Shown: positions 1 through 63,168 of the stretch, in pieces
Layout of the letters: every line of letters begins with the position of its first letter
Position numbering within the stretch: position 1 is the stretch's first letter
Source: Paludibacteraceae bacterium
Lineage (GTDB): Bacteria; Bacteroidota; Bacteroidia; Bacteroidales; Paludibacteraceae
Length of the DNA: 63,168 nucleotides
Direction of reading: 5' to 3'
Assembly (NCBI GenBank): GCA_024405895.1
Contig: JAKSNW010000010.1
Span: 1-63,168, forward strand
The notes under the pieces: model-generated
Databases searched by the model: none
The model's input: the letters and a program-made list of their open reading frames with translations, nothing else
Told to the model about the DNA's origin: nothing
Made by a program: the position numbers and the translations under genes

Positions 1-214
1 CATCAAAAGATTCTGCATTATGAACAACGAATCGTATCTCCTTGTTTTGTCGGGAAGTGTAGATTAACGTGTCATTATCATCAATAGATGTGAACATCTG
101 TCCATACCAGAAATCATAGTATGCTCTGTCAGATGGTGGGTTCTCAATGCAAGAGGCGAAAACAAATGTTGCCATCAAAATCAGTAAGGCTTGGAAGTGT
201 GTAGGAAATTTCAT
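1..214 (-). CDS. Putative lipoprotein, 5' part only
   Basis: The N-terminal 71 residues of a protein that runs off the left edge of the window. It starts at the ATG at 214-212 with a lipoprotein signal: a Lys near the start, a hydrophobic stretch and lipobox F-A-S-C with the lipidated Cys at residue 22. The visible mature part (IENPPSDRAYYDF and onward) resembles no family I recognise. The start lies 4 bases after the stop of the upstream gene ending at 219, so the two are very likely one transcript. Expected location is the periplasm or outer membrane. Function unknown. Confidence 0.7.
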   Translation of the reverse strand, partial: MKFPTHFQALLILMATFVFASCIENPPSDRAYYDFWYGQMFTSIDDNDTLIYTSRQNKEIRFVVHNAESFD

Positions 215-218
215 AAGG

Positions 219-1028
219 TTAGTTTTTGATTAAAGTTTCTTGCCATGCCAAGGGAGCATTGATTGCATCAGTGTTCCATGTCTTGTCCTGCTCTGTTAAA
301 TGACTTGCTGGTGCATTAGGACGGCTCCACCAAATTATTTCTCCTGGCTCTTTCAAATAGTTAGCCCTGTTTAAGTGGTAATATTTTATTAGGCCTTTTT
401 CATAAAAACTATTGGCGGCATCAATAACGTTTTTGAATTTTGATTTCTTGTCAAGAACTATGGCCCCGGTAAATTGTAATGTAGTGTCAAAGTCGTAGTC
501 CTCCAATTGTTGGTATGAATACATCGTGACACCAATCTTCTCGCAATATTTTCTGAACGCAACGGAATCTGTTCGTTCGTCTATAAGGTAGAAAAAGCCA
601 TTAGATAATGTAAAGAGAGGACCATCAAGCATTGGCTCAACATCATAGACATATTCTGGAGATGCCAAAAACTCATAGGTTTTTTGAAAATCATCGTTTT
701 CTTTTTGGATAATGAAAGAAATGTTGCCTTTATTATAATAACGCTTGTTTGGGTTGCATGAAAAAAGCATCTGATAGTCATTGGCTTCTTCTATCGATAA
801 AGTGTCTGTTTGATAATAATCTGTATATTTTATGCTGTCAAAGAAGATGACAAAAAACTCTTCTTCAAATGTAACTGGGTGTTTTACTGGTGGGACGGAA
901 GGATTGTGATAATTGAATATGTAGTAATAAGTGCCAGTCTTCGTGATTTTTGGCATGTTGCTACCACAAGACGCAAAAATAATCGCTATTAGACTGAATG
1001 ATAGCAATAAATATAATTTCTTATTCAT
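219..1028 (-). CDS. Lipoprotein with subtilase-propeptide-like C-terminus
   Basis: A 269-residue lipoprotein: signal segment 1-20, lipobox F-A-S-C with Cys21. The C-terminal part (about 215-269) ends in WNTDAINAPLAWQET. This resembles the segment that joins propeptide and catalytic domain in Bacteroidota S8 proteases (usual pattern I-x-A-P-x-A-W), but the protein stops there and has no catalytic Asp, His or Ser. It may be a propeptide-like or truncated relative of a subtilase (inference). It is first in a two-gene unit with the lipoprotein gene that runs off the left edge. A good promoter lies 24 bases upstream. No enzymatic role can be assigned. Confidence 0.65.
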   Translation of the reverse strand: MNKKLYLLLSFSLIAIIFASCGSNMPKITKTGTYYYIFNYHNPSVPPVKHPVTFEEEFFVIFFDSIKYTDYYQTDTLSIEEANDYQMLFSCNPNKRYYNKGNISFIIQKENDDFQKTYEFLASPEYVYDVEPMLDGPLFTLSNGFFYLIDERTDSVAFRKYCEKIGVTMYSYQQLEDYDFDTTLQFTGAIVLDKKSKFKNVIDAANSFYEKGLIKYYHLNRANYLKEPGEIIWWSRPNAPASHLTEQDKTWNTDAINAPLAWQETLIKN

Positions 1029-1051
1029 AAACGTGAAATTTTATAACGTAA

Positions 1052-1083
1052 CAAAAGTACAACAATAAAACTAATCTACCAAA
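1052..1083 (-). promoter_or_regulatory. Bacteroidota-type promoter for the lipoprotein pair
   Basis: On the minus strand a TTTG (1083-1080) is followed after 20 bases by TACTTTTG (1059-1052), matching the Bacteroidota -33 TTTG / -7 TAnnTTTG arrangement. It lies just upstream of the ATG at 1028. Confidence 0.6.
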
Positions 1084-1233
1084 CATTCTTCCTGCAAAAA
1101 CGCTGATACAATGAAATTTGCTTGTTTGCTTACTGTCTTTAAGCAAACCATAGCCGCACCCTCAGACTTCCCACAGTGCCTGCTTGCAATCTAAAACCAG
1201 ATGCTCTGAAATGATTGTTTCTTGAACTATAAT

Positions 1234-1267
1234 AAACAAAATCAGCCCCGCTGTGTGAGCGAGGCTG
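1234..1267 (-). terminator. Intrinsic terminator after T9SS gene
   Basis: Read on the minus strand, CAGCCTCGCT, a 5-base loop and AGCGGGGCTG form a 10-bp stem with one mismatch, followed by ATTTTGTTT. It sits 24 bases after the stop of the 497-residue T9SS protein. The rest of the 1029-1290 spacer holds only the promoter at 1052-1083. Confidence 0.7.
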
Positions 1268-1290
1268 AGGGGTATGAGGTTTGCGAAGTG

Positions 1291-2784
1291 TTATTTCTTC
1301 ACGAGTTTGGAGGTGTAGCGGGTGCGGTCGCCGACGACTTGGACGGTGTAGATGCCTGCGGCGAGGCTGCTGACGTCCATGCGGAGGTTGTCGGTGTCGG
1401 AGATTTCTACACCGGCTACGAGTTTGCCTTCTGCGTTGTAGATGCTTACGCGGGCATTGCCGTTGATGGCGATGCCTTGGAACTCAACGATGTCGATGGC
1501 TGGGTTTGGAGCGAGGGTGAAGTCGCGGTCGGCAACGATGTCGAGGCCTACGATCTCGCGGGCGATGTGGACGGAGTCGATGTTGTGTTCGCCGTTGAGG
1601 CGGATGCAGCCGTCTTCAACAACAGCACCTACTGGATAGGTGATGTGGCAGTTGTTGAGGGTGATGCTGAGGTATTCGTCGAATGGACAGTCACCAGTTG
1701 TTGAAACCCATGAGGAGAGTTCTACGTTGTTGAGTACGATGTGCTCCTCGCCGTAGCCAAAGAGTGAGTAGTTGCACCACGATTCTTCGACGCTGTTGCC
1801 ATCGCCAGCGAGAACGGTGAGATTGTTCATGGTAACGGTTGGGTGATCTTCCATGGCTTCTATGGAAATGTATTTAGCCCTCAGAACGTCGTTGGCAGTG
1901 CCGTTGATGGTGGTGTTGCGGAAGCCAGAGCAGTAGAATTCTTCGCTAATTTCGCAGATGCCTTGAACCACTACAGTGAGTTCACCGCGTTGGAAATCGG
2001 CTGCACTGAGGCTCTCGGAGAGTGTGATGTTGTTGAGTGTAAGTGTGTTGGTTGTTGGGTCGAAGCTGACGGTTCCGTTTGTGAGTTCGTCGTCGGTGAC
2101 GTTGGTGTAGTTGTTCTCGGTAATCTCGGTGTAGCCGACAATGATGCCGTAGTGCTCTGCAGGGTCGGTCATGCGGAATTGGATGACAGGACGCTCGTTG
2201 CTAAAGCCTCTGGTGCAATTGACTGTGTTTGCGACGGAGAGATATACTGGGGTTTCGTCTGAGTTGGCGGTAAGTCGTGATTGCTGTGTGCTGGTGTTGG
2301 TGCAGTAGTAGGGGTAGTCGTTGCCAGTTACCATAGAACCGCTTTTATTGACAATGCATACGATGATGTTGGAGGTGCCGTCGTATTGGAATGGGGTGTC
2401 AAAGAGGACTTGCGACCATACACTACCTGACATTGGGTGATTGAAGTCGCCGTCGTACACCTTGGTCATCTGCGAAGGATCTGGGAAGGAGTAGGTGTTG
2501 GAGAAGGAGTAGGTATTGATGTGTCCAAGGAAGATTTCCACCGCCTGGTTGTTGGAGGTTGGGAGGTTGTCGGTGTAGCGTTTGAAGGCAATACCGGTGA
2601 GCTCGCAGGCAGGGAGGTTGATCTCGCTGGCAGTGTAGATGGCAGCACCTACGCCGTAGTTCCAGTTTGGAGAAAAGATTGGTGCACCGTGGTCGGTGGT
2701 GGTGAGGATTTGGTTAGACCAAATCTGAGCAGATGCCATGATGGTAGAGAGCATCATGGCGAGAGCGAGTAATGTTTTTTTCAT
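1291..2784 (-). CDS. T9SS type A sorting domain protein (paralog 1)
   Basis: A 497-residue exported protein. Residues 1-19 are a Sec signal peptide (cleavage ...MASA-Q). Residues about 42-150 form a module (motifs IYTASEI, EIFLGH, KVYDG, F-x-Y-D-G, NIIVCIV) that recurs in the next gene and four times in the giant protein at 15642-23465. A middle region (about 170-410) is rich in N, T and L with a regular beta-strand look. Residues about 415-497 are a T9SS type A sorting domain (LAPNPA, VSIYNAEGKLV, GIYTVQVVG, ending KLVKK). Expected fate: export through T9SS and surface attachment or release. A terminator follows the gene. Binding target unknown. Confidence 0.85.
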   Translation of the reverse strand: MKKTLLALAMMLSTIMASAQIWSNQILTTTDHGAPIFSPNWNYGVGAAIYTASEINLPACELTGIAFKRYTDNLPTSNNQAVEIFLGHINTYSFSNTYSFPDPSQMTKVYDGDFNHPMSGSVWSQVLFDTPFQYDGTSNIIVCIVNKSGSMVTGNDYPYYCTNTSTQQSRLTANSDETPVYLSVANTVNCTRGFSNERPVIQFRMTDPAEHYGIIVGYTEITENNYTNVTDDELTNGTVSFDPTTNTLTLNNITLSESLSAADFQRGELTVVVQGICEISEEFYCSGFRNTTINGTANDVLRAKYISIEAMEDHPTVTMNNLTVLAGDGNSVEESWCNYSLFGYGEEHIVLNNVELSSWVSTTGDCPFDEYLSITLNNCHITYPVGAVVEDGCIRLNGEHNIDSVHIAREIVGLDIVADRDFTLAPNPAIDIVEFQGIAINGNARVSIYNAEGKLVAGVEISDTDNLRMDVSSLAAGIYTVQVVGDRTRYTSKLVKK

Positions 2785-2847
2785 AGCTCTAATGTTTTGA
2801 GTTTGTTTATATTTGTCTTGCTCGGGAACTTTCGTTCTCGGTGTTGA

Positions 2848-4377
2848 CTATTTCTTCACGAGTTTGGAGGTGTAGTTTGTCTTGTCGGCTACAACTTGGA
2901 CGGTGTAGATGCCGGCAGCGAGGCTGCTGACGTTGATGCTGAGGTTGCCGTTCTGTGCTGTTGCGTCGAAACTGCTTACGAGTTTGCCGTCTGCGTTGAA
3001 GATGCTTACGCGAGCATTTTCGTTGATGCTGATGCCTTGGAGTTCTACGACATCGTCGGCTGGGTTAGGTGCGATGACGAAACTGCGGTCTTCGACGAGG
3101 TTGACGTCGGTTTGTGTCTGGTCGCGTTCGATGCGTACGCTGTAGGCAGGGAGGTATCTGTCTTCATCGCTGGTGTATTCGTTGTTGGCTTCGCCGACGA
3201 AGGTTTGGTATTCTGAGTTGTGTCCGATGCCGCCGTTGACTGGTTCAACGATGTGACAGTTGTTGAGGTTGATGCTGCCGAATCGTGAGATGGCTGGATA
3301 GTCTTCGTCCTCTATTTCTTCTACTTCTACGTTGGAGTTGATGATGGTGAGGTTCTCTGTTCCATTTCCAACGATGCCATAATAATAATGGTCGGAAGTA
3401 CAGAAGGCGAAGTCGCCGTCTTTGAGGATGAGGTTGGATGGGGTTGGGAGTGCAGAACCCACTTCGATGTTGTACATGACCGCAAGTGAGCCTGTGTTGT
3501 GGCAGTCGATGGTTGTGGTGCCGTGGAATGAAGCGTACATGTAGTCAAATCCGCAGTTGCCGACGATGTTGATGTAGAGGTCGTTCGGGCATTGTCTTGC
3601 GTTGAAACCTATCTCGCCGCCAAGGTTCTCAATGGTGAGTTCGTGTGTTGTTGGATTGTAGCTGACGTGTGCGTTGGGTTCGTAGGGGATGGTAACGTTT
3701 TGGTAGTTGGTGCCGTCAATTTGTTGGCCTGCGATTTTTATGCCATAGTTGCTGTGTTGGAATTGGATGCAAGGACGGAGGTTGGTGATCCAGGTGTTCT
3801 GTGCCGAGGTGCTGACGTTGGCAGTAGTGAGGCTGTTGTCGTCGGAGTAGGCGTAGATGGCTTTTTGTGTGCCGTTGTTGCAGCAGTAGAATTTCGGTGC
3901 GGTGTTGTCTGATACGTAGCTGCCGGTGAGGTCGCGGACGTAGAGCAGGACGCTCCTTTCGTTGTCGTAGACGAACGGCTGGGTGAACTGGAATTCGTGG
4001 AGGGTGTCGTTAGGTTGGAAGGTGTAGTTGCCGTCGTAGACGAGTGTGAGCTGCGAGGACGGGACGTAGTCGAAGTTGCTGTCGAACTGTCTCTTGCTGG
4101 TGGTGCCGAGGTAAATCTGCAGGTGTCGTGTGACGGCCTGGGTACCGCTGGTTGTTTTGAAGGACATGCCATAGACTTTGGTGTTGTATTGGAGGCCTGA
4201 TTCAATTCTGTCGTAGATGAATTGCTGGACGCTGTAGCCCCAAGTGGCGAGCACGGGGTGCCATGCGGTGGTGTCGCGGGTACCGACTTCGGAGTCCCAA
4301 TGCATGTTGGGAATTTGAGCGTTGGCGGCTGTGCTTACGATGAGCGCGAGCAGAAGCGAGAGGAGTGCTTTCTTCAT
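2848..4377 (-). CDS. T9SS type A sorting domain protein (paralog 2)
   Basis: A 509-residue paralog of the downstream gene at 1291-2784, 63 bases away and in the same direction. Signal peptide 1-20 (...TAANA-Q). One copy of the shared module at about 45-160 (LQIYLGTTS, LTLVYDGNY, F-V-Y-D, VLLYVRDLTGS). The middle region is N/T-rich and strand-like. The C-terminal T9SS type A domain (about 430-509: VIAPNPADDVVELQG, GIYTVQVV, KLVKK) is close to identical with that of paralog 1, which points to a recent tandem duplication or gene conversion of that end. A strong promoter lies at 4502-4533. Surface role likely, ligand unknown. Confidence 0.85.
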   Translation of the reverse strand: MKKALLSLLLALIVSTAANAQIPNMHWDSEVGTRDTTAWHPVLATWGYSVQQFIYDRIESGLQYNTKVYGMSFKTTSGTQAVTRHLQIYLGTTSKRQFDSNFDYVPSSQLTLVYDGNYTFQPNDTLHEFQFTQPFVYDNERSVLLYVRDLTGSYVSDNTAPKFYCCNNGTQKAIYAYSDDNSLTTANVSTSAQNTWITNLRPCIQFQHSNYGIKIAGQQIDGTNYQNVTIPYEPNAHVSYNPTTHELTIENLGGEIGFNARQCPNDLYINIVGNCGFDYMYASFHGTTTIDCHNTGSLAVMYNIEVGSALPTPSNLILKDGDFAFCTSDHYYYGIVGNGTENLTIINSNVEVEEIEDEDYPAISRFGSINLNNCHIVEPVNGGIGHNSEYQTFVGEANNEYTSDEDRYLPAYSVRIERDQTQTDVNLVEDRSFVIAPNPADDVVELQGISINENARVSIFNADGKLVSSFDATAQNGNLSINVSSLAAGIYTVQVVADKTNYTSKLVKK

Positions 4378-4501
4378 AAATAGAGTATGCCTTTTGTGAT
4401 GTTTATATTTCTTTTTGCCGAAAACTTGCGGCTTCTTGGCGGCAACATGTCGGACGATATGAGGGCTTGCAGCCGTATGGGAGTCGTTTTGTTTTACTAT
4501 G

Positions 4502-4533
4502 CAAAGTTACTAATTTCTTTGCGATTAAACAAA
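4502..4533 (-). promoter_or_regulatory. Promoter of the T9SS gene pair
   Basis: Minus-strand TTTG (4533-4530), a 20-base spacer, then TAACTTTG (4509-4502). The predicted start near 4495 leaves a leader of about 118 bases before the ATG at 4377. Apart from this promoter I see nothing in the AT-rich gene-free stretch 4378-4974. Confidence 0.6.
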
Positions 4534-4974
4534 TTTTATGTATGTTTTTTTGTTTTCAAAACGATGTATTGTTTGTGCTTTGGGATGTTCGTCCGGGCAT
4601 TCTGTGTCGCGTTGTCGGCTTTGCTTTGTCAGTGTTGTGAATTGACGGAAGCCTTTTGCAAAATATGACTTTTCTCTCCCAATTCTCATCGGGAAAGACT
4701 GAAAATGTGCCGGTTTTTTGTTGGATTTTGTTTTGTTTGAGTTTATCAAAAATGCCAAAAACGAATACTTTCGATTTTTGTGGTGTTTGCCGAAATATGA
4801 TGTTATGTTGTTGTTATATAATAGATTAATGTGTGTTTAATAAATTTTTACACTTTGCCAATGTGTGACATACAGCCGTGTTTTCCTGTGGTTTTCTTTT
4901 GGCTCTCACATCAACCTCGTAATTTTGCCACAGAAAACAACGCAAATGTTCAACCCAACAAATTGTCTTTATTT

Positions 4975-5367
4975 ATGAAAGCGAATTCCTTTCTTTGGCA
5001 AGAGTGTCATCTTGCGGGTCGTAAGTACTACGATGTTGATGAGGTGTGGTCAGAGCTGAAAGTCGGCACGCATCTGCAGTTGGAGCGTGAAGCAGACAAT
5101 AAACACGATGTTTCAGCGGTGCAGGTAATCTATGAACGTCCGGCAACCGAACTGCAGCCTTCTAAGCGTTTTCTGCTGGGGTATGTGCCTGCCGATTCCA
5201 ACGAGCTGTTGGCTCAGATGATGGATATGGGGTGGCAGAATGTCTTCTTCTGCCGCATCAGTCAGATTAACACTACTGCCTATTCAGAAAATCAAATTCG
5301 TATTGCCATCCGTGTCCGTCGTAACGAACGAAGCGAATCGTGCCCCCTGCTTTCTCAGGTTGATTGA
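4975..5367 (+). CDS. HIRAN domain protein
   Basis: A HIRAN-domain protein of 130 residues counted from the ATG at 4975. Almost the whole chain is the domain: LAGRKYYD, DEVWSELKVG, LEREADNKHD, AVQVIYE and LLGYVPADSNELLAQMMDMG are its usual landmarks. HIRAN domains occur in helicases, where they bind DNA ends, and as free-standing small proteins whose role is not established. The open frame extends upstream to 4831, but that part looks like translated spacer, so the start at MKANSFLWQ is preferred. It stands alone between divergent and convergent neighbours. Confidence 0.75.
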   Translation: MKANSFLWQECHLAGRKYYDVDEVWSELKVGTHLQLEREADNKHDVSAVQVIYERPATELQPSKRFLLGYVPADSNELLAQMMDMGWQNVFFCRISQINTTAYSENQIRIAIRVRRNERSESCPLLSQVD

Positions 5368-5455
5368 CGAAACTCTTCGCGAAAGGGTGCCTGAGATCTT
5401 ACTCTGGTTACATTTTATATTTTTCGTTATAGTTTTAAGCATCAAAAATCCTCAG

Positions 5456-5490
5456 GCCGCTGCACTCCCCGTGTGGCGGCTTTGTTTGTG
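5456..5490 (+). terminator. Possible weak terminator after HIRAN gene
   Basis: GCCGC and GCGGC arms with an inner CAC/GTG pair form a hairpin followed by TTTGTTTG. The T-tract is broken, so termination strength is uncertain. Confidence 0.35.
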
Positions 5491-5985
5491 TGCGTGGTGA
5501 ATGGTGGGATTGATAGGGAAAAGAGCCAGCCTTTATGCTAATTTGTGCCATTATCTCGCGTTTTTAACATTTCGCAATACGGGGTAGGCTGCAGGAAAAT
5601 CATCAAAGTCTGCCGCTTTTGCATCAAGGAAAGGCCAGTTTTGAGGGTCTTTTCGGGGTGCTTTCCGCTTTCGTGTAATACAAAAGTGTGGCTGCTTAGG
5701 AAGAAAAAAACGATGTAATTCATTGTAGGTGATAATTTTAGGTTGTTTAGCATTAGGAGTCACTATCACACTATCACATTATCACGAACTTTTTAAGGGG
5801 TATCTATTTTGCTTCCTCTCTCTCTTTATATATATAATATATTAATATATAATTAGTTATATAATAAAAAAGAAGAGAAGAAGAGAGGTGGGTACCTCTT
5901 TTTTGTTCGTGTGTTCGTGTGTCGTGTGTCTTAAAAAGTGTTTAGTGTTTGAGATAGAGTACTTTTTCCTTCCGAAGCCAATTAC
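5491..5985. other. Gene-poor AT-rich low-complexity stretch
   Basis: No convincing gene. A minus-strand open frame of 72 residues (5769-5551, GTG start) has protein-like composition at its C-terminal half but no recognisable family; it may be a gene remnant. Around it are short direct repeats (TCACTATCAC type, 5759-5785), an AT run (5820-5870), polypurine and polypyrimidine arms (CCTCTCTCTC against AAGAGAGG) and GTTCGTGTG repeats (5900-5930). ACTTTTTAAG near 5790 faces CTTAAAAAGT near 5930, so 5785-5940 could fold into a large imperfect hairpin. Confidence 0.4.
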
Positions 5986-5997
5986 AAATAGAAACAG

Positions 5998-6027
5998 AAA
6001 CCCCAACCTTGATGTAGGCTGGGGTTT
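5998..6027 (-). terminator. Probable terminator after dapF
   Basis: AAACCCCAGCC and GGTTGGGGTTT (minus strand) pair over 11 positions, one a G-T pair, around an 8-base loop, followed by a moderately T-rich tail. It lies about 70 bases after the dapF stop. Confidence 0.5.
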
Positions 6028-6094
6028 GTGGGTTCTTTAGGTTCTCGAAGTTTCGAGGACTCGGTTTTCTTTCTCGGGGGGGGCGGGCTTTCTT

Positions 6095-6952
6095 CTATTC
6101 TTCCCAGTCGAGGCTGCCGCTGAAGACCTCTTCGGCTTCGCCACGCATGGTGACTTTGTCGTCGTCGTGGTAGGTGATGAAGAGTGTGCCGCCCAGGAGG
6201 TCGACCTGTACCTCGGTCTCGAGGTGTGTGCGACCGGTCTTTACGGCAGCTGCTACGGCTGCGCAGGCTCCCGTGCCACAAGCCAATGTCTCGCCAGAGC
6301 CACGCTCCCAGACACGCATGCGGAAGTGGTTTTCGCTTAATACGTTGATGAATTCTGTGTTGGTGCGCTCAGGGAAATAAGGGTGATTCTCGAAGTCGGG
6401 ACCGATGGCAGCGAGGTCGAGAGTGGCGATGTCCTCGTCCAGGAAAGTGACGATGTGTGGATTGCCCATAGAAACGGCTGTGAAGTCGAAACTGTCGCCG
6501 TGGGTATCTTGGATGGTCTGCTCCACAAACTCACTCTGCTTGGCCTGCATTGGCAATTTCTGTGTATCGAAAGAGGCGTATCCCATGTCTACGGTCACGC
6601 TCTCTACCTTGCCGTCGCGAACCTTGAGGTTGAGCACCTTGATACCTGATTCGGTCTCGATGAGGAGCATCTCGGTGCGGTGGATGAGGATATGCTCGTA
6701 GGTATATTTTGCTACACAGCGGATGGCATTGCCGCACATCTGGCCCTCTGAGCCATCGGCATTGAACATACGCATGCGGCAGTGTGCCACGTCGGATGGG
6801 AGGATGAGTACCACGCCGTCGGCACCAATGCCTTTGTGGCGGTCGGAGAAGCGTTTTGCGAAGGCTTCGATGTCTTTTGGTACACGGTTGGTGATGCCGT
6901 CGATATAGATGTAATCGTTGCCGGCACCGTGCATTTTAGTGAATCTAATCAT
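6095..6952 (-). CDS. dapF: Diaminopimelate epimerase
   Basis: Interconverts LL- and meso-diaminopimelate in the cytoplasm, the last step before the peptidoglycan cross-linking residue and lysine. The 285-residue protein carries both catalytic cysteines: Cys73 in GQMCGNAIRC and Cys225 in ETLACGTGAC. The N-terminal KMHGAGNDYIYID and the PHIVTF and TNTEFI segments are also typical of the family. Its length is slightly above the usual 265-280. The start MIRFTKMHG is well placed. The gene is downstream of yebC on the same strand, but a strong terminator separates them, so it probably has its own promoter. No other dap gene is nearby. Confidence 0.95.
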   Translation of the reverse strand: MIRFTKMHGAGNDYIYIDGITNRVPKDIEAFAKRFSDRHKGIGADGVVLILPSDVAHCRMRMFNADGSEGQMCGNAIRCVAKYTYEHILIHRTEMLLIETESGIKVLNLKVRDGKVESVTVDMGYASFDTQKLPMQAKQSEFVEQTIQDTHGDSFDFTAVSMGNPHIVTFLDEDIATLDLAAIGPDFENHPYFPERTNTEFINVLSENHFRMRVWERGSGETLACGTGACAAVAAAVKTGRTHLETEVQVDLLGGTLFITYHDDDKVTMRGEAEEVFSGSLDWEE

Positions 6953-6992
6953 TGTTGTACTTTTTTGTCTTTTGTTAGGGGATGGGGAAAAG

Positions 6993-7033
6993 AAAAAGGT
7001 CTTTGCTCGTGTTGTTTGGCAAAGACCCTTTTG
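6993..7033 (-). terminator. Strong intrinsic terminator after yebC
   Basis: On the minus strand CAAAAGGGTCTTTGC pairs with GCAAAGACCTTTTT around a 12-base loop, giving a stem of about 13 bp that ends in a T-tract, 30 bases after the yebC stop. Confidence 0.85.
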
Positions 7034-7062
7034 TTTATCTCATGTGCTCTGTGTAATTCGGT

Positions 7063-7791
7063 TTATTCTTCGTCTTCCTCTTCGGCCATGTTGTGGAATA
7101 CGTTCTGAACATCTTCGTCCTCTTCGATTTTCTCGATGAGTTTGTTGACGCTCTCTCGCTGTTCCGGTGTGAGGTGTTTGACGTCGTTAGGGATGCGGAC
7201 AAATTCGCTAGAGTTGATTTCGAAGCCGTTTTCCTCGAGGTATTTCTGGATGGCTGCGTTCTGAGCGAAGTCGCCGTAGATGATGATTTCTTCTTCGTCC
7301 TCCACCAACTCTTCTACGCCGAAGTCGATGAGTTCGAGTTCGAGTTCTTCGAGTTCGATGTCGGCTTTCTTGGCTACGTGGAAGATACATTTGTGCTCGA
7401 AGAGGAACTCAAGGCTGCCTGTGGTGCCGAGGTTGCCGCCGTGTTTGTTGAAGTAACTGCGTACGTTGGCCACGGTACGTGTGGTGTTGTCGGTAGCAGT
7501 CTCAACGAAGATAGCGATACCGTGAGGGCCGTAGCCTTCGTAGTTCATCTCCTTATAATCAGATGCGTCTTTGTCGAATGCTTTCTTGATAGCGCGTTCT
7601 ACGTTTTCCTTAGGCATGTTCTCTTTGCGAGCGGTCTGCATCAGGACGCGGAGACGTGGGTTGTTGTCTGGGTCGCCGCCGCCTTGTTTGGCTGCGATGG
7701 TGATTTCTTTACCGATTTTGGTGAATACGCGGGCCATGTTGCCCCAACGTTTCAATTTTCGTGCTTTACGAAACTCAAAAGCTCTACCCAT
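7063..7791 (-). CDS. YebC/PmpR family protein
   Basis: A 242-residue member of the YebC/PmpR family, described in different bacteria as transcription regulators and, for some members, as translation factors acting on stalled ribosomes. Family landmarks: MGRAFEFRKARKLKRWGNMA at the start, FTKIGKEI, AAKQGGGDPDNNPRL, the helical segment ENVERAIKKA, then YEGYGPHGIAIFVE and TASRTV-like TDNTTRTVANVR. The C-terminus (about 225-242) is very acidic. Standard length. It is monocistronic, with a -7 box at 7857 and a strong terminator. Cytoplasmic. Which of the two activities applies cannot be read from sequence. Confidence 0.93.
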   Translation of the reverse strand: MGRAFEFRKARKLKRWGNMARVFTKIGKEITIAAKQGGGDPDNNPRLRVLMQTARKENMPKENVERAIKKAFDKDASDYKEMNYEGYGPHGIAIFVETATDNTTRTVANVRSYFNKHGGNLGTTGSLEFLFEHKCIFHVAKKADIELEELELELIDFGVEELVEDEEEIIIYGDFAQNAAIQKYLEENGFEINSSEFVRIPNDVKHLTPEQRESVNKLIEKIEEDEDVQNVFHNMAEEEDEE

Positions 7792-7856
7792 TGTAGTGTT
7801 GTTTATGTTTTAGATACTATTTGTTTGTCAAAAAGATGCTTCTTGCGAAACGAGCG

Positions 7857-7864
7857 CAAAGGTA
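7857..7864 (-). promoter_or_regulatory. -7 box upstream of yebC
   Basis: Minus-strand TACCTTTG, matching TAnnTTTG, 65 bases upstream of the yebC ATG. No clear -33 TTTG at the usual distance. Confidence 0.4.
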
Positions 7865-7906
7865 CGATTTTTTTGTTAATCCGTAGCCTTTTATGCCCAA
7901 AAAAGG

Positions 7907-8932
7907 TTACTGAAAGATTAGAGACAGTCCGATTTGCGTGTATTTAGGGAGGTTTCGGAACTGTCCGTAGGGGCAGTTGCCATGGTAGGCACGCACTCCG
8001 ACGGCAAATTGGGAGAAGACACCGCTGTAGTTGGGAGCGTTGATTCGGAGACCGGCAAAGAGGTTGTAGGTGAATATTCTACGTTCATCCTGAGTGCCTT
8101 CTCCGTTGTAGGTGTAGCCGTGGAGAGCGCGGTTGCGTATCTCTGCGGAGACAATGCCCTGGAGTCCTCCTTGTGTCGCTTTTGTCTGATATTGGTATTG
8201 CAGCCAGACCTCTACCGGGGCAGTCGGTTGGCTCAGCAGTTGGTCGGGACCGTCGGCAGGGGTGACGTTGTAGCCCCGTCGGCTGAGGTTGTAGAGCACG
8301 GCGGCACTGAGACGTAACGTGTGACACGATGCCCAGGAGTCCTCCGGCTCGTTGACCGTGAAGGCGAGTTCGGCATAGTTGTAACTGACATTCACCCGTC
8401 GTAGCGTGTAGCCTTGCTCCATGTGCTGGATCTGCAGTTCGTCGCCGATATGGGTCGACTCATGCTTATAGGGACTGAAGGCGATAGAGTAGTTGCGGAG
8501 AAATCCCTTGTTGAGGCGGTGGATAAACGTCGTGGTAGGCATGCCGAAGCGGTAGTCGGTGTTGACCACCGGGGCTGTCGTAGGCTCCAGGATATCAAGC
8601 CAGATGGTTGACGAAGCGGTTGTGGAGAAACTCACTCCAAAGCGGTTCTGCTGAAACTCACCTCGCCAGATAGGTGCCTCCATGCCCATGACACCGAAGA
8701 CAGACATACGCCATGGCTTGTTGCTCTGGCTGTAGTCGTAGGCAGTGTGATTGCTGAAACCGGCGATGTCGATGCGGGCGAAGTTGGGGTGGACGTCGGC
8801 AAGGAGCGAACGGCCGTAGGGGGCGTAGCAGAAGAAGCCCTTGCGAGGCAACTCCTGAGCCGTGATATGGAGTGAAAAGGCGGTGAGCAAGAGCATCAGC
8901 AGCACTTTCCAGTGGCAGTTTTCGTGTGTCAT
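7907..8932 (-). CDS. Outer-membrane beta-barrel protein, unknown role
   Basis: A 341-residue exported protein counted from the ATG at 8932. The open frame extends to 8989, but the added residues precede an obvious signal peptide (WKVLLMLLLTAFSLHITAQ). The mature part is rich in alternating aromatic and polar strands (NYAELAFTVNE, WLQYQYQTK, YNLFAGLRI, GVRAYHGNCPYG) and ends in IGLSLIF-Q, close to the terminal aromatic signature of outer-membrane barrels. FCYAPYGRSLLADVHPNFAR near the N-terminus slightly resembles the DUF1207 family start; I do not rely on this. It is divergent from the glutamine synthetase gene. Substrate unknown. Confidence 0.7.
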   Translation of the reverse strand: MTHENCHWKVLLMLLLTAFSLHITAQELPRKGFFCYAPYGRSLLADVHPNFARIDIAGFSNHTAYDYSQSNKPWRMSVFGVMGMEAPIWRGEFQQNRFGVSFSTTASSTIWLDILEPTTAPVVNTDYRFGMPTTTFIHRLNKGFLRNYSIAFSPYKHESTHIGDELQIQHMEQGYTLRRVNVSYNYAELAFTVNEPEDSWASCHTLRLSAAVLYNLSRRGYNVTPADGPDQLLSQPTAPVEVWLQYQYQTKATQGGLQGIVSAEIRNRALHGYTYNGEGTQDERRIFTYNLFAGLRINAPNYSGVFSQFAVGVRAYHGNCPYGQFRNLPKYTQIGLSLIFQ

Positions 8933-9079
8933 TATATATAATATTGTATGGAAACGGCTGAAAACGGATCTCGAAGTGCCGTTTTGCAACCCAAAAGTGG
9001 TGCAAAATTAGCACAAACCTCCCTAATTCGGGTAGGGAAAAGTGGATTTTTTGATGCTTAGGGTCACGGAATACCCCTC

Positions 9080-9106
9080 TTGTTCCGTAAAAAAGTCGTA
9101 TATTTG
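9080..9106 (+). promoter_or_regulatory. Promoter of glutamine synthetase III
   Basis: TTG (9080-9082), 16 bases, then TATATTTG (9099-9106). Predicted transcription start near 9113 gives a leader of about 37 bases before the ATG at 9150. It also shows that the longer open frame starting at 9042 is not the real start. A minus-strand TAATTTTG (9010-9003) is a candidate -7 box for the divergent outer-membrane protein gene. Confidence 0.6.
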
Positions 9107-9149
9107 CACTTTATTAACGAGCATTTGCCCAACAATAAAAACCGTTACT

Positions 9150-11336
9150 ATGTCAGACTTAAGATTCAAGGTTGTGGAAAAAGCCTTTGGAAAGCAACCA
9201 CAAGCCGTGGAAACGCCAGCGCAACGTCCTGCAGAGATGTTCGCCAGCAAAGTGTTCGATCGCGATAAGATGCGTCATTATCTCCCTCAAGACATCTATT
9301 GTGCCTTGGTGGATGTGATGGATAATGGTACTCCACTCGACAAGAGCATTGCCGATGCTGTGGCTGCAGGCATGAAACAATGGGCTACGGAACAAGGTGT
9401 TACTCACTATACCCACTGGTTTCAGCCGTTGACGGGTGGCACAGCCGAGAAGCATGAGTCGTTCATTGAATATGGCATAGGCGGAGACGTCGTAGAGACC
9501 TTCTCCGGCAAGGTGCTCGTGCAGCAGGAACCAGATGCCTCCAGTTTCCCTAACGGTGGTATTCGAAATACCTTTGAAGCACGTGGCTATACCGCTTGGG
9601 ATGCATCATCTCCGGTTTTTATCATCGATGATACCCTCTGTATCCCAACCATCTTCATCTCCTATACAGGCGAATCGCTCGACTACAAAGCCCCGCTTCT
9701 GCGCTCACTTCGTGCATTGAACAATGTGGCATTGGAGGTGAGTCGCTGGTTCTATCCTGAGGCCAAACGTATCAGCACCTTCCTCGGCATCGAACAGGAG
9801 TATTTCCTTGTGGACGAAGACCTCTGTGTGGCTCGTCCGGATCTCCTGCTGACAGGCCGTACGCTCATGGGACACGAGGCTGCCAAGAACCAACAACTCG
9901 ACGACCACTATTTCGGCCATATCCCACAACGTGTCGTTGCTTTCATGAAAGACCTCGAACAGTGTGCACTTCAGTTGGGTATTCCGCTCAAGACACGACA
10001 CAACGAGGTGGCTCCCGGTCAGTTCGAACTGGCTCCTATCTATGAGGAGTGCAACCTGGCTGTGGATCATAACATGATACTGATGTCGCTGATGCACAAC
10101 GTTGCCAGCCGTCATGGCTTCCGCGTATTGCTTCATGAGAAACCGTTCAAGGGCGTCAACGGCTCCGGCAAACACTGCAACTGGTCGTTGGGCACCGATA
10201 CCGGTGTGCTGCTCTTTGCTCCCGGCAAGAGCGAGGACGAGAACCTCCGTTTTCTCACCTTCGTGGTCAATACGCTGATGGCAGTCTATCGTCACAACGG
10301 ACTCTTGAAGGCTTCTATCATGAACGCTACCAATGACCACCGTCTGGGTGCCAATGAAGCCCCTCCTGCCATCATCTCTGCTTTCCTGGGCAGTCAACTC
10401 TCTGGCATGCTCGATGCATTGGAGAATAGTGCTGACGACCGTCTGCAGCAGACAAAGAAAAAGGTGGGTCTCCGTTTCGACCTCCCACAGATTCCAGAGA
10501 TTCTCATCGACAATACCGATCGCAACCGCACCTCACCGTTTGCTTTCACGGGCAACCGTTTTGAGTTCCGGGCCGTCGGCTCTGAGGCCAACTGTGCCTG
10601 TGCCATGATAGCACTCAACTCAGCCGTAGCACAGCAACTGAAGGAGTTTAAGCAGACTGTTGATGCATTGGTAGAGCAGGGTGCTCCACTGAGAAACGCC
10701 ATCGTCAAGACCTTGAAGGAATATATTCAGACCTCAAAGCCAATACGCTTTGAAGGCAACGGCTATTCCGATGCTTGGAAACAGGAGGCTCTTCGTCGCG
10801 GACTTGACTGCGAGACCAGTACGCCGCTGATCTTTGACAACTACCTCACTCCAGAGACCGTGAAGATGTTTGAGTCGGTGGATGTGATGACAGCCAAGGA
10901 GTTGGAGGCTCGCAACGAGGTGAAATGGGAGACTTATACCAAAAAGATACAGATTGAAGCACGCGTTCTTGGCGACCTTGCCACCAACCATATCATCCCT
11001 GTGGCCAAAGAGTATCAGAGCAAACTGATTGACACCGTCTATAAGACTATGAAGATTGTGGCTCAAGAGGAAGCGGAGGTGCTCGCTGCCGATAATCTCC
11101 GACTTATTCGCGAGATTTCGCAACATAATGCCGCAATCGCCGAGAATGTGAAACGTATGGTGGAAGCCCGCAAGGTAGCCAACAAAATCACTTGCGAACG
11201 CGAGAAAGCCATTGCCTACCACGATACGGTGGCAAGTTGCTTCGAGGTCATCCGTGAACATATCGACAAACTCGAACTCATCGTTGACGACCGCATCTGG
11301 ACTCTGCCGAAATACCGCGAATTGCTCAATATCTAA
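9150..11336 (+). CDS. glnN: Glutamine synthetase, class III
   Basis: ATP-dependent formation of glutamine from glutamate and ammonium in the cytoplasm. The 728-residue length is that of class III enzymes, far above the roughly 450-470 of class I/II. Class III landmarks seen: HYTHWFQPLTGGTAEKHE, ASSFPNGG, FLGIEQEYFLVD, LKTRHNEVAPGQFELAP, KGVNGSGKHCNWS and NATNDHRLGANEAPPAI, with metal- and ATP-binding Glu, His and Arg positions. The C-terminal third is helical, as expected for the dodecamer of this class. The start MSDLRFKVVEKAFG is fixed by the promoter at 9080-9106. It is followed 27 bases later by miaA on the same strand. Confidence 0.96.
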   Translation: MSDLRFKVVEKAFGKQPQAVETPAQRPAEMFASKVFDRDKMRHYLPQDIYCALVDVMDNGTPLDKSIADAVAAGMKQWATEQGVTHYTHWFQPLTGGTAEKHESFIEYGIGGDVVETFSGKVLVQQEPDASSFPNGGIRNTFEARGYTAWDASSPVFIIDDTLCIPTIFISYTGESLDYKAPLLRSLRALNNVALEVSRWFYPEAKRISTFLGIEQEYFLVDEDLCVARPDLLLTGRTLMGHEAAKNQQLDDHYFGHIPQRVVAFMKDLEQCALQLGIPLKTRHNEVAPGQFELAPIYEECNLAVDHNMILMSLMHNVASRHGFRVLLHEKPFKGVNGSGKHCNWSLGTDTGVLLFAPGKSEDENLRFLTFVVNTLMAVYRHNGLLKASIMNATNDHRLGANEAPPAIISAFLGSQLSGMLDALENSADDRLQQTKKKVGLRFDLPQIPEILIDNTDRNRTSPFAFTGNRFEFRAVGSEANCACAMIALNSAVAQQLKEFKQTVDALVEQGAPLRNAIVKTLKEYIQTSKPIRFEGNGYSDAWKQEALRRGLDCETSTPLIFDNYLTPETVKMFESVDVMTAKELEARNEVKWETYTKKIQIEARVLGDLATNHIIPVAKEYQSKLIDTVYKTMKIVAQEEAEVLAADNLRLIREISQHNAAIAENVKRMVEARKVANKITCEREKAIAYHDTVASCFEVIREHIDKLELIVDDRIWTLPKYRELLNI

Positions 11337-11363
11337 ATGTGACAAAAACTGCTTTTTCTCTCA

Positions 11364-12290
11364 ATGGAAAACGATACATATAATATAGTAGTCATCACAG
11401 GTCCTACGGCAACAGGCAAGACTGCCTTTGCTACCCATCTCGCTGCCGCCATCGACGGCGAGATCATCAGTGCCGATAGCCGACAGATCTATCGTGGCAT
11501 GGACCTCGGCACAGGCAAGGATATCGACGAGTATGTGGTCGACGGCAAACCGATTCCCTATCACCTCATCGACATCAAACCTGCCGGCTACAAATACAAC
11601 CTCTACGAATACTGCCGCGACTTCTACGCAGCCTACGAGGATATCGTCAGCCGTGGCCGTATGCCTATCCTCTGTGGTGGCACAGGTCTCTATGTGGAGT
11701 CGGTGCTGAAAGGCTACCGTATGGTGGAAGTGCCCGTCAACGAGCCGCTGCGTGCTTCATTGGAAGGAAAGAGCATTGACGAACTCAAGACTATCCTGGA
11801 GCAATACAAGACACTCCATAACGTCACCGACATCGAGACCACCAAACGTGCCATCCGTGCCATCGAGATTGCCGAATACTACAAGACACATCCCGAAGAA
11901 GAGGACAAGGAGCAGCGTCCTGAACTCCGTCCGTTGGTTTTGGGTGTGAAAATTGACGTGGAGACACGCCGTCGTTCCATTACTCGCCGTCTGAAACAGC
12001 GTCTGGAAAGCGGCATGATCGACGAAGTGAAGCATCTTTTGGAGTCCGTTCCGGCCGAAGATTTGCTCTATTATGGACTCGAATATAAGTTTCTCACGCT
12101 TTTTTTGACCGGAAAACTCACATACGAGGAGATGTTTTCGCAACTTGAAGTGGCAATTCACCAGTTTGCAAAGCGCCAAATGACCTGGTTTCGCGGCATG
12201 GAACGACGCGGAATACCTATTCAATGGGTTGATTATCAGTTGCCGTTAGAAGAGAAAGTAGAAATAGCAAAAAAAATGATGAAAAAATAG
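11364..12290 (+). CDS. miaA: tRNA dimethylallyltransferase
   Basis: Transfers the dimethylallyl group from DMAPP to N6 of A37 in tRNAs that read codons beginning with U. The 308-residue protein has the P-loop GPTATGKT (13-20), the DSRQIYRGMDLGTGK substrate segment (DSxQ and YRGxDxGT, with Arg in place of the common Met), CGGTGLYVES and the C-terminal FAKRQMTWFRG helix typical of MiaA. It lies 27 bases after the glutamine synthetase gene, possibly cotranscribed. The tRNA promoter begins within 10 bases of its stop. The adjacent tRNA-Ser(UGA) has A36-A37 and should be a substrate. Confidence 0.93.
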   Translation: MENDTYNIVVITGPTATGKTAFATHLAAAIDGEIISADSRQIYRGMDLGTGKDIDEYVVDGKPIPYHLIDIKPAGYKYNLYEYCRDFYAAYEDIVSRGRMPILCGGTGLYVESVLKGYRMVEVPVNEPLRASLEGKSIDELKTILEQYKTLHNVTDIETTKRAIRAIEIAEYYKTHPEEEDKEQRPELRPLVLGVKIDVETRRRSITRRLKQRLESGMIDEVKHLLESVPAEDLLYYGLEYKFLTLFLTGKLTYEEMFSQLEVAIHQFAKRQMTWFRGMERRGIPIQWVDYQLPLEEKVEIAKKMMKK

Positions 12291-12298
12291 CCCGAAAG

Positions 12299-12330
12299 TT
12301 TGGTGGAATCAGAAAAAGCATGTACTTTTG
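12299..12330 (+). promoter_or_regulatory. Promoter of the tRNA-L31 unit
   Basis: TTTG (12299-12302), a 20-base spacer, then TACTTTTG (12323-12330): a near-ideal Bacteroidota promoter. Transcription should begin near 12337, 30 bases before tRNA-Pro. Confidence 0.75.
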
Positions 12331-12366
12331 CACCGCTTTCGGGAACGAAAAATTCTCAAGCACACT

Positions 12367-12439
12367 CGGGGCGTAGCACAGTTGGTAGTGTACCTGGTTT
12401 GGGACCAGGTGGTCGCAGGTTCGAGTCCTGTCACCCCGA
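12367..12439 (+). tRNA. tRNA-Pro (anticodon UGG)
   Basis: A 73-base cloverleaf. Anticodon loop TTTGGGA gives UGG at positions 34-36. D stem GCAC/GTGT, anticodon stem CCTGG/CCAGG, T stem GCAGG/CCTGT with TTCGAGT loop. The acceptor stem CGGGGCG/CACCCCG has a C6-A67 mismatch and otherwise pairs perfectly. Discriminator A. CCA is not encoded. Confidence 0.95.
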
Positions 12440-12486
12440 CTTTTTTTGTATAATGACCCTTACTTCTTCGGAGGTAAGCAAACAAT

Positions 12487-12571
12487 GGAGAGATGGCGGA
12501 GTGGTCGATCGCGGCGGTCTTGAAAACCGTTGTACTGAGAGGTACCGGGGGTTCGAATCCCTCTCTCTCCG
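12487..12571 (+). tRNA. tRNA-Ser (anticodon UGA)
   Basis: An 85-base class II tRNA with a long variable arm. The acceptor stem GGAGAGA/TCTCTCC pairs fully; discriminator G as usual for serine. Anticodon loop CTTGAAA gives UGA, with A37 next to A36, which makes it a likely MiaA substrate. CCA is not encoded. A run of T follows directly. Confidence 0.96.
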
Positions 12572-12609
12572 CTTTTTTTTTGCAAAAAAATTAATTAAAC
12601 ACAGGTCCT

Positions 12610-12867
12610 ATGAAAAAAGGAATTCATCCAGAGAGCTATCGACCCGTAGTATTTAAAGACATGTCTAACGAGGAAATCTTCATCACTCGTTCTACTGTTG
12701 CTACGAAAGAAACCATCGACATTGATGGGGTAACTTATCCTTTGGTAAAACTTGAGATTTCAAGCTCATCTCACCCATTCTACACCGGCAAAACCAAATT
12801 GGTTGACACCGCTGGTCGCGTAGATAAGTTCATGAGCCGTTACGGTAATCGCAAACGCACCAAATAA
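12610..12867 (+). CDS. rpmE2: 50S ribosomal protein L31, type B
   Basis: An 85-residue large-subunit protein. [24 protein letters not shown] and [12 protein letters not shown] are L31 landmarks. It contains no cysteine, so it is the zinc-independent type B form. It lies 38 bases after tRNA-Ser on the same strand with no hairpin between them, so it is probably transcribed with the two tRNAs and released by processing. A strong terminator follows. Confidence 0.96.
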
Positions 12868-12887
12868 TATAGGTCGACAAAGCTATA

Positions 12888-12920
12888 AACGCCTGCCTCT
12901 TTCGAGGTAGGCGTTTTTTT
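12888..12920 (+). terminator. Intrinsic terminator after rpmE2
   Basis: AACGCCTGCCTC and GAGGTAGGCGTT form a 12-bp stem (one G-T pair) with a TTTC loop, followed by a T-tract. Confidence 0.92.
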
Positions 12921-12976
12921 GTCTTTTTGTTGGGAAAAGTGAGTGAAATAGGGTAGCCATTGTTTCAAAAATAGCG

Positions 12977-12984
12977 TATCTTTG
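12977..12984 (+). promoter_or_regulatory. -7 box of glycosyltransferase-like gene
   Basis: TATCTTTG matches TAnnTTTG. The nearest TTG (12960-12962) is only 14 bases upstream, so the -33 element is uncertain. The leader to the start at 13120 would be about 130 bases. Confidence 0.45.
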
Positions 12985-13119
12985 TAACCAATTTGCTTCC
13001 GGAATGAACTGCCGGGAGAAACTACTGCTTGATAACAACATTATAAAAAAACTACTATTGTAAAACAGACTTGAAGGCAGGGCGTTACGTCTCTGTCCTT
13101 GTCTGTTTTATGGCTGTTT

Positions 13120-13959
13120 ATGACACCAAAAAGAATGGTCTTTCGTGCCATAGTGAGAACTATGGAAGCTATCACTATGCACTGTCCGCCGAAGAAAACA
13201 CTGAATCTGACGGCAGGAATAGACAAAGCGAACAGAGTGGATGTCATTACCGTGGCATTCAACAATAGCGAGTTGATTCGCTTGCAACATAGGTTCTTAC
13301 AGAAGAATCTAAAGGATAACTATCATCAGATTATTGTGGACAACTCTACTAATGCCATTGTGCGTGAAGAGCTCTATGCCTTCTGTTTGGAGAATGGTCT
13401 TACCTATGTCGGCCTGCCTAAGAATCTGCTTAATTACGTTGGTCCTTCCTACTCACATGCCAATGCCCTCAACTACACCTATCGCAAGATAATCCGTCAG
13501 CGACATCCTTTTGCTTTCGGACAGATTGACCACGACCTCTTCCCGATAGCTCCTTTCTCCGTAGTTGAAAAACTGAGCAATCAGCCGTTCTATGGTCCAT
13601 TGCGTCATCGTGGCAACTGCTGGTATCTATCGGGCATCATGTCGTTTTTCCGTTATGATTATGTCTGCGATAAAAAAGTGGACTTCATGCCGGTTACTCC
13701 CGATAAAATCTACCTTGACACCGGTGGAGGCAACTGGTATCCTATCTACTCAAAACTGAATTTGGAGCAACTGCACTTTCCAAACGAATGCATTGAACCG
13801 TTGCGTGTTGGGGGTGACCGCCATGGCGACTCGTTGGAATACTTCGATGACAAGCATTGGCTGCATACTATCAACGGCAGTTGCTGGAAGAAGATAGAGA
13901 AAGAAGAAGAGAAGAACCGGTTGGTAAGAAACTATCTCAACTCATTCCTGGAGAAGTGA
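13120..13959 (+). CDS. Glycosyltransferase-like (GT-A fold) protein
   Basis: About 279 residues from the ATG at 13120. The open frame begins at a TTG at 13099 and other ATGs follow at 13135 and 13162, so the start is uncertain. From about residue 40 the pattern fits a GT-A nucleotide-sugar transferase: VDVITVAFNNSELI as first strand, YHQIIVDNSTN as second, and GQIDHDLFPI with a D-H-D in the place of the metal-binding DxD. The C-terminal half (GGNWYPIYSKL and HGDSLEYF) is not typical of GT2. Donor and acceptor unknown. Single gene with its own -7 box and a shared terminator downstream. Confidence 0.6.
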   Translation: MTPKRMVFRAIVRTMEAITMHCPPKKTLNLTAGIDKANRVDVITVAFNNSELIRLQHRFLQKNLKDNYHQIIVDNSTNAIVREELYAFCLENGLTYVGLPKNLLNYVGPSYSHANALNYTYRKIIRQRHPFAFGQIDHDLFPIAPFSVVEKLSNQPFYGPLRHRGNCWYLSGIMSFFRYDYVCDKKVDFMPVTPDKIYLDTGGGNWYPIYSKLNLEQLHFPNECIEPLRVGGDRHGDSLEYFDDKHWLHTINGSCWKKIEKEEEKNRLVRNYLNSFLEK

Positions 13960-13996
13960 TTTCTTTCCCAATCCCATAAACTTTAGAAAAATAAAA

Positions 13997-14027
13997 TATC
14001 CCGTCAGCCTTTGCGGTGGACGGGATA
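13997..14027. terminator. Bidirectional terminator between convergent genes
   Basis: TATCCCGTC and GACGGGATA form a perfect 9-bp outer stem with partial pairing inside. A-rich sequence precedes it and T-rich sequence follows, so it can serve both the gene ending at 13959 and the one ending at 14054. Confidence 0.75.
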
Positions 14028-14053
14028 CTTTGTTTTGAATATGTTGTTATGCC

Positions 14054-15082
14054 TTAGTCGATGCTTTTCAGCACGTAATTGCGTGAACCTAAGCCAATAT
14101 ACTCGCCCCATTCCATAATATGGGTGCCGTGTTTTTCCTCAATACGATCGAGCAATGGCTGATTGTTGTTGTGGGCATCATGATGAATCTTTGTCACGAT
14201 ATCACAGCAAGCCTGATCAAGAGCCACAGGATCGGTAGATGCCAAGATACCATAATCGGCAATCAGCGGTTTTTCTGGGTGAGCATTACAGTCACAGTCG
14301 ATTGACATACGGTACATTACGCAGATATATAGTACCTTCTGGCCATTATCGAAATAATTATGAACTGCTTGGGCTGCTGCTGCCATAGACTCCACAAAAC
14401 CATCTTGATTCTTTGTATGCAACCAGAACAGTTTCGTGTGTTCGGTTACGCCGGCAGAGTGGATATAAGCTTTGCCTGCAGCACTTGCCACTCCGATAGA
14501 AGCATTCTTGAGCACACCACCCATACCTGCCATCTGATGACCTTTGAAGTGGGCGAGGTTAACCATAAAGTCGTAGTTTTTCAGATGGTCGCCAACAAGG
14601 TCGTACTTAATCCAAGTTGTATCGCAGACAGGAATACGCATCTGTCCTTCTGCATCCATGATATCTACAGGAGCAACAGCTTCGAAGCCACGTTCGCGAA
14701 TTGCTTTCAAGTGTTTCTTTGTGGTGTTACGGTTGCCAGGATAGGCTGTATTGCACTCTACAATAGTCACTTTGTTGCCTTCTGTGCTGTTCATGTGGTC
14801 GATGAGCGGTTTCATCATCTCTGGGCGGATATAGCCTGTTTCCGATGACTCGCCGGTAGAGATTTTCAAGGCAATTCGTCCTGTGGCAGAACGGCCTACG
14901 GCTTCATAGATACGAACCAAAGCCTCTGGCGAGAGGTCGCGTGTGACATAGACCACTGGTGTGTCTTCCTTAGGGGCTGGTTCTACGGTTTGAGTACCTG
15001 TAGCTGTGGCTTTAGTGCAAGCGGTTGTCAAGCAAGCCAAGGTCAGCAATAACATTGCTAAAGAAATGATAGATGATTTCAT
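14054..15082 (-). CDS. DUF362 domain lipoprotein
   Basis: 342 residues from the ATG at 15082. The frame stays open to 15286, but the preferred start gives a clear lipoprotein signal (SLAMLLLTLACLTTAC, ending in a lipobox-like L-T-T-A-C). The mature protein has the DUF362 pattern: VTIVECNTAYPGNRN, YDFMVNLAHFKGHQMAGMGGVLKN, SMAAAAQAV, CDCNAHPEKP, ILASTDPVALDQACCDIV. DUF362 proteins are often fused or adjacent to ferredoxins; here no 4Fe-4S motif is seen, though several Cys are conserved near the C-terminus. Predicted periplasmic or membrane-anchored. Reaction unknown. A -7 box lies 26 bases upstream. Confidence 0.85.
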   Translation of the reverse strand: MKSSIISLAMLLLTLACLTTACTKATATGTQTVEPAPKEDTPVVYVTRDLSPEALVRIYEAVGRSATGRIALKISTGESSETGYIRPEMMKPLIDHMNSTEGNKVTIVECNTAYPGNRNTTKKHLKAIRERGFEAVAPVDIMDAEGQMRIPVCDTTWIKYDLVGDHLKNYDFMVNLAHFKGHQMAGMGGVLKNASIGVASAAGKAYIHSAGVTEHTKLFWLHTKNQDGFVESMAAAAQAVHNYFDNGQKVLYICVMYRMSIDCDCNAHPEKPLIADYGILASTDPVALDQACCDIVTKIHHDAHNNNQPLLDRIEEKHGTHIMEWGEYIGLGSRNYVLKSID

Positions 15083-15107
15083 GTGTATTTGTTTGAAAAA
15101 TGAGCCG

Positions 15108-15115
15108 CAAAGATA
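15108..15115 (-). promoter_or_regulatory. -7 box of DUF362 gene
   Basis: Minus-strand TATCTTTG, 26 bases upstream of the ATG at 15082, supporting that start over the longer frame. No convincing -33. Confidence 0.45.
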
Positions 15116-15292
15116 CAAAAAATATCCTTTAATTACCTCTTCTTCCGTAAAAGCTATCTTTGACTTAAATAGACGGCTCCAATGTGGCAACGCTAAGAAA
15201 ATCCTATTTAATGGATTTTTCATAAGTGTGTGAATCTCAGTTGTTACTTCGAAATTTTGGACCATAAGGCTCATTTTAACACTCAAGATTAC

Positions 15293-15320
15293 TTGTGTTA
15301 ATATAAATTTGTTATATTTG
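15293..15320 (+). promoter_or_regulatory. Candidate promoter of the giant T9SS gene
   Basis: TTG (15293-15295), 17 bases, TATATTTG (15313-15320). The leader to the ATG at 15642 would be long, about 315 bases. The gene-free stretch 15083-15641 holds this, the divergent -7 box at 15108 and nothing else I can recognise. Confidence 0.45.
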
Positions 15321-15641
15321 CGAATTGATATGTTTTGGATAAGTGTGTGGCCTGTTCGCTAAATGTGAACGGTCGTGAGCCTACTTATTAAGCCGTGTTT
15401 CGCATATTCATGTAATGTTGCGAATTTGCGATTTTGTGCCCATGTTACACAAACTATATCTAAAACATGTCTAAAAAGATTTTGTTCACTCTGTCTGTTA
15501 TTTTTAAGATTGTCAATTTTAGAGTTGATGAAATCAAATTCCGTTTTTGACGAAAAAAATGATGACGGGTAGAGCAGACCTTTGCTTGGGCTCTATCAAA
15601 ATGCAAACACGAGAAAAATAACAAACATAAATATCTACAAA

Positions 15642-16634
15642 ATGAAAAAGGCATTTTTACTTTTTGTGTTGGCCATGGTCACGATGTGTACCATGTCGGC
15701 ACAGACACCTGTAGATGGTAAGCCTTTTTTGTCAACTATTGACACCATAGTGTCCGGTCTTCCGTTCCCTACGCACTGGAGCTACGGCATGTCGCAGCAG
15801 ATCTATACCGCCAACGAGTTGGATTTGCCGAAATCACGTTTGACAAAACTGCGTTTCTATAGGTTTGGTAGCATCTCCTCTGCCATCACCGGGCAGATAG
15901 AGGTCTACATCGGTCATACGGCCAAATCGTCTTTCACCAGTGCGTCCGACTACATCGCACCCAACGGACTGACGAAAGTCTACGATGGTTCCGTCACTTG
16001 GCCACTGTCTTCCAATCTGGAAATCACCTTCCAGACACCGTTTATCTATGATGGAGAATCGAACCTTGTTCTCTATGTCAGAAACAAAACCGGATCGTAT
16101 AACACAAACATCATCCCGAGTTACTATGCCAGCAAATCGCGCAGCACCAGTTGTGTGTTATCCTATTGCGACAATGGTGCTGTCTATCCTAATCCATCAC
16201 TGAACCCTAACGGTACCAACCGCTTGTTGGAAAATAACCGTAGCGTCATCGCGTTCACCTATGAGCCATTCACTCCAACAGTGGCTCATCACGATGATGA
16301 GACAGCCATCAATCCGGTCTACACAATAGACAACGCTACCACATTATTCACTGCAAGCAAGAACTACAGTTGGATAGAGCAAATCTATACTTCTACCGAG
16401 ATGGGTGGTTCCCGCGAACTCAATGCTGTGGCCTTCCGTCACAGTTCTGGTTCTGGCACTCGACGTCTTGAAATCTATCTCGGACATACCTCATTGGATA
16501 AATCCTCTTTGACATCCTATAGTTGGGTTCCTCTTGACACCATGACCTTGGTGTTCAGCGGCAACGTCACAGTACGCTCCTCCGACGACTGGGTTCGCAT
16601 CGACTTCGACCACATTTTCCATTACAATGCTTAA
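15642..16634 (+). CDS. Giant T9SS surface protein, 5' part ending at in-frame TAA
   Basis: The first 330 residues of what appears to be one gene continuing to 23465. The ATG at 15642 begins a signal peptide (MKKAFLLFVLAMVTMCTMSAQ). Two copies of the shared surface module follow: about 45-150 (QQIYTANEL, IEVYIGHT, LTKVYDG, PFIYDGESNLVLYV) and about 230-330 (EQIYTSTEM, LEIYLGHT, LVFSGNV). The second copy is cut at F-H-Y-N-A-stop. The next codons, in the same frame, resume the module (GGDNLVIAVRDVTG). As it stands the product would be a truncated exported protein with no sorting domain. The frame upstream to 15582 is spacer. Confidence 0.75.
   Translation: MKKAFLLFVLAMVTMCTMSAQTPVDGKPFLSTIDTIVSGLPFPTHWSYGMSQQIYTANELDLPKSRLTKLRFYRFGSISSAITGQIEVYIGHTAKSSFTSASDYIAPNGLTKVYDGSVTWPLSSNLEITFQTPFIYDGESNLVLYVRNKTGSYNTNIIPSYYASKSRSTSCVLSYCDNGAVYPNPSLNPNGTNRLLENNRSVIAFTYEPFTPTVAHHDDETAINPVYTIDNATTLFTASKNYSWIEQIYTSTEMGGSRELNAVAFRHSSGSGTRRLEIYLGHTSLDKSSLTSYSWVPLDTMTLVFSGNVTVRSSDDWVRIDFDHIFHYNA
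16632..16634 (+). other. In-frame TAA splitting the giant surface protein gene
   Basis: The TAA lies inside module copy 2, in the same frame as both flanking coding parts. Other copies have four residues between F-x-Y and N-L. Here there are six codons, two of them GCT TAA. Removing GCTTAA restores the family spacing exactly, so a 6-base insertion is at least as good an explanation as a point nonsense change. Confidence 0.8.
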
Positions 16635-16676
16635 GGAGGCGACAACCTCGTTATTGCTGTTCGCGATGTCACCGGT

Positions 16677-19600
16677 GTGGCCAATAGCAACGACCACTGT
16701 ACTTTCTATTATGACGAATTGAACGGCGTCTATGTCGGTGCAGAAGACAATACCCCTATGGGCTATGGCAACCGTCCAAAATACACCTCAACACTTCATG
16801 CATACTCGGTGAATGCCCGTCTCCTCACCCGTTTCTATACACCGGGCTATCAGATTGGCTCTGCTACAGCCAACGACACCCGACCTATCAACCCATACTA
16901 TAAATACAGTTGTGCTCAATCTATCTACACTGCCAGTGAGATAGGTGGAGCTGGTTTCTTGAGAGGCATCAGTTTGATGACAGCCTCTAACTTTGCCGAC
17001 AACCGTAACGTCGAGATCTACGTCGGTCACACCGACCTTAACTCCTACAGCTCCGTCACACCTATTCCTCTGGAGAATATGGTGAAAGTGTATGGCGGCA
17101 TCACCAACTTCGAAGGAAATGCCCGCTACACCTATTTCCCTTTCAACCAACCATTCCTCTACAATGGCCGACAAAATCTTGTGGTTTATGTCTACGATAA
17201 GACTGGTGTCTACGACAACAACCAGCGTCCAACCTTTGCCGTAGAACCAACCACCACCTGTCGCTGTATCTACGACCGAGCCGACACTCGTACCTGCGAA
17301 CCAGCCAACTGGGCTATGCAGACTTCAAACTCTCGTCCTGTCGTCTTGTTCGACATTAAGAGAGGTGGAGTGGAAATCGGCTCTTGTGCTGTCAGCAACC
17401 GTCCGGGCGAGCCTATCAACGACGACTACAAATACACCGTCACCCAAATCATCTATACCAAAGAAGAACTGGGTCAGCAGCCTGTCATCCTCAACAACAT
17501 CGCCTTCCATCAACTTAGTGGTAATGTCACTCGAAGCGGTTATATCTACCTCAGCGAGACCGACAAATCTACCTTTGCCAACAATGCCGACTGGGATCCG
17601 ATTGACAACTACGGCAAGGCTCACGTCGGTACATTCAGTTTCAACAAAAACGACGACTGGGCTACCGTCAACTTCCTCTATCCGTTTACCTATTCCGGTA
17701 AGAAGAATCTCTGTGTCACCATTCTCGACTACACCAACTCTGCCAATCCGGGCGTGGATATCTACACCCCGTATTTCTGTGAAGAGGCAGTTGCAGGGAA
17801 GGTGCTCCGAGCCTATTGTGACACCGTTCAGATCAACCCACAAAATGCCAACCGCTATGCCTCACCGGCCATCTTGCCTTACCGCCCAATAGCTAAGTTC
17901 GGCATGTCGCCTGTCTCATCCTGCGACCTCGTCATCACCCCGAACGAACCATATAGCGAAGACTTCCAATCTGGTCTCATTCCATCCTGCTGGCAGGTAG
18001 GCAGCTATCAAGGCGGTTCTACACCAGGCATCTCCAATACCACCTTGCCAAGCGACAGTGCTACCAACTACTCGCTGACACTTCGTGGTAACGACAAATA
18101 TGCCTCTACACCTCTGGTGCTCAACCCAGTGAAAGATACCCGATTGAGCTTCCGCGTGTGGAAATCCAATGGCAACCCTAACGACCTCATCGTTGGTGTC
18201 TCCGAAGTACAGGCTCTCTCTTCTTCGTCAGCCGTCTCCTATCGCTTCGTACCGCTCGACACCATCTCCGATGCTGCCAACGGACAGTGGACATCCTACA
18301 ACCTCCAACTCTACAACGGAGGTCCACAAGGCAACCGCTACATCTCCTTCGTCACCAAAGGCACCTCTACCACTGCCGACTACCATATCGACGATATCCT
18401 TATTGAGGCTAACGAGATTGTCTTGCCAGAGTTCACCTCTCTCTACTCAATAGAAACCGGTGGTTCGGTTAGGGCTGTTGTCAATGTCGACACACACGGC
18501 AAGGCCTCAAAATATGAGTTGCGACTCTGCAACACACCTAATGCCAACGACTATTTCTGGGTCAACAGCAACCTCACTCCGAATTCCATTATTCGTCCGA
18601 GTGCCAACCTCGCCTTCAACACCAAATACTACGTCTTCATCCGCATCAAACTGGCCGACAACTACTACACCGATTGGGTGATGCAAGAACTTGTCACCGT
18701 GCGTCAAGCCGTCACTCTCCCTGTTATAGAAGAGTTTGAAAATAGCTCTGCTGTTGCTGCTAAATGGGGTCTCAACACCTACACAGGCACCAACGGTTGG
18801 TTTGTAGGCTCAGCTGCCAAATCAGAAGGCAACCAAGGTCTCTACATCTCCAATAACAATGGTGTCAGCAACCAGTATGGCAGCACCACCACCAATGCTA
18901 CTGCCATCCTCGATGTCCAGATGTCTAACGGTACCTACAACGTAGAATATGCATGGCGTTGTAAAGGTGAAATCTACTCTTCAGGAACCAATGCCTACGA
19001 CTACTTCCGTGTCTACCTTGCTCCTTCAACTGTTTCCGATGCTACCCTCCAATCTTTCTATGGTGCTTCCACACTTCCATCTGGCTGCATCCCATTGGAT
19101 AATGGCAGTTTCCTCAACTCCACCATCGATACTCTTTGGCACAAATACACCGGTTCTGTCGATATCGCCACTGCCGGTACCTACAAACTCGTTATCCTCT
19201 GGCACAACGATGCCTCAGTCTGCAACGATCCTCCAGTAGCTATCGACCACCTCTTCCTCGGCAACACCGTGGCAAGAACCATCAACGACTCTACCTGCCG
19301 CAACGTACCATATACTAAATATGGTTTCAACGTCACCACCGATGAGATTCAGACCGGTGCGATGGCTGTTCGTACCCACCGCAGCAACGATACCGTCTAT
19401 ACGCTCTATCTCACCCTCGTCGACGTGAAGAGAACCAACGTGTATGCCAACGTTTGTCAGACCGACTTGCCTTACATTTGGAAAGGTATGTCAATGACCG
19501 AGACTGGCAACTTCAATGCTTATCTCACGGCTGCAAACGGTTGCGACTCTATCGTTACCTTGCACCTCACCGTCAATCCTAACACCAAAGACACCGTTTA

Positions 19601-22600
19601 TGTCTCTGTCACCAGTGCCGACCTCCCTTACACCTGGCGAGGTCAGACCTACAATGCTGCAGGCACCTACACTGTCACCGAGCCTGGTGTCGTAACTCCT
19701 TGCCCTAATTACCATACCTTGGTATTGACCATCACCGATCTCCCGGTTCGTTCTCTCCCTTATATCACCGATTTTGAGAACACCGTGCTTGATGCCGACT
19801 GGTTCTTCTACAACAACTCAACCTCACCTAACCGAAGCGAGTGGCATATCGGTTCCGCAGTCAACAATGGTGGCAACCGTTCGCTCTATATCTCCAACGA
19901 CGGTGGCTTGACCCATACCTACGACGAAGCCTCAACCACCATTACCATGGCAGTCTTCCCAGCTCATGCAGCAGCAGGCAACTATGCCATCAGCTACGAC
20001 TGGCTGGGCCTCGGCGAGTCTTTCTACGACTACATGCGTGTCTATGTTGTTCGTGCGTCCGACTTCGATGCCTCAACACTCTTCGGCAGTGTCAACTACC
20101 AATCTCTGCCAAGCTACACCATTCCTGTGGCCAACAGATACCTCAATGGTCATAACACCTGGCAGCATGAAGCAACTATCGTCAACCTCCCAACCACCGA
20201 CGACTACTACGTTGTCTTCCACTGGCAAAACGATGACGACACCTACAACGACCCACCTGTTGCTATCGACAACTTCAGATTTACCGCACCGATATATTCT
20301 ACAGTGGGTGTTACCCATTGTAACGACGAAGAATTCAATCGCTTCGGCCTCCATCTGAGTGTTGAAGACTTGGCATCTCTCACTGGAGAGAATTACATAA
20401 CTTCCACTTCCAACGATACTATATATCGTGTATACCTTACCGTTGTGGAAGCTAAGACTACCAACCTTACTCAGACTGTCTGCTCTTCTGATCTTCCATT
20501 CTCTTGGAATGGTCAGACCATCACGGCTGCAGGTACCTACACCCACAACGATTTGACAGTCTACGGTTGCGACTCTATCGTGACACTCACCGTCAATGTC
20601 AACCCTGTCAAAGCCTCCAGCGAGACTATGACATTCTGTTCTTCCGAGTTGCCTTACTCATGGCATGATTATATTATCACTGCTGAAGGCACCTACACCT
20701 ACACCACTACGGCTGCCAACGGCTGCGACCCTGTTGTGACACTCACTGTCAACGTCTTCCCTTCTTATTCAAACACATGGAATGTCACACGTTGCTCCAA
20801 CGAATTGCCATACATCTGGCATGGCAAAACCTACAATGCCACCAGTACCGACATCTGGACCAGCACCACTGCCAACGGCTGCGACTCTGTTGAAACACTC
20901 AACTTCACCGTCTTGCCATCTACCGTCGACACCGTGCATATCAACCTCAACTATGGTGATTCTGTGCTCATCAACGGCATCTACTATCATGCTACAGGCA
21001 CTCAGATGGTCAACTACATCAATGCTTCTGGCTGCGACTCTGTGGTCTACTACAAACTCCGCACCGTTCCTGCCAACCAGGTAACCTTGCCTTATGTTGA
21101 GAACTTCGAGAATACTCAAAATGGCGACTGGGCTGTTGTCTCAACCTCTACTGCTGCAGCTGCTTCCAAATGGTATGTTGGTACAGCTGTCAACAATGGT
21201 GGAACACACTCTCTCTACGTCTCCAACGACAATGGTGTAAGCAATGCCTACACCTCTGGTGGCTATCGTTCGTCTGCTGTTCGTTATGTTCACGTACCAA
21301 CCACAGGTAACTACGACGTTGCCTACGATTGGCGTTGCTACGGCGAATACAACTCTGGTCAAACCTCATTCTACGATTACTTCCGTGTCTACCTTGCACC
21401 TGTTACAAGCACCACACTGGAGTCTATCAACAACTGGTATAGTCCGACTTCAATGAATGCCAACTACATCTCTCTCGATGGCATCATAAACCACTTCGGT
21501 CCAGCCAATCCTAACTGGGAGGCTTTCGACGACAGTGTCAACATCCCTGCCGGCGACTACTTCCTCGTCTTCCTCTGGCGCGACGACAGTTCTATTGCAC
21601 ACAACCCACCTGCTGCTATCGACAACTTCTATCTGGGTCAGAACCTCCATCGTCTCACCTTCAACGACAATGCTTGTACCGGTAGCGACTACAACGGCCA
21701 CGGCTTCAGCTTCACAGCCAGCCAGCTTGTCTCTGGTCTCCATACCTATACACGTATCAATGGCGACTCACTCATCACCCTCAACCTCACCGTATCGCTC
21801 CGAAGCGAGACCAGTCAGTCTATGTCGTTGTGCCCATCCGAACTGCCTTACAGTTGGCATGGTCAGAACATCACTGCTGCAGGCTCCTACACATGGAACG
21901 GCACTGCTGCCAATGGCTGCGACTCTATCGTGACACTCAACGTAACACTGAAGCAGCCAAAGGCTTCCAACGAGTCAATCGCTGTCTGCCCATCCGAGTT
22001 GCCATACAGTTGGCATGGTCAAAGCCTCACCGCTGCAGGCAACTACAACTACACTACCACAGCCTCTAACGGTTGCGACTCTGTTGTTACCCTGACCTTC
22101 TCTGTAAAACAGGCAAAGGCCACCACACTCACACAGAGCATCTGTCCTGCCGACATCCCATACAGCTGGCATGGTCAGAACATCACAACGGCTGGTACTT
22201 ACACCTGGACAGGTACTGCTGCCAATGGCTGCGACTCAGTGGTAACATTGAATCTCACCGTCAGTCAGGCGAAGACCAACACTGTCAACCGTGCTGTCTG
22301 CCCATCCGAACTCCCATTCTCTTGGAACGGTCAGAACATCAACGCTGCAGGCTCTTATACCTACAACACTGTAGCTTCCAACGGTTGCGACTCCATCGTC
22401 ACCCTCGTGGTTACTCTCAAGCAGCCTAAGGCCACCAGCCTCACACAGACCATCTGCCCATCCGACATCCCATACAGTTGGCATGGTCAGAACATCACAA
22501 CGGCTGGTACCTACACTTGGACAGGCACTGCCTCCAACGGCTGCGACTCTGTCGTAACCCTTACCTTGACTATCAGTCAGGCAAAGAGCGCTAACGTCTC

Positions 22601-23465
22601 ACTCAGTGTTTGTCCTTCCGAATTGCCATACACATGGAATGGTCAGAGTCTCACTACCGCAGGCACCTACACCTACAACACCGTGGCTGCCAACGGTTGC
22701 GACTCAGTAGTTACACTCACCTTCACCGTTAAGCAAAACAAGGCAACCAGCGTTTCCTACACTGCTTGTCCATCTGAATTGCCTTACACTTGGAATGGTC
22801 AGAGCCTCACTACCGCAGGTACTTACACCTACAACACCGTGGCTGCTAACGGCTGCGACTCAGTAGTGACACTCACCTTTGCTGTTGGACAAACCAAAAC
22901 CACCAACCTCAGCCACGCTGTCTGCGACAACGAGTTGCCATACCTCTGGAATGGTCAGAGCCTCACTGCTGCCGGCACCTACACCTACAGCACCACCGCT
23001 GTCAATGGCTGCGACTCTATCGTGACCCTCACCCTGACTGTCAACGCTACCTTCCAAGGCACAGAGACCCTCGACCTCGAGTCAACCGATCTCCCATACA
23101 CTTGGAACGGACAGACCATCACTGCAGCAGGCACCTACACCTACAACGGTACCACTGCTGCTGGCTGCGACTCCGTCATCACCTTGACTGTCACCGTCAC
23201 TACCGTTGGTCTCGACTATGCCGACGACATGCTCTTCCGCATCTCACCAAACCCTGTGAAACGTGGTGAGACCGTCCGCATTGATGCCGAAGTAGGGGAG
23301 TCCTTCGTCGTAGAGCTCTACACCTCTGAGTCCAAACTGATGAACCGCTTCACTGCCGAAGCATCACCACTCTTCATCACCATGCCAGAGGTCGATGGTC
23401 TCTATCTCATCCGTCTCGTCACCGAATCCGGTCGCGTGATGTACGGCAAAGTCATCGTGAAGTAG
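16677..23465 (+). CDS. Giant T9SS adhesin-like protein, main part
   Basis: 2262 codons open, from a GTG at 16677, in frame with 15642-16634; the true gene probably spans 15642-23465, about 2600 residues. Order of parts: rest of module copy 2, copies 3 (IYTASEI, VEIYVGHT, LVVYVYDKTG) and 4 (IIYTKEEL, NLCVTILDYT); a MAM/jelly-roll-like domain; then three further beta-sandwich domains starting LPVIEEFEN, LPYITDFEN and LPYVENFEN, each ending P-P-V/A-A-I-D-N/H, alternating with about 50-residue repeats of the form C-P-S-E-L-P-Y-x-W-x-G ... N-G-C-D-S-V-V-T-L; nine such repeats run unbroken near the end. The final 90 residues are a T9SS type A sorting domain (ISPNPVKRGETV, GLYLIRLV, YGKVIVK). Each repeat usually has two Cys that could pair. 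Likely a long surface adhesin or matrix protein. Confidence 0.85.
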   Translation: MANSNDHCTFYYDELNGVYVGAEDNTPMGYGNRPKYTSTLHAYSVNARLLTRFYTPGYQIGSATANDTRPINPYYKYSCAQSIYTASEIGGAGFLRGISLMTASNFADNRNVEIYVGHTDLNSYSSVTPIPLENMVKVYGGITNFEGNARYTYFPFNQPFLYNGRQNLVVYVYDKTGVYDNNQRPTFAVEPTTTCRCIYDRADTRTCEPANWAMQTSNSRPVVLFDIKRGGVEIGSCAVSNRPGEPINDDYKYTVTQIIYTKEELGQQPVILNNIAFHQLSGNVTRSGYIYLSETDKSTFANNADWDPIDNYGKAHVGTFSFNKNDDWATVNFLYPFTYSGKKNLCVTILDYTNSANPGVDIYTPYFCEEAVAGKVLRAYCDTVQINPQNANRYASPAILPYRPIAKFGMSPVSSCDLVITPNEPYSEDFQSGLIPSCWQVGSYQGGSTPGISNTTLPSDSATNYSLTLRGNDKYASTPLVLNPVKDTRLSFRVWKSNGNPNDLIVGVSEVQALSSSSAVSYRFVPLDTISDAANGQWTSYNLQLYNGGPQGNRYISFVTKGTSTTADYHIDDILIEANEIVLPEFTSLYSIETGGSVRAVVNVDTHGKASKYELRLCNTPNANDYFWVNSNLTPNSIIRPSANLAFNTKYYVFIRIKLADNYYTDWVMQELVTVRQAVTLPVIEEFENSSAVAAKWGLNTYTGTNGWFVGSAAKSEGNQGLYISNNNGVSNQYGSTTTNATAILDVQMSNGTYNVEYAWRCKGEIYSSGTNAYDYFRVYLAPSTVSDATLQSFYGASTLPSGCIPLDNGSFLNSTIDTLWHKYTGSVDIATAGTYKLVILWHNDASVCNDPPVAIDHLFLGNTVARTINDSTCRNVPYTKYGFNVTTDEIQTGAMAVRTHRSNDTVYTLYLTLVDVKRTNVYANVCQTDLPYIWKGMSMTETGNFNAYLTAANGCDSIVTLHLTVNPNTKDTVYVSVTSADLPYTWRGQTYNAAGTYTVTEPGVVTPCPNYHTLVLTITDLPVRSLPYITDFENTVLDADWFFYNNSTSPNRSEWHIGSAVNNGGNRSLYISNDGGLTHTYDEASTTITMAVFPAHAAAGNYAISYDWLGLGESFYDYMRVYVVRASDFDASTLFGSVNYQSLPSYTIPVANRYLNGHNTWQHEATIVNLPTTDDYYVVFHWQNDDDTYNDPPVAIDNFRFTAPIYSTVGVTHCNDEEFNRFGLHLSVEDLASLTGENYITSTSNDTIYRVYLTVVEAKTTNLTQTVCSSDLPFSWNGQTITAAGTYTHNDLTVYGCDSIVTLTVNVNPVKASSETMTFCSSELPYSWHDYIITAEGTYTYTTTAANGCDPVVTLTVNVFPSYSNTWNVTRCSNELPYIWHGKTYNATSTDIWTSTTANGCDSVETLNFTVLPSTVDTVHINLNYGDSVLINGIYYHATGTQMVNYINASGCDSVVYYKLRTVPANQVTLPYVENFENTQNGDWAVVSTSTAAAASKWYVGTAVNNGGTHSLYVSNDNGVSNAYTSGGYRSSAVRYVHVPTTGNYDVAYDWRCYGEYNSGQTSFYDYFRVYLAPVTSTTLESINNWYSPTSMNANYISLDGIINHFGPANPNWEAFDDSVNIPAGDYFLVFLWRDDSSIAHNPPAAIDNFYLGQNLHRLTFNDNACTGSDYNGHGFSFTASQLVSGLHTYTRINGDSLITLNLTVSLRSETSQSMSLCPSELPYSWHGQNITAAGSYTWNGTAANGCDSIVTLNVTLKQPKASNESIAVCPSELPYSWHGQSLTAAGNYNYTTTASNGCDSVVTLTFSVKQAKATTLTQSICPADIPYSWHGQNITTAGTYTWTGTAANGCDSVVTLNLTVSQAKTNTVNRAVCPSELPFSWNGQNINAAGSYTYNTVASNGCDSIVTLVVTLKQPKATSLTQTICPSDIPYSWHGQNITTAGTYTWTGTASNGCDSVVTLTLTISQAKSANVSLSVCPSELPYTWNGQSLTTAGTYTYNTVAANGCDSVVTLTFTVKQNKATSVSYTACPSELPYTWNGQSLTTAGTYTYNTVAANGCDSVVTLTFAVGQTKTTNLSHAVCDNELPYLWNGQSLTAAGTYTYSTTAVNGCDSIVTLTLTVNATFQGTETLDLESTDLPYTWNGQTITAAGTYTYNGTTAAGCDSVITLTVTVTTVGLDYADDMLFRISPNPVKRGETVRIDAEVGESFVVELYTSESKLMNRFTAEASPLFITMPEVDGLYLIRLVTESGRVMYGKVIVK
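21810..23205 (+). repeat. Nine 156-bp tandem repeats within the adhesin
   Basis: The codon for the first Cys of each unit recurs at exactly 156-base steps, checked at 21831, 21987, 22143, 22611 and 22923. Each unit encodes 52 residues (SELPYSWHGQ ... NGCDSVVTL). Two neighbouring units near 22611 and 22767 are nearly identical, which suggests recent duplication. The last unit lacks the first Cys. Related but more divergent units lie upstream (about 19440-19740 and 20450-21070). Confidence 0.92.
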
Positions 23466-23536
23466 TGCGTGGTCGCACCGACCGCAATACGATAACTCTA
23501 ACGATAACTGGTTTTCGTTAGCGTTGAAAATATCCC

Positions 23537-23566
23537 AGCCCCGCTTACCTAAGCGGGGCTTTTTGT
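23537..23566 (+). terminator. Intrinsic terminator after the adhesin gene
   Basis: AGCCCCGCTTA and TAAGCGGGGCT form a perfect stem of about 10 bp with a tight loop, followed by TTTTTG. Confidence 0.92.
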
Positions 23567-23621
23567 TTACCATAGGATAAAGGTTAAAGAGGTTCAAGTG
23601 GTTCAAATGTATAATGCGGTT

Positions 23622-23703
23622 CAACCCTGAAGGGGTTGTTGTCAATAGCCCAGGGTGCAACCCTGGGAATAAAGGCAACCACACAAAATCGCCCTGTAGG
23701 GGC
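23622..23703. repeat. Cluster of three short palindromes (REP-like)
   Basis: Three hairpins in 82 bases: CAACCC/GGGTTG (23622-23638), CCCAGGG/CCCTGGG (23649-23667) and GCCC/GGGC within GCCCTGTAGGGGC (23691-23703). This arrangement looks like the interspersed palindromic elements found in many Bacteroidales genomes. Just upstream, GGTTCAAGTGGTTCAAAT (from 23591) also occurs near 51060. No transposase is nearby. Confidence 0.6.
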
Positions 23704-23962
23704 AAAAGTAAAAACGGCTACTTGCGAAGAACAACTTCTGTTCCGTTTGGGCAACTCTGCAAATAACTCTTTCTGCTAACTGGATGCGAGAGTAAGCCGT
23801 TCTACTTACTCCTATTGCTAATTCGACGTATGGACAAACCTCACTTGATTACAGTTACTGCAAAGTGTTCGTAAGCATAATTTCTTTTATTTGCCCTTAT
23901 TGCAAGTTGGCTGTGACTTCAAACCAAAAAGAATGTGAAAATTGCAGAATAACAATTAAGGC

Positions 23963-24420
23963 AAACCAAAAAGTTTAGACTCGTTGCTACCTCGCAATAA
24001 CCGTAAACCAAAAAGTTTGGACTCATTGCTACCTCGCAATAACCGTAAACCAAAAAGTTCAGACTCATTGCTACCTCGCAATAATCGTAAACCAAAAAGT
24101 TTAGACTCATTGCTACCTCGCAATAACTGCAAACCAAAAAGTTCAGACTCATTGCTACCTCGCAATAACTGCAAACCAAAAAGTTCAGACTCATTGCTAC
24201 CTCGCAATAACCGCAAACCAAAAAGTTCAGACTCATTGCTACCTCGCAATAACCGTAAACCAAAAAGTTTGGACTCGCTGCTACCTCGCAATAACCGTAA
24301 ACCAAAAAGTTTGGACTCATTGCCACCTCGCAATAACCGTAAACCAAAAAGTTCAGACTCATTGCTACCTCGCAATAACCGCAAACCAAAAAGTATTGGA
24401 TTTACTGCGAGGTAGCGTAA
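23963..24420. repeat. 42-bp tandem repeat array, about ten copies
   Basis: Unit of 42 bp, about ten copies, differing at a few positions; a degenerate copy of its AAACCAAAAAG part also lies one period upstream (23921). Each unit contains a small dyad ATTGC-6-GCAAT. The array ends with an inverted half-unit, TGCGAGGTAGC (24406-24416), the reverse complement of GCTACCTCGCA in every unit. Because 42 is a multiple of three, several frames on both strands stay open; I do not regard these as genes. Confidence 0.92.
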
Positions 24421-24524
24421 ACAGCAAAACAATCTTGCATGGACTTCATGTAAAGTCGCTGCGACAGTAAAATTCTCTGTGAAGATCTTGGCCGGGATGA
24501 CTTAAGGAGAAAAAATGTGAAATT

Positions 24525-24558
24525 TTGCTCACGTTATTGTAGAAAAGTAGTATTTTTG
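24525..24558 (+). promoter_or_regulatory. Promoter of candidate structured RNA
   Basis: TTG (24525-24527), about 23 bases, then TATTTTTG (24551-24558). The -7 box fits TAnnTTTG well; the spacer is slightly long. Confidence 0.5.
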
Positions 24559-24564
24559 TGGCGA

Positions 24565-24818
24565 AATACAAAAGCGTCATTCAACGCTTGTTCTTGGCAA
24601 TGTGAAATTAGCACCTTCAACAGTACACCAAGACAAGAAAAAATGATGCTCACGGACGTGCTTATGTCTGTTCCGTGGGTGTGCCATAGATGTATGTCAA
24701 TGGCACATTTCACGGCGTACATATATCCGTTAGCGTGGGTAGTCGTTTTGTTTGTCTGTGTACTAGGTCGTGCTAAACCTCACATTGCAGACAACGAAAT
24801 GGGCATCCACGCTTTTTT
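24565..24818 (+). ncRNA. Candidate structured non-coding RNA or leader
   Basis: About 254 bases between a -7 box and a terminator hairpin, with a chain of perfect local stems: AAGCGT/ACGCTT (24572-24589), TCTTGG/CCAAGA (24592-24633), CACGGA/TCCGTG (24651-24677), GTGCCAT/ATGGCAC (24681-24706), ACGG/CCGT (about 24711-24730) and the long final stem (24732-24813). It does not show the conserved blocks of RNase P RNA, tmRNA or SRP RNA. It lies 43 bases before the protease operon, so it may be a free small RNA or an attenuating leader for that operon. A 106-residue frame covers it but looks like chance. Confidence 0.5.
24732..24818 (+). terminator. Long terminator hairpin of the candidate RNA
   Basis: AGCGTGG (24732-24738) pairs with CCACGCT (24807-24813). 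After a small internal loop, 24743-24758 pairs with 24788-24802 over about 15 positions with one bulge and several G-T pairs. A run of T (24813-24818) follows directly. The stem encloses a loop of about 29 bases. Confidence 0.65.
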
Positions 24819-24860
24819 GTGTAAACTATTCTCTTAGGGTGCGGGAGGAATCATAGGACA

Positions 24861-26015
24861 ATGAAAAAGTGTTTTTTTGCGCTAATCGCACTATGCGCTT
24901 TTATGGTAGTTTTATTACCATCGTGCGGCAATCCTACAAAAAGATTGATTACAAAAGTTGAGCCAGCAACATTTGTTGTTTATACTTATGATGAGTATGG
25001 TTCTCCTGTGGGCTCTGGTTCTGGATTTTTTATTGAAAAATCTGGTGTAGGAGTAACAAATTTTCATGTGCTGGATCAATCTGTCAAAGCAGCCATAAAA
25101 ACAACAGATGGCAGTTTATATGAGATAGATAGTGTACTGTGCTCTTCCTCAAAAAAAGATGTGTTGGTGTTTCGGGTAAAGAATGATAAAAGAGCTGAAT
25201 TTAAAACAGTAAAAATAACAAACAAGACTCCTGAGAAAGGCAATCAAATATATTGCATTGGAGCACCAATGGGAATGGAATCTAGTCTGTCTGAGGGTAT
25301 TATATCGTCATATCGTGATGACAACAAATACGGAAAGGTTGCCCAAATTACGGCACCTATTTCTAGTGGATCAAGCGGCAGTCCTATTTTAGATTCTGAT
25401 GGCAAAGTGTTCGCTATTGCTGCTTTTAAACGTCGTGGCGGTGAGAATCTGAATTTTGGTGTCGTGTTGAATGAAGATTTTCAAAATGAATTAGATAAAA
25501 AAGAATTTTACAAGAAAAACAGAAAGTTTAATTCTGAAAAATCAGATTTCATTCTTCTGAATGTAATGCCGGAAAGAGGCTCTGAATTAATCTTGAATGC
25601 TATTGAATTTGGCAAGACGTCAACCTCTTTGTATTTTACATTTACTAATATGCACCTTAATTCTAGCGGTGAGTATTACTTGTGGTGCGAGCTTAACGAA
25701 AAAGATAATGGTTTGTATATGGAAGATGTTGAAAGTGGTAAAAAATACTACGTAACTTCTTCTACTTTATCTTCAAACAAGAAGGATTCAGAGGCTATTT
25801 CATTAGCTGGTATAAAACAATTTAAAGTTGATTTACCTGTCATCAAAAACAAGCCATCTTCAATAAATGTTGTTTGGGACGATTGGACTTTCTCGGATAT
25901 AAATTTGGATGACTATAGAGAAAGTCTTACTATTGATGAATTGAGTTATAAAAGATCGTATGCATTGTTGTGCACTTCTGTTGCTTCTGACCCTGCCACA
26001 ACAATAGACATGTAG
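24861..26015 (+). CDS. Lipoprotein trypsin-like serine protease, part 1 (ends at in-frame TAG)
   Basis: 384 residues. Lipoprotein signal with Cys22 (LLPSC). Residues about 35-215 are a trypsin-like (DegP/HtrA-type S1) protease domain: His69 in TNFHVL, Asp100 in KKDVLVF, Ser172 in GSSGSP, plus YCIGAPMG and ITAPISSG strands. Residues about 220-365 form an unrecognised beta-rich domain (YLWCELNEKDNG, INVVWDDWTFSD). The chain then enters a TPR helix and is cut by TAG at 26013. Translation continues in the same frame in 26022-26513. No PDZ domain is seen. Predicted periplasmic or surface-anchored protease. First gene of an AT-rich operon to 29431. Confidence 0.8.
   Translation: MKKCFFALIALCAFMVVLLPSCGNPTKRLITKVEPATFVVYTYDEYGSPVGSGSGFFIEKSGVGVTNFHVLDQSVKAAIKTTDGSLYEIDSVLCSSSKKDVLVFRVKNDKRAEFKTVKITNKTPEKGNQIYCIGAPMGMESSLSEGIISSYRDDNKYGKVAQITAPISSGSSGSPILDSDGKVFAIAAFKRRGGENLNFGVVLNEDFQNELDKKEFYKKNRKFNSEKSDFILLNVMPERGSELILNAIEFGKTSTSLYFTFTNMHLNSSGEYYLWCELNEKDNGLYMEDVESGKKYYVTSSTLSSNKKDSEAISLAGIKQFKVDLPVIKNKPSSINVVWDDWTFSDINLDDYRESLTIDELSYKRSYALLCTSVASDPATTIDM
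26013..26015 (+). other. In-frame TAG splitting the protease-TPR gene
   Basis: The codons before (GAC ATG) and after (ACT GAA GTG TTG GAC) are in one frame. Read through, the sequence gives a normal TPR helix pair (ATTIDM-x-TEVLDENPEDA, then MMAIFSYIVDN). A single C to T change from CAG would produce this TAG. Confidence 0.8.
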
Positions 26016-26021
26016 ACTGAA

Positions 26022-26513
26022 GTGTTGGACGAGAATCCAGAAGATGCAATTTCGCTTAATATGATGGCGATATTTTCGTATATTGTTGATAATAAAACTG
26101 ATGCAATGTATTATTTGGAGGAGGCCATTGAGACAAATCCAAACGACGAACTCGCATATTTAAATAGGGCTGAAATGTACTCTTTTGACAAAAACTACAA
26201 AGAGGCAATTCGAAATGTAACAACAGCAATAAATCTTGTTCCTGATGACCCAGATAATTATATCACTCGAGCCCAGTATTATTATAGCGATGAAGACTAT
26301 CAAAAAGCATTAGACGATATTAGTACATGTTTGTCAAAAGCTACCGAGGGTGATGGCTTTAAAAACGACCCTCTTTTATATGAATTCCGAGCATATGTGT
26401 ACATAGGCTTGCATAATTATAGTGCAGCAAGAAACGACGTACAAAAAGCATATCGTCTATCCAAAGATAAAGATTTAGACCGTAGGTTAGAGGCTCTATA
26501 TGCTATTTTGTAG
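26022..26513 (+). CDS. TPR part of the broken protease gene
   Basis: 163 codons from a GTG at 26022, in frame with 24861-26015 and only 6 bases after its stop. It consists of about four TPR motifs: DENPEDAISLNMMAIFSY, NPNDELAYLNRAEMYSFD, VPDDPDNYITRAQYYYSD and a last one ending in LEALYAIL. It has no signal peptide, so as a separate product it would stay in the cytoplasm, away from the protease domain. It is best seen as the C-terminal half of one protease-TPR lipoprotein of about 550 residues. TPRs are protein-protein contact domains. The next gene starts 1 base after its stop. Confidence 0.75.
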   Translation: MLDENPEDAISLNMMAIFSYIVDNKTDAMYYLEEAIETNPNDELAYLNRAEMYSFDKNYKEAIRNVTTAINLVPDDPDNYITRAQYYYSDEDYQKALDDISTCLSKATEGDGFKNDPLLYEFRAYVYIGLHNYSAARNDVQKAYRLSKDKDLDRRLEALYAIL

Positions 26514-26514
26514 G

Positions 26515-27639
26515 ATGAAAAAGATAACGATAGCATTATTCTTGATATCAATATTTACTTGGGCAAATGCACAAGTAAATATTGTTTCTTCAGCACCATG
26601 GTCAAAATCATTTTCAACAAATCCTTGGACTAAAGATAACGACCTGGTATACAGAACATCTCCTTTAGGAGAGGTTGTTTATGCGTATCCGAATTATCAA
26701 GACTTTACCAAGACAAGAAATATTATAAAAAAAGACTTTTGGAATTACTATAAAATAGGTCCCGTACTAAAACGTGATTGGACTTTTGAACTTCCTATTT
26801 TCAACGTCAATTCCGCCAGAAATACAAACTACTTTGCTTATGACAAACGCAAAAAACAACCTTCAAACCAAATATATTGGGGATTTACAATTGGTTACCA
26901 AACAAATGGCAAAGAAAAACAAACAACAATTTGGATAAAAAGAAGCAACAAGAAATATTCAACCTATGGCGAAACTTATGATAGTGAGAAATATATATCT
27001 TATAGAGTAGATGATGGGGAATGGAGAGATTCATATTCTGATTATCCTTCCAATAGTGTTTATCTTAAATTAATAATAGACATTCATACTTCTTACACTA
27101 ATATATCATGGGCTGGATTGAATCTTAAAGTTCTTCCTGAATATATTGAAAAAATAAATTACTTAAGCATTCATGTTGGATGTTTAGCCTCAATTCAAGT
27201 AGGTGCAGCAAAAGCATTTAGTTCTGAGTATGCTTCTCCTGATTGTGGAATGTATTATGTTAGCAACCAACAATATTCTCAAGGCATAGAGCAACTAGAA
27301 AATTCCCAACATAATTATTACGAGTGTCAAGCATTAACATTAGCTCATTGTTATTTAGGAACAAGAAACTTTTCCAAGGTTATCGAGTTTTGCAATGCTT
27401 TAATTAATTACGATAGTTATAGCAAGAAGGAGGCTTACTTAATAAGAGGAATTGCAAATGAATATTTAGGGTATTATTCGCAAGCTCAAGCAGACTATAA
27501 TAATGCTCAGTCTTACTCAGATTATGATAGGGTGACTGGCAAAATAAAATCTCAGCAAACACAAAGTCGACAACAAACAACACAAACTCAGACAAACAAA
27601 CAGAAACAAACAACGACTAAACCACCTCTAACAAAATGA
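26515..27639 (+). CDS. Secreted TPR-containing protein, unknown role
   Basis: 374 residues from the ATG at 26515 (the frame opens at 26500, inside the upstream gene). Signal peptide MKKITIALFLISIFTWANAQ. Residues about 25-235 form a beta-rich domain that looks like a concanavalin/jelly-roll sandwich (WGFTIGYQTNGKEKQTT, YRVDDGEWRD, LKLIIDIHTS); I do not recognise a named family. Residues about 250-345 contain two TPR-like helical hairpins (ALTLAHCYLGTRNFSKVIEF, YLIRGIANEYLGYYSQAQAD). The tail is Gln/Thr-rich and ends KPPLTK, similar to the linker after the signal peptide of the next protein. Its stop overlaps the next start (ATGA). Confidence 0.75.
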   Translation: MKKITIALFLISIFTWANAQVNIVSSAPWSKSFSTNPWTKDNDLVYRTSPLGEVVYAYPNYQDFTKTRNIIKKDFWNYYKIGPVLKRDWTFELPIFNVNSARNTNYFAYDKRKKQPSNQIYWGFTIGYQTNGKEKQTTIWIKRSNKKYSTYGETYDSEKYISYRVDDGEWRDSYSDYPSNSVYLKLIIDIHTSYTNISWAGLNLKVLPEYIEKINYLSIHVGCLASIQVGAAKAFSSEYASPDCGMYYVSNQQYSQGIEQLENSQHNYYECQALTLAHCYLGTRNFSKVIEFCNALINYDSYSKKEAYLIRGIANEYLGYYSQAQADYNNAQSYSDYDRVTGKIKSQQTQSRQQTTQTQTNKQKQTTTKPPLTK

Positions 27640-28607
27640 AAAGATTTATTATGCTGGCTATTTTCTGTATATTAACAGAACTTTGCTTTGGTCAATTAAC
27701 TAAGGAATACAAGTCTCAACAAACAAGCAATTATAAACCACCCCTCTCAAAAACATTACCTTCTAATACTACAACTAAAAAAACGCAAACAACATCAAAA
27801 ACCGCTCAGACAACGGCGCCAAAACCGATGCAAACCACAACCCAGAACAATCGTTATTCCGGTGAGAAGCGTACCTTTACTGCCAATGGAGTTTCGTTTA
27901 CGATGGTCTATGTTCAAGGTGGTACATTTACCATGGGTGCAACCTCTGAGCAAGGCAGTGATGCAGCATCTTACGAAAAACCGACCCACTCTGTTACGCT
28001 CAGTTCATTTTCCATTGGCGAGACTGAGGTGACACAGGCATTGTGGGAGGCAGTGATGGGTGAATCTGTGACCCTGATTGCAAATCGCAATGGTTGGAAC
28101 ACCTGTGGCGTTGGCAGTAATTATCCTATGTATTACATTTCTTGGAACGACTGTCAGACTTTTATTAACAAGTTAAATAGCCTTACCGGCAAAAACTTCC
28201 GTCTACCTACCGAAGCAGAATGGGAGTTTGCTGCCCGTGGTGGCAACAAATCAAAAGGCTACAAATACAGCGGCAGTAATAATCTTGGCGATGTGGCTTG
28301 GTATTGGGATAACAGTAAAATCAACGGAACAATACAAACTCACCCTGTCAAGCAAAAGCAAGCCAATGAACTCGGCATCTACGATATGAGTGGTAACGTT
28401 TGTGAGTGGTGTCAAGATTGGCACGGCAGTTATAGCAGTTCTTCTCTGACCGACCCTAAAGGTCCCTCCGGTGGGTCTCACCGCGAGAGCCGTGGCGGTA
28501 GCTGTTTAGGCTCCGCCAGGGACTGTCGCTCCTCGGATCGTCTCGGCTGCTTCCCTGCCGACAACTGGAGCTTCACCCTTGGCCTCCGTCTCGCCCTCTC
28601 CGAGTAA
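27636..28607 (+). CDS. Secreted FGE/SUMF1-fold protein 1 with DGR-like variable C-terminus
   Basis: 323 residues. Signal peptide 1-19 (MKRFIMLAIFCILTELCFG), Thr/Gln/Pro-rich linker about 20-75, then an FGE-sulfatase (SUMF1) domain to the end: MVYVQGGTFTMGAT, IGETEVTQALWEAVMG, WNDCQTFINKLN, FRLPTEAEWEFAARGG, YDMSGNVCEWCQDW, SRGGSCLGSARDCR, LGLRLAL. This C-type-lectin-like fold also serves as scaffold for diversified DGR target proteins. The last 30 codons change abruptly to C-ending codons (see 28524-28604). The enzyme's usual paired active-site Cys motif is not evident, so a binding role is more likely than formylglycine formation (inference). Confidence 0.85.
   Translation: MKRFIMLAIFCILTELCFGQLTKEYKSQQTSNYKPPLSKTLPSNTTTKKTQTTSKTAQTTAPKPMQTTTQNNRYSGEKRTFTANGVSFTMVYVQGGTFTMGATSEQGSDAASYEKPTHSVTLSSFSIGETEVTQALWEAVMGESVTLIANRNGWNTCGVGSNYPMYYISWNDCQTFINKLNSLTGKNFRLPTEAEWEFAARGGNKSKGYKYSGSNNLGDVAWYWDNSKINGTIQTHPVKQKQANELGIYDMSGNVCEWCQDWHGSYSSSSLTDPKGPSGGSHRESRGGSCLGSARDCRSSDRLGCFPADNWSFTLGLRLALSE
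28524..28604 (+). other. DGR-type variable region 1 (candidate)
   Basis: Between the constant TGT CGC TCC and CTT GGC, ten of fifteen codons have the form NNC (CTC, GGC, TGC, TTC, GCC, GAC, AAC, AGC, TTC, ACC), as expected when AAC codons of a template repeat are mutated at their adenines. The constant 3' end GGCCTCCGTCT (28581-28591) recurs in region 2. The surrounding gene is AT-rich and does not use this codon pattern. Confidence 0.55.
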
Positions 28608-28624
28608 ATATAGAGAATGTTGTA

Positions 28625-29431
28625 ATGTGTAAATCTATAATTAAAACAATAATAATGCTAATTCAAAAGAAACTCACTATTCCTGTCAATGACGTTTCCT
28701 TTGACATGATTTATGTTGAAGGTGGCACATTTATGATGGGTGCATTGCCGAATGACAACGACGCATCCGATAACGAAAAGCCAAGCCACCAAGTCACCTT
28801 AAATTCTTATTATATCGGCGAAACAGAAGTAACACAGGACTTATGGCAAGCCGTAATGGGTAATGTACCATCATATTTTAGAGGAAATAAACAACCAGTT
28901 GAGCAAGTGTTTTGGAACGATTGCCAAGAGTTTATACGAAAATTAAATAGTATTACTGGCAAGAACTTCCGCTTACCAACCGAAGCAGAATGGGAATTTG
29001 CAGCTCGTGGTGGCAATAAATCTTGCGGCTACAAATATAGCGGCAGCAATAATATAGGTAATGTGGCTTGGTATAATGATAATAGTAACTGGAAATGTAA
29101 TAAATCTTTCATTTCTCTATACAAAATTATGCCAAAGCACAATTGTGACAAACAAGCATCTCATCCTGTCAAACAAAAACATTCCAATGAACTTGGTGTC
29201 TATGATATGAGTGGCAATGTTTGGGAATGGTGTCAAGATAGGTATGGATATTATAGCAGTTCATCTCAAGACAATCCTACTGGTCCTTCCGAAGGATTTG
29301 GCCGCATAATCCGTGGTGGAAGTTGGATTAGCAATGCAAAATTCTGTCGCTCCTCATTTCGTCTCTACTTATCCCCTAACAGCAGCGGCTACTACCTCGG
29401 CCTCCGTCTTGCCCTCTCCCTCTCCGAGTAA
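28625..29431 (+). CDS. FGE/SUMF1-fold protein 2 with DGR-like variable C-terminus
   Basis: 268 residues, 17 bases after its paralog. The same FGE landmarks: MIYVEGGTFMMGAL, IGETEVTQDLWQAVMG, WNDCQEFIRKLNS, FRLPTEAEWEFAARGG, GVYDMSGNVWEWCQDR, RGGSWISNAKFCR, LGLRLAL. Unlike protein 1 it has no clear signal peptide: the start MCKSIIKTIIMLIQKK is only weakly hydrophobic, and an ATG at 28655 is an alternative. It carries a 20-residue insertion (about 155-180) absent from protein 1. The last 28 codons again switch to NNC codons. A terminator follows at 29461, so it closes the operon. Confidence 0.85.
   Translation: MCKSIIKTIIMLIQKKLTIPVNDVSFDMIYVEGGTFMMGALPNDNDASDNEKPSHQVTLNSYYIGETEVTQDLWQAVMGNVPSYFRGNKQPVEQVFWNDCQEFIRKLNSITGKNFRLPTEAEWEFAARGGNKSCGYKYSGSNNIGNVAWYNDNSNWKCNKSFISLYKIMPKHNCDKQASHPVKQKHSNELGVYDMSGNVWEWCQDRYGYYSSSSQDNPTGPSEGFGRIIRGGSWISNAKFCRSSFRLYLSPNSSGYYLGLRLALSLSE
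29345..29428 (+). other. DGR-type variable region 2 (candidate)
   Basis: Between TGT CGC TCC and CTC GGC, nine of fourteen codons are NNC (CTC, TAC, TCC, AAC, AGC, AGC, GGC, TAC, TAC). The constant CGT and CCT codons match region 1. GGCCTCCGTCT followed by GCCCTCTCC is shared, and CTCTCC is then duplicated. Region 2 is one codon shorter than region 1. Confidence 0.55.
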
Positions 29432-29460
29432 TAGCACGAAATCATATATTTATCAAGCGC

Positions 29461-29490
29461 CATCCTTCATCGTGAGGGATGACGTTTTTT
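29461..29490 (+). terminator. Intrinsic terminator closing the FGE operon
   Basis: CATCCTT and AGGGATG form a 7-bp stem (one G-T pair) with a 7-base loop, then GACG and TTTTTT. Confidence 0.75.
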
Positions 29491-29541
29491 ATTCCCTATC
29501 GCAATCGTTTCTTTTTTGAATGCAGGTTTTCGTTGTGGCGA

Positions 29542-29572
29542 TTGGCTGTTCCATGGATATTTTATATTTTTG
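29542..29572 (+). promoter_or_regulatory. Promoter of DUF2807 gene
   Basis: TTG (29542-29544), a 20-base spacer, TATTTTTG (29565-29572). Predicted start near 29579, 14 bases before the ATG at 29593. Confidence 0.6.
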
Positions 29573-29592
29573 CAGTCGGATAAATTTTGAAT

Positions 29593-30396
29593 ATGATGAT
29601 GACTTATAAGATAAGACAATCAGCAGTGCTTGGCATCGTTCTGACGGTAGTGATGATGTTTTGCTGTGGTCAGGTGTCTGCCCGACGTAGTGTGGTGGTT
29701 GTGCCAAAGAGTGAGGTTCGTACGGTTTCCATTGCACATAACCTGGTGATGGATGGTCCGTTTGATGTGATTCTTTCGCCTGCCATTGAACCGGGACGTA
29801 TCGAGATAGAGAGTGATTCGGCTTTTCTCCCTTATATCGAGACGGAGGTAAGCAATCTGACGCTGACGGTTCGTGTGGCAGAGAGTAAGCCTCGCAAGGT
29901 GATGCCTGCTGTACCTATCACTATTCGTATGCATCACGACTGGCTGAATATCACGTTGAGTGGTGGCATCTCGGTAGTATGCGATGCTATGATTCAGAAT
30001 GGTGATATGGCGGTGAAGATGAGTGGCGGTGCCAGTGCCAGAATGAATCTGATGTGTATGAACCTGGAAATGGAACTGAGAGATTATGCTCGGTTTGAGG
30101 GCGAGACAGAGGTGGTTTGTGCTAATGTGACGCTCTGGAATAATAGCAACTGCACGATGCGTGGACCTGTGGAGAAAATGGTGGTTTATCTTACCGACAA
30201 GGCTCAACTGGATTCACGCAAACTGATAGATAATGTGTGCTATGTGAATTGTTACAAAGAGGCTCATGCCGAGGTGGGCTGCGAGAGTATGCTGACTATT
30301 CACCGATCGCCAGATGCTAAAGTGGTGGCTTACGGTAATGCCAAGGTGACTGAGACGATAGAACCGCTGGCTGCTGACGAGAAGAAGAAACGTTAG
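29593..30396 (+). CDS. DUF2807 (GIN domain) exported protein
   Basis: 267 residues from the ATG at 29593; the frame opens two codons earlier at a TTG. Signal peptide: TYKIRQSAVLGIVLTVVMMFCCGQVSA, cut near residue 30. The mature part has the GIN/DUF2807 pattern: a first strand set with FDVILSPA, then right-handed parallel repeats (LNITLSGGISVVCD, MAVKMSGGASARMNL, MELRDYARFEGE, VTLWNNSNCTM). The S-G-G-x-S turns are typical. The C-terminus is basic and low complexity (ADEKKKR). Such proteins are common exported proteins of Bacteroidota with no defined function. Own promoter, shared bidirectional terminator. Confidence 0.8.
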   Translation: MMMTYKIRQSAVLGIVLTVVMMFCCGQVSARRSVVVVPKSEVRTVSIAHNLVMDGPFDVILSPAIEPGRIEIESDSAFLPYIETEVSNLTLTVRVAESKPRKVMPAVPITIRMHHDWLNITLSGGISVVCDAMIQNGDMAVKMSGGASARMNLMCMNLEMELRDYARFEGETEVVCANVTLWNNSNCTMRGPVEKMVVYLTDKAQLDSRKLIDNVCYVNCYKEAHAEVGCESMLTIHRSPDAKVVAYGNAKVTETIEPLAADEKKKR

Positions 30397-30439
30397 AACT
30401 ATAAGAATTAGGGCTGTGGAAGTCATAGCCATGAAACAA

Positions 30440-30475
30440 AACAAGGTGTCGGGGGATTTCCCGGCACCTTGTTTG
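30440..30475. terminator. Bidirectional terminator
   Basis: ACAAGGTGTCGGG and CCCGGCACCTTGT form a 13-bp stem (one G-T pair), with AAACAAA before and TTTGTTT after, between the convergent DUF2807 and rpe genes. Confidence 0.85.
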
Positions 30476-30495
30476 TTTGCGTATGGAAGAGTAGG

Positions 30496-31155
30496 TTATT
30501 TCGCGTCGAGGATAGCGTTGATGGCTGCGTGGCGATCTGGCTGATTGAATACGGAACTGCCAGCAACGAGCATGTCGGCACCGCAGTCGTAGAGTTTGGC
30601 AGCATTGGCTGCTGTTACGCCGCCGTCCACTTCGATGAGGGCGTGAGCGTTCTGACGGTCAATCATGTTGCGGAGTCGCTCCACCTTGCGGTAGGTGTTC
30701 TCTATGAATTTCTGTCCACCAAAGCCAGGGTTGACGCTCATGAGGAGCACGAGGTCGGCTTCGCTGACGATGTCTTCAAGGAGTTCTACTGGTGTGTGAG
30801 GATTGAGGGTGACACCGGCTTTCATGCCTGCATCGTGGATACGTTGGAAGCTGCGGTGGAGATGGGTGCAGGCTTCGTAGTGCACGTTCATGATTTCAGA
30901 ACCGAGGGCTTTCACTTCGTTGACAAATTTGTCTGGCTCTACAATCATGAGGTGGACATCAAGCGGTTTGGTGCTGAGCTGTGCTACGTATTTCAATACG
31001 GGAAAACCGAAAGAGATGTTAGGCACGAAGACACCGTCCATGATGTCGATATGGAGGTATTGCGCACGGCTGTTGTTGATTTCAGCGATATCGTCGGCAA
31101 GATGGCCGAAGTCGGCTGACAAGAGCGATGGCGAGATGAGTCGTTCCTGTTTCAT
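30496..31155 (-). CDS. rpe: Ribulose-phosphate 3-epimerase
   Basis: Interconverts D-ribulose 5-phosphate and D-xylulose 5-phosphate in the pentose phosphate pathway, cytoplasmic. The 219-residue TIM barrel has the expected motifs: ISPSLLSADFGHL, YLHIDIMDGVFVPNISFG (metal-binding His and catalytic Asp), LDVHLMI, LLMSVNPGFGGQKF and IEVDGGVTAANA (second catalytic Asp). Normal length. Its ATG overlaps the stop of a 51-residue small gene (TAATG), so translation of the two is probably coupled. Confidence 0.96.
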   Translation of the reverse strand: MKQERLISPSLLSADFGHLADDIAEINNSRAQYLHIDIMDGVFVPNISFGFPVLKYVAQLSTKPLDVHLMIVEPDKFVNEVKALGSEIMNVHYEACTHLHRSFQRIHDAGMKAGVTLNPHTPVELLEDIVSEADLVLLMSVNPGFGGQKFIENTYRKVERLRNMIDRQNAHALIEVDGGVTAANAAKLYDCGADMLVAGSSVFNQPDRHAAINAILDAK

Positions 31156-31310
31156 TATGAAGGGAGGTTGTTTGTTGGGTAGGTTTGAGCGGGAGTGGTG
31201 TTGACCAATTGTGTGGCTTGAGCTGCAAATGTCAAGATGGCTTGCAGAGTGCTGGTCTTAGGGGTCAACGCATAGTCTCGCTCTTGCTCTTGGGTATTTT
31301 TTTCTTCCAT
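31155..31310 (-). CDS. Small protein upstream of rpe (51 residues)
   Basis: Read on the minus strand from the ATG at 31310: MEEKNTQEQERDYALTPKTS, then TLQAILTFAAQATQLV, then a Thr/Pro-rich tail ending in NLPS. Its TAA shares one base with the rpe ATG. The charged N-terminus, P-K-T-S-T-L-Q-A-I segment and short helix look like the small proteins often found in Bacteroidales, but I cannot name a family. The overlap with rpe is the main reason to believe it. Function unknown. Confidence 0.55.
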   Translation of the reverse strand: MEEKNTQEQERDYALTPKTSTLQAILTFAAQATQLVNTTPAQTYPTNNLPS

Positions 31311-31405
31311 AGGCAAATGCGTTTATCATTAAAACGCAATGCCATGCTTTTTATTGTGCAGAGCAAGGGTAAAAGTGTGCTTTTTTTGCACATTTGAAGG
31401 CAGCA

Positions 31406-32008
31406 TCAATAGGCTGCCTCGCTGTCGCAGGTGATGTTGTGTGAGATGGCCAGTTTCTTGAGGTTCTGTATGGCGTAGTGGAAGCGTCCGAGGGCGGTGT
31501 TGATGCTGATGTCCTGACGGGTAGCTATCTCTTTGAACGGCAGTTTCTGATAGTAGCGCATAACGACGATTTCGCGCTGTGATTCTGGCAGTTCCTCCAA
31601 TAGTTGTTCGATGCTTTGAAGCATGTGTTCGTAGCTGATGCTGTCTTGGAGTTCGCGTTCGTAGAGTTTGATGTTGTCGAAGAGTGATATCTCGTTGGCA
31701 TCGTCGGAGACGGTGTTCTTGTTGGTCTCGTCGCGCTGGTGGTCGATGAAGAGGTTGCGGGCAATGGTGGACGCCCAAGAGAAGAAGCGGCCATTCTCAG
31801 TGTAACGGCCCTCTTTGATGTTGATGATGACCTTCATGAAGGTCTCCTGGAAGAGGTCGTCGGTGAGATGTTGTTCGTGCGTGAGATTGTGGATAAAGGC
31901 ATAAAGACGGTCTTTATGTCGCATCAAGAGATACTCAAACGCCTTGTTGTCGCCATCGGCATAGAGGCGTACCAACTGTTCGTCGGTCAGTTTGGTGTAG
32001 CTTTCCAT
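31406..32008 (-). CDS. ECF-type RNA polymerase sigma factor
   Basis: 200 residues from the ATG at 32008; the open frame to 32068 adds residues without sigma similarity. Region 2 at about 10-80 (LVRLYADGDNKAFEYLLMRH, DDLFQETFMKV, RFFSWASTIARNLFIDHQR) and region 4 at about 125-185 (LEELPESQREIVVMRYYQK, FKEIATRQDISINTALGR with the HTH). Linker about 85-120. No region 3, so extracytoplasmic-function type. No anti-sigma gene is adjacent; the small gene at 31155-31310 follows on the same strand but has no membrane segment. Target promoters unknown. Confidence 0.9.
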   Translation of the reverse strand: MESYTKLTDEQLVRLYADGDNKAFEYLLMRHKDRLYAFIHNLTHEQHLTDDLFQETFMKVIINIKEGRYTENGRFFSWASTIARNLFIDHQRDETNKNTVSDDANEISLFDNIKLYERELQDSISYEHMLQSIEQLLEELPESQREIVVMRYYQKLPFKEIATRQDISINTALGRFHYAIQNLKKLAISHNITCDSEAAY

Positions 32009-32176
32009 ACTTCTATCTACTGTTTGCTTGGTACATACTAAGTACAACAGAGTGAGATTGTTGTACAATCTTATTCTGCACTTTGTTGCATCAGGATGTG
32101 AGATGTAAGTGTTAGAGTAGGGTCACTACGATAGGCGTGAGTTGTTTAGGGGTGATTGCAGATGATTCTGCGATGG

Positions 32177-32184
32177 CAAAGATA
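32177..32184 (-). promoter_or_regulatory. -7 box upstream of the ECF sigma gene
   Basis: Minus-strand TATCTTTG. The leader to the ATG at 32008 would be about 160 bases. No clear -33 element. Nothing else is recognisable in 32009-32296. Confidence 0.4.
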
Positions 32185-32296
32185 CACAATTCTTTGGTTT
32201 CTACGTGCCTTTGGAGTGTTATTTTTTATTATTCCTTGTTTGTGGCTTATCTTAGTGTGATTTCTATCAAGCAGGAACGGGGATATTTTGTCGTTG

Positions 32297-32497
32297 TTAT
32301 TGCATCAAATCCTCATCGTTCATGGCTTCGATAGTTTGCAGGCATTTGAGGCAGAGACAGTTGTTGAAGTGTCTGCGGATGTAGTCGAAGTGTTTCTTTT
32401 CGAGGTGTACTTTGGTGCAGTCGCAAGGAATGGTCATGTCATCGTGACGGCAGATGAGTATGTTGCCGCAGCGTGGACAGATTTTTTCAGTAGGCAT
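32297..32497 (-). CDS. Cysteine-rich CWC family protein
   Basis: 66 residues with eight cysteines (7, 10, 16, 25, 27, 47, 49, 52), arranged as CPRCG, then a single C, CDC and CLCLKC. This is the pattern of the small cysteine-rich CWC family, presumed to bind zinc or another metal. No signal peptide, so cytoplasmic. The start shares one base with the stop of the upstream nuclease-like gene (TAATG), which indicates coupled translation. Family function is not established. Confidence 0.8.
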   Translation of the reverse strand: MPTEKICPRCGNILICRHDDMTIPCDCTKVHLEKKHFDYIRRHFNNCLCLKCLQTIEAMNDEDLMQ

Positions 32498-33531
32498 TAT
32501 TGTGAGATATTGGATGTTAAATGTATGAGTATTGGGAGGTGGTCGCTGTATCCTGCCTGATAAGTGCTGGCTCGATAGGTTCTGAATGGCTGTTGACCTG
32601 TTTTGTCGGACTCAAGTATCCAGTCGGGTGCAAAGATGGTGACAGTGTCGGAGGTGGTGCTGAGCGGATGTGAGTGCTGAAGCAATGAGCCAGAAACGAT
32701 GATGTGGTCGAGCATTCCCCAGTGTCCCTCGAATTTATGGCTGCCTATAGATGTGTGCTCCTGAAGTGGAGCGCAGAGGTCATAGAGTTGTGATGGTAAG
32801 ATGGCATTGCTTGGAGCAATGGCTTGGAGAGTGTTGACGATGGCGCTGTTGTAAGGGTAGTCGTTGAAGTCGCCCATGATGATGATGCGGGCTTCTGGAT
32901 TGAGGGTGAAGACGCTGTCGACAGCCATGCGCAGTCGGCGGGCTGCTTCTATGCGTCGCGGTTCTGATTGTTGTTGTCCACCCAGACGTGAAGGAAAATG
33001 GCAGACAAAGAGATGTAGCGTGTCGTGTTGGGCAATACCACTTACATATAATATATCGCGTGTAGGATGTTCGGTGTTGGCTGGTGCAGCGGGAATGGGG
33101 CGGGCATTGAGCAGACGGAAACGGGATGGCTGATAGAGGAGAGCCACATCAATACCACGAACATCGGGTGAGTCGAAATGAACGAAACGGTAATGGAGGT
33201 TTTTGAGTGGGGCTACTTTAATCAGTTGTTTAAGGACATCGTCGTTCTCCACTTCACAGAGTCCTACGATGGCTGGAGCGTTCCAACCGTTGGCACATGC
33301 TATGACGCGGGAGATATTGGCAAGTTTTAGTTGCAGTCGTTGGGAGGTCCAGTGACGAATACCTTGTGGTGTGTATTCTTCGTCATTGTTTGGCTCCTGA
33401 TGCTTTGTGTCGAAGAGATTCTCAACGTTATAACTCATCACTGTCAGCGTGTCATTGGGTGCTGCATGGACTGCCACAGACAGCATGGTCAGTAGCAGAC
33501 AGATGAGAAGGAAATGAATGCGAGAAAGCAT
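32497..33531 (-). CDS. Exported endonuclease/exonuclease/phosphatase family protein
   Basis: 344 residues. Signal peptide about 1-23 (IHFLLICLLLTMLSVAVHA). The mature part is an EEP-fold hydrolase: VMSYNVENLFD, VGLCEVENDDV (metal-binding Glu), IIIMGDFNDYPYN (catalytic Asp and Asn), LDHIIVSG and YSDHLPILIHL (final Asp-His). All core residues are present, so it is probably active. Substrate could be a phosphodiester in nucleic acid, lipid or sugar; not decided by sequence. Predicted periplasmic. It lies 4 bases after the beta-helix lipoprotein gene and overlaps the CWC gene. Confidence 0.88.
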   Translation of the reverse strand: MLSRIHFLLICLLLTMLSVAVHAAPNDTLTVMSYNVENLFDTKHQEPNNDEEYTPQGIRHWTSQRLQLKLANISRVIACANGWNAPAIVGLCEVENDDVLKQLIKVAPLKNLHYRFVHFDSPDVRGIDVALLYQPSRFRLLNARPIPAAPANTEHPTRDILYVSGIAQHDTLHLFVCHFPSRLGGQQQSEPRRIEAARRLRMAVDSVFTLNPEARIIIMGDFNDYPYNSAIVNTLQAIAPSNAILPSQLYDLCAPLQEHTSIGSHKFEGHWGMLDHIIVSGSLLQHSHPLSTTSDTVTIFAPDWILESDKTGQQPFRTYRASTYQAGYSDHLPILIHLTSNISQ

Positions 33532-33534
33532 GGG

Positions 33535-35049
33535 CTATTGATTAGGAAGCATGCGTTCGTAGGCACCGAGGTCGGGATGTCCGTCTGTCAAACGGTTGTT
33601 GCCGTTGAGGTCGGTAGGGTAACGAGCACTGACGCTCTTGTTGGCACGATTGAGTGCCCTTGAGCCTATGGCAAGCTGGAAGTTGAAGTATCCGTCTTCG
33701 TCGCGATTGGCAATGGAGGTGTTGACAAACACGGTGTCTGACTCATAAAGCGTGGTGCCGGGAATGAGGTCGTTCTGGTTGTGACTCCAGGTGATATTGT
33801 TATAGTAAGGCAATGTGCTTTGTTTAGCCTTGATGAGACAGTCGGAGATGTATACGTTATAATTGGCGTTGGTGAATGTGTCGCGATCCAATTCCAACTC
33901 AGTGCCAATGCTGCCGAAGATGATGGAGTTTTCCATGACGCAGCGACTGATAGGGAACGCTGTCAAGCGATTGCCATTGAGTACATAGTTTGTGATGGCT
34001 ACAGCAGGACCTTCGCGCATACCCCAAGGGTAGTAGTTGGCAAAGGTGCAATGGGTGGCTTGCAGTTCGCCTCCTAACTGAGTGAGACAGGAAACGCCGC
34101 AGTTGGAGAATTCGCAGTTGGACAGTTCTGCAACACCTTCCTGAATGTAGAGTCCGTAGCCACTGTTGTTGTGAACAATGCAACTCTCCATCTGAAGTGT
34201 TGGATTGCTTCTTGATGCTCCGATGAGCATGATGCCCAATGAACCGCCTCGGATGTGTGTGTGGGTGAAACAGTAGTGCGATGTGCTGTTCTGCAGATAG
34301 ATATTGCCCCATTGTGCAGGCATGTAGTCGTAAGGGGTGTGGTCTACGTCGTTGATGTGGTCGAAACGGTCGCCACGCATCACAATAGGTTCAGCGCTTG
34401 TGCCTGAAGCAACGATGTTGCCGTCGGCTATGAGATGAGCATCGCGATGGAAATAGATGGTGGTTCCTTCGGTGATTGTCAACGTCGTGCCTTCTGGTAT
34501 GTGGAGATAGCCGAAGACCAAGTAGCAATGGTCTTTGGTCAGGGTTGTGTCAGATGCAAATGAGTGCGAACGGAACGTGATGGCTTGCTGACCATAGGCA
34601 TTGAGCAACACACCATTGGTGTTGCCATTGACAGTAAAGAGCAGTTCGTCTTCGATATATACGGGGAGGTTGTCTTCATTCTCCGGTGCGGTCAGTTCCA
34701 CAAAGACATAGAGACTGTCGTGAGGGGCAATCTCCAGATTCTTCAACTCGTTGTTCTCGTTGGGAATCTTGCCGTTGAAGTTGAAACGGAACGATGAGCC
34801 AGCACCTTCTCGAAGACGTATCTCACTGATGTTGAGATAATCGTTTGATTGGTTGTAAACAAGTATGGAACTGGTGCGAGACGGTACTTCCGTAAAGATG
34901 GTATCGAAGGTGAGGGTGTCGCACGAGAAATAAAGACGTGCGTCGGGGTCGGTGGAGTAGTGAATCTGCGTGCAGGAACAAATGGTAACCAAGGCTACCA
35001 TCAGCACGAGATAAACGTATTTTTTTATGGACTCCAACCGAAACATCAA
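33535..35049 (-). CDS. Parallel beta-helix lipoprotein
   Basis: 504 residues. Lipoprotein signal with Cys26 (VTICSC). Residues about 30-160 form an N-terminal beta domain (FDTIFTEVPSRTSSILVYNQ, LEIAPHDSLYVFVELTAP). From about 175 the chain has right-handed beta-helix rungs (CYLVFGYLHIPEGTTLTI, MESCIVHNNSGYGLYIQ, AELSNCEFSNCG, ATHCTFANY). The C-terminus ends LTDGHPDLGAYER, the usual end of Bacteroidota right-handed helix or choice-of-anchor Q proteins. Binds or modifies an extracellular polymer perhaps; no catalytic residues can be named. It leads the three-gene unit 32297-35049. Confidence 0.82.
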   Translation of the reverse strand: MMFRLESIKKYVYLVLMVALVTICSCTQIHYSTDPDARLYFSCDTLTFDTIFTEVPSRTSSILVYNQSNDYLNISEIRLREGAGSSFRFNFNGKIPNENNELKNLEIAPHDSLYVFVELTAPENEDNLPVYIEDELLFTVNGNTNGVLLNAYGQQAITFRSHSFASDTTLTKDHCYLVFGYLHIPEGTTLTITEGTTIYFHRDAHLIADGNIVASGTSAEPIVMRGDRFDHINDVDHTPYDYMPAQWGNIYLQNSTSHYCFTHTHIRGGSLGIMLIGASRSNPTLQMESCIVHNNSGYGLYIQEGVAELSNCEFSNCGVSCLTQLGGELQATHCTFANYYPWGMREGPAVAITNYVLNGNRLTAFPISRCVMENSIIFGSIGTELELDRDTFTNANYNVYISDCLIKAKQSTLPYYNNITWSHNQNDLIPGTTLYESDTVFVNTSIANRDEDGYFNFQLAIGSRALNRANKSVSARYPTDLNGNNRLTDGHPDLGAYERMLPNQ

Positions 35050-35070
35050 CGCTGTTGTTTTGTGCAGAAA

Positions 35071-36180
35071 CTATTTACCTGCAAACTCCATGAGATAAGC
35101 CTTGATGAAGGCGTCGATGTCGCCATCCATTACAGCATTGACATTGGAGGTTTGGTAGTTGGTGCGGTGGTCTTTCACACGGCGATCATCGAAGACATAG
35201 GAACGGATCTGTGAGCCCCATTCGATTTTCTTCTTGCCAGCTTCCACCTTGGCAGTCTCCTGATTGCGTTTCTCCAATTCCAGTTCGTAGAGTTGTGATT
35301 TCAGCAGTCGGAGTGCGTTTTCTTTGTTTTTCGGTTGGTCGCGGGTCTCGGTGTTTTCGATAACGATTTCGTCGTCCAATCCAGTGAGTGGGTTTTTGAA
35401 GGTGTAGTGCAGACGAACGCCAGATTCTACCTTGTTGACGTTCTGACCACCGGCACCACCGCTTCGGAAGGTATCCCAACTGAGGTTGGCGGTTTGAATC
35501 TCAATCTCGATGGTATCGTCAATCAAAGGTACAACGAAGACGGATGAGAAGGAGGTCATGCGTTTGCCTTGAGCGTTGTAAGGACTGACACGGACGAGAC
35601 GGTGAACGCCGTTCTCGCTTTTTAGATAACCATAGGCATAGTCGCCTTCCACTTTGATGGTGACTGACTTAATGCCTGCCTCATCGCCATCAAGAATGTG
35701 AGAAATCTCAGTCTTGTAACCTGATTTCTCGCAGTAGCGGAGGTACATACGCATCAGCATGTCGGCCCAGTCTTGAGCCTCTGTGCCACCAGCACCAGCC
35801 ACAATCTTGATAACAGCACCCAGTTTGTCTTCTTCACGACGAAGCATGTTGCGCATCTCCAAAGCCTCCACTTTTTCCAAAGCGATGTTGTAGGCATTGT
35901 CTATATCTGCCTCCTCGGTGACGCCTTCCTTGAAGAATTCATAGGCAAGCTTCACTTCTTCAACGGCTGATTCAACGGTGGAGTATCCTTCAATCCAGTA
36001 TTTGATTTCCTTTACCTTTTTCATTTGAATCTCGGCACTCTTCTGGTCGTTCCAGAATTCGGGGGCCTGAGTGCGCAACTCTTCCTCTTCGAGTTGCATC
36101 TTACGGTTAGGAATGTCAAGATAACGGTGCAACGCCTCAACGCGTTCTTCCAGGGCTTTTATCTGTTCGGTGGTGGTCAC
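35071..36180 (-). CDS. prfB: Peptide chain release factor 2
   Basis: Terminates translation at UGA and UAA. 369 residues with the GGQ motif (SGGAGGQNVNKVESGVRLH) and GAGGTEAQDWADMLMRMY. The stop-codon tripeptide, usually Ser-Pro-Phe, reads Ser-Pro-Tyr here (VSPYNAQGKR). The programmed +1 frameshift common in prfB (CTT TGA C) is absent: the corresponding site reads CTT GAC in one continuous frame (HRYLDIPNRK), so autoregulation by frameshifting is lost. Normal length. It is 21 bases upstream of the beta-helix gene and 32 bases downstream of the mannosyltransferase-like gene, possibly one transcript. Confidence 0.95.
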   Translation of the reverse strand: MTTTEQIKALEERVEALHRYLDIPNRKMQLEEEELRTQAPEFWNDQKSAEIQMKKVKEIKYWIEGYSTVESAVEEVKLAYEFFKEGVTEEADIDNAYNIALEKVEALEMRNMLRREEDKLGAVIKIVAGAGGTEAQDWADMLMRMYLRYCEKSGYKTEISHILDGDEAGIKSVTIKVEGDYAYGYLKSENGVHRLVRVSPYNAQGKRMTSFSSVFVVPLIDDTIEIEIQTANLSWDTFRSGGAGGQNVNKVESGVRLHYTFKNPLTGLDDEIVIENTETRDQPKNKENALRLLKSQLYELELEKRNQETAKVEAGKKKIEWGSQIRSYVFDDRRVKDHRTNYQTSNVNAVMDGDIDAFIKAYLMEFAGK

Positions 36181-36212
36181 GGTGTATAAGTGATAGTTGT
36201 TTTAGTTTGCTA

Positions 36213-36956
36213 TTATTTCTGTGCGTGTGGGTATTTGCGGAACCAGCTGCTGACCTTCAGTTGGACAACACCAAAGAGGGCTTCGGAGAAGATGCCGCCT
36301 GACATCTTGGAAGTGCCGAGGGCACGGTTGACGAAGACGATTGGCACTTCGGTGATTTTGAAACCGCATTTGCTGGCGGTAAATTTCATCTCAATCTGGA
36401 AGGCATAGCCTTTGAAGCGAATCTTGTCGAGCTCGATGGTTTGGAGCACTTCGCGACGGTAGCAAACGAAGCCGGCGGTGGTGTCTGCCACTTTCAAACC
36501 GGTAACGATGCGAACGTACATGGAAGCGAAATATGACATCATTACGCGACCCATTGGCCAGTTGACAACATTGACAACATTGCCTACGTAGCGAGAGCCA
36601 ACGGCTACGTCGTAGCCATTATGAGCGCATGCTTCGTAGAGTTCCAACAATTTTGGTACGGGGTGTGAGAAGTCTGCGTCCATCTCGAAGACATACTCGT
36701 AGTTGTGCTCCAAAACCCATTTGAAACCGGCGATATAGGCAGTGCCGAGTCCCAGTTTGCCGCTGCGTTCCACAAGGTGGAGACGTTCTGGAAACTGCTG
36801 TTGAAGCGATTTAACGATATTGGCCGTTCCGTCTGGTGAACCATCGTCAATGATAAGGATATCAAAGGCGTGTGGGAGATCAAACACCGCACGGATGATG
36901 TTCTCAATATTCTCTTTCTCGTTGTACGTTGGGATAATAACTACTGAATCTGACAT
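36213..36956 (-). CDS. Polyprenol-phosphate mannosyltransferase-like GT2
   Basis: 247 residues of a GT2 glycosyltransferase without a membrane anchor. VVIIPTYNEKENI, ILIIDDGSPDGTA, GLGTAYIAGFKW and FEMDADFSHP (DxD) are the signature of the dolichol-phosphate mannose synthase group. VADTTAGFVCYRREVL and VPIVFVNRALGTSKM also fit. It probably transfers mannose or a similar sugar from a nucleotide donor to a polyprenyl phosphate at the inner face of the cytoplasmic membrane, supplying later glycan assembly. A -7 box lies 28 bases upstream. Sugar specificity cannot be read off. Confidence 0.9.
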   Translation of the reverse strand: MSDSVVIIPTYNEKENIENIIRAVFDLPHAFDILIIDDGSPDGTANIVKSLQQQFPERLHLVERSGKLGLGTAYIAGFKWVLEHNYEYVFEMDADFSHPVPKLLELYEACAHNGYDVAVGSRYVGNVVNVVNWPMGRVMMSYFASMYVRIVTGLKVADTTAGFVCYRREVLQTIELDKIRFKGYAFQIEMKFTASKCGFKITEVPIVFVNRALGTSKMSGGIFSEALFGVVQLKVSSWFRKYPHAQK

Positions 36957-36984
36957 AGTTGTATTGTGTTGTCGTTTTATCGGG

Positions 36985-36992
36985 CAAAGTTA
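36985..36992 (-). promoter_or_regulatory. -7 box of GT2-prfB unit
   Basis: Minus-strand TAACTTTG, 28 bases upstream of the ATG at 36956. Confidence 0.4.
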
Positions 36993-37041
36993 CGCTTTTT
37001 CTGCTGAATAACGTGTGATTTGTGTAGTAATAATTTTCTTG

Positions 37042-38205
37042 TCACGATGCTTTGCGGCAAAGTATTAGCAGGCGGTTGCCATTCATGGTCACGCCAAAGA
37101 TGAAACGTTCGCTGCTGTCGCCTACTTTGAGTTGCTTGCGTAGGGCATCAGCACCCAGTGGAAAGTTGCGGACTGCAACAGCTGCATTGCTGTAATCTTC
37201 AGGAAACTGCGAACGGCATTTCTTGTTGAAAGGTACGACCGCATCTACTTTGAAACGTCGACCGAAGAAATTGTCGCAAGGAGTTTCCGCGGTGAACAGG
37301 TGAGTGTTTGGGTCAAGCGGATGAATGTGGTGCAAATGGGCGATAGCATGGAACATACCGGCTTTCATGACGGTTGGATGTGGCTCAAAGAGAAAACTGC
37401 CAACCTCTGTAGCAGAGGCAATAGGCTCGGCATCGGTTATAGCATCGAAACGGAGCGATTGCGGATTATGTTTCAGCTCAACGCAATGGAGCGTTGGCGT
37501 TCCGCTGAATTGACGGTTGGCTATGAGGAGCAGTTCCTTGCATTCGTCATTTACGCTGACCACATGCACTTGGCTGATATGAGTGAGTGTGCCTACGGAA
37601 AGGGCAATGTCAAGCATAGGCGAAAGTTTCACCATAACGGTCTCGGCTTTCTCCAACATCATCTCCCACATAGGAACGATATTGGGGGAGCAATGTTGCA
37701 ACAGAACGGTCTTCTTGCCTGCATCATCGCGACGGGCTGGGTCGATGAAGAGAAGGTCGAGTGGCTGACTGATTCGTTTTAATGCTTCTTCGGCATCGTC
37801 GTTCCAAACCTCGATGTTGGCATGGGTGACCGATGCATTATGTTGCATCAGATTACAGAGTTCTGGGTTGCGGTCGACATAAATGGCACTTTGATATTTT
37901 TGTTGCAGAAACCAGCAATCAACACCAGTTCCGCCTGTAAGGTCGGCCATGCGCTGACCTCCGGAAACAAGTGTGGTTTTGTAACGGGCTGCCCATTCGC
38001 TTGAACATTGTTCGATGTTGAGGCGGGGAGGAAACAACATCTCGCTGTTTGCTGCCCAGGTTGGCACTTTGTGGGCAAGCATTTGGCGAGCCGTAATCTG
38101 CTGTAGCGCCATGGGGAGGTCGACACCCTCTGGTGCATGTTTGAGTGCCAACTTGCGGATGTCGTCGTTGAGGTGCTGCTGTATGAATTGCAAAGTGTCG
38201 GTCAT
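37042..38205 (-). CDS. SAM-dependent methyltransferase with THUMP-like domain
   Basis: 387 residues from the ATG at 38205; an ATG at 38220 is an alternative and the frame opens at 38277. N-terminal helical part, then a class I methyltransferase core: ADLTGGTGVDCWFLQQK (SAM-binding motif I), IYVDRNPELCNLMQHNA (motif II) and LLFIDPARRD (motif IV, DPAR). The C-terminal 150 residues (CRSQFPEDYSNAAVAVRNFP, RFIFGVTMNGNRLLILCR) match the THUMP-like end of Bacteroidota proteins of this family. Probably an RNA methyltransferase (inference from the THUMP-like part). Cytoplasmic. No operon partner is clear; gltX lies 96 bases upstream on the same strand. Confidence 0.82.
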   Translation of the reverse strand: MTDTLQFIQQHLNDDIRKLALKHAPEGVDLPMALQQITARQMLAHKVPTWAANSEMLFPPRLNIEQCSSEWAARYKTTLVSGGQRMADLTGGTGVDCWFLQQKYQSAIYVDRNPELCNLMQHNASVTHANIEVWNDDAEEALKRISQPLDLLFIDPARRDDAGKKTVLLQHCSPNIVPMWEMMLEKAETVMVKLSPMLDIALSVGTLTHISQVHVVSVNDECKELLLIANRQFSGTPTLHCVELKHNPQSLRFDAITDAEPIASATEVGSFLFEPHPTVMKAGMFHAIAHLHHIHPLDPNTHLFTAETPCDNFFGRRFKVDAVVPFNKKCRSQFPEDYSNAAVAVRNFPLGADALRKQLKVGDSSERFIFGVTMNGNRLLILCRKAS

Positions 38206-38301
38206 TGTTGTCGAGGGCATGCGATAGAAACACCAAGGGTTGCCGTTCGGTGGTGTGAGTGTCTCGCCGAACAACAACCCGTGGTTTGGTGTGATATGAG
38301 G

Positions 38302-39831
38302 TTATGAACGCATCGCTGCAATAGCGTTGTCGATGCGGAGCAATGTTTCTGCTTTACCGAGAATGGTGGTGATTTGGAACATGTGTGGACCTTTCATCTC
38401 GCCAACAAGAGCAAGACGAAGTGGGTTCATCACGTCGCCCATCTTATAGTTGTTGTCGGCGCACCATTGTGAAACAAATGGTTCTGCCTCAGCTGCATTG
38501 CCGAAGAGTTCGTCGCTCATATTGGCAAACATCTCGCGGGCTGCTGCCAGAATGTCTGGTGTTGTTTCCTTCCAACGTTTCTGACGGTCTTTCTCGTTGT
38601 AGGTGGTAGGTGTCTCGAAGTAGAAGGCTGCGTTGGCCCAGATTTCTGTGGCAAAGGTGCAACGGCCTTTTACTGCATCAACCATAGCCACAAGTTTCTT
38701 CATATCGGCTTCATAGCCTTTGGCTTTGACTACCTCGGCAAACTTAACAGCCAGTTCCTCGTTGCTCTTTTCCTGAAGATAGGTATGGTTGAACCACTTG
38801 CCCTTCTCGTAGTCGAAACGGGCACCACTCTTGGCGCAACGTGAGAGTGAGAATTTCTGACAGAGTTCGTCCATGGTCATTACCTCGCTGTCATCGCCAG
38901 GATTCCATCCAAGCAAAGCAAGGAAGTTAACCACGGCTTCTGGCTCATAGCCAGCTTCGCGATAGCCGCTGCTGATAGCACCAGTGGCAGGATCGTGCCA
39001 TTCGAGAGGAAAAACAGGGAAACCAAGACGGTCGCCATCGCGTTTGCTGAGTTTGCCGCTGCCTTCTGGTTTGAGAAGCAAGGAGAGGTGAGCAAATTGT
39101 GGCATGGTGTCTTCCCAACCGAAGAAACGGTAGAGCAGCACGTGGAGTGGGGCACTTGGCAACCATTCCTCACCACGAATTACGTGTGACACTTCCATCA
39201 AGTGGTCGTCAACGATGTTTGCCAAGTGATAGGTTGGCAGATTGTCGGCACTCTTGTAGAGAACTTTATCATCGAGAATGGTGGAGTTGATAGTCACGTC
39301 GCCACGAATAAGGTCGTGAACTACGATTTCTTCGCCTGGCTCAATTTTGGCTCTGACTACATAGACGTCACCTCGGGCAATACGCTCGTCTACTTCTTCT
39401 TTTGAAAGGGTAAGCGAGTTGGTCATTTGACCACGGGTTTGGGCATCGTATTGGAAATTGGCAATTTCCTTGCGTTTCTCTTCCAATTGTGCTGGGGTGT
39501 CGAAAGCAATATAGGCGTGACCGCTCTCAAGGAGTTGGTCAACATATTTTCTGTAGATATCTCTGCGTTCGCTCTGACGATATGGACCATAGTTGCCACC
39601 ATAGCCAACACCTTCGGAGAATTTGATGCCAAGCCATTCGAGTGCTTCTTTGATATAAGCCTCAGCACCTGGTACAAAACGTGAGCTGTCGGTATCTTCA
39701 ATACGGAGAATCATGTCTCCGTTGTTTTGTTTTGCGAACAAATAGTTGTAAAGAGCGGTTCTTACGCCACCGATATGGAGTGGACCTGTAGGTGATGGGG
39801 CGAACCTTACTCTGACTCTTCTTTCTGCCAT
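38302..39831 (-). CDS. gltX: Glutamate-tRNA ligase
   Basis: Charges tRNA-Glu with glutamate in the cytoplasm. 509 residues from the ATG at 39831 ([20 protein letters not shown]); the longer frame to 39945 adds spacer. Class I motifs: [11 protein letters not shown] (HIGH-like) and [11 protein letters not shown] (KMSKS-like). [10 protein letters not shown] and [11 protein letters not shown] are also typical. It lacks the Cys-rich zinc site of some GluRS types. Normal length for the Bacteroidota enzyme. A -7 box at 39858 precedes it. Divergent from truA. Confidence 0.95.
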
Positions 39832-39857
39832 TTCTGTATGTGTTTTGAATTTGGGGA

Positions 39858-39865
39858 CAAAGGTA
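39858..39865 (-). promoter_or_regulatory. -7 box of gltX
   Basis: Minus-strand TACCTTTG, 26 bases upstream of the ATG at 39831; supports that start. Confidence 0.45.
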
Positions 39866-39973
39866 CGATTTTTTTGCGAGTAAGTCCTTTGCCAATACGG
39901 TCTATTTGTACTGTTTATGTCGGAATAATCTTCCTGCTGTTTCAAACAGTAGAAATTTAGCTTTGCAAAGGGG

Positions 39974-40002
39974 TTTGAAACCGCAAAAAATGACTACCTT
40001 TG
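39974..40002 (+). promoter_or_regulatory. Promoter of truA
   Basis: TTTG (39974-39977), 17 bases, TACCTTTG (39995-40002). It overlaps the first codon of the longest truA frame, which rules out that start. Confidence 0.6.
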
Positions 40003-40053
40003 TGTCGGCTTTCGCCATACAATATATTATACATTGCAATAATACTTATCCAC

Positions 40054-40872
40054 ATGAACAGACAAGGCAGAAACGGCTCGTCAATGCGTTGGAAACTAAC
40101 CATCGCCTACGACGGCACACGATATCAAGGATGGCAAATGCAACAGGGTCGTCGCACTATACAAGGTGCTTTGATGGATGCTGCGAGACAGGCTCTTGGC
40201 GAACGTGCGCGTATTCAGATTCAAGGTTCTGGACGAACCGATGCTGGTGTGCATGCCATTGCTCAGGTGGCACATCTTGAAGCCGAAACACGTTTGTCTC
40301 CTCAACAGTTGCAACGTGCTATCAACGACGGACTTCCGTATGATATTACCGTGATGTCTGTTGAAAAAGTGGCTTCTTCGTTTCATGCCCGTCATGATGC
40401 TGTAGCACGTAGTTATGTCTATGTCATTTCACGACAGAGAACTGCTTTCATGAAGCCGTTTGTCTGGTGGGTGAAAGATTCACTCGATGTGGAAGCTATG
40501 CGTCAAGCCGCTGATTATCTCGTTGGCCGTCATGATTTTGCTGCATTTACCGATCCAGATGCGGAATCACCCAATACGATAGTTGATTTGTCTGCTGTGG
40601 ATATCTACGACTCTCCCGAACGCATCCTGATACATATCACTGGCTCTCATTTTCTTTGGAAAATGGTGCGTAGGGTAGTTGGCGTGCTTGTGGATACAGG
40701 ACGAGGTAATCGTACACCTTCAGATGTTGAGGCTTTGCTGAACAGTACAACTGGCGATGTGGCACGATTGACTGCACCACCATCAGGATTGTTCCTTGAA
40801 CATGTCTATTATAGAGGCGAACGTCCGGAACGGGGCGTTCTTGTAGCAGAGCGTGCTATTGCCTTACCTTAG
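40054..40872 (+). CDS. truA: tRNA pseudouridine synthase A
   Basis: Forms pseudouridine at positions 38-40 of the tRNA anticodon arm. 272 residues from the ATG at 40054; a second ATG at 40084 (MRWKLTIAYDG) is nearly as likely. Family landmarks: LTIAYDGTRYQGWQ, RRTIQGALMDA, GSGRTDAGVHAIAQ (catalytic Asp), SSFHARHDAVARSYVY, HDFAAFTDPD and FLWKMVRRVVGVLVD. Standard length. Its tail overlaps the tail of the convergent TauE/SafE gene by 9 bases, so no terminator separates them. Confidence 0.95.
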   Translation: MNRQGRNGSSMRWKLTIAYDGTRYQGWQMQQGRRTIQGALMDAARQALGERARIQIQGSGRTDAGVHAIAQVAHLEAETRLSPQQLQRAINDGLPYDITVMSVEKVASSFHARHDAVARSYVYVISRQRTAFMKPFVWWVKDSLDVEAMRQAADYLVGRHDFAAFTDPDAESPNTIVDLSAVDIYDSPERILIHITGSHFLWKMVRRVVGVLVDTGRGNRTPSDVEALLNSTTGDVARLTAPPSGLFLEHVYYRGERPERGVLVAERAIALP

Positions 40873-41595
40873 CAAGGAGGTCAGGCCTACGATGGCAAGG
40901 AAAACGTAGACGATTTTTCTCAGTTGTGCCGATGAAATTCTGCGGCTGAAACGTGCTCCCAACCAAAGGCCGCAAAGCACACCAATCACACCAACAAACC
41001 AGAGCTTGCCTACAATGGGTGTGAAGAATCCTACACGACCTCGGTAACAGGTCATCAACGCATTACCTAAAAGAAAATACCATTGGGTCTGTGCCATATA
41101 GACCTCTTTCTCGTCTGTAGATGCCAGAAAATAGACTACGGCTGGAGGTCCTTGCATGGCAAATAAACCGCCCATCAGACCAGACAAAGAACCCATGGTA
41201 ACTTGAAGCCAACGGGAAGCACGCAGACGATAGCGGCTGTCGAAGAAAAAGTAATATAGGCTGGTCAGAATCATCACTATACCTAAGATTCTACGAAGCA
41301 ATGTGCTGTCTACCTTGGTCACGATTCTCACGGCAAACCAAGAGAACACAGCAAAGCAGAGCAAAATAGGCAACAGGTCTTTCCAATTCACATGTTTTCT
41401 GTGAGAAATGGCAGGTAAAAGGGCTGTAACAACAGCCAATGAACCAGACAAAGCGGTGGCTTCACCGTATGATGGCATCAACATCGGGAGTACGCTCATA
41501 AAAACGATGCCGAAACCAAAGCCGCTGACTCTCTGTATGAAAGCTGCCATTGTGGTCAGCAGAAGAATACTTGTGATAAGTGTATAGATACTCAT
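40864..41595 (-). CDS. TauE/SafE (TSUP) family transporter
   Basis: 243 residues from the ATG at 41595 (MSIYTLITSILLL); the frame opens at 41664 and an ATG at 41607 is an alternative. About eight membrane segments, with the duplicated TSUP pattern: MAAFIQRVSGFGFGIVFMSV in the first half and SLSGLMGGLFAMQGPPAVVYF in the second, where G-x-x-G and G-P-P are characteristic. The family moves small anions such as sulfite, organosulfonates or oxalate across the cytoplasmic membrane. Substrate unknown here. Short divergent spacer to the porin gene. Confidence 0.87.
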   Translation of the reverse strand: MSIYTLITSILLLTTMAAFIQRVSGFGFGIVFMSVLPMLMPSYGEATALSGSLAVVTALLPAISHRKHVNWKDLLPILLCFAVFSWFAVRIVTKVDSTLLRRILGIVMILTSLYYFFFDSRYRLRASRWLQVTMGSLSGLMGGLFAMQGPPAVVYFLASTDEKEVYMAQTQWYFLLGNALMTCYRGRVGFFTPIVGKLWFVGVIGVLCGLWLGARFSRRISSAQLRKIVYVFLAIVGLTSLLR

Positions 41596-41711
41596 TGTTC
41601 CAACCATTGGGATTTGCGGCTGCAAAATTACCGTAACTCGCTGTGATAGCCAAATCTTCGGCACTTAATATTGTGTGCGCTTATGAAGTGTCTAATTCAA
41701 AATATTATTCG

Positions 41712-41719
41712 TACCTTTG
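41712..41719 (+). promoter_or_regulatory. -7 box of porin gene
   Basis: TACCTTTG, 17 bases before the ATG at 41737. No good -33 match. Confidence 0.45.
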
Positions 41720-41736
41720 CCCTCTAAAACGAATTG

Positions 41737-43713
41737 ATGATAATGACTCTGAAACGTACGCTTCTAACCCTGCTGTTTTTTGCAGTTTGTCTGATTGCGG
41801 CAGCACAGGCCAGCTATATAGGTCCCGACGGAAAACCTGCCGACGGTCCGGTAACGGCTGGTGCTTCGTCCGCTCGTGTCAGAGCCTATATCATGAATGA
41901 ACGCCTCGGCTATGCCGATACTGTGGCTCCTGATACGGCGATTGTCAGCTACATGGACAATAACCCCGTGAATAACTATGCTTTGGTGCGTGCCTGGAAC
42001 GGTAATCTTGGCTCGCCGCTAAAAAACATGGACTATTTCCGCCGTAAGAATCTTGCCCACACTTTTTTTTCTGAACCTTATAATGCCTATTTGATTACGC
42101 CGGAAAACGTGCGCTATTTTGATACGCGAAAACCTTACGCCAAATTGGTTTGGCACTCTTCCGTTCCAAAATATCACGAAGAGGAATATCTGCGTGCACT
42201 TTTCACAATGAATGCCAATCGGCATTTCAACGTCGGCGGTACGGCAAATCTGGTTTATGGACGCGGACAGTATGCCAGCCAGACTGCTCGCGCATTCAAC
42301 GGCGGCATTTGGGCTTCACTGACCGGATTGCAGTATGGCTTCCATGCCATGCTGATGTTCAATAGTCATAAGAACTATGACCATGGCGGCATTACCGATG
42401 ACGACTATGTGCTTCATCCGGAGAATTTCGGTAGCTACCGTTCTTACAATATCCCTACCGTTTTCAATAATAATGCCTATTCGCAGTATCGCAACAATAT
42501 CGTCTATCTCAATCATCACTATAGCCTTGGCTTTCATAAGGAACGCAAGCTGGAGAACGACTCGGTGGTTACAGATTTCGTTCCTGTAACTTCCTTTGTT
42601 CATACATTGCGTTATGATGGCATCCGTCGTCGTTTCAAGGAGAACAGTATTGTTCCGAATTTTTACGACGAGACCTATTATACACCCAATCAGACAAGAG
42701 ACAGTCTGCGTTACGGCTCACTTCGCAACACCTTTGCCGTGGTCATGGAAGAGAAATTCATGAAGAAGGTTGGTTTCGGGCTGGCAGCCTTCGTGGAACA
42801 TGAGTTGAGGCGTTATGACGTGATGACCGATACCATGAAGTTCATGGGCTTCTATGACAATCACCTCCGTGTTGGTGCCACAATAGCTCGCAATGAAGCC
42901 AAATGGGTGAAATTCAGTGTGACTGGAAAAATTGACCTCTTGGGTCCTCGAGCCGGCGAGTTTGATTTGAACGGACGGTTGAATACCCAATTCAAGATAA
43001 AGAACGATACGGTACAGTTGAATGGTTACGGCAGTTTCGAACGAGCCACTCCTGATTACTTCTTCAGCCACTACAACTCCAATCACTTCCGTTGGGAAAA
43101 TGAGTTCCAGGCTTACTATGATCTCCGTTTCGGAGCCAGTGTGGGTGCTGCCCATCATACAAGTAAATCGTGGGGCTATGAATTGAGTGCGGGTTTCAAT
43201 ATGAGCAACCTCACCAATCCTGTTTTCTTCAACACCAAGGCTCTGCCAGACCAGTTTGTTGGTAACGTGCAGCTGATGTCAATTGATGCAAAACTGAACC
43301 TTAAGGCATGGAAGTTCCACCTCGATAATCAGGCTGTGCTTCAGACCACTTCCAACAGCGAAGTCATTGCACTCCCACTGGTCAGCCTCTATTCAAACGT
43401 CTATTACATGGACAAGTTCTTCAAGGTGTTGACCATGCAGTTGGGTATGAGCTTACGCTATAATACAGCCTATTATGCACCGAAATATATGGCTGCCACT
43501 GGCGTGTTCTATAATCAGAATGAAATGGAGATAGGCAATTATCCAGAGATGAATGCCTATGTCAACTTCCACTTGAAACGCATGCGTTTCTTTGCCTTGG
43601 TAACCAACTGGAACCAGAAGGTGTTTGGTGGCCGACGCTACTTCTCCATGCCACATTATCCTATCAACCCAACGACTTTCCATTTCGGTTTGTCGTGGAC
43701 TTTCTATGATTAA
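41737..43713 (+). CDS. Putative outer-membrane porin (Porin_10 type)
   Basis: 658 residues from the ATG at 41737 (another at 41743; a TTG at 41734 opens the frame). Signal peptide TLKRTLLTLLFFAVCLIAAAQA. The mature protein starts with a short non-barrel part (YIGPDGKPADG, NPVNNYALVRAWNGNLGSP), then a long series of amphipathic strands (LRALFTMNANRHFNVGG, SLGFHKERKLENDSV, VKFSVTGKIDLLG) and ends FHFGLSWTFYD, near the usual terminal aromatic. This matches the putative porin family common in Bacteroidales, which in that order typically precedes a solute-binding-like gene as here. Solute unknown. Confidence 0.85.
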   Translation: MIMTLKRTLLTLLFFAVCLIAAAQASYIGPDGKPADGPVTAGASSARVRAYIMNERLGYADTVAPDTAIVSYMDNNPVNNYALVRAWNGNLGSPLKNMDYFRRKNLAHTFFSEPYNAYLITPENVRYFDTRKPYAKLVWHSSVPKYHEEEYLRALFTMNANRHFNVGGTANLVYGRGQYASQTARAFNGGIWASLTGLQYGFHAMLMFNSHKNYDHGGITDDDYVLHPENFGSYRSYNIPTVFNNNAYSQYRNNIVYLNHHYSLGFHKERKLENDSVVTDFVPVTSFVHTLRYDGIRRRFKENSIVPNFYDETYYTPNQTRDSLRYGSLRNTFAVVMEEKFMKKVGFGLAAFVEHELRRYDVMTDTMKFMGFYDNHLRVGATIARNEAKWVKFSVTGKIDLLGPRAGEFDLNGRLNTQFKIKNDTVQLNGYGSFERATPDYFFSHYNSNHFRWENEFQAYYDLRFGASVGAAHHTSKSWGYELSAGFNMSNLTNPVFFNTKALPDQFVGNVQLMSIDAKLNLKAWKFHLDNQAVLQTTSNSEVIALPLVSLYSNVYYMDKFFKVLTMQLGMSLRYNTAYYAPKYMAATGVFYNQNEMEIGNYPEMNAYVNFHLKRMRFFALVTNWNQKVFGGRRYFSMPHYPINPTTFHFGLSWTFYD

Positions 43714-43740
43714 CGAACTAACCCAATAAAATCTCATCCG

Positions 43741-44574
43741 ATGCGCAACCCATTCAGAACAGCTCCTCACCATTGGGGTTCGAAGACACGCTCGATGGCT
43801 CCTCGAACAGTCAGGCGTGTGCTACGTCACCTCCTGATGGTAGTCTTTGCCTTTGCAGCGCTGTTCTTGATATTCAAGGCTTGGCAGATTCGCCGTCACC
43901 GTGCCGACGATACAGAACGAACACTTCAGGCTCTACGTGTTGCCATGCTTGCCTCTATTGACGAGCAGACGGGTGATACTATCTTGAATCCATTCCAGAA
44001 ATCGCAGGTAGAGATGTTTGCCAAAGAAAACGGACTGAGTGTTTCCATCGTGCCATTCTTTTCCCTTCAGGCTTGTATCGAGGCGTTGGAGGATGTTCGT
44101 GTCAACATTGTGGCAGAACCAGTTCCTACTACTTTGGAGATGAAGCACCACTTCACACTGACAGAATCTTTGTACGATGCCGCACCTATCTTAGTGCAAA
44201 GGGCAGAGGATACTGTTCCTACCTCGGTGCTTCAACTCAACGAGAAGGTGTTGACCTTGCCTGGTCGTTCACCCTATGTGGCGCAGTTGAAGCATCTTAT
44301 CTCTGAGGCTGGTATAGAATTACAAATAGAGGAGTTGAATCATATCGGTCTTGACAGCCTTGCCCGACTGACAAGAAAAGGGGAAGTTCGTTACTTCCTG
44401 ACCGACACAAAGAATGCTTCGTTGCTTACATCGAGATACCCGGAATTGTCTGCTACATTGATTATGGGTGTTCAGCAGCCAATGTCTTGGATTGTGGAAG
44501 ATTATCGTAAGCCACTGCTGGATGTCATCAATTATTGGATAGAAGATGTGGCAAATCGTAACGAGGACAATTAA
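43741..44574 (+). CDS. Membrane-anchored solute-binding (MltF N-domain-like) protein
   Basis: 277 residues, 27 bases after the porin gene. Residues about 28-48 form one membrane anchor (LRHLLMVVFAFAALFLIFKAW). The rest resembles a family 3 periplasmic binding fold as in the N-terminal half of MltF: LRVAMLASIDE, FAKENGLSVSIVPF, ALEDVRVNIVAEPVP, HFTLTESLYDAAPILVQ, RYFLTDTKNASLL, QQPMSWIVEDYRKPLLDVI. The lytic transglycosylase domain that follows in MltF is missing, so no peptidoglycan cleavage is implied. Probably a sensor or binding subunit facing the periplasm, acting with the porin (inference). Confidence 0.72.
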   Translation: MRNPFRTAPHHWGSKTRSMAPRTVRRVLRHLLMVVFAFAALFLIFKAWQIRRHRADDTERTLQALRVAMLASIDEQTGDTILNPFQKSQVEMFAKENGLSVSIVPFFSLQACIEALEDVRVNIVAEPVPTTLEMKHHFTLTESLYDAAPILVQRAEDTVPTSVLQLNEKVLTLPGRSPYVAQLKHLISEAGIELQIEELNHIGLDSLARLTRKGEVRYFLTDTKNASLLTSRYPELSATLIMGVQQPMSWIVEDYRKPLLDVINYWIEDVANRNEDN

Positions 44575-44627
44575 ACCTTGTACATGGGAATGAATCTTAA
44601 TAATAAACAACTAACATACGAACGATT

Positions 44628-45089
44628 ATGAAAAAAACAATCTTACGTAGCATAGTATTTGCATTGGTAATGATGTGTTCTGCTGTTTCTTGCGTAGGTC
44701 CACGCGGTCCTCAGGGTCCAATGGGTCCTCAAGGCCCTGCCGGAGAAGGAACAAACTGGAAAATCATTAACCTGACCGTACCTGCCAATGCTTGGCAGCA
44801 GTTTGCCGACAATAACGGACAAAACAGCTATTACAGAGCCTTGTTTGATGTGCCCGAAATCAACGATTTCATTTACAACAGCGGTCTTGTAATGTGCTAT
44901 CACGAAATCAACAACTCACAAATCGTGCTCCCATACGTACGCCATAATCAGGACACTCAAGGCAACTATTGGACCACAACAGTCGATTTTGACTATGCTA
45001 TCGGCAGTGTTGCCATCTATGTGACACATAGCGATTTTGCTGATGTTGCTCCTGATGAGATGAGTTTCCGTCTCGTGCTCATGTGGTAA
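44628..45089 (+). CDS. Small lipoprotein with collagen-like Gly-X-Y stretch
   Basis: 153 residues. Lipoprotein signal with lipobox A-V-S-C at about residue 22. Directly after it come five Gly-X-Y triplets (GPRGPQGPMGPQGPAG), too few for a stable triple helix alone. The remaining 110 residues form a beta-rich domain (WKIINLTVPANAWQQF, YRALFDVPEINDF, YAIGSVAIYVTHSDF) seen after such stalks in many Bacteroidota lipoproteins. Outer-membrane or surface location likely. It is 54 bases after the binding protein gene and followed by a strong terminator. Confidence 0.8.
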   Translation: MKKTILRSIVFALVMMCSAVSCVGPRGPQGPMGPQGPAGEGTNWKIINLTVPANAWQQFADNNGQNSYYRALFDVPEINDFIYNSGLVMCYHEINNSQIVLPYVRHNQDTQGNYWTTTVDFDYAIGSVAIYVTHSDFADVAPDEMSFRLVLMW

Positions 45090-45112
45090 TTGGTCAATTT
45101 ACACCATATCTA

Positions 45113-45146
45113 AACGCTTCCGTTCTCAGACGGAGGCGTTTTTTTG
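45113..45146 (+). terminator. Intrinsic terminator
   Basis: AACGCTTCCGT and ACGGAGGCGTT pair over 11 positions (one mismatch), 6-base loop, then a seven-base T-tract. Confidence 0.9.
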
Positions 45147-45211
45147 TTTCTCTAAGGCTGCATTCATGATTGTTGTAGAGAAGAATAGCTGAATTCTCGC
45201 AAAAAATTACT

Positions 45212-45219
45212 ATCTTTGC
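45212..45219 (+). promoter_or_regulatory. -7 box of the LytS/LytTR operon
   Basis: TATCTTTG, 20 bases before the ATG at 45240. It overlaps the first codons of the longest frame (45216), so that start is excluded. Confidence 0.5.
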
Positions 45220-45239
45220 TTGTTCTAAAAAACACCGTA

Positions 45240-46415
45240 ATGAATGAGATAAACACCAACCCGAACAAGAGTCGTTCTGTCTCGCCATTGGCTGTTGTTA
45301 TCAGCGCCTTGGTTTGGCTCTTCCTCTTTTCTCTCCCGTTTTTTTGGGTAGAGAAAGATTCTGTTTCCGGAACCATTATTTTCCCGTGGGCAAAAATTGC
45401 ATTGAGTAACTCGCTCATTATGGCTTGTATGTTTGTCTATTATTTCAATCACTTTCTGCTCATTCCGCAACTGCTGTTAAAAGAACCCCGCTGGCTTTAT
45501 TTTGTCTGCCTGAATATTATCTTGATATTGCTGACAGGTCAGTTGCTTTATGCCGCGATTAGTGGGATGATGCAGTGCGATTTCTTTCAGGAGTCGATGA
45601 AACCGGGTTGGGCTAATTTTGCTATGGGGTATATCACAGACCCTCCCAAAGGGCATACTTTGCCACCGCCCCCTCCTCATGCAGGACCAATTCCGCAAAA
45701 AACATTCCTTTCTATCGACCTGCTGCTCTTCCTTCGCGATCACTTGTTGCTTGCCATTTGTGTGGTTGTCTGTGTGTTGGTTCGCTTTTCTCTTCGTTGG
45801 AGAGATGCTGAACATGTACGCAGGGAGACGGAATTGAATCTCCTTAAGCATCAGATTAACCCTCATTTCATGCTGAATACACTGAACAATATCTATGCAC
45901 TTATCGGCTTCGATCCCGAAAAAGCACAGAATGCTGTCATGGATTTGGCGAAAATGCTTCGTTATCTGTTGTATGATACCAACGAAAACTTCGTTTCCAT
46001 GGAAAAAGAGTTACAGTTTCTTCGAAACTATATTGAACTGATGAAACTGCGGGTTGCTCCTTCGTTGAATCTTACCGTAGAAGTGCTTGTGCAGAATCCG
46101 CAAACCATGCACATTGCTCCCATGCTGGCTGGTGCAATTGTAGAAAATGCCTTCAAGCATGGTATCTCGGGTTCACAAGATGATTTTATAAAAATCAAGT
46201 CGTTCGACGATGAAAACAATATCATATTGGAGGTGATAAACTCCTACTATCCAAAGGAGAATAATGAAAAGAATAACTCTGGTGTAGGACTTGCTACATT
46301 GGAACGTCGTCTGGAACTTCTGTATAAGAAAAACTATCAATTCTCAGCGAAACCTATGGCCGATGGCAAGTCGTTCCGTGCTTTCCTGAGTGTTCCTAAA
46401 TATATTAAGAACTGA
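45240..46415 (+). CDS. LytS/YehU-type sensor histidine kinase
   Basis: 391 residues from the ATG at 45240. Four membrane helices at about 20-40, 58-82, 90-115 and 160-185. The loop between helices 3 and 4 is Pro-rich (GHTLPPPPPHAGPIPQ). The kinase part has the His_kinase signature NLLKHQINPHFMLNTLNNIYAL with the phospho-acceptor His, followed by an HATPase domain (PMLAGAIVENAFKHGI, GVGLATLERRLELLY). It should phosphorylate the LytTR regulator encoded 26 bases downstream. The stimulus is unknown; this small membrane-only sensor resembles those answering membrane or cell-wall conditions. Confidence 0.92.
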   Translation: MNEINTNPNKSRSVSPLAVVISALVWLFLFSLPFFWVEKDSVSGTIIFPWAKIALSNSLIMACMFVYYFNHFLLIPQLLLKEPRWLYFVCLNIILILLTGQLLYAAISGMMQCDFFQESMKPGWANFAMGYITDPPKGHTLPPPPPHAGPIPQKTFLSIDLLLFLRDHLLLAICVVVCVLVRFSLRWRDAEHVRRETELNLLKHQINPHFMLNTLNNIYALIGFDPEKAQNAVMDLAKMLRYLLYDTNENFVSMEKELQFLRNYIELMKLRVAPSLNLTVEVLVQNPQTMHIAPMLAGAIVENAFKHGISGSQDDFIKIKSFDDENNIILEVINSYYPKENNEKNNSGVGLATLERRLELLYKKNYQFSAKPMADGKSFRAFLSVPKYIKN

Positions 46416-46441
46416 ATAATCAAACTAAAAGAATTACAACA

Positions 46442-47179
46442 ATGAGACAACTACGTTGTGCAATTATTGATGATGAACCGCTCGCAATCGGTTTGTTTAG
46501 CTCTTATGTCAAACGCATTGACTTCCTGCAACTCGTAGGTACTTACTCCAGTGCCAAGGAAGCGCAGAAACATCTGTTGGACGACAATGTCGACCTTCTT
46601 TTCCTGGACATACAGATGCCCAATATGAATGGACTGGAGTTTGCTGCAACACTTCCTGCTAAAACCAAGATTGTATTCACTACGGCATATAGTGAGTATG
46701 CCATCGAAGGCTATAAAGTGTCGGCATTTGACTATCTCTTGAAACCGATTGCCTTTGCCGAATTCCAAAAGACGGCCGAACGTGCTGTTGTTTGGTTTGA
46801 ACAAAACGAGACGCCAGCCTTAGAAGCCGTGACTGCAGAAGAAGATACTGCTTCTGCTTCGTCCAATGCTATCTTCGTGCTTTCCAAACGCCGCCGTTAT
46901 CGTGTATACTTCGACCATGTGCTATTTGTGGAGGCTCAGCGTGATTACGTCCGTTTCGTACTTGACGACAATACTGAGATATCCACCATTGCCACACTCA
47001 AGGCCATGGAACAACAACTCGATTCCCGTCGTTTTATTCGTGTTCACCGTTCTTTCCTCGTTCAGAAAAGCAAAATATCCGTCATAAAAAACGGAACCAT
47101 CGTCTTTGGAAAAACCCAAATTCCTGTTGGCGATGCCTACAAAGAGACACTGAACTCCTTTCTTCAACAATTTCAGTAA
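46442..47179 (+). CDS. LytTR family response regulator
   Basis: 245 residues. Receiver domain 1-125: acidic pair IIDDEP, phospho-acceptor Asp56 in LLFLDIQMPNMNG, conserved Thr in IVFTTAYSEYA and Lys in YLLKPI. Linker about 120-140. C-terminal LytTR DNA-binding domain about 145-245: FVLSKRRRYRVYFDHVLFVEAQRDYV, ALEQQL-like MEQQLDSRRFIRVHRSFLV, and VGDAYKETL. Partner of the kinase immediately upstream. Probably regulates a few genes in trans; no operator can be placed from this window. Confidence 0.95.
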   Translation: MRQLRCAIIDDEPLAIGLFSSYVKRIDFLQLVGTYSSAKEAQKHLLDDNVDLLFLDIQMPNMNGLEFAATLPAKTKIVFTTAYSEYAIEGYKVSAFDYLLKPIAFAEFQKTAERAVVWFEQNETPALEAVTAEEDTASASSNAIFVLSKRRRYRVYFDHVLFVEAQRDYVRFVLDDNTEISTIATLKAMEQQLDSRRFIRVHRSFLVQKSKISVIKNGTIVFGKTQIPVGDAYKETLNSFLQQFQ

Positions 47180-47255
47180 ATAACTGTCGAAATACGAACT
47201 TTTTTGACGTACAAAAAAGCACCTCTTAGAAGGTGATAGTTCAAAGAATAAATCG

Positions 47256-47263
47256 TATCTTTG
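47256..47263 (+). promoter_or_regulatory. -7 box of the zapA-rny unit
   Basis: TATCTTTG, 26 bases before the ATG at 47290. No clear -33 element. Confidence 0.5.
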
Positions 47264-47289
47264 CATAGTTTTTGTGCCCGTATCTAAAC

Positions 47290-47583
47290 ATGGTTGATGC
47301 TCACGACGAATCGTTCCGCTTGCTTGAGGAAAAACTCAACATTCTCCTCACTGATTATATTGCTCTGAAACAGCGGAATAAGGAACTCGTAGAACAACTT
47401 GAAAACACCACAAAGCAGTTACAGGATGCCTTGTTGGATATTCGTGACGGACAGAAAAAATACGAGACTTTGAAATTGGCGAAAGCGTTTGGACAGTCGG
47501 AAGAAGACAAAAAACGCGCCTATCGCCGTATTACAAAGCTTGTCAACGACATCGATGCTTGCATCAAATTGATAAAAGAGTAG
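47290..47583 (+). CDS. Small coiled-coil protein upstream of zapA
   Basis: 97 residues from the ATG at 47290; the frame opens 6 codons earlier. Most of the chain (about 8-70) is a heptad-like coiled coil (LLEEKLNILLTDYIALKQRN, KELVEQLENTTKQLQDALLD), then KLAKAFGQSEEDKKRAYRRI and a short helix to the end. Size, composition and position directly before zapA suggest a ZapB-like partner of the division ring, but sequence alone does not prove this. Cytoplasmic. It is 34 bases upstream of zapA. Confidence 0.7.
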   Translation: MVDAHDESFRLLEEKLNILLTDYIALKQRNKELVEQLENTTKQLQDALLDIRDGQKKYETLKLAKAFGQSEEDKKRAYRRITKLVNDIDACIKLIKE

Positions 47584-47617
47584 GGGAACAACACCCTGCA
47601 AATCCACAATAAGCACA

Positions 47618-47914
47618 ATGAGCGACGAGACATTTGTTATCAACGTAAACCTCAGTGGCGAAAAAGTGGCACTGAGAGTAAAACGTGACGAAGAAATCGT
47701 CTTCCGCAATGCAGAACGAATGCTCAACACTGAGTTTCTCTATCTGGCTAAAAAATACGGCAATGCCAGTCGTGAAACCCTCTTTGCATTGCTTGCGTTT
47801 GAAGTGCTTGCCGACTTTCAAAAAGGTAGCGTAGTGGCAGACCAGAAAGCTGTGGCTGAACATATAGATAAACTGATGGCTCGTATTGACGAAGTCATGA
47901 ACCAGAAAATTTGA
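47618..47914 (+). CDS. zapA: Cell division protein ZapA
   Basis: 98 residues. ZapA binds and bundles FtsZ filaments. N-terminal FVINVNLSGEKVALRVKRDEE is the usual strand pair of the head; RNAERMLNTEFLYLAKKYGN and the C-terminal helix KAVAEHIDKLMARIDEVMN give the dimerising coiled coil. Length normal. It lies between the coiled-coil gene and rny, an order common in Bacteroidota. The 78-base gap to rny has no clear hairpin terminator. Confidence 0.88.
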   Translation: MSDETFVINVNLSGEKVALRVKRDEEIVFRNAERMLNTEFLYLAKKYGNASRETLFALLAFEVLADFQKGSVVADQKAVAEHIDKLMARIDEVMNQKI

Positions 47915-47992
47915 TACCCGACAGCAGAGCGGGGGCACGATGGCGGTGACAAAACACTGCAGATTTTTAATAACATACAATAATAACTACAC

Positions 47993-49582
47993 ATGGTTAC
48001 TATAACTATATTGTGCGTCGTGGGTCTCCTTGTAGGAGCATTGGTGGGATGGCTGCTCATCAAGACAACGACAAAACAAAGCACTGAACAAAAAGTCAAT
48101 CTGGCACAACAACAGGCAGAAAAACTCCTGGAAGATGCCAAGATTGAAGGCGAGAATATCAAACGCAATAAGATGCTCGAGGCTAAAGAGAAGTTCCTCA
48201 ATCTCAAAGCCGAGTTTGATAAGGAAGTGGCTGAACGCAACAACAAACTCCAACAACAGGAAAACCGCATCAGTCAAGCCGAATCTCGCATCCAACAAAA
48301 GGAGAGAAGCTTGGCGGACAAACAAAATGACCTCCAACGCAAGAACAGCGCTGTTGATGCCATCAAAGCCAATCTCGACAAACAACTGGAAATCGTTGAA
48401 GAAAAGAAACAAGAACTCAATGCTCTCCAACTCCAAGAGCAAGAACGTCTCTCCGCCATCTCTGGCCTGACTCCAGAGGAGGCAAAGGCTCAACTCATCG
48501 AAACCATCCGCGAAGAGGCTAAGACATCTGCCATGGCTTACGTCAACGAAACCATGGAAGAGGCTAAGATGAGCGCCAACAAAGAGGCTAAACGCATCAT
48601 CGTTCAGACTATCCAACGCGTGGCAACAGAGACCGCCATCGAAAACTCTGTCACCGTATTCAATATCGATTCCGACGAAATCAAAGGACGCATCATTGGC
48701 CGCGAAGGACGTAACATCCGTGCTCTTGAAGCTGCCACCGGTGTTGAAATCATCGTCGACGACACCCCAGAAGCTATCGTACTCTCTGGCTTCGACCCAG
48801 TTCGCCGTGAGATTGCACGTCTCGCTCTCCACCAGTTGGTGGTTGACGGCCGTATCCACCCAGCACGTATCGAAGAGGTGGTTGCCAAAACCAAGAAACA
48901 GGTAGAGGAGGAGATTGTCGAAGTGGGCAAACGTACTGCCATCGACCTCGGCATCCATGGCTTGCATCCAGACCTCATCCGTCTCATCGGTAAGATGAAA
49001 TACCGCTCAAGCTACGGTCAGAACCTCTTGCAACACGCTCGCGAGACTGCCAACCTCTGTGCCATCATGGCAGCAGAACTCGGCTTGAACCCACAAAAAG
49101 CAAAACGCGCCGGTCTCTTGCACGATATCGGTAAGGTGCCTGACGATCAACCAGAATTGCCACACGCAATCCTCGGTATGAACATCGCAGAGAAGTTCAA
49201 AGAGAAACCAGACGTATGCAATGCCATCGGTGCTCACCACGACGAAATCGAGATGACCTCACTCCTCGCTCCTATCGTACAAGTGTGCGACGCTATCTCT
49301 GGTGCACGTCCAGGTGCACGTCGTGAAATCGTTGAGGCTTACATCAAACGTCTCAACGACCTCGAGAAACTCGCACTCTCTTATCCTGGCGTCATCAAGA
49401 CCTACGCCATCCAGGCTGGTCGTGAACTCCGTGTCATCGTCGGTGCCGACAAGGTGGACGACAAGACCGTAGAGACACTCTCATACGATATCGCCAAGAA
49501 GATTCAGGACGAGATGACCTATCCTGGTCAGGTGAAGATTACTGTCATCCGCGAGACCCGCGCAGTAAGCTACGCTAAGTAA
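47993..49582 (+). CDS. rny: Ribonuclease Y
   Basis: 529 residues. Membrane-anchored endoribonuclease that starts mRNA decay. N-terminal anchor 1-23 ([18 protein letters not shown]), long coiled coil about 30-200, KH domain about 215-275 ([31 protein letters not shown]), then HD domain about 330-430 with the metal-binding pair in [12 protein letters not shown] and AHHDEIE. All parts are full length. A terminator follows. Confidence 0.96.
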
Positions 49583-49610
49583 ATCCTCTCCGAGCATAAC
49601 AACTCCACAT

Positions 49611-49648
49611 AGCAAGCCCTATCCTGTGTAGGGCTTGCCTATTTTTTA
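49611..49648 (+). terminator. Intrinsic terminator after rny
   Basis: GCAAGCCCTA and TAGGGCTTGC form a 10-bp stem with a short loop, followed by CTATTTTTTAG. Confidence 0.88.
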
Positions 49649-49721
49649 GACACCCTCCGTTTCAACACAATCAAAAAACCGTAGCCTCCTCTCCCGAGTG
49701 GCAGAGCGTTTCGCTCCAACT

Positions 49722-50615
49722 ATGAAAGAATCTAACAACTTCGGCTCATATCTTGCTGCCGTGGCAGCGGTCAGCATCTGGTCTGTCTCCTATGTCTTCA
49801 CCAAACAGGCGCTGCTGGCTTTCCATCCCCTCACTGTCATCACCATGCGCATGACTCTGGCAGTGCTCTCGCTCTTCCTCTTTGCCAAACTCAGCGGCAA
49901 ACTGCAGCCTTTGCAGAAAGGAGACCTCCTGTTCTTCGTGGGCACGGGTTTCGTGCAGCCGTTCGTCTATTTCGTCTGCGAGACCTACGGACTGAAGCTT
50001 CTCTCTCCCACACTGGCCTCTGTCATGCTCTCCACCATACCGTTGTTTGCACCGCTGTTTGCCTTCGTGTTGCTGCACGAGAAGGTAAGGTGGAACAATC
50101 TGTTGGGCATCGTGGTCTCACTCTGTGGTGTGATGATGCTGATTGTGGAGAAGGAACATCTCATCGTCAAACCCATGGGCATCGTGTTGGTGGTGGTTTG
50201 CATCGTGACGGCTATATTATATAATGTATCATTGCGTAAGGTACCGTCGCATTACAACAACACCACCGTCGTCTTCTACGTTCACCTCTTCAGCCTCCTG
50301 TTCTTCTATCCTACGTGGTGTCTGGTCGATCTTCCTCACCTCTCCGAGATGACCTTCTCTTGGACGGCTTTCGGTGCTGTCGTTGCTTTGGCAGTCTTTG
50401 CTTCAACCACTGCCTATATCCTCTATGCTGGTGTGGTTCGCAAGTTGGGTATCACGCGAGCCACGGCCTTCTCCAACCTTCAGCCAGGCTTTACGGCATT
50501 GTTTGTCTGGATGATGTTCGGTGAGACACTCGGCTGGTTCAAATGGTTAGGCATTGTTATCGTCATCCTCGGTCTGTTTGTCAGTCAGATGAATACCCAA
50601 CCCAATGAGGCATAG
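49722..50615 (+). CDS. EamA/DMT family transporter
   Basis: 297 residues from the ATG at 49722 (a GTG at 49698 opens the frame). About ten membrane helices in two EamA repeats: SYLAAVAAVSIWSVSYVFTK, LTVITMRMTLAVLSLFLFAK, LASVMLSTIPLFAPLFAFVL and LGIVVSLCGVMMLIVEKEHL in the first; ASTTAYILYAGVVRKLG, FSNLQPGFTALFVWMMFGE and WLGIVIVILGLFVSQ in the second. The family exports metabolites such as amino acids or nucleosides from the cytoplasm. Substrate unknown. Isolated gene followed by a repeat region. Confidence 0.88.
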   Translation: MKESNNFGSYLAAVAAVSIWSVSYVFTKQALLAFHPLTVITMRMTLAVLSLFLFAKLSGKLQPLQKGDLLFFVGTGFVQPFVYFVCETYGLKLLSPTLASVMLSTIPLFAPLFAFVLLHEKVRWNNLLGIVVSLCGVMMLIVEKEHLIVKPMGIVLVVVCIVTAILYNVSLRKVPSHYNNTTVVFYVHLFSLLFFYPTWCLVDLPHLSEMTFSWTAFGAVVALAVFASTTAYILYAGVVRKLGITRATAFSNLQPGFTALFVWMMFGETLGWFKWLGIVIVILGLFVSQMNTQPNEA

Positions 50616-50639
50616 GCGTATCAAAGCCTTCGACTGAGG

Positions 50640-50890
50640 CGATAGGGCGATGAGGCCTTTTTTAGGCGATAAGGCGATGAGGCGGAATTAACGATAACGT
50701 TAACGATAACGGGAACGATAACGTTAACGACAACTCCAACTCTTCACTTTTCACTCTTCACTATTCACTTCGCCGAAGGCGATGAGGCGATGAGGCGGAA
50801 TTAACGATAACGATAACGATAACGGGAACGATAACTCCAACTTTTCACTTTTCACTATTCACTTCGCCGAAGGCGATGGGGTGATGAGTT
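50640..50890. repeat. Duplicated block with short-period repeats
   Basis: A block of roughly 100-115 bases occurs twice (about 50670-50780 and 50780-50880): GGCGATGAGGCGGAATTAAC, then runs of ACGATA hexamers, then TTCACTTTTCAC repeats and CTTCGCCGAAGGCGATG. The hexamer number differs between the copies. ACGATAAC runs of the same sort occur at 23490-23510. No open gene crosses the region. Confidence 0.75.
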
Positions 50891-50955
50891 AGGCGGATGG
50901 TCCTGCTGTTCCAGATTTTCCGGAATTTCCGGGATTCCGAAAAAAATGGTTTGTT

Positions 50956-51047
50956 GTTGCTGAAAATTTCCGGAAGTTCGAAAAGTTTGAAATGGAGTTG
51001 CTGAAAATTTCAGTAAGTTTGGGAAGTTTGAAATATAGTTGCTGAAA
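50956..51047. repeat. 41-bp direct repeat, 2.2 copies
   Basis: Units starting GTTGCTGAAAATTTC at 50956, 50997 and (partial) 51038, period 41 bases. It is followed by GGTTCAAGTGGTTCAAAT near 51060, the same 18-mer as at 23591. Otherwise I see nothing in 51048-51235. Confidence 0.75.
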
Positions 51048-51235
51048 GAGTAAATAATGGTTCAAGTGGTTCAAATGGTTCAGTGTCTCGGGTGGTCAAG
51101 GGGTTCTAAGGTTAAATGTTTTTCAACGATAAAGGCATTTTGGGGTCTATGCTTAGTTTAAACTTGGGGAGCAGGGGGGCGGTACAAAAATCGTAACTTT
51201 GCAATCCGTTTCGGACGACTGAAAGAGCAGGGATA

Positions 51236-51269
51236 TAAAAAAATCCCGAGCTTCTGAAGCTTCGGGATT
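51236..51269 (-). terminator. Intrinsic terminator after the CAU tRNA
   Basis: On the minus strand AATCCCGAAGCTTC pairs with GAAGCTCGGGATT around a minimal loop (one mismatch), followed by a T-tract. It starts directly after the tRNA 3' end. Confidence 0.9.
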
Positions 51270-51271
51270 GC

Positions 51272-51349
51272 TGGTGGACCCAGTAGGGCTTGAACCTACG
51301 ACTCCCTGATTATGAGTCAGGTGCTACTAACCAACTGAGCTATGGGTCC
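51272..51349 (-). tRNA. tRNA with CAU anticodon (Ile2 or elongator Met)
   Basis: Minus strand, 78 bases including encoded CCA. Acceptor stem GGACCCA/TGGGTCC pairs fully, discriminator A. Anticodon loop CTCATAA gives CAU. The acceptor has C4-G69, C5-G68 and C6-G67, features used by TilS to recognise tRNA-Ile2, so a lysidine-modified Ile tRNA is slightly favoured. Elongator Met is not excluded. Unlike the two tRNAs at 12367-12571, it encodes CCA. Confidence 0.93.
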
Positions 51350-51531
51350 GAAACGAGAACTCGTTTCTTTTGAGAGTGCAAAAGTACGAGGTTTTCCCGA
51401 ATATTCAAAATCTTGCACCAACTTTTTGGGAATAAGATGAATCAGCAACGAGGCATTTATCAAGGTTAACATCGTCACCACACGACGACTCCCCCAAAGA
51501 TCCCAAAGAACCCAAGACAGAATAAACCAAT

Positions 51532-51570
51532 CCCCACCTACAATACAATAATTACATCATGTAGGTGGGG
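51532..51570 (-). terminator. Probable terminator after the S8 peptidase
   Basis: CCCCACCTACA (51532-51542) and TGTAGGTGGGG (51560-51570) form a perfect 11-bp stem with a 17-base loop. The minus-strand tail is ATTGGTTTATT, only moderately T-rich. It is 27 bases after the stop. Confidence 0.65.
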
Positions 51571-51597
51571 ATAACTTGTGTGTTATATGTCTGTCGT

Positions 51598-54489
51598 TTA
51601 TTGAACTATCAGCGATTTCGTATCCGCGACAGCGCCTTCTACATTCAGCGTTACATAGTAAACACCTTTAGGCATATTGTTTACAGGAATGGTCAATGTG
51701 CCGTTGGCTTGATTGATTGGATAGTTTTGTCTGATGGTGTTTGAGATATCTGTGATTGTGATGCTTGCGCTTTTGTTTGGTGTCACTTCGTAGGAAATCA
51801 TTGCTGACATAGTTGCAGGATTTGGTGTTATGACTTTGATTCGTCCCTCCTTGACCACAACAGAGACGGTGTCGCTTGCAACATAGCCATTGCTCTCTTG
51901 TTGAATCTTCAGAGTGTATGTCTGCGATCTATCTGGTTGGACTGTCAACTGGCGACCGCGACCAATGGTGTCCATTGCCGCATCAAACCAGGTGTAGGAG
52001 GCAGACTCGCTGATAGCGTTGGATGTCAGTGTAGTTCCTTGATTGCTTAAGATGTCTCTGTTCGAGCATTCCGCTTGGGCAGTAAAGTATGTCACAGAGT
52101 CGCGGATAGCCGTAAATGACAAGACATCTTCAACGGAGTCTGTTACCAATTGAATATTGAAATCATAGTCGTTGTATGAAGGTGTCATGTTAGAAAAGAA
52201 ATTCACCTCTGTACCGATAAGGAAATCTCCAATCTCTTCGGGGTTTATGAATGACACTTCTGTTGTCTGATTTGTAATCCTAATTCTGTTTTTGTCAACT
52301 ATCTCCAACGATGTAAGATTAGTAACGTTTGCCATCAGCGAATCGCTGAGCAATAGGTATAGCTCTGAAAAATCACTCAAAATAGTGGAGTCTTTCTGGT
52401 ACTCTTGCTTGAATATGATGCTATATGTTGGAGTTTCTACGACTTCTAAGTTTGCCAATGCTATGTTTTTGTTGTCATAGATTATGTTGCTTCTGCTTGC
52501 CAATGCAACACTATTATGGTTTTTTGCAAATGTTTTGTTTGGATGGTGAAACCAAGGTCGGTTTTGCAGCAACGAAGTCAAATGCTTGTTCTCATCGATT
52601 GTGGCCTGGATTGCAAATCCCCATTGGATGTTGGAATGTTTGATGTTTGTATTGGAAAACAATTGTGAGAAAGAATGACTTACCGTTGAAGAATCAACAC
52701 TATTGCTAGGCGTTTTCATTGGTAAGCAGACAACATAGGTGCTGTCAATAGAAGGTAACATCAAGCCTCTTATGGGAGATACAAAACTGAATTTGTTGGC
52801 ATTTATATCGGTTGCTGAGCGTAATGCTTTTTTGCCTTTTGTTATATATAGATGGTCATAGCCATCCCCCAGGGAAGCGTGGCAAGATCTGTTTTTAATC
52901 TTGATTTCAATTATGCAAGAATCTTTTGTGTAGTGGTTGAGGTCTTGAATTTCAATATCTTGGTTGTCATAATCAAGAAAACGGATGTCTGGACTATTCC
53001 ATACACCACTTAGTTTCTTTTTGTTCGGTTCTACCCCTGTGTCGTTGACATCATCTCGAATAAACAGGTCTGGAGATGTTAGTGTATAGGCTTCTTTTAC
53101 TGCAGCATATGCGTCAACAACTCCCGCACCAAGCATTCCTTTATATTGAGTGTTTTCGCTTACATTATAAATTTTATCATTTGCTGTCCTTTTTAATAAA
53201 TCGATTACCTGTCTTGCAGTAAGGCAAGGGTTGACATAACGCACCATTGCGGCGACACCTGCAACTATAGGTGCAGACATAGATGTTCCTGATGAGTAGC
53301 AATATTCATTATTATTGTCTGTTGTTTTAAGATTAATACCAGGAGCACAGATATCAACAGCCTTATTGTGTTGAAATGTTGAATCACGTGAACTGTTATC
53401 ATACATATGAGAACCTTCTACACAATTTGCTCCACTAAAATGATTAACTGTTGACACCGATAAACAAGATTCAAAAGAGGCTGGATATTGTTTATCCGTG
53501 TTATTAGGCAATCCTCCTTTTATGCCGTTTCCTGCTGAGCAAACAACAACGCAATCAAAACTATCGCGAGCTGCATTGTAATAGTTTTCTATATAGGAAA
53601 CAGAGTCTTTGTAGGTCCAACTACAATTAATCACTTTACAATGATAGTCCCTAGCCAATCGTTGTACGTATATCCAATTCTTTGAATAAGGGTCTGCGCA
53701 AACAAATGTCCTAGAAAAGTCTCCTCCGGTTGAAGCGATTCCCGTATGGTTGTTTGTTGTTGCCGCTAATACTCCCATAACATTTGTGCCATGATTTCCG
53801 GTTGCTAGATAGTTGGTGTCGGGATTAACAATTTGGTATATGTTGTAATCTTCATGTTGTTCATCAAAATGTTGAGGGTCAACAATACCAACATTTACTA
53901 TCTCAAACTGGTTAGACTTTTCTTTTTCTTTTACAAATGAATAAGCCTCTGGAAATTTGATATAGTCCAAATATGTTTGCACATTTTGATATGTGTCATT
54001 AAATGTCAAATTTGATGATGCGGGTATGGAAACGCTGTGTCCCAGAATACTTATATCTTCAAATTGTAATGGATGTTGCTCCAAAAAACGGACAAACACA
54101 TCCCGTTCTGCATTTGAAAGGAAATAAAATGTATAGGCTTCCGATAACTGACGACTTATCCCTTTCATTCCTGGAAATGATTGCTCAAAATTTTCAAAGA
54201 CGAAAGCAGCAAGGTAGTTTCTGAATTCTGGATTGTCACAGGTTAGATAGACCCGATTCTTTCTGTTGTTTTCTTTGACGATGCATTGAAAACATAAACG
54301 GTTCCTATCGTTATCCACTTTCTGTAACTCTGCTTTCCAATCAACTTCGTTTATAATGGACTTTTCTTTTACAATTGAAGGTATGTAGGTGCTATCCAGA
54401 ATTCTTACAATAATTCTTTGCGCTTCAGCCTTATTAAAGGTCAAAGTCAAGATGAGCATCAAAACGATAAATATGATTTTTCTATCCAT
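51598..54489 (-). CDS. T9SS-exported subtilisin-like (S8) serine peptidase
   Basis: 963 residues from the ATG at 54489. Signal peptide 1-23 (IIFIVLMLILTLTFNKAEAQ). Propeptide-like part about 25-190. Catalytic S8 domain about 195-470 with Asp204 (VGIVDPQHFD), His233 (GNHGTNVMGVLAA), oxyanion Asn321 (VVCSAGNG) and Ser403 (SSGTSMSAPIVAG). A large beta-rich region follows, with an Ig-like segment about 850-885 (SASYTWFDAAMD, SQTYTLKIQQESNG). The last 75 residues are a T9SS type A domain (ITPNPATMSAMISYEV, KGVYYVTLNVEG). Expected to be a secreted or surface protease. More AT-rich than its neighbours. Own promoter with a leader of about 10 bases. Confidence 0.93.
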   Translation of the reverse strand: MDRKIIFIVLMLILTLTFNKAEAQRIIVRILDSTYIPSIVKEKSIINEVDWKAELQKVDNDRNRLCFQCIVKENNRKNRVYLTCDNPEFRNYLAAFVFENFEQSFPGMKGISRQLSEAYTFYFLSNAERDVFVRFLEQHPLQFEDISILGHSVSIPASSNLTFNDTYQNVQTYLDYIKFPEAYSFVKEKEKSNQFEIVNVGIVDPQHFDEQHEDYNIYQIVNPDTNYLATGNHGTNVMGVLAATTNNHTGIASTGGDFSRTFVCADPYSKNWIYVQRLARDYHCKVINCSWTYKDSVSYIENYYNAARDSFDCVVVCSAGNGIKGGLPNNTDKQYPASFESCLSVSTVNHFSGANCVEGSHMYDNSSRDSTFQHNKAVDICAPGINLKTTDNNNEYCYSSGTSMSAPIVAGVAAMVRYVNPCLTARQVIDLLKRTANDKIYNVSENTQYKGMLGAGVVDAYAAVKEAYTLTSPDLFIRDDVNDTGVEPNKKKLSGVWNSPDIRFLDYDNQDIEIQDLNHYTKDSCIIEIKIKNRSCHASLGDGYDHLYITKGKKALRSATDINANKFSFVSPIRGLMLPSIDSTYVVCLPMKTPSNSVDSSTVSHSFSQLFSNTNIKHSNIQWGFAIQATIDENKHLTSLLQNRPWFHHPNKTFAKNHNSVALASRSNIIYDNKNIALANLEVVETPTYSIIFKQEYQKDSTILSDFSELYLLLSDSLMANVTNLTSLEIVDKNRIRITNQTTEVSFINPEEIGDFLIGTEVNFFSNMTPSYNDYDFNIQLVTDSVEDVLSFTAIRDSVTYFTAQAECSNRDILSNQGTTLTSNAISESASYTWFDAAMDTIGRGRQLTVQPDRSQTYTLKIQQESNGYVASDTVSVVVKEGRIKVITPNPATMSAMISYEVTPNKSASITITDISNTIRQNYPINQANGTLTIPVNNMPKGVYYVTLNVEGAVADTKSLIVQ

Positions 54490-54505
54490 TGATTTATTTT
54501 TTTTG

Positions 54506-54536
54506 CAAAGGTACAACAATGTATTGATTTGACCAA
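54506..54536 (-). promoter_or_regulatory. Promoter of the S8 peptidase gene
   Basis: Minus-strand TTG (54536-54534), 20 bases, TACCTTTG (54513-54506). The transcription start should be near 54499, which excludes the longer frame beginning at 54519. Confidence 0.65.
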
Positions 54537-54584
54537 GTTTAATAACTAAGGTTTAGTGAACGATTCTTGAGAAATGTTTTGCGG

Positions 54585-54620
54585 GAAAAGAAAAGCCCGA
54601 CAGTTTAACGCTGTCGGGCT
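54585..54620 (-). terminator. Terminator of the purine operon
   Basis: On the minus strand AGCCCGACAG and CTGTCGGGCT form a perfect 10-bp stem with a 7-base loop, followed by TTTTCTTTTCCC. It lies about 40 bases after the thioredoxin stop. Confidence 0.9.
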
Positions 54621-54661
54621 ATGTGGGCTATACTATAATATATTGTATAGATGGAATGTCG

Positions 54662-55102
54662 TTACTTCAGCAGCACTTTCTCAATAATCTCGCAGAGCGT
54701 TTCTTTTGGCAGTGCACCTTTGGCAAGCTGTGGGTTTTCGCCCATGGGGCAGAAGACGAGCGTGGGGACGCTGCTGACTTGGAAGAGGGCGGCAAGTTCA
54801 CGTTCTTTGTCCACATCCACTTTGTAGATATATATCTTGCCTCCGTATTCTTCGGCCAGTTCGTCGAGTACAGGACCAAGACGTTTGCATGGACCACACC
54901 AGGTGGCATAGAAATCGATGAGGCAAGGCTTGTCGCCGAGATAAACCCATTTGTCGGGGTTCTGCTTGTAGTTCATCACCTTCGCCATGAATTGCTCTTT
55001 GGTCAGGTGGATGACTTCGCCTTTGGCATCTTGATTGGCCGACATGTTGCCACAGCCAAGCAGGACGACAAAGAGCAGCAGTGCTATGCGTAGGTTCTTC
55101 AT
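54662..55102 (-). CDS. Thioredoxin-fold lipoprotein
   Basis: 146 residues from the ATG at 55102. Lipoprotein signal (IALLLFVVLLGC, Cys17). Thioredoxin domain about 45-146: LIDFYATWCGPCKRLGPVL with active-site Cys69 and Cys72, YIYKVDVDKERELAALF and the cis-Pro segment VSSVPTLVF. Placed in the periplasm by its signal, it should reduce or exchange disulfides in exported proteins. It is the last gene of the purine operon, 2 bases after folD; the link with purines is not obvious. Confidence 0.9.
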   Translation of the reverse strand: MKNLRIALLLFVVLLGCGNMSANQDAKGEVIHLTKEQFMAKVMNYKQNPDKWVYLGDKPCLIDFYATWCGPCKRLGPVLDELAEEYGGKIYIYKVDVDKERELAALFQVSSVPTLVFCPMGENPQLAKGALPKETLCEIIEKVLLK

Positions 55103-55104
55103 AT

Positions 55105-55956
55105 TTATTTGACGTGACTGAGGAAACACTCAACGGTATTCTCCATCAAGCAGGCGATGGTCATAGGACCCACGCCGCCTGGCACTTTGGTGATGTAGCT
55201 GCAGTGTGGAGCGCAGGCATCGAAATCGACGTCGCCACAGAGTTTGCCTGTCTCTGGGTCGCGGTTGACACCAACGTCGATGACGGCAGCACCTTCCTTG
55301 ATGAATTCCGGTTTCACGAACTTCGGTTTGCCGATGCCTACGATGAGGATGTCGGCTTCAGCGCAAACGTCGGCGATGTTCTTGGTGCGGCTGTGCACGA
55401 TGGTAACGGTGGCGTTCTCGTCCAACATCAGTTTGGCTGCAGGGAGACCAACGATGTTGCTGCGACCCATCACAACGACGCGTTTGCCTGAAATCTCGAT
55501 GTTTTTCGATTTCAAGAGTTTGACCACCCCTTTTGGTGTGCATGGGAGGATGCAAGGACGTTTCTCCCAAAGCGCTGCTACGTTGTATGGGTGGAAACCG
55601 TCTACGTCTTTCTCTTTGAGGATAGCATCGATGACACGCTCTTCGTTGATATGTTTTGGCAATGGCAGTTGAACGAGGATGCCGTCAACGGTCTGGTCTG
55701 CGTTCAAGGTGTTGATGAGTTCAAGAACTTGCTCTTCGGTGCTCTCGGCAGGAAGGGTGATGGTTTTGTTCTCAATGCCCACTTCGGCACATGCTTTGCC
55801 TTTGCCTGTTACATAGGAGACACTGGCTGGATCGTCGCCCACGAGGACAACGGTGAGGTTTGGCTTGCGACCATATTGTGCAGCCAGTTTCTCAACTTGC
55901 TCTGCTACCTCTTTCTTGATAGACATCGCAAGGTCTTTACCTGAGATGATTTCCAT
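55105..55956 (-). CDS. folD: Methylenetetrahydrofolate dehydrogenase/cyclohydrolase
   Basis: Bifunctional enzyme: oxidises 5,10-methylene-THF and hydrolyses methenyl-THF to 10-formyl-THF, the one-carbon donor for purine synthesis. 283 residues. Catalytic region SYVTGKGKACAEVGI (Tyr-x3-Lys), QLPLPKHIN, DVDGFHP, PCTPKGV, the NADP-binding VVMGRSNIVGLPAAKLM and the end PGGVGPMTIACLMENTVE. Full length. It sits 6 bases after purC and 2 before the thioredoxin gene, so its supply role is matched by its place in the operon. Confidence 0.96.
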   Translation of the reverse strand: MEIISGKDLAMSIKKEVAEQVEKLAAQYGRKPNLTVVLVGDDPASVSYVTGKGKACAEVGIENKTITLPAESTEEQVLELINTLNADQTVDGILVQLPLPKHINEERVIDAILKEKDVDGFHPYNVAALWEKRPCILPCTPKGVVKLLKSKNIEISGKRVVVMGRSNIVGLPAAKLMLDENATVTIVHSRTKNIADVCAEADILIVGIGKPKFVKPEFIKEGAAVIDVGVNRDPETGKLCGDVDFDACAPHCSYITKVPGGVGPMTIACLMENTVECFLSHVK

Positions 55957-55962
55957 AGTAAC

Positions 55963-56904
55963 TTATTTCTTGAGGTATTCGCTTACGTTTTCGTAGATGC
56001 GGTCGGCAAGGCAATCGCATGTGGCAGGCACGAACTTCTCACCGGTGATGTGCTCATAGAGTTCGATGTAGCGTGCGGTGATGCTGTTCACAACCTCTTC
56101 GGTCATCTCTGGCACTTTCTGTCCCTCTTTGCCTTGGAAGCCGTTTTCCATCAGCCATTCGCGAACGAACTCTTTGGAGAGTTGACGTTGTGGCTCGCCT
56201 TTGGCAAACTTCTCTTCGTAGCCCTCGGCATAGAAGTAGCGGCTTGAGTCTGGAGTGTGGATTTCGTCCATGAGGTAAACCTGACCGTTGTAGCTGCCGA
56301 ACTCATATTTGGTGTCTACGAGAATCAAACCACGCTGAGCAGCAATCTCAGTGCCGCGCTGGAAGAGTGCCAACGCATATTTCTCGGTGATTTCGTACTC
56401 TTCTTTTGAAACGAGGCCGCGACGGAGGATTTCCTCTTTGGAGATGTCCTCATCGTGTTCGCCTTGTTCGGCTTTTGTGGTTGGTGTGATGATAGGTGTT
56501 GGGAACTTCTGGTTCTCCTTCATGCCCTCTGGGAGTTTCACGCCGCAGATCTCGCGAGCACCATTTTTGTAGGCACGCCATGCACTGCCGCAGAGGTAGG
56601 CACGAACGATCATCTCTACAGGGAAACCTTTGCAAGCTACACCAACGGTAACCATTGGGTCTGGCACAGCAAGTTTCCAGTTAGGACAAATGTCTGTGGT
56701 TGCGTCAAGGAACTTGGCTGCGATTTGGTTCAAGATTTGTCCTTTGGCAGGGATACCTTTTGGCAACACCACGTCGAAGGCTGAGATGCGGTCGGAAGCC
56801 ACCATCACCAGTTTATCGTTTACAAAATACACGTCGCGAACTTTACCATGATAAACATTGGTCTGTCCGTCGAAGCTGTAGTTGGTTTGAGTTAATGCAT
56901 TCAT
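55963..56904 (-). CDS. purC: SAICAR synthase, long (Ade1-like) type
   Basis: Joins aspartate to CAIR with ATP, giving SAICAR. 313 residues, the longer form of the enzyme related to yeast Ade1: [78 protein letters not shown] and [13 protein letters not shown]. Full length with all these core segments. A second, shorter SAICAR synthase lies at 58065-58790 in the same operon, separated by the CapA gene. Which of the two carries most of the flux is not visible from sequence. Confidence 0.95.
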
Positions 56905-56919
56905 TGTCTATATGTTTTT

Positions 56920-58044
56920 TTACTTTTTTATTCTATAGGTGAGTACGTCGTTGGTGTCAACGATGACTGATTGCTCTGGAAAATCTTCCTCAGTAAGTTG
57001 CTGTATCAACCGTGCGGCACGTCGTTCCTCGTCGATGCGTGGACCCGTCTGCACGTACTGTATTGCCGAATAGACCTGTGCCTTGACCATCTCGCCATTC
57101 TTTCTCATCGTCACGCGTATGATGGGCGCATAGCCCGAGACACCTCTTGTGCTTACCCTGTAGGGGGTGCAGAAGTTGCCGAGGCTGTAGGCGATGAGTC
57201 GGTTGTTGTAGACCTCTATGGCACGGGGAACATGGGGTCCGTGGCCAAATACCACATCGGCACCGGCATCGATGACAGCATGGGCAAAGCAGTAGACGCA
57301 TCCACGGTCTTCCTCAAGGTAGAACTCCGTCTCGCGGGGAGTGTGGAGAAACTCATAGCCTTCGCCACCACCGTGCATCGAGACGACGACGATGTCGCAA
57401 CGTTGCTTGAGGTCGCGAACCACCTCCACGGCTTGCTCCACCAGACGCAAATCCATGCTTCCTGCATTGGGAGCAAAGGCCACGAATCCGAATGTGTGCC
57501 CGTTGCGTTCGAAGATAGCCTCTCGGCAATGTCCCCGTTGTCCTGCGCAATACAGGTCGTTCTCCTCAAAGAGAGCCCTGGTGCGTAGGATAGCGCTGTC
57601 GCCGAAATCGCGTGAGTGGTTGTTGGCAATGCTGAAAGCATCGTAGCCGGCATCGGTGAGCACCGTGATCAACTCCTCCGGCATGCGGAAGAGATGACAG
57701 TTGGCGGTGTCGTTGCACTGTTTCTTCGGTTGTCCAATATTACTGATGATACCCTCGAGGTTGCCAAACGTGGCATCTGCATTGATGAGCCATGGTGTCA
57801 CGGAAAGCAACAGTTGTCGACCGCTGTCAACAGGTATCAGTGTGTCGGGGTAGTTGAGACCTATCATCACGTCGCCCGTCAGCACAATAGATATAGTATC
57901 TGAGGGCTCGATGATGACCTCTATCTCTTCCTCCACCTCAACGGTGGTAGGCGCTGCTTGACTCTCCGTCTTCAAGGGGATGTCGCATCCTTTCGTCATT
58001 GCTGCCAGCAGACTGACAACAGAGAATAAGAAAAAGAGTCGCAC
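56920..58044 (-). CDS. CapA family protein (PGA_cap, metallophosphatase-like)
   Basis: 374 residues. N-terminal hydrophobic signal 1-19 ending in a Cys (TKGC), not a perfect lipobox. After a short acidic linker, the CapA domain: ISIVLTGDVMIGLN, FGNLEGIISN, AGYDAFSIANNHSRDFGD, TFGFVAFAPN, DIVVVSMHGGGEGYEF, GADVVFGHGPHVPRAIE and IAYSLGNF, each a metal-binding or core segment of the PGA_cap / calcineurin-like fold. Related proteins act in poly-gamma-glutamate capsule production; no capB or capC is present, so a capsule role is not supported. It interrupts the purine operon between the two purC genes. Confidence 0.9.
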   Translation of the reverse strand: MRLFFLFSVVSLLAAMTKGCDIPLKTESQAAPTTVEVEEEIEVIIEPSDTISIVLTGDVMIGLNYPDTLIPVDSGRQLLLSVTPWLINADATFGNLEGIISNIGQPKKQCNDTANCHLFRMPEELITVLTDAGYDAFSIANNHSRDFGDSAILRTRALFEENDLYCAGQRGHCREAIFERNGHTFGFVAFAPNAGSMDLRLVEQAVEVVRDLKQRCDIVVVSMHGGGEGYEFLHTPRETEFYLEEDRGCVYCFAHAVIDAGADVVFGHGPHVPRAIEVYNNRLIAYSLGNFCTPYRVSTRGVSGYAPIIRVTMRKNGEMVKAQVYSAIQYVQTGPRIDEERRAARLIQQLTEEDFPEQSVIVDTNDVLTYRIKK

Positions 58045-58064
58045 GGCGTTCTATCGGTGTTCGA

Positions 58065-58790
58065 TTAGAGTTGTTCCAATCTTGTCAGGATGGTGCCGTA
58101 AGCCTCTGCCACACGGCCGAGGTCGCGACGGAAACGATCGCGGTCCAGACGCTCGTCGGTGTCTGCATCCCAAAGACGGCAGGTGTCTGGGCTGAGTTCA
58201 TCAGCGAGCACGAGAGAGCCGTCGGAGAGACGACCAAACTCAGTCTTGAAATCTACCAACGTGATGCCGAGCTTTGCAAACAGAGGTGTGAGAATCTTAT
58301 TGACGCGCATCACAAGCACTTTGACCTTCTCCACGGTCTCGTGGTCGCTCAAGCCAAGAGCCACAGCGTGTGTATAGTTGATGATTGGATCGTCCAATTC
58401 ATCGTTCTTGTAGCACATCTCGAAGATTGGTGAAGGAAGTTTGTAGCCCTCCTTCAATCCGAGACGAACAGCCATGCTGCCTGCAGCGCGGTTGCGTGCC
58501 ACGAACTCGATAGGGATAACCTCCTTGCGGCGGCAGAGTTGGTCGCGGTCGTTGAGGCGTTTCACAAAGTGTGTCTTGATGCCGTTCTCCTCCAGCTGTT
58601 TGTAGATGATAGAAGAAATCTTGTTGTTCAACACGCCTTTGTTGGCAATCTGTGCGCGTTTGATGCCGTTGTAGGCAGAAGCATCGTCTTTATAGCGGAT
58701 AATCACATACTCGGGATCATCTACGGCATAGATTTGTTTCGCCTTGCCTTCGTAGAGCAGTTCGCGAGGAGTGAAGTCTAAATCTTTCAT
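58065..58790 (-). CDS. purC: SAICAR synthase, short bacterial type
   Basis: The same reaction as the purC at 55963, in the short form typical of most bacteria (241 residues): RELLYEGKAKQIYAVDD, YKDDASAYNGIKRAQIANKG, PIEFVARNRAAGSMAVRLG, GITLVDFKTEFGRL and LADELSPDTCRLWDADT. Complete, with no sign of decay. It starts 6 bases after purL, the tightest link in the operon. The two purC proteins are distinct subfamilies, not recent duplicates. Confidence 0.95.
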   Translation of the reverse strand: MKDLDFTPRELLYEGKAKQIYAVDDPEYVIIRYKDDASAYNGIKRAQIANKGVLNNKISSIIYKQLEENGIKTHFVKRLNDRDQLCRRKEVIPIEFVARNRAAGSMAVRLGLKEGYKLPSPIFEMCYKNDELDDPIINYTHAVALGLSDHETVEKVKVLVMRVNKILTPLFAKLGITLVDFKTEFGRLSDGSLVLADELSPDTCRLWDADTDERLDRDRFRRDLGRVAEAYGTILTRLEQL

Positions 58791-58796
58791 ATCGTC

Positions 58797-61700
58797 TTAC
58801 TTTTTACGGAAGTAATCTACTGCGTTTTGGAAAATCGTCTGACGTTTGTTGCCTGCGATATTCTTGAAGAGGTTGTCCTCGAAGCGTTCGCTGTGACCCA
58901 TCTTACCGAGAATCTGTCCGTTCGGACTCACGATGCCTTCGATGGCATAACTTGAGCCGTTAGGGTTGTAAGGCGCTTCGGTGGTGATGTTGCCGTTGAG
59001 GTCAACGTATTGGAAGGCTACCTGACCGTTCTTGAACAACTCCTTCGCCATCTCTTCGCTTACCACAAACTTGCCTTCGCCGTGACTCATGGCGATGGTG
59101 TGTTCCTCGCCGACGGTGAAGCTCTTCAGCCATGGAGAGTTGGTGGTGCTGATGCGTGTGGTTACCATCTGTGAGACGTGACGGTTTACATCGTTGCGGA
59201 AGAGGGTAGGAGAGTCAACGGTAACGTCGCCGAGTTTGCCGTATGGGAGGAGACCCGATTTCACCAAAGCTTGGAAACCGTTGCAGATACCGAGAATCAA
59301 GCCGCCACGTTTCAAGAGGTTGTTGATGGCTTCGGTCACCTTCACGTTGTTCAGCACATTGGCAATGAACTTGCCGCTGCCGTCTGGCTCGTCGCCTGCA
59401 GAGAAGCCACCGGAGAGGGCGAGGATATGACATTGGTTGATTTCCTTCACCATGTCGTCGATAGACTCAGAGATGGCCTCGCTGTTCAAGTTGCGGAAGA
59501 CACCTTGTTTGGTCACAGCGCCTGCACGACGGAATGCCTTGGCGGTATCGTAGTCGCAGTTGGTGCCAGGGAATACAGGGAGATAGACGTAAGGATGTTC
59601 TACTGCTTCGCCAGCGTAAGTCAAAGTTTTGACCTCTGGTGTTGACTCCATCACGGTAGCATGGTTGATGCCACGGTCTGGATATACGGTGCAGAACTTC
59701 TCGCAGTTCATCTGTTTCAAAGCGTCGAGGGTGAAACGTGTGCCGTTGATCACCATCTCGTTGCCAGCGGTCTTGCCGAGGAGCACAGCGTTCTCGAAGT
59801 TCAACTCGCCGTCAGCCTCCACGAGGATGCTGCCGTAGTTGTAGTTGAAGAGTTCCTCTTCGCTCATCTTCACCTCAGCGCCGATGCGGTTACCGAACGA
59901 ACACTTGGCCAAAGCCTCCATCACACCGCCGAAGCCGATGGCATAGGCAGCCACGATGTGTTTGTTCTCAATCTCGGTGCTGACGAAGTCGAAGTTCTTC
60001 TTCAGCATGTCGGTGTCAGGCATGTAGTTGCTGACAGGAGTATGTTTGATGAGGTAGAGGTTGTGACCCTCAGCCTTAAATTCTGGACTGATGACTGTTC
60101 GAGCATCAACAGTGGTGATACCGAAGGCGATGAGTGTTGGTGGCACGTTGATGTCTTGGAACGTACCGCTCATAGAGTCTTTACCGCCGATGGATGGCAA
60201 CTTCAACGCATCTTGCATCTTCAACGCACCGAGCAATGCGCTCAATGGCTTGCCCCATGACTCTGCGGTGTGCATTCTCTCGAAATACTCCTGATAGGAG
60301 AAACGCATCTTATCGTAGCGTGCACCGGCAGCAACAACCTTAGCACAGGTGTCAACCACTGCGTAGGCAGCACCTGCGTAAGGACTCCATTTGGAGATGA
60401 ATGGGTTGAAGCCGAATGCCATGATAGAGGCGGTGTTGGTGAAACCGTTGAGCACTGGGAGTTTCTGAACGCTCACCTGAGTCTCGGTCTCTTGGGTCTT
60501 GCCGCCGAATGGCATCAAGACGGTAGAAGCACCGATGGTAGCGTCGAACATCTCAATCAAGCCTTTCTGCGAAACGACGTTGTCGTCGCTCAAGCGGTTG
60601 GCAACCTTCTCTTCGAGGTTTTTGCCCTCTGGCTGATGTTCCATTGGGTTGATATCCTCCATGGCGGTGATGTGGGCCTTGGTGTAGCGGGCTGCACCGG
60701 CTGAGTCGATGAACTCGCGGGAGAGGTCAACCACCATGCGGTCGCCGTTGAACATACGCATGCGGCGGAGGTCAGTCACGTCAGCAACATGTGTCACCTC
60801 GATATTCTCCTCAGCGCAGTATTGCATGAACTCCTCTTTGGTGTGGGCTTCTACGACAACAGCCATACGCTCCTGTGATTCGCTGATGGCAATCTCTGTT
60901 GAGTTCAGCCCACTATATTTGGTTGGTACGCGGTCGAGGTAGATGTCAAGACCATCGGTCAATTCGCCGATAGCCACACTCACGCCGCCTGCGCCAAAGT
61001 CATTTGATTTCTTGATCAGACGTGTCACCTCAGGACGACGGAACAGACGTTCCAGTTTGCGTTCTTCAGGTGCGTTACCTTTCTGAACCTCACTGCCGCA
61101 GGTCTCCAACGATTGTGAGGTGTGTTCCTTTGAAGAACCGGTGGCACCGCCGATGCCGTCGCGACCTGTTCTGCCGCCAAGCATCAATACGATGTCGCCT
61201 GGAGCAGGACTCTCACGACGAACGTCCTCGGCTTTCACTGCACCTACCACAGCACCTACCTCCATACGTTTGGCAACGTAGTCTGGGTGATAGATTTCGC
61301 GAACGTGTGTGGTGGCAAGACCAATCTGGTTGCCGTAACTTGAGTAGCCTTGTGCAGCCTTCTTGGTGATGGTGCTTTGTGGCAGTTTACCTTCGAGGGT
61401 CTCTGCGTTGGAAGCGTAGATGTTGCCAGCACCTGTCACGCGCATAGCCTGATAGACGTAACTGCGGCCAGACAATGGGTCGCGGATGGCACCGCCAAGA
61501 CAGGTGGCAGCACCGCCGAATGGCTCAATCTCTGTTGGGTGGTTGTGTGTCTCGTTCTTGAACTGCAGAAGCCAGCGTTCGTTCTGCCCGTCAACGTCCA
61601 CGTTGACGAAGATGCTGCAAGCGTTGTTCTCTTCGCTCTCCTCCTGGTTGTCGAGGTAGCCTTGTTTCTTGAGATAGCGTGCACCGATGCAGGCGATGTC

Positions 61701-62498
61701 CATCATGCAGATAGGCTTGTGGTCGCGGCCTAACTCATGACGCATGTCGCGGTAGAGATTCAACGACTCGGCGATGTCGCTACTCAACAGGCTCTCGTCG
61801 ATGGTCACCTCTTCAATCTGTGTGGTGAAGGTGGTGTGACGGCAGTGGTCGCTCCAATAGGTGTCGAGGATGCGGAGTTCTGTCTCGATAGGGTTGCGTC
61901 CTTCAGCACGGAAGTAGTCGATGCAGCACTGGAGGTCGTCGCCGTTCATCGCCAAGCCCATCTGTTTGCAGTAGGCGTCGCGTTCTTCCGGTTTGATGTC
62001 GCAGAAGCCTGCCAACTCCTTCACTGGTTCAACAGGAGCTTGTTCGGCATCGTTGAGGATGTCGAGGTTCTTGACGCGACTCTCCACGGCATTGACGAGA
62101 TACTTCTCGATGCGTTTCATGTCGTTGTCGGTCACGTTGCCTTCAAAGACGTAGAGTTGTCCGCTCTTGATGCGGATGTCGGCATCTGGATTGATGAGTT
62201 TCACGCAGTCGACGGCAGAAGAGGCACGTTGGTCGAACTGTCCTGGGAGACACTCGATAGCCAAGAAACGATTGCCTTGTGCGTCGAAGCGGTCGGTCAC
62301 GTCGTCGGTCACTGTCTCACCGAACACGCGGTAGCGGCTCTGCTCCAGCAGTTCGGCAGTGAAGCCGAAGAGATCGTACACATTGAGTTTTCTTAAACCT
62401 GTGAGTTGGAGTTGCAGACGGTCGTTGAGTTCGTTCATCAGACTCTGTGCTTCCACTCTGAATCCAGCTTTCTTCTCTACGAATATTCTGTAGTTCAT
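58797..62498 (-). CDS. purL: Phosphoribosylformylglycinamidine synthase (single-chain)
   Basis: Converts FGAR and glutamine to FGAM with ATP. 1233 residues, the fused large form that contains PurS-like, synthetase and glutaminase parts. N-terminal PurS-like domain about 1-150; [19 protein letters not shown] and [31 protein letters not shown] begin the first synthetase half; [13 protein letters not shown] the second; the C-terminal class I glutaminase has [45 protein letters not shown] with the nucleophile Cys, and MSHGEGKFV with the His. Full length. It is 75 bases after purE. Confidence 0.96.
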   Translation of the reverse strand: [1233 protein letters not shown]

Positions 62499-62528
62499 TT
62501 GTTTCGAGTTTTGTTGTTATGATGCGAA

Positions 62529-62560
62529 CACCCCTAAACGGCGTGGTGTCGTCAGGGGTG
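62529..62560 (-). promoter_or_regulatory. Intercistronic hairpin between purE and purL
   Basis: CACCCCT and AGGGGTG form a perfect 7-bp stem with an 18-base loop. No T-tract follows, so it is not a classical terminator. It could protect or process the mRNA between the two genes. Confidence 0.5.
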
Positions 62561-62573
62561 CGGTGTTGTTGTC

Positions 62574-63080
62574 TTAGTTTGTCTTGAATCGGAATTTCAC
62601 TTCTTTGAGTTCGGCATTGGCTTTCACGATTTTCTGTTTCAAGCCCTGTTTGTAGTCGGCAAACCGTTTGGCAAGTTCCTTGTCGCCGGTAGCCATCATC
62701 TGTATGGCGAGCAGTGCAGCGTTCATGGCGGCGTTGATGCCTACTGTTGCCACTGGTATTCCAGGAGGCATTTGCACGATGGCGAGCAGTGCATCCATGC
62801 CGTCAAGGGTGGCATTGATAGGTACGCCGATGACGGGAACGGTGGTTGAGGCGGCGATGACGCCGGGGAGATGCGCTGCCATGCCGGCGGCTGCGATGAT
62901 TACTTCGATGCCACGATCGGCAGCCCCAGAGGCAAACTCCTCCACCTCTTTTGGAGTGCGGTGTGCTGAAAGTGCGTGAATTTCAAAGGGTATCTCGAAG
63001 TCATCGAGTGTCTGTGCGGCTTTCTCCATGACCTTGAGGTCGGACGTGCTGCCCATGATGATGCTTACTCTTGCTTTCAT
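62574..63080 (-). CDS. purE: N5-carboxyaminoimidazole ribonucleotide mutase
   Basis: Moves the carboxyl group from N5-CAIR to C4, giving CAIR, the substrate of PurC. 168 residues from the ATG at 63080; the frame to 63146 runs through the promoter and is excluded. Landmarks: [24 protein letters not shown] (catalytic His), [23 protein letters not shown] and [22 protein letters not shown]. Class I type. The N5-CAIR route needs PurK, which is not in the window. First gene of the operon that runs to the thioredoxin gene. Confidence 0.96.
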
Positions 63081-63104
63081 TTTCGTTGTTGTTTTTTCTG
63101 GGTA

Positions 63105-63135
63105 CAAAGATAGTGCAAACCGAGCGGAATACAAA
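63105..63135 (-). promoter_or_regulatory. Promoter of the purine operon
   Basis: Minus-strand TTTG (63135-63132), 19 bases, TATCTTTG (63112-63105). The start near 63098 leaves a leader of about 18 bases, with no room for a purine riboswitch. Confidence 0.7.
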
Positions 63136-63168
63136 ATAAAATTCATTTTATTTTTATGCCCGAGGTGC

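Follow-up and report, generated by a model that had tools for sequence, protein, structure and literature searches.

What question does a pair of adjacent genes raise when both end in the same constant blocks and, between them, in codons that are mostly NNC? We asked this of a 63,168-nucleotide stretch of DNA from a Paludibacteraceae bacterium (hereafter, the window), in which two neighboring genes for FGE-fold proteins have such tails. The pattern calls to mind a diversity-generating retroelement (DGR), a retroelement whose reverse transcriptase (RT) makes cDNA with adenine changes that overwrites a target gene and thereby varies a binding protein. A sequence-only reading of the window had taken the two tails for DGR variable regions on which an RT and a template elsewhere act in trans. 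The window corresponds to contig C2 in a 1.72-Mb genome assembly (G000), which has 39 contigs and is 78% complete; the genus is represented by one further genome (G001), which is 88% complete.

Two adjacent FGE-fold genes with NNC-rich tails

The locus comprises the following features, all on the + strand:

24861..26015, +, trypsin-like peptidase gene (Pfam Trypsin_2, 2e-23), given as upstream context only
26022..26513, +, TPR protein gene (Pfam TPR_2, 2.8e-15), upstream context
26500..27639, +, gene for a 379-aa protein without a Pfam match (open reading frame), overlapping the start of FGE gene 1
27636..28607, +, FGE-fold gene 1, 323 aa (open reading frame; Pfam FGE-sulfatase, 2.5e-46)
28473..28604, +, putative DGR variable region of gene 1; NNC at 11/13 and NNY at 12/13 of the codons that are AAY in templates (one extra codon left out); GC 0.67 for 28465-28604
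28581..28601, +, constant 3′ block of gene 1, positioned like the initiation-of-mutagenic-homing (IMH) sequence of a DGR
28625..29431, +, FGE-fold gene 2, 268 aa (open reading frame; Pfam FGE-sulfatase, 1.2e-49)
29294..29428, +, putative DGR variable region of gene 2; NNC at 9/13 and NNY at 12/13 of the template-AAY codons
29399..29419, +, constant 3′ block of gene 2, identical to that of gene 1

The starts of both variable regions are approximate; that of gene 1 was set six codons 5′ of RGG, where the templates of relatives align. In a Pfam profile search, FGE-sulfatase was the sole domain in the protein of each gene, which bears out the earlier assignment of both to the FGE fold. Sequence searches against solved structures returned the same top match for both proteins, TvpA (2y3c; 2.9e-34 for gene 1 and 2.2e-36 for gene 2), which is itself a DGR target. 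Both window proteins are thus predicted to adopt an FGE/C-type-lectin fold with a candidate variable segment at the C terminus. The N-terminal segment of gene 1 resembles a signal peptide, as judged by eye only. For the window's trypsin, TPR, 379-aa, and DUF2807 neighbors, we found no match near the FGE loci of relatives (34 loci compared). Elsewhere, the window holds a tandem array of a 42-base unit (23963-24394; 10.3 copies, 94% matches, several frames open) and an open reading frame of 2262 aa (16677-23465) with 156-base internal repeats at 21831-23043.

The constant blocks that had been reported to bound both tails are where they were said to be, at the 3′ ends of both FGE genes and in frame: TGTCGCTCC is located at 28524 and 29345, and GGCCTCCGTCT at 28581 and 29399. 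Between the blocks, NNC accounts for 10/16 codons in gene 1 and 10/15 in gene 2; the segment is therefore NNC-rich as claimed, with counts that replace the earlier 10/15 and 9/14. The codons before the tails are indeed AT-rich, with a GC content of 0.43 in the body of gene 1 vs 0.67 in its tail, and of 0.37 in the body of gene 2 vs 0.59 in its tail (29344-29428; the preceding 29304-29343 has only 0.40). Relative to its own body, each tail showed an excess of NNC codons (p = 1.1e-4 for gene 1 and 5.3e-4 for gene 2), which ranked 12 and 17 among 78 FGE tails. In both tails, the reading frame stays open and the constant 3′ block is intact. The misfits to adenine mutagenesis that the earlier reading pointed out are real: there is one TTA in each tail, and gene 1 has TGT where 10 of 10 family templates (see below) have TGG. 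To these we add that the two tails differ by one codon in length and also at third bases, that CTT/CTC exchanges occur among the tail changes, and that gene 2 carries a six-base repeat near its stop codon.

Comparing the two tails with each other, we found that differences in a 25-codon core fell on codon positions 1, 2, and 3 in a ratio of 6:9:4, vs 60:47:105 in the bodies (p = 0.014), a ratio that became 6:7:5 (p = 0.06) with another gap placement. Identical residues were encoded by the same codon in 12/15 cases in the tails vs 74/130 in the bodies (p = 0.07). When the entire tail from RGG onward was counted, the differences were 11:11:14, that is, not reversed. The codon-position pattern is suggestive only, pointing toward a DGR origin.

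Comparison with verified DGRs of the family

As a standard, we used the DGRs of the same bacterial family. When the family genomes were searched with the DGR RT of Bacteroides phage p00, 32 of 358 gave a match at 1e-10, and 20 of the matched regions were scanned for repeats with mismatches on the adenines of one copy. Such a repeat pair was present in 18 of these 20, and 12 of the loci were FGE-type (L204-L215), with an AAC/AAT-rich template of the form RGGSW-NNN-A-x-N-CR-xx-N-R-NNN-x-P-x-N-R-NNN. Setting aside L212, whose repeat is the same as that of L211, and L215, whose variable region is cut by a contig end, left ten variable regions that we refer to as "verified."

We then scored the 13 codon positions that are mostly AAY in the ten verified templates. 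This was done for 74 of the 78 tails, as four (L148 and L156 among them) were left out for their other tail length, while in gene 1 a single surplus codon was dropped to hold the register and two gap placements were tried. The verified variable regions had a median of 11 NNC and 13 NNY codons, with NNY at 13/13 in all ten, compared to medians of 2 and 7 in eight housekeeping tails and of 6 and 10 in the other 54, unlabeled tails. The window tails scored 11 and 9 for NNC and 12 each for NNY, the misfit in each being TTA, and ranked 12 and 23 of 74 by NNC excess. Furthermore, both window tails have NNT immediately before the second Arg, where 8 of 10 templates have AAT. A threshold of at least 9 NNC and at least 12 NNY of 13, which was set post hoc, takes in both window tails, 8/10 verified regions, 0/8 housekeeping tails, and 13/54 unlabeled tails, with some of these 13 likely being variable regions themselves; none of the five other scored FGE tails of G000, which are among the 54, reached it.

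No single tail measure is specific, as ordinary paralogues within G000 match one or the other. The NNY count alone is not specific because the ordinary paralogue L006 reaches 13/13. Similarly, NNC-richness alone does not show a DGR, since L007, another ordinary FGE paralogue of G000, has a stronger NNC excess (p = 1.7e-5) than the window tails and is conserved in G001 (31/38 aligned tail residues identical, with codon-position differences of 6:0:15). An unrelated FGE tail, L323, shows an enrichment at A positions (4.7e-6) that exceeds that of either window tail. G000 also contains a second adjacent FGE pair (G000:C24:5648-7098) with homologues in G001 (C4), scoring NNC 4/13 each and displaying no NNC-rich pattern at the variable codons.

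Searches for a reverse transcriptase and a template

The sequence-only reading held that the window contains no RT, and this stands: no match to PF00078 (RT) was found in the window or anywhere else in the assembled, 78% complete G000, nor did the assembly match the DGR RT of phage p00. The profile is sensitive to what we were looking for: of 12 relatives that bear a DGR, it detected the DGR RT in all 12, with no hit weaker than 8e-14. Neither the tail DNA nor the end block occurred a third time in the G000 assembly, and no family-form template turned up there at up to 2 mismatches, by a pattern that would miss strongly deviating templates. Within the window, a scan that tolerates mismatches at adenines, and that picks up the L209 control, yielded no template. 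A genome-wide search for a DGR RT and for a template repeat ending in the end block, as had been suggested, found neither in this 78%-complete assembly, which accordingly shows neither component of a complete DGR, i.e., a DGR-clade RT and a template resembling the variable region.

Beyond G000, the end block was confined to the two window genes among 393 genomes of the order at up to 1 mismatch; at 2 mismatches, two matches appeared in the family, in G031 and G065. The end block also matched DNA of G048, a match that was discarded because it has no FGE context (a G173 match was left out). Against wider genome contigs, the 18-base end block matched at least 120 stretches, with no FGE tail among the filtered matches listed (L062 and others lay outside the filter), and against viral contigs it gave 10 matches, in which no FGE tail was seen. 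Two template-shaped patterns had 0 matches among the viral contigs. A distant DNA search of phages and plasmids brought up nothing but two chance matches to Streptomyces plasmids, and the best homologues in phage records, L171 and L172, were rejected for lack of a DGR-like tail. The best-fitting known template (from G255) agreed with the window tails at only 0.72 and 0.66 of non-A positions (25/89 and 30/89 differ).

In the congener G001 (88% complete), we found no RT and no template, and its best FGE match to the window genes has 62% identity. G001 has an FGE gene of its own (L330/L148, G001:C98:846-1580) with a longer NNC-rich tail (20/32 NNC, p = 2.1e-6), and no template pair was found in the 12 kb region scanned around it; the template-pair scan of fetched loci left out L373.

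Orphan tails in near-complete relatives

Two relatives show what targets without a detectable DGR look like. The genome G018 (99% complete, 30 contigs) carries two tandem FGE genes (L371, G018:C6:94000-110000, at 6985-9579) in a stretch with 93% DNA identity to the DGR locus of G076, a member of another genus. The first G018 tail differs from the G076 template at 19/35 A positions and at 0/94 non-A positions, and the second at 23/37 adenines and 8/95 other positions. On the 3′ side of the FGE pair, G018 has a ketopantoate reductase gene where G076 continues with a gene for an HRDC-domain protein, its RT, and its template; in the whole of the G018 assembly, RVT_1 and p00 RT searches found no DGR RT, and no template pattern was found. 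In G015 (99% complete), a tail (L261/L372, G015:C29) differs from the template of G096, of the same genus, at 24/36 adenines and 1/93 other positions, and again no template pattern was found in the genome. The two RVT_1 matches of G015 proved to be the defence RTs Drt3a and Drt3b (1.4e-107 and 3.8e-153) instead of a DGR RT. Since neither genome has a detected DGR, the G018 and G015 tails establish that this family includes DGR-written targets with no detectable DGR.

Origin of the window tails

What, then, are the window genes? From sequence comparison, we judge the chances to be about even that they are an orphaned tandem pair of DGR targets of the TvpA/FGE class, with a putative adenine specificity. 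The variable-region part of the earlier proposal is supported by the TvpA-like fold, the codon position and spacing relative to the ten templates, and a tandem layout as in G076, while the RT and template that it placed elsewhere were found nowhere in the 1.72-Mb, 78%-complete assembly. In such a history, template repeats of AAC/AAT codons would have been copied into cDNA with random changes at adenines, and this cDNA would have overwritten the last ~130 bases of both genes, yielding a ligand-binding face that can hold many sequences on a fixed scaffold. The RT-template cassette may later have been lost from this lineage, leaving an orphaned remnant whose tails now drift by ordinary mutation, as TTA, TGT, the CTT/CTC exchanges, and the six-base repeat in gene 2 may indicate. 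Past adenine mutagenesis and retrohoming, surface display, and RT loss at the window pair are what we infer, and the loss of RT and template has to stay so because the assembly is only 78% complete.

That incompleteness is also what feeds the main rival, a live remote DGR that still rewrites the tails in trans, its RT and template residing on a mobile element or in the unassembled 22%. The 39 contigs leave room for it, both tails are open frames with intact 3′ blocks, and remote variable proteins of DGRs have been described (PMC7517822; see also PMC8144416). We nevertheless regard it as a somewhat unlikely possibility: in the assembly, none of the searches by RVT_1, DGR-RT protein, variable-region DNA, 3′ block, or general template pattern turned up such an element, and the 88%-complete congener has its own NNC-rich FGE tail (L148) with no RT found. 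In addition, one shared template would not give two tails that differ in length and third bases. As near-complete relatives bear like tails with no DGR RT or template found, an orphaned remnant is at least as likely as service in trans.

It is rather unlikely, in our estimate, that the pair are ordinary FGE-fold paralogues that were never part of a DGR and owe their tails to normal divergence, a locally GC-rich codon usage, and possibly gene conversion between the two neighbors, which could yield the common 3′ block. The equally NNC-rich and conserved L007, the 13/13 NNY of L006, the A-position enrichment of L323, and the lack of a template anywhere searched all favor such an origin. However, high NNC together with high NNY is seen in 0/8 housekeeping tails and 0/5 other scored G000 FGE tails but in 8/10 verified regions, the GC content steps up sharply at the tail, and the nearest solved relative, TvpA, is a DGR target. 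Finally, as a quite improbable but broader idea, tandem FGE genes of this family might be maintained, and pass from genus to genus, with neither RT nor template, to be rewritten only when a cell gains a matching RT-template cassette; the window pair would then belong to a pool of receptors waiting for shared mobile templates.

Relation to known systems

DGR surveys usually start from the RT and hence miss targets without an RT nearby; one survey itself states that remote targets are not detectable by its approach (PMC8144416). The G018 and G015 loci show that orphan targets can be recognized by borrowing the template of a relative. If the window pair is one more orphan, RT-based counts would understate how many DGR-shaped binding proteins these bacteria have. 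FGE-fold domains have been linked with DGRs and with conflict systems (PMC7159879), and DGR targets that lack both RT and template have been described before in other bacteria: isolates of Treponema denticola that carry target genes yet have no RT and no template were read as leftovers of lost DGRs (PMC4891356).

The likeness to these systems extends to the tails themselves. TvpA of T. denticola has the FGE/C-type-lectin fold and a C-terminal variable segment between RGGSW and GFRLA (PMC4891356), and the window proteins match it in both respects, with a putative variable segment. The orphan tails of T. denticola are explained by a template from other isolates (PMC4891356), whereas no matching template was found for the window tails. 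The FGE-type cellular DGRs of the same family (L204-L215) share the tail spacing with the window, and their codons derive from AAY, as those of the window may; there, RT and template adjoin the target, whereas the window has neither, and its 3′ block matches none of theirs. The G018 and G015 FGE loci resemble the window in having DGR-type tails without a detected RT or template, although there the tails are matched by the template of a different genome, whereas those of the window fit no known one. The tandem layout of the window, two adjacent FGE genes, recurs in the verified DGR of G076.
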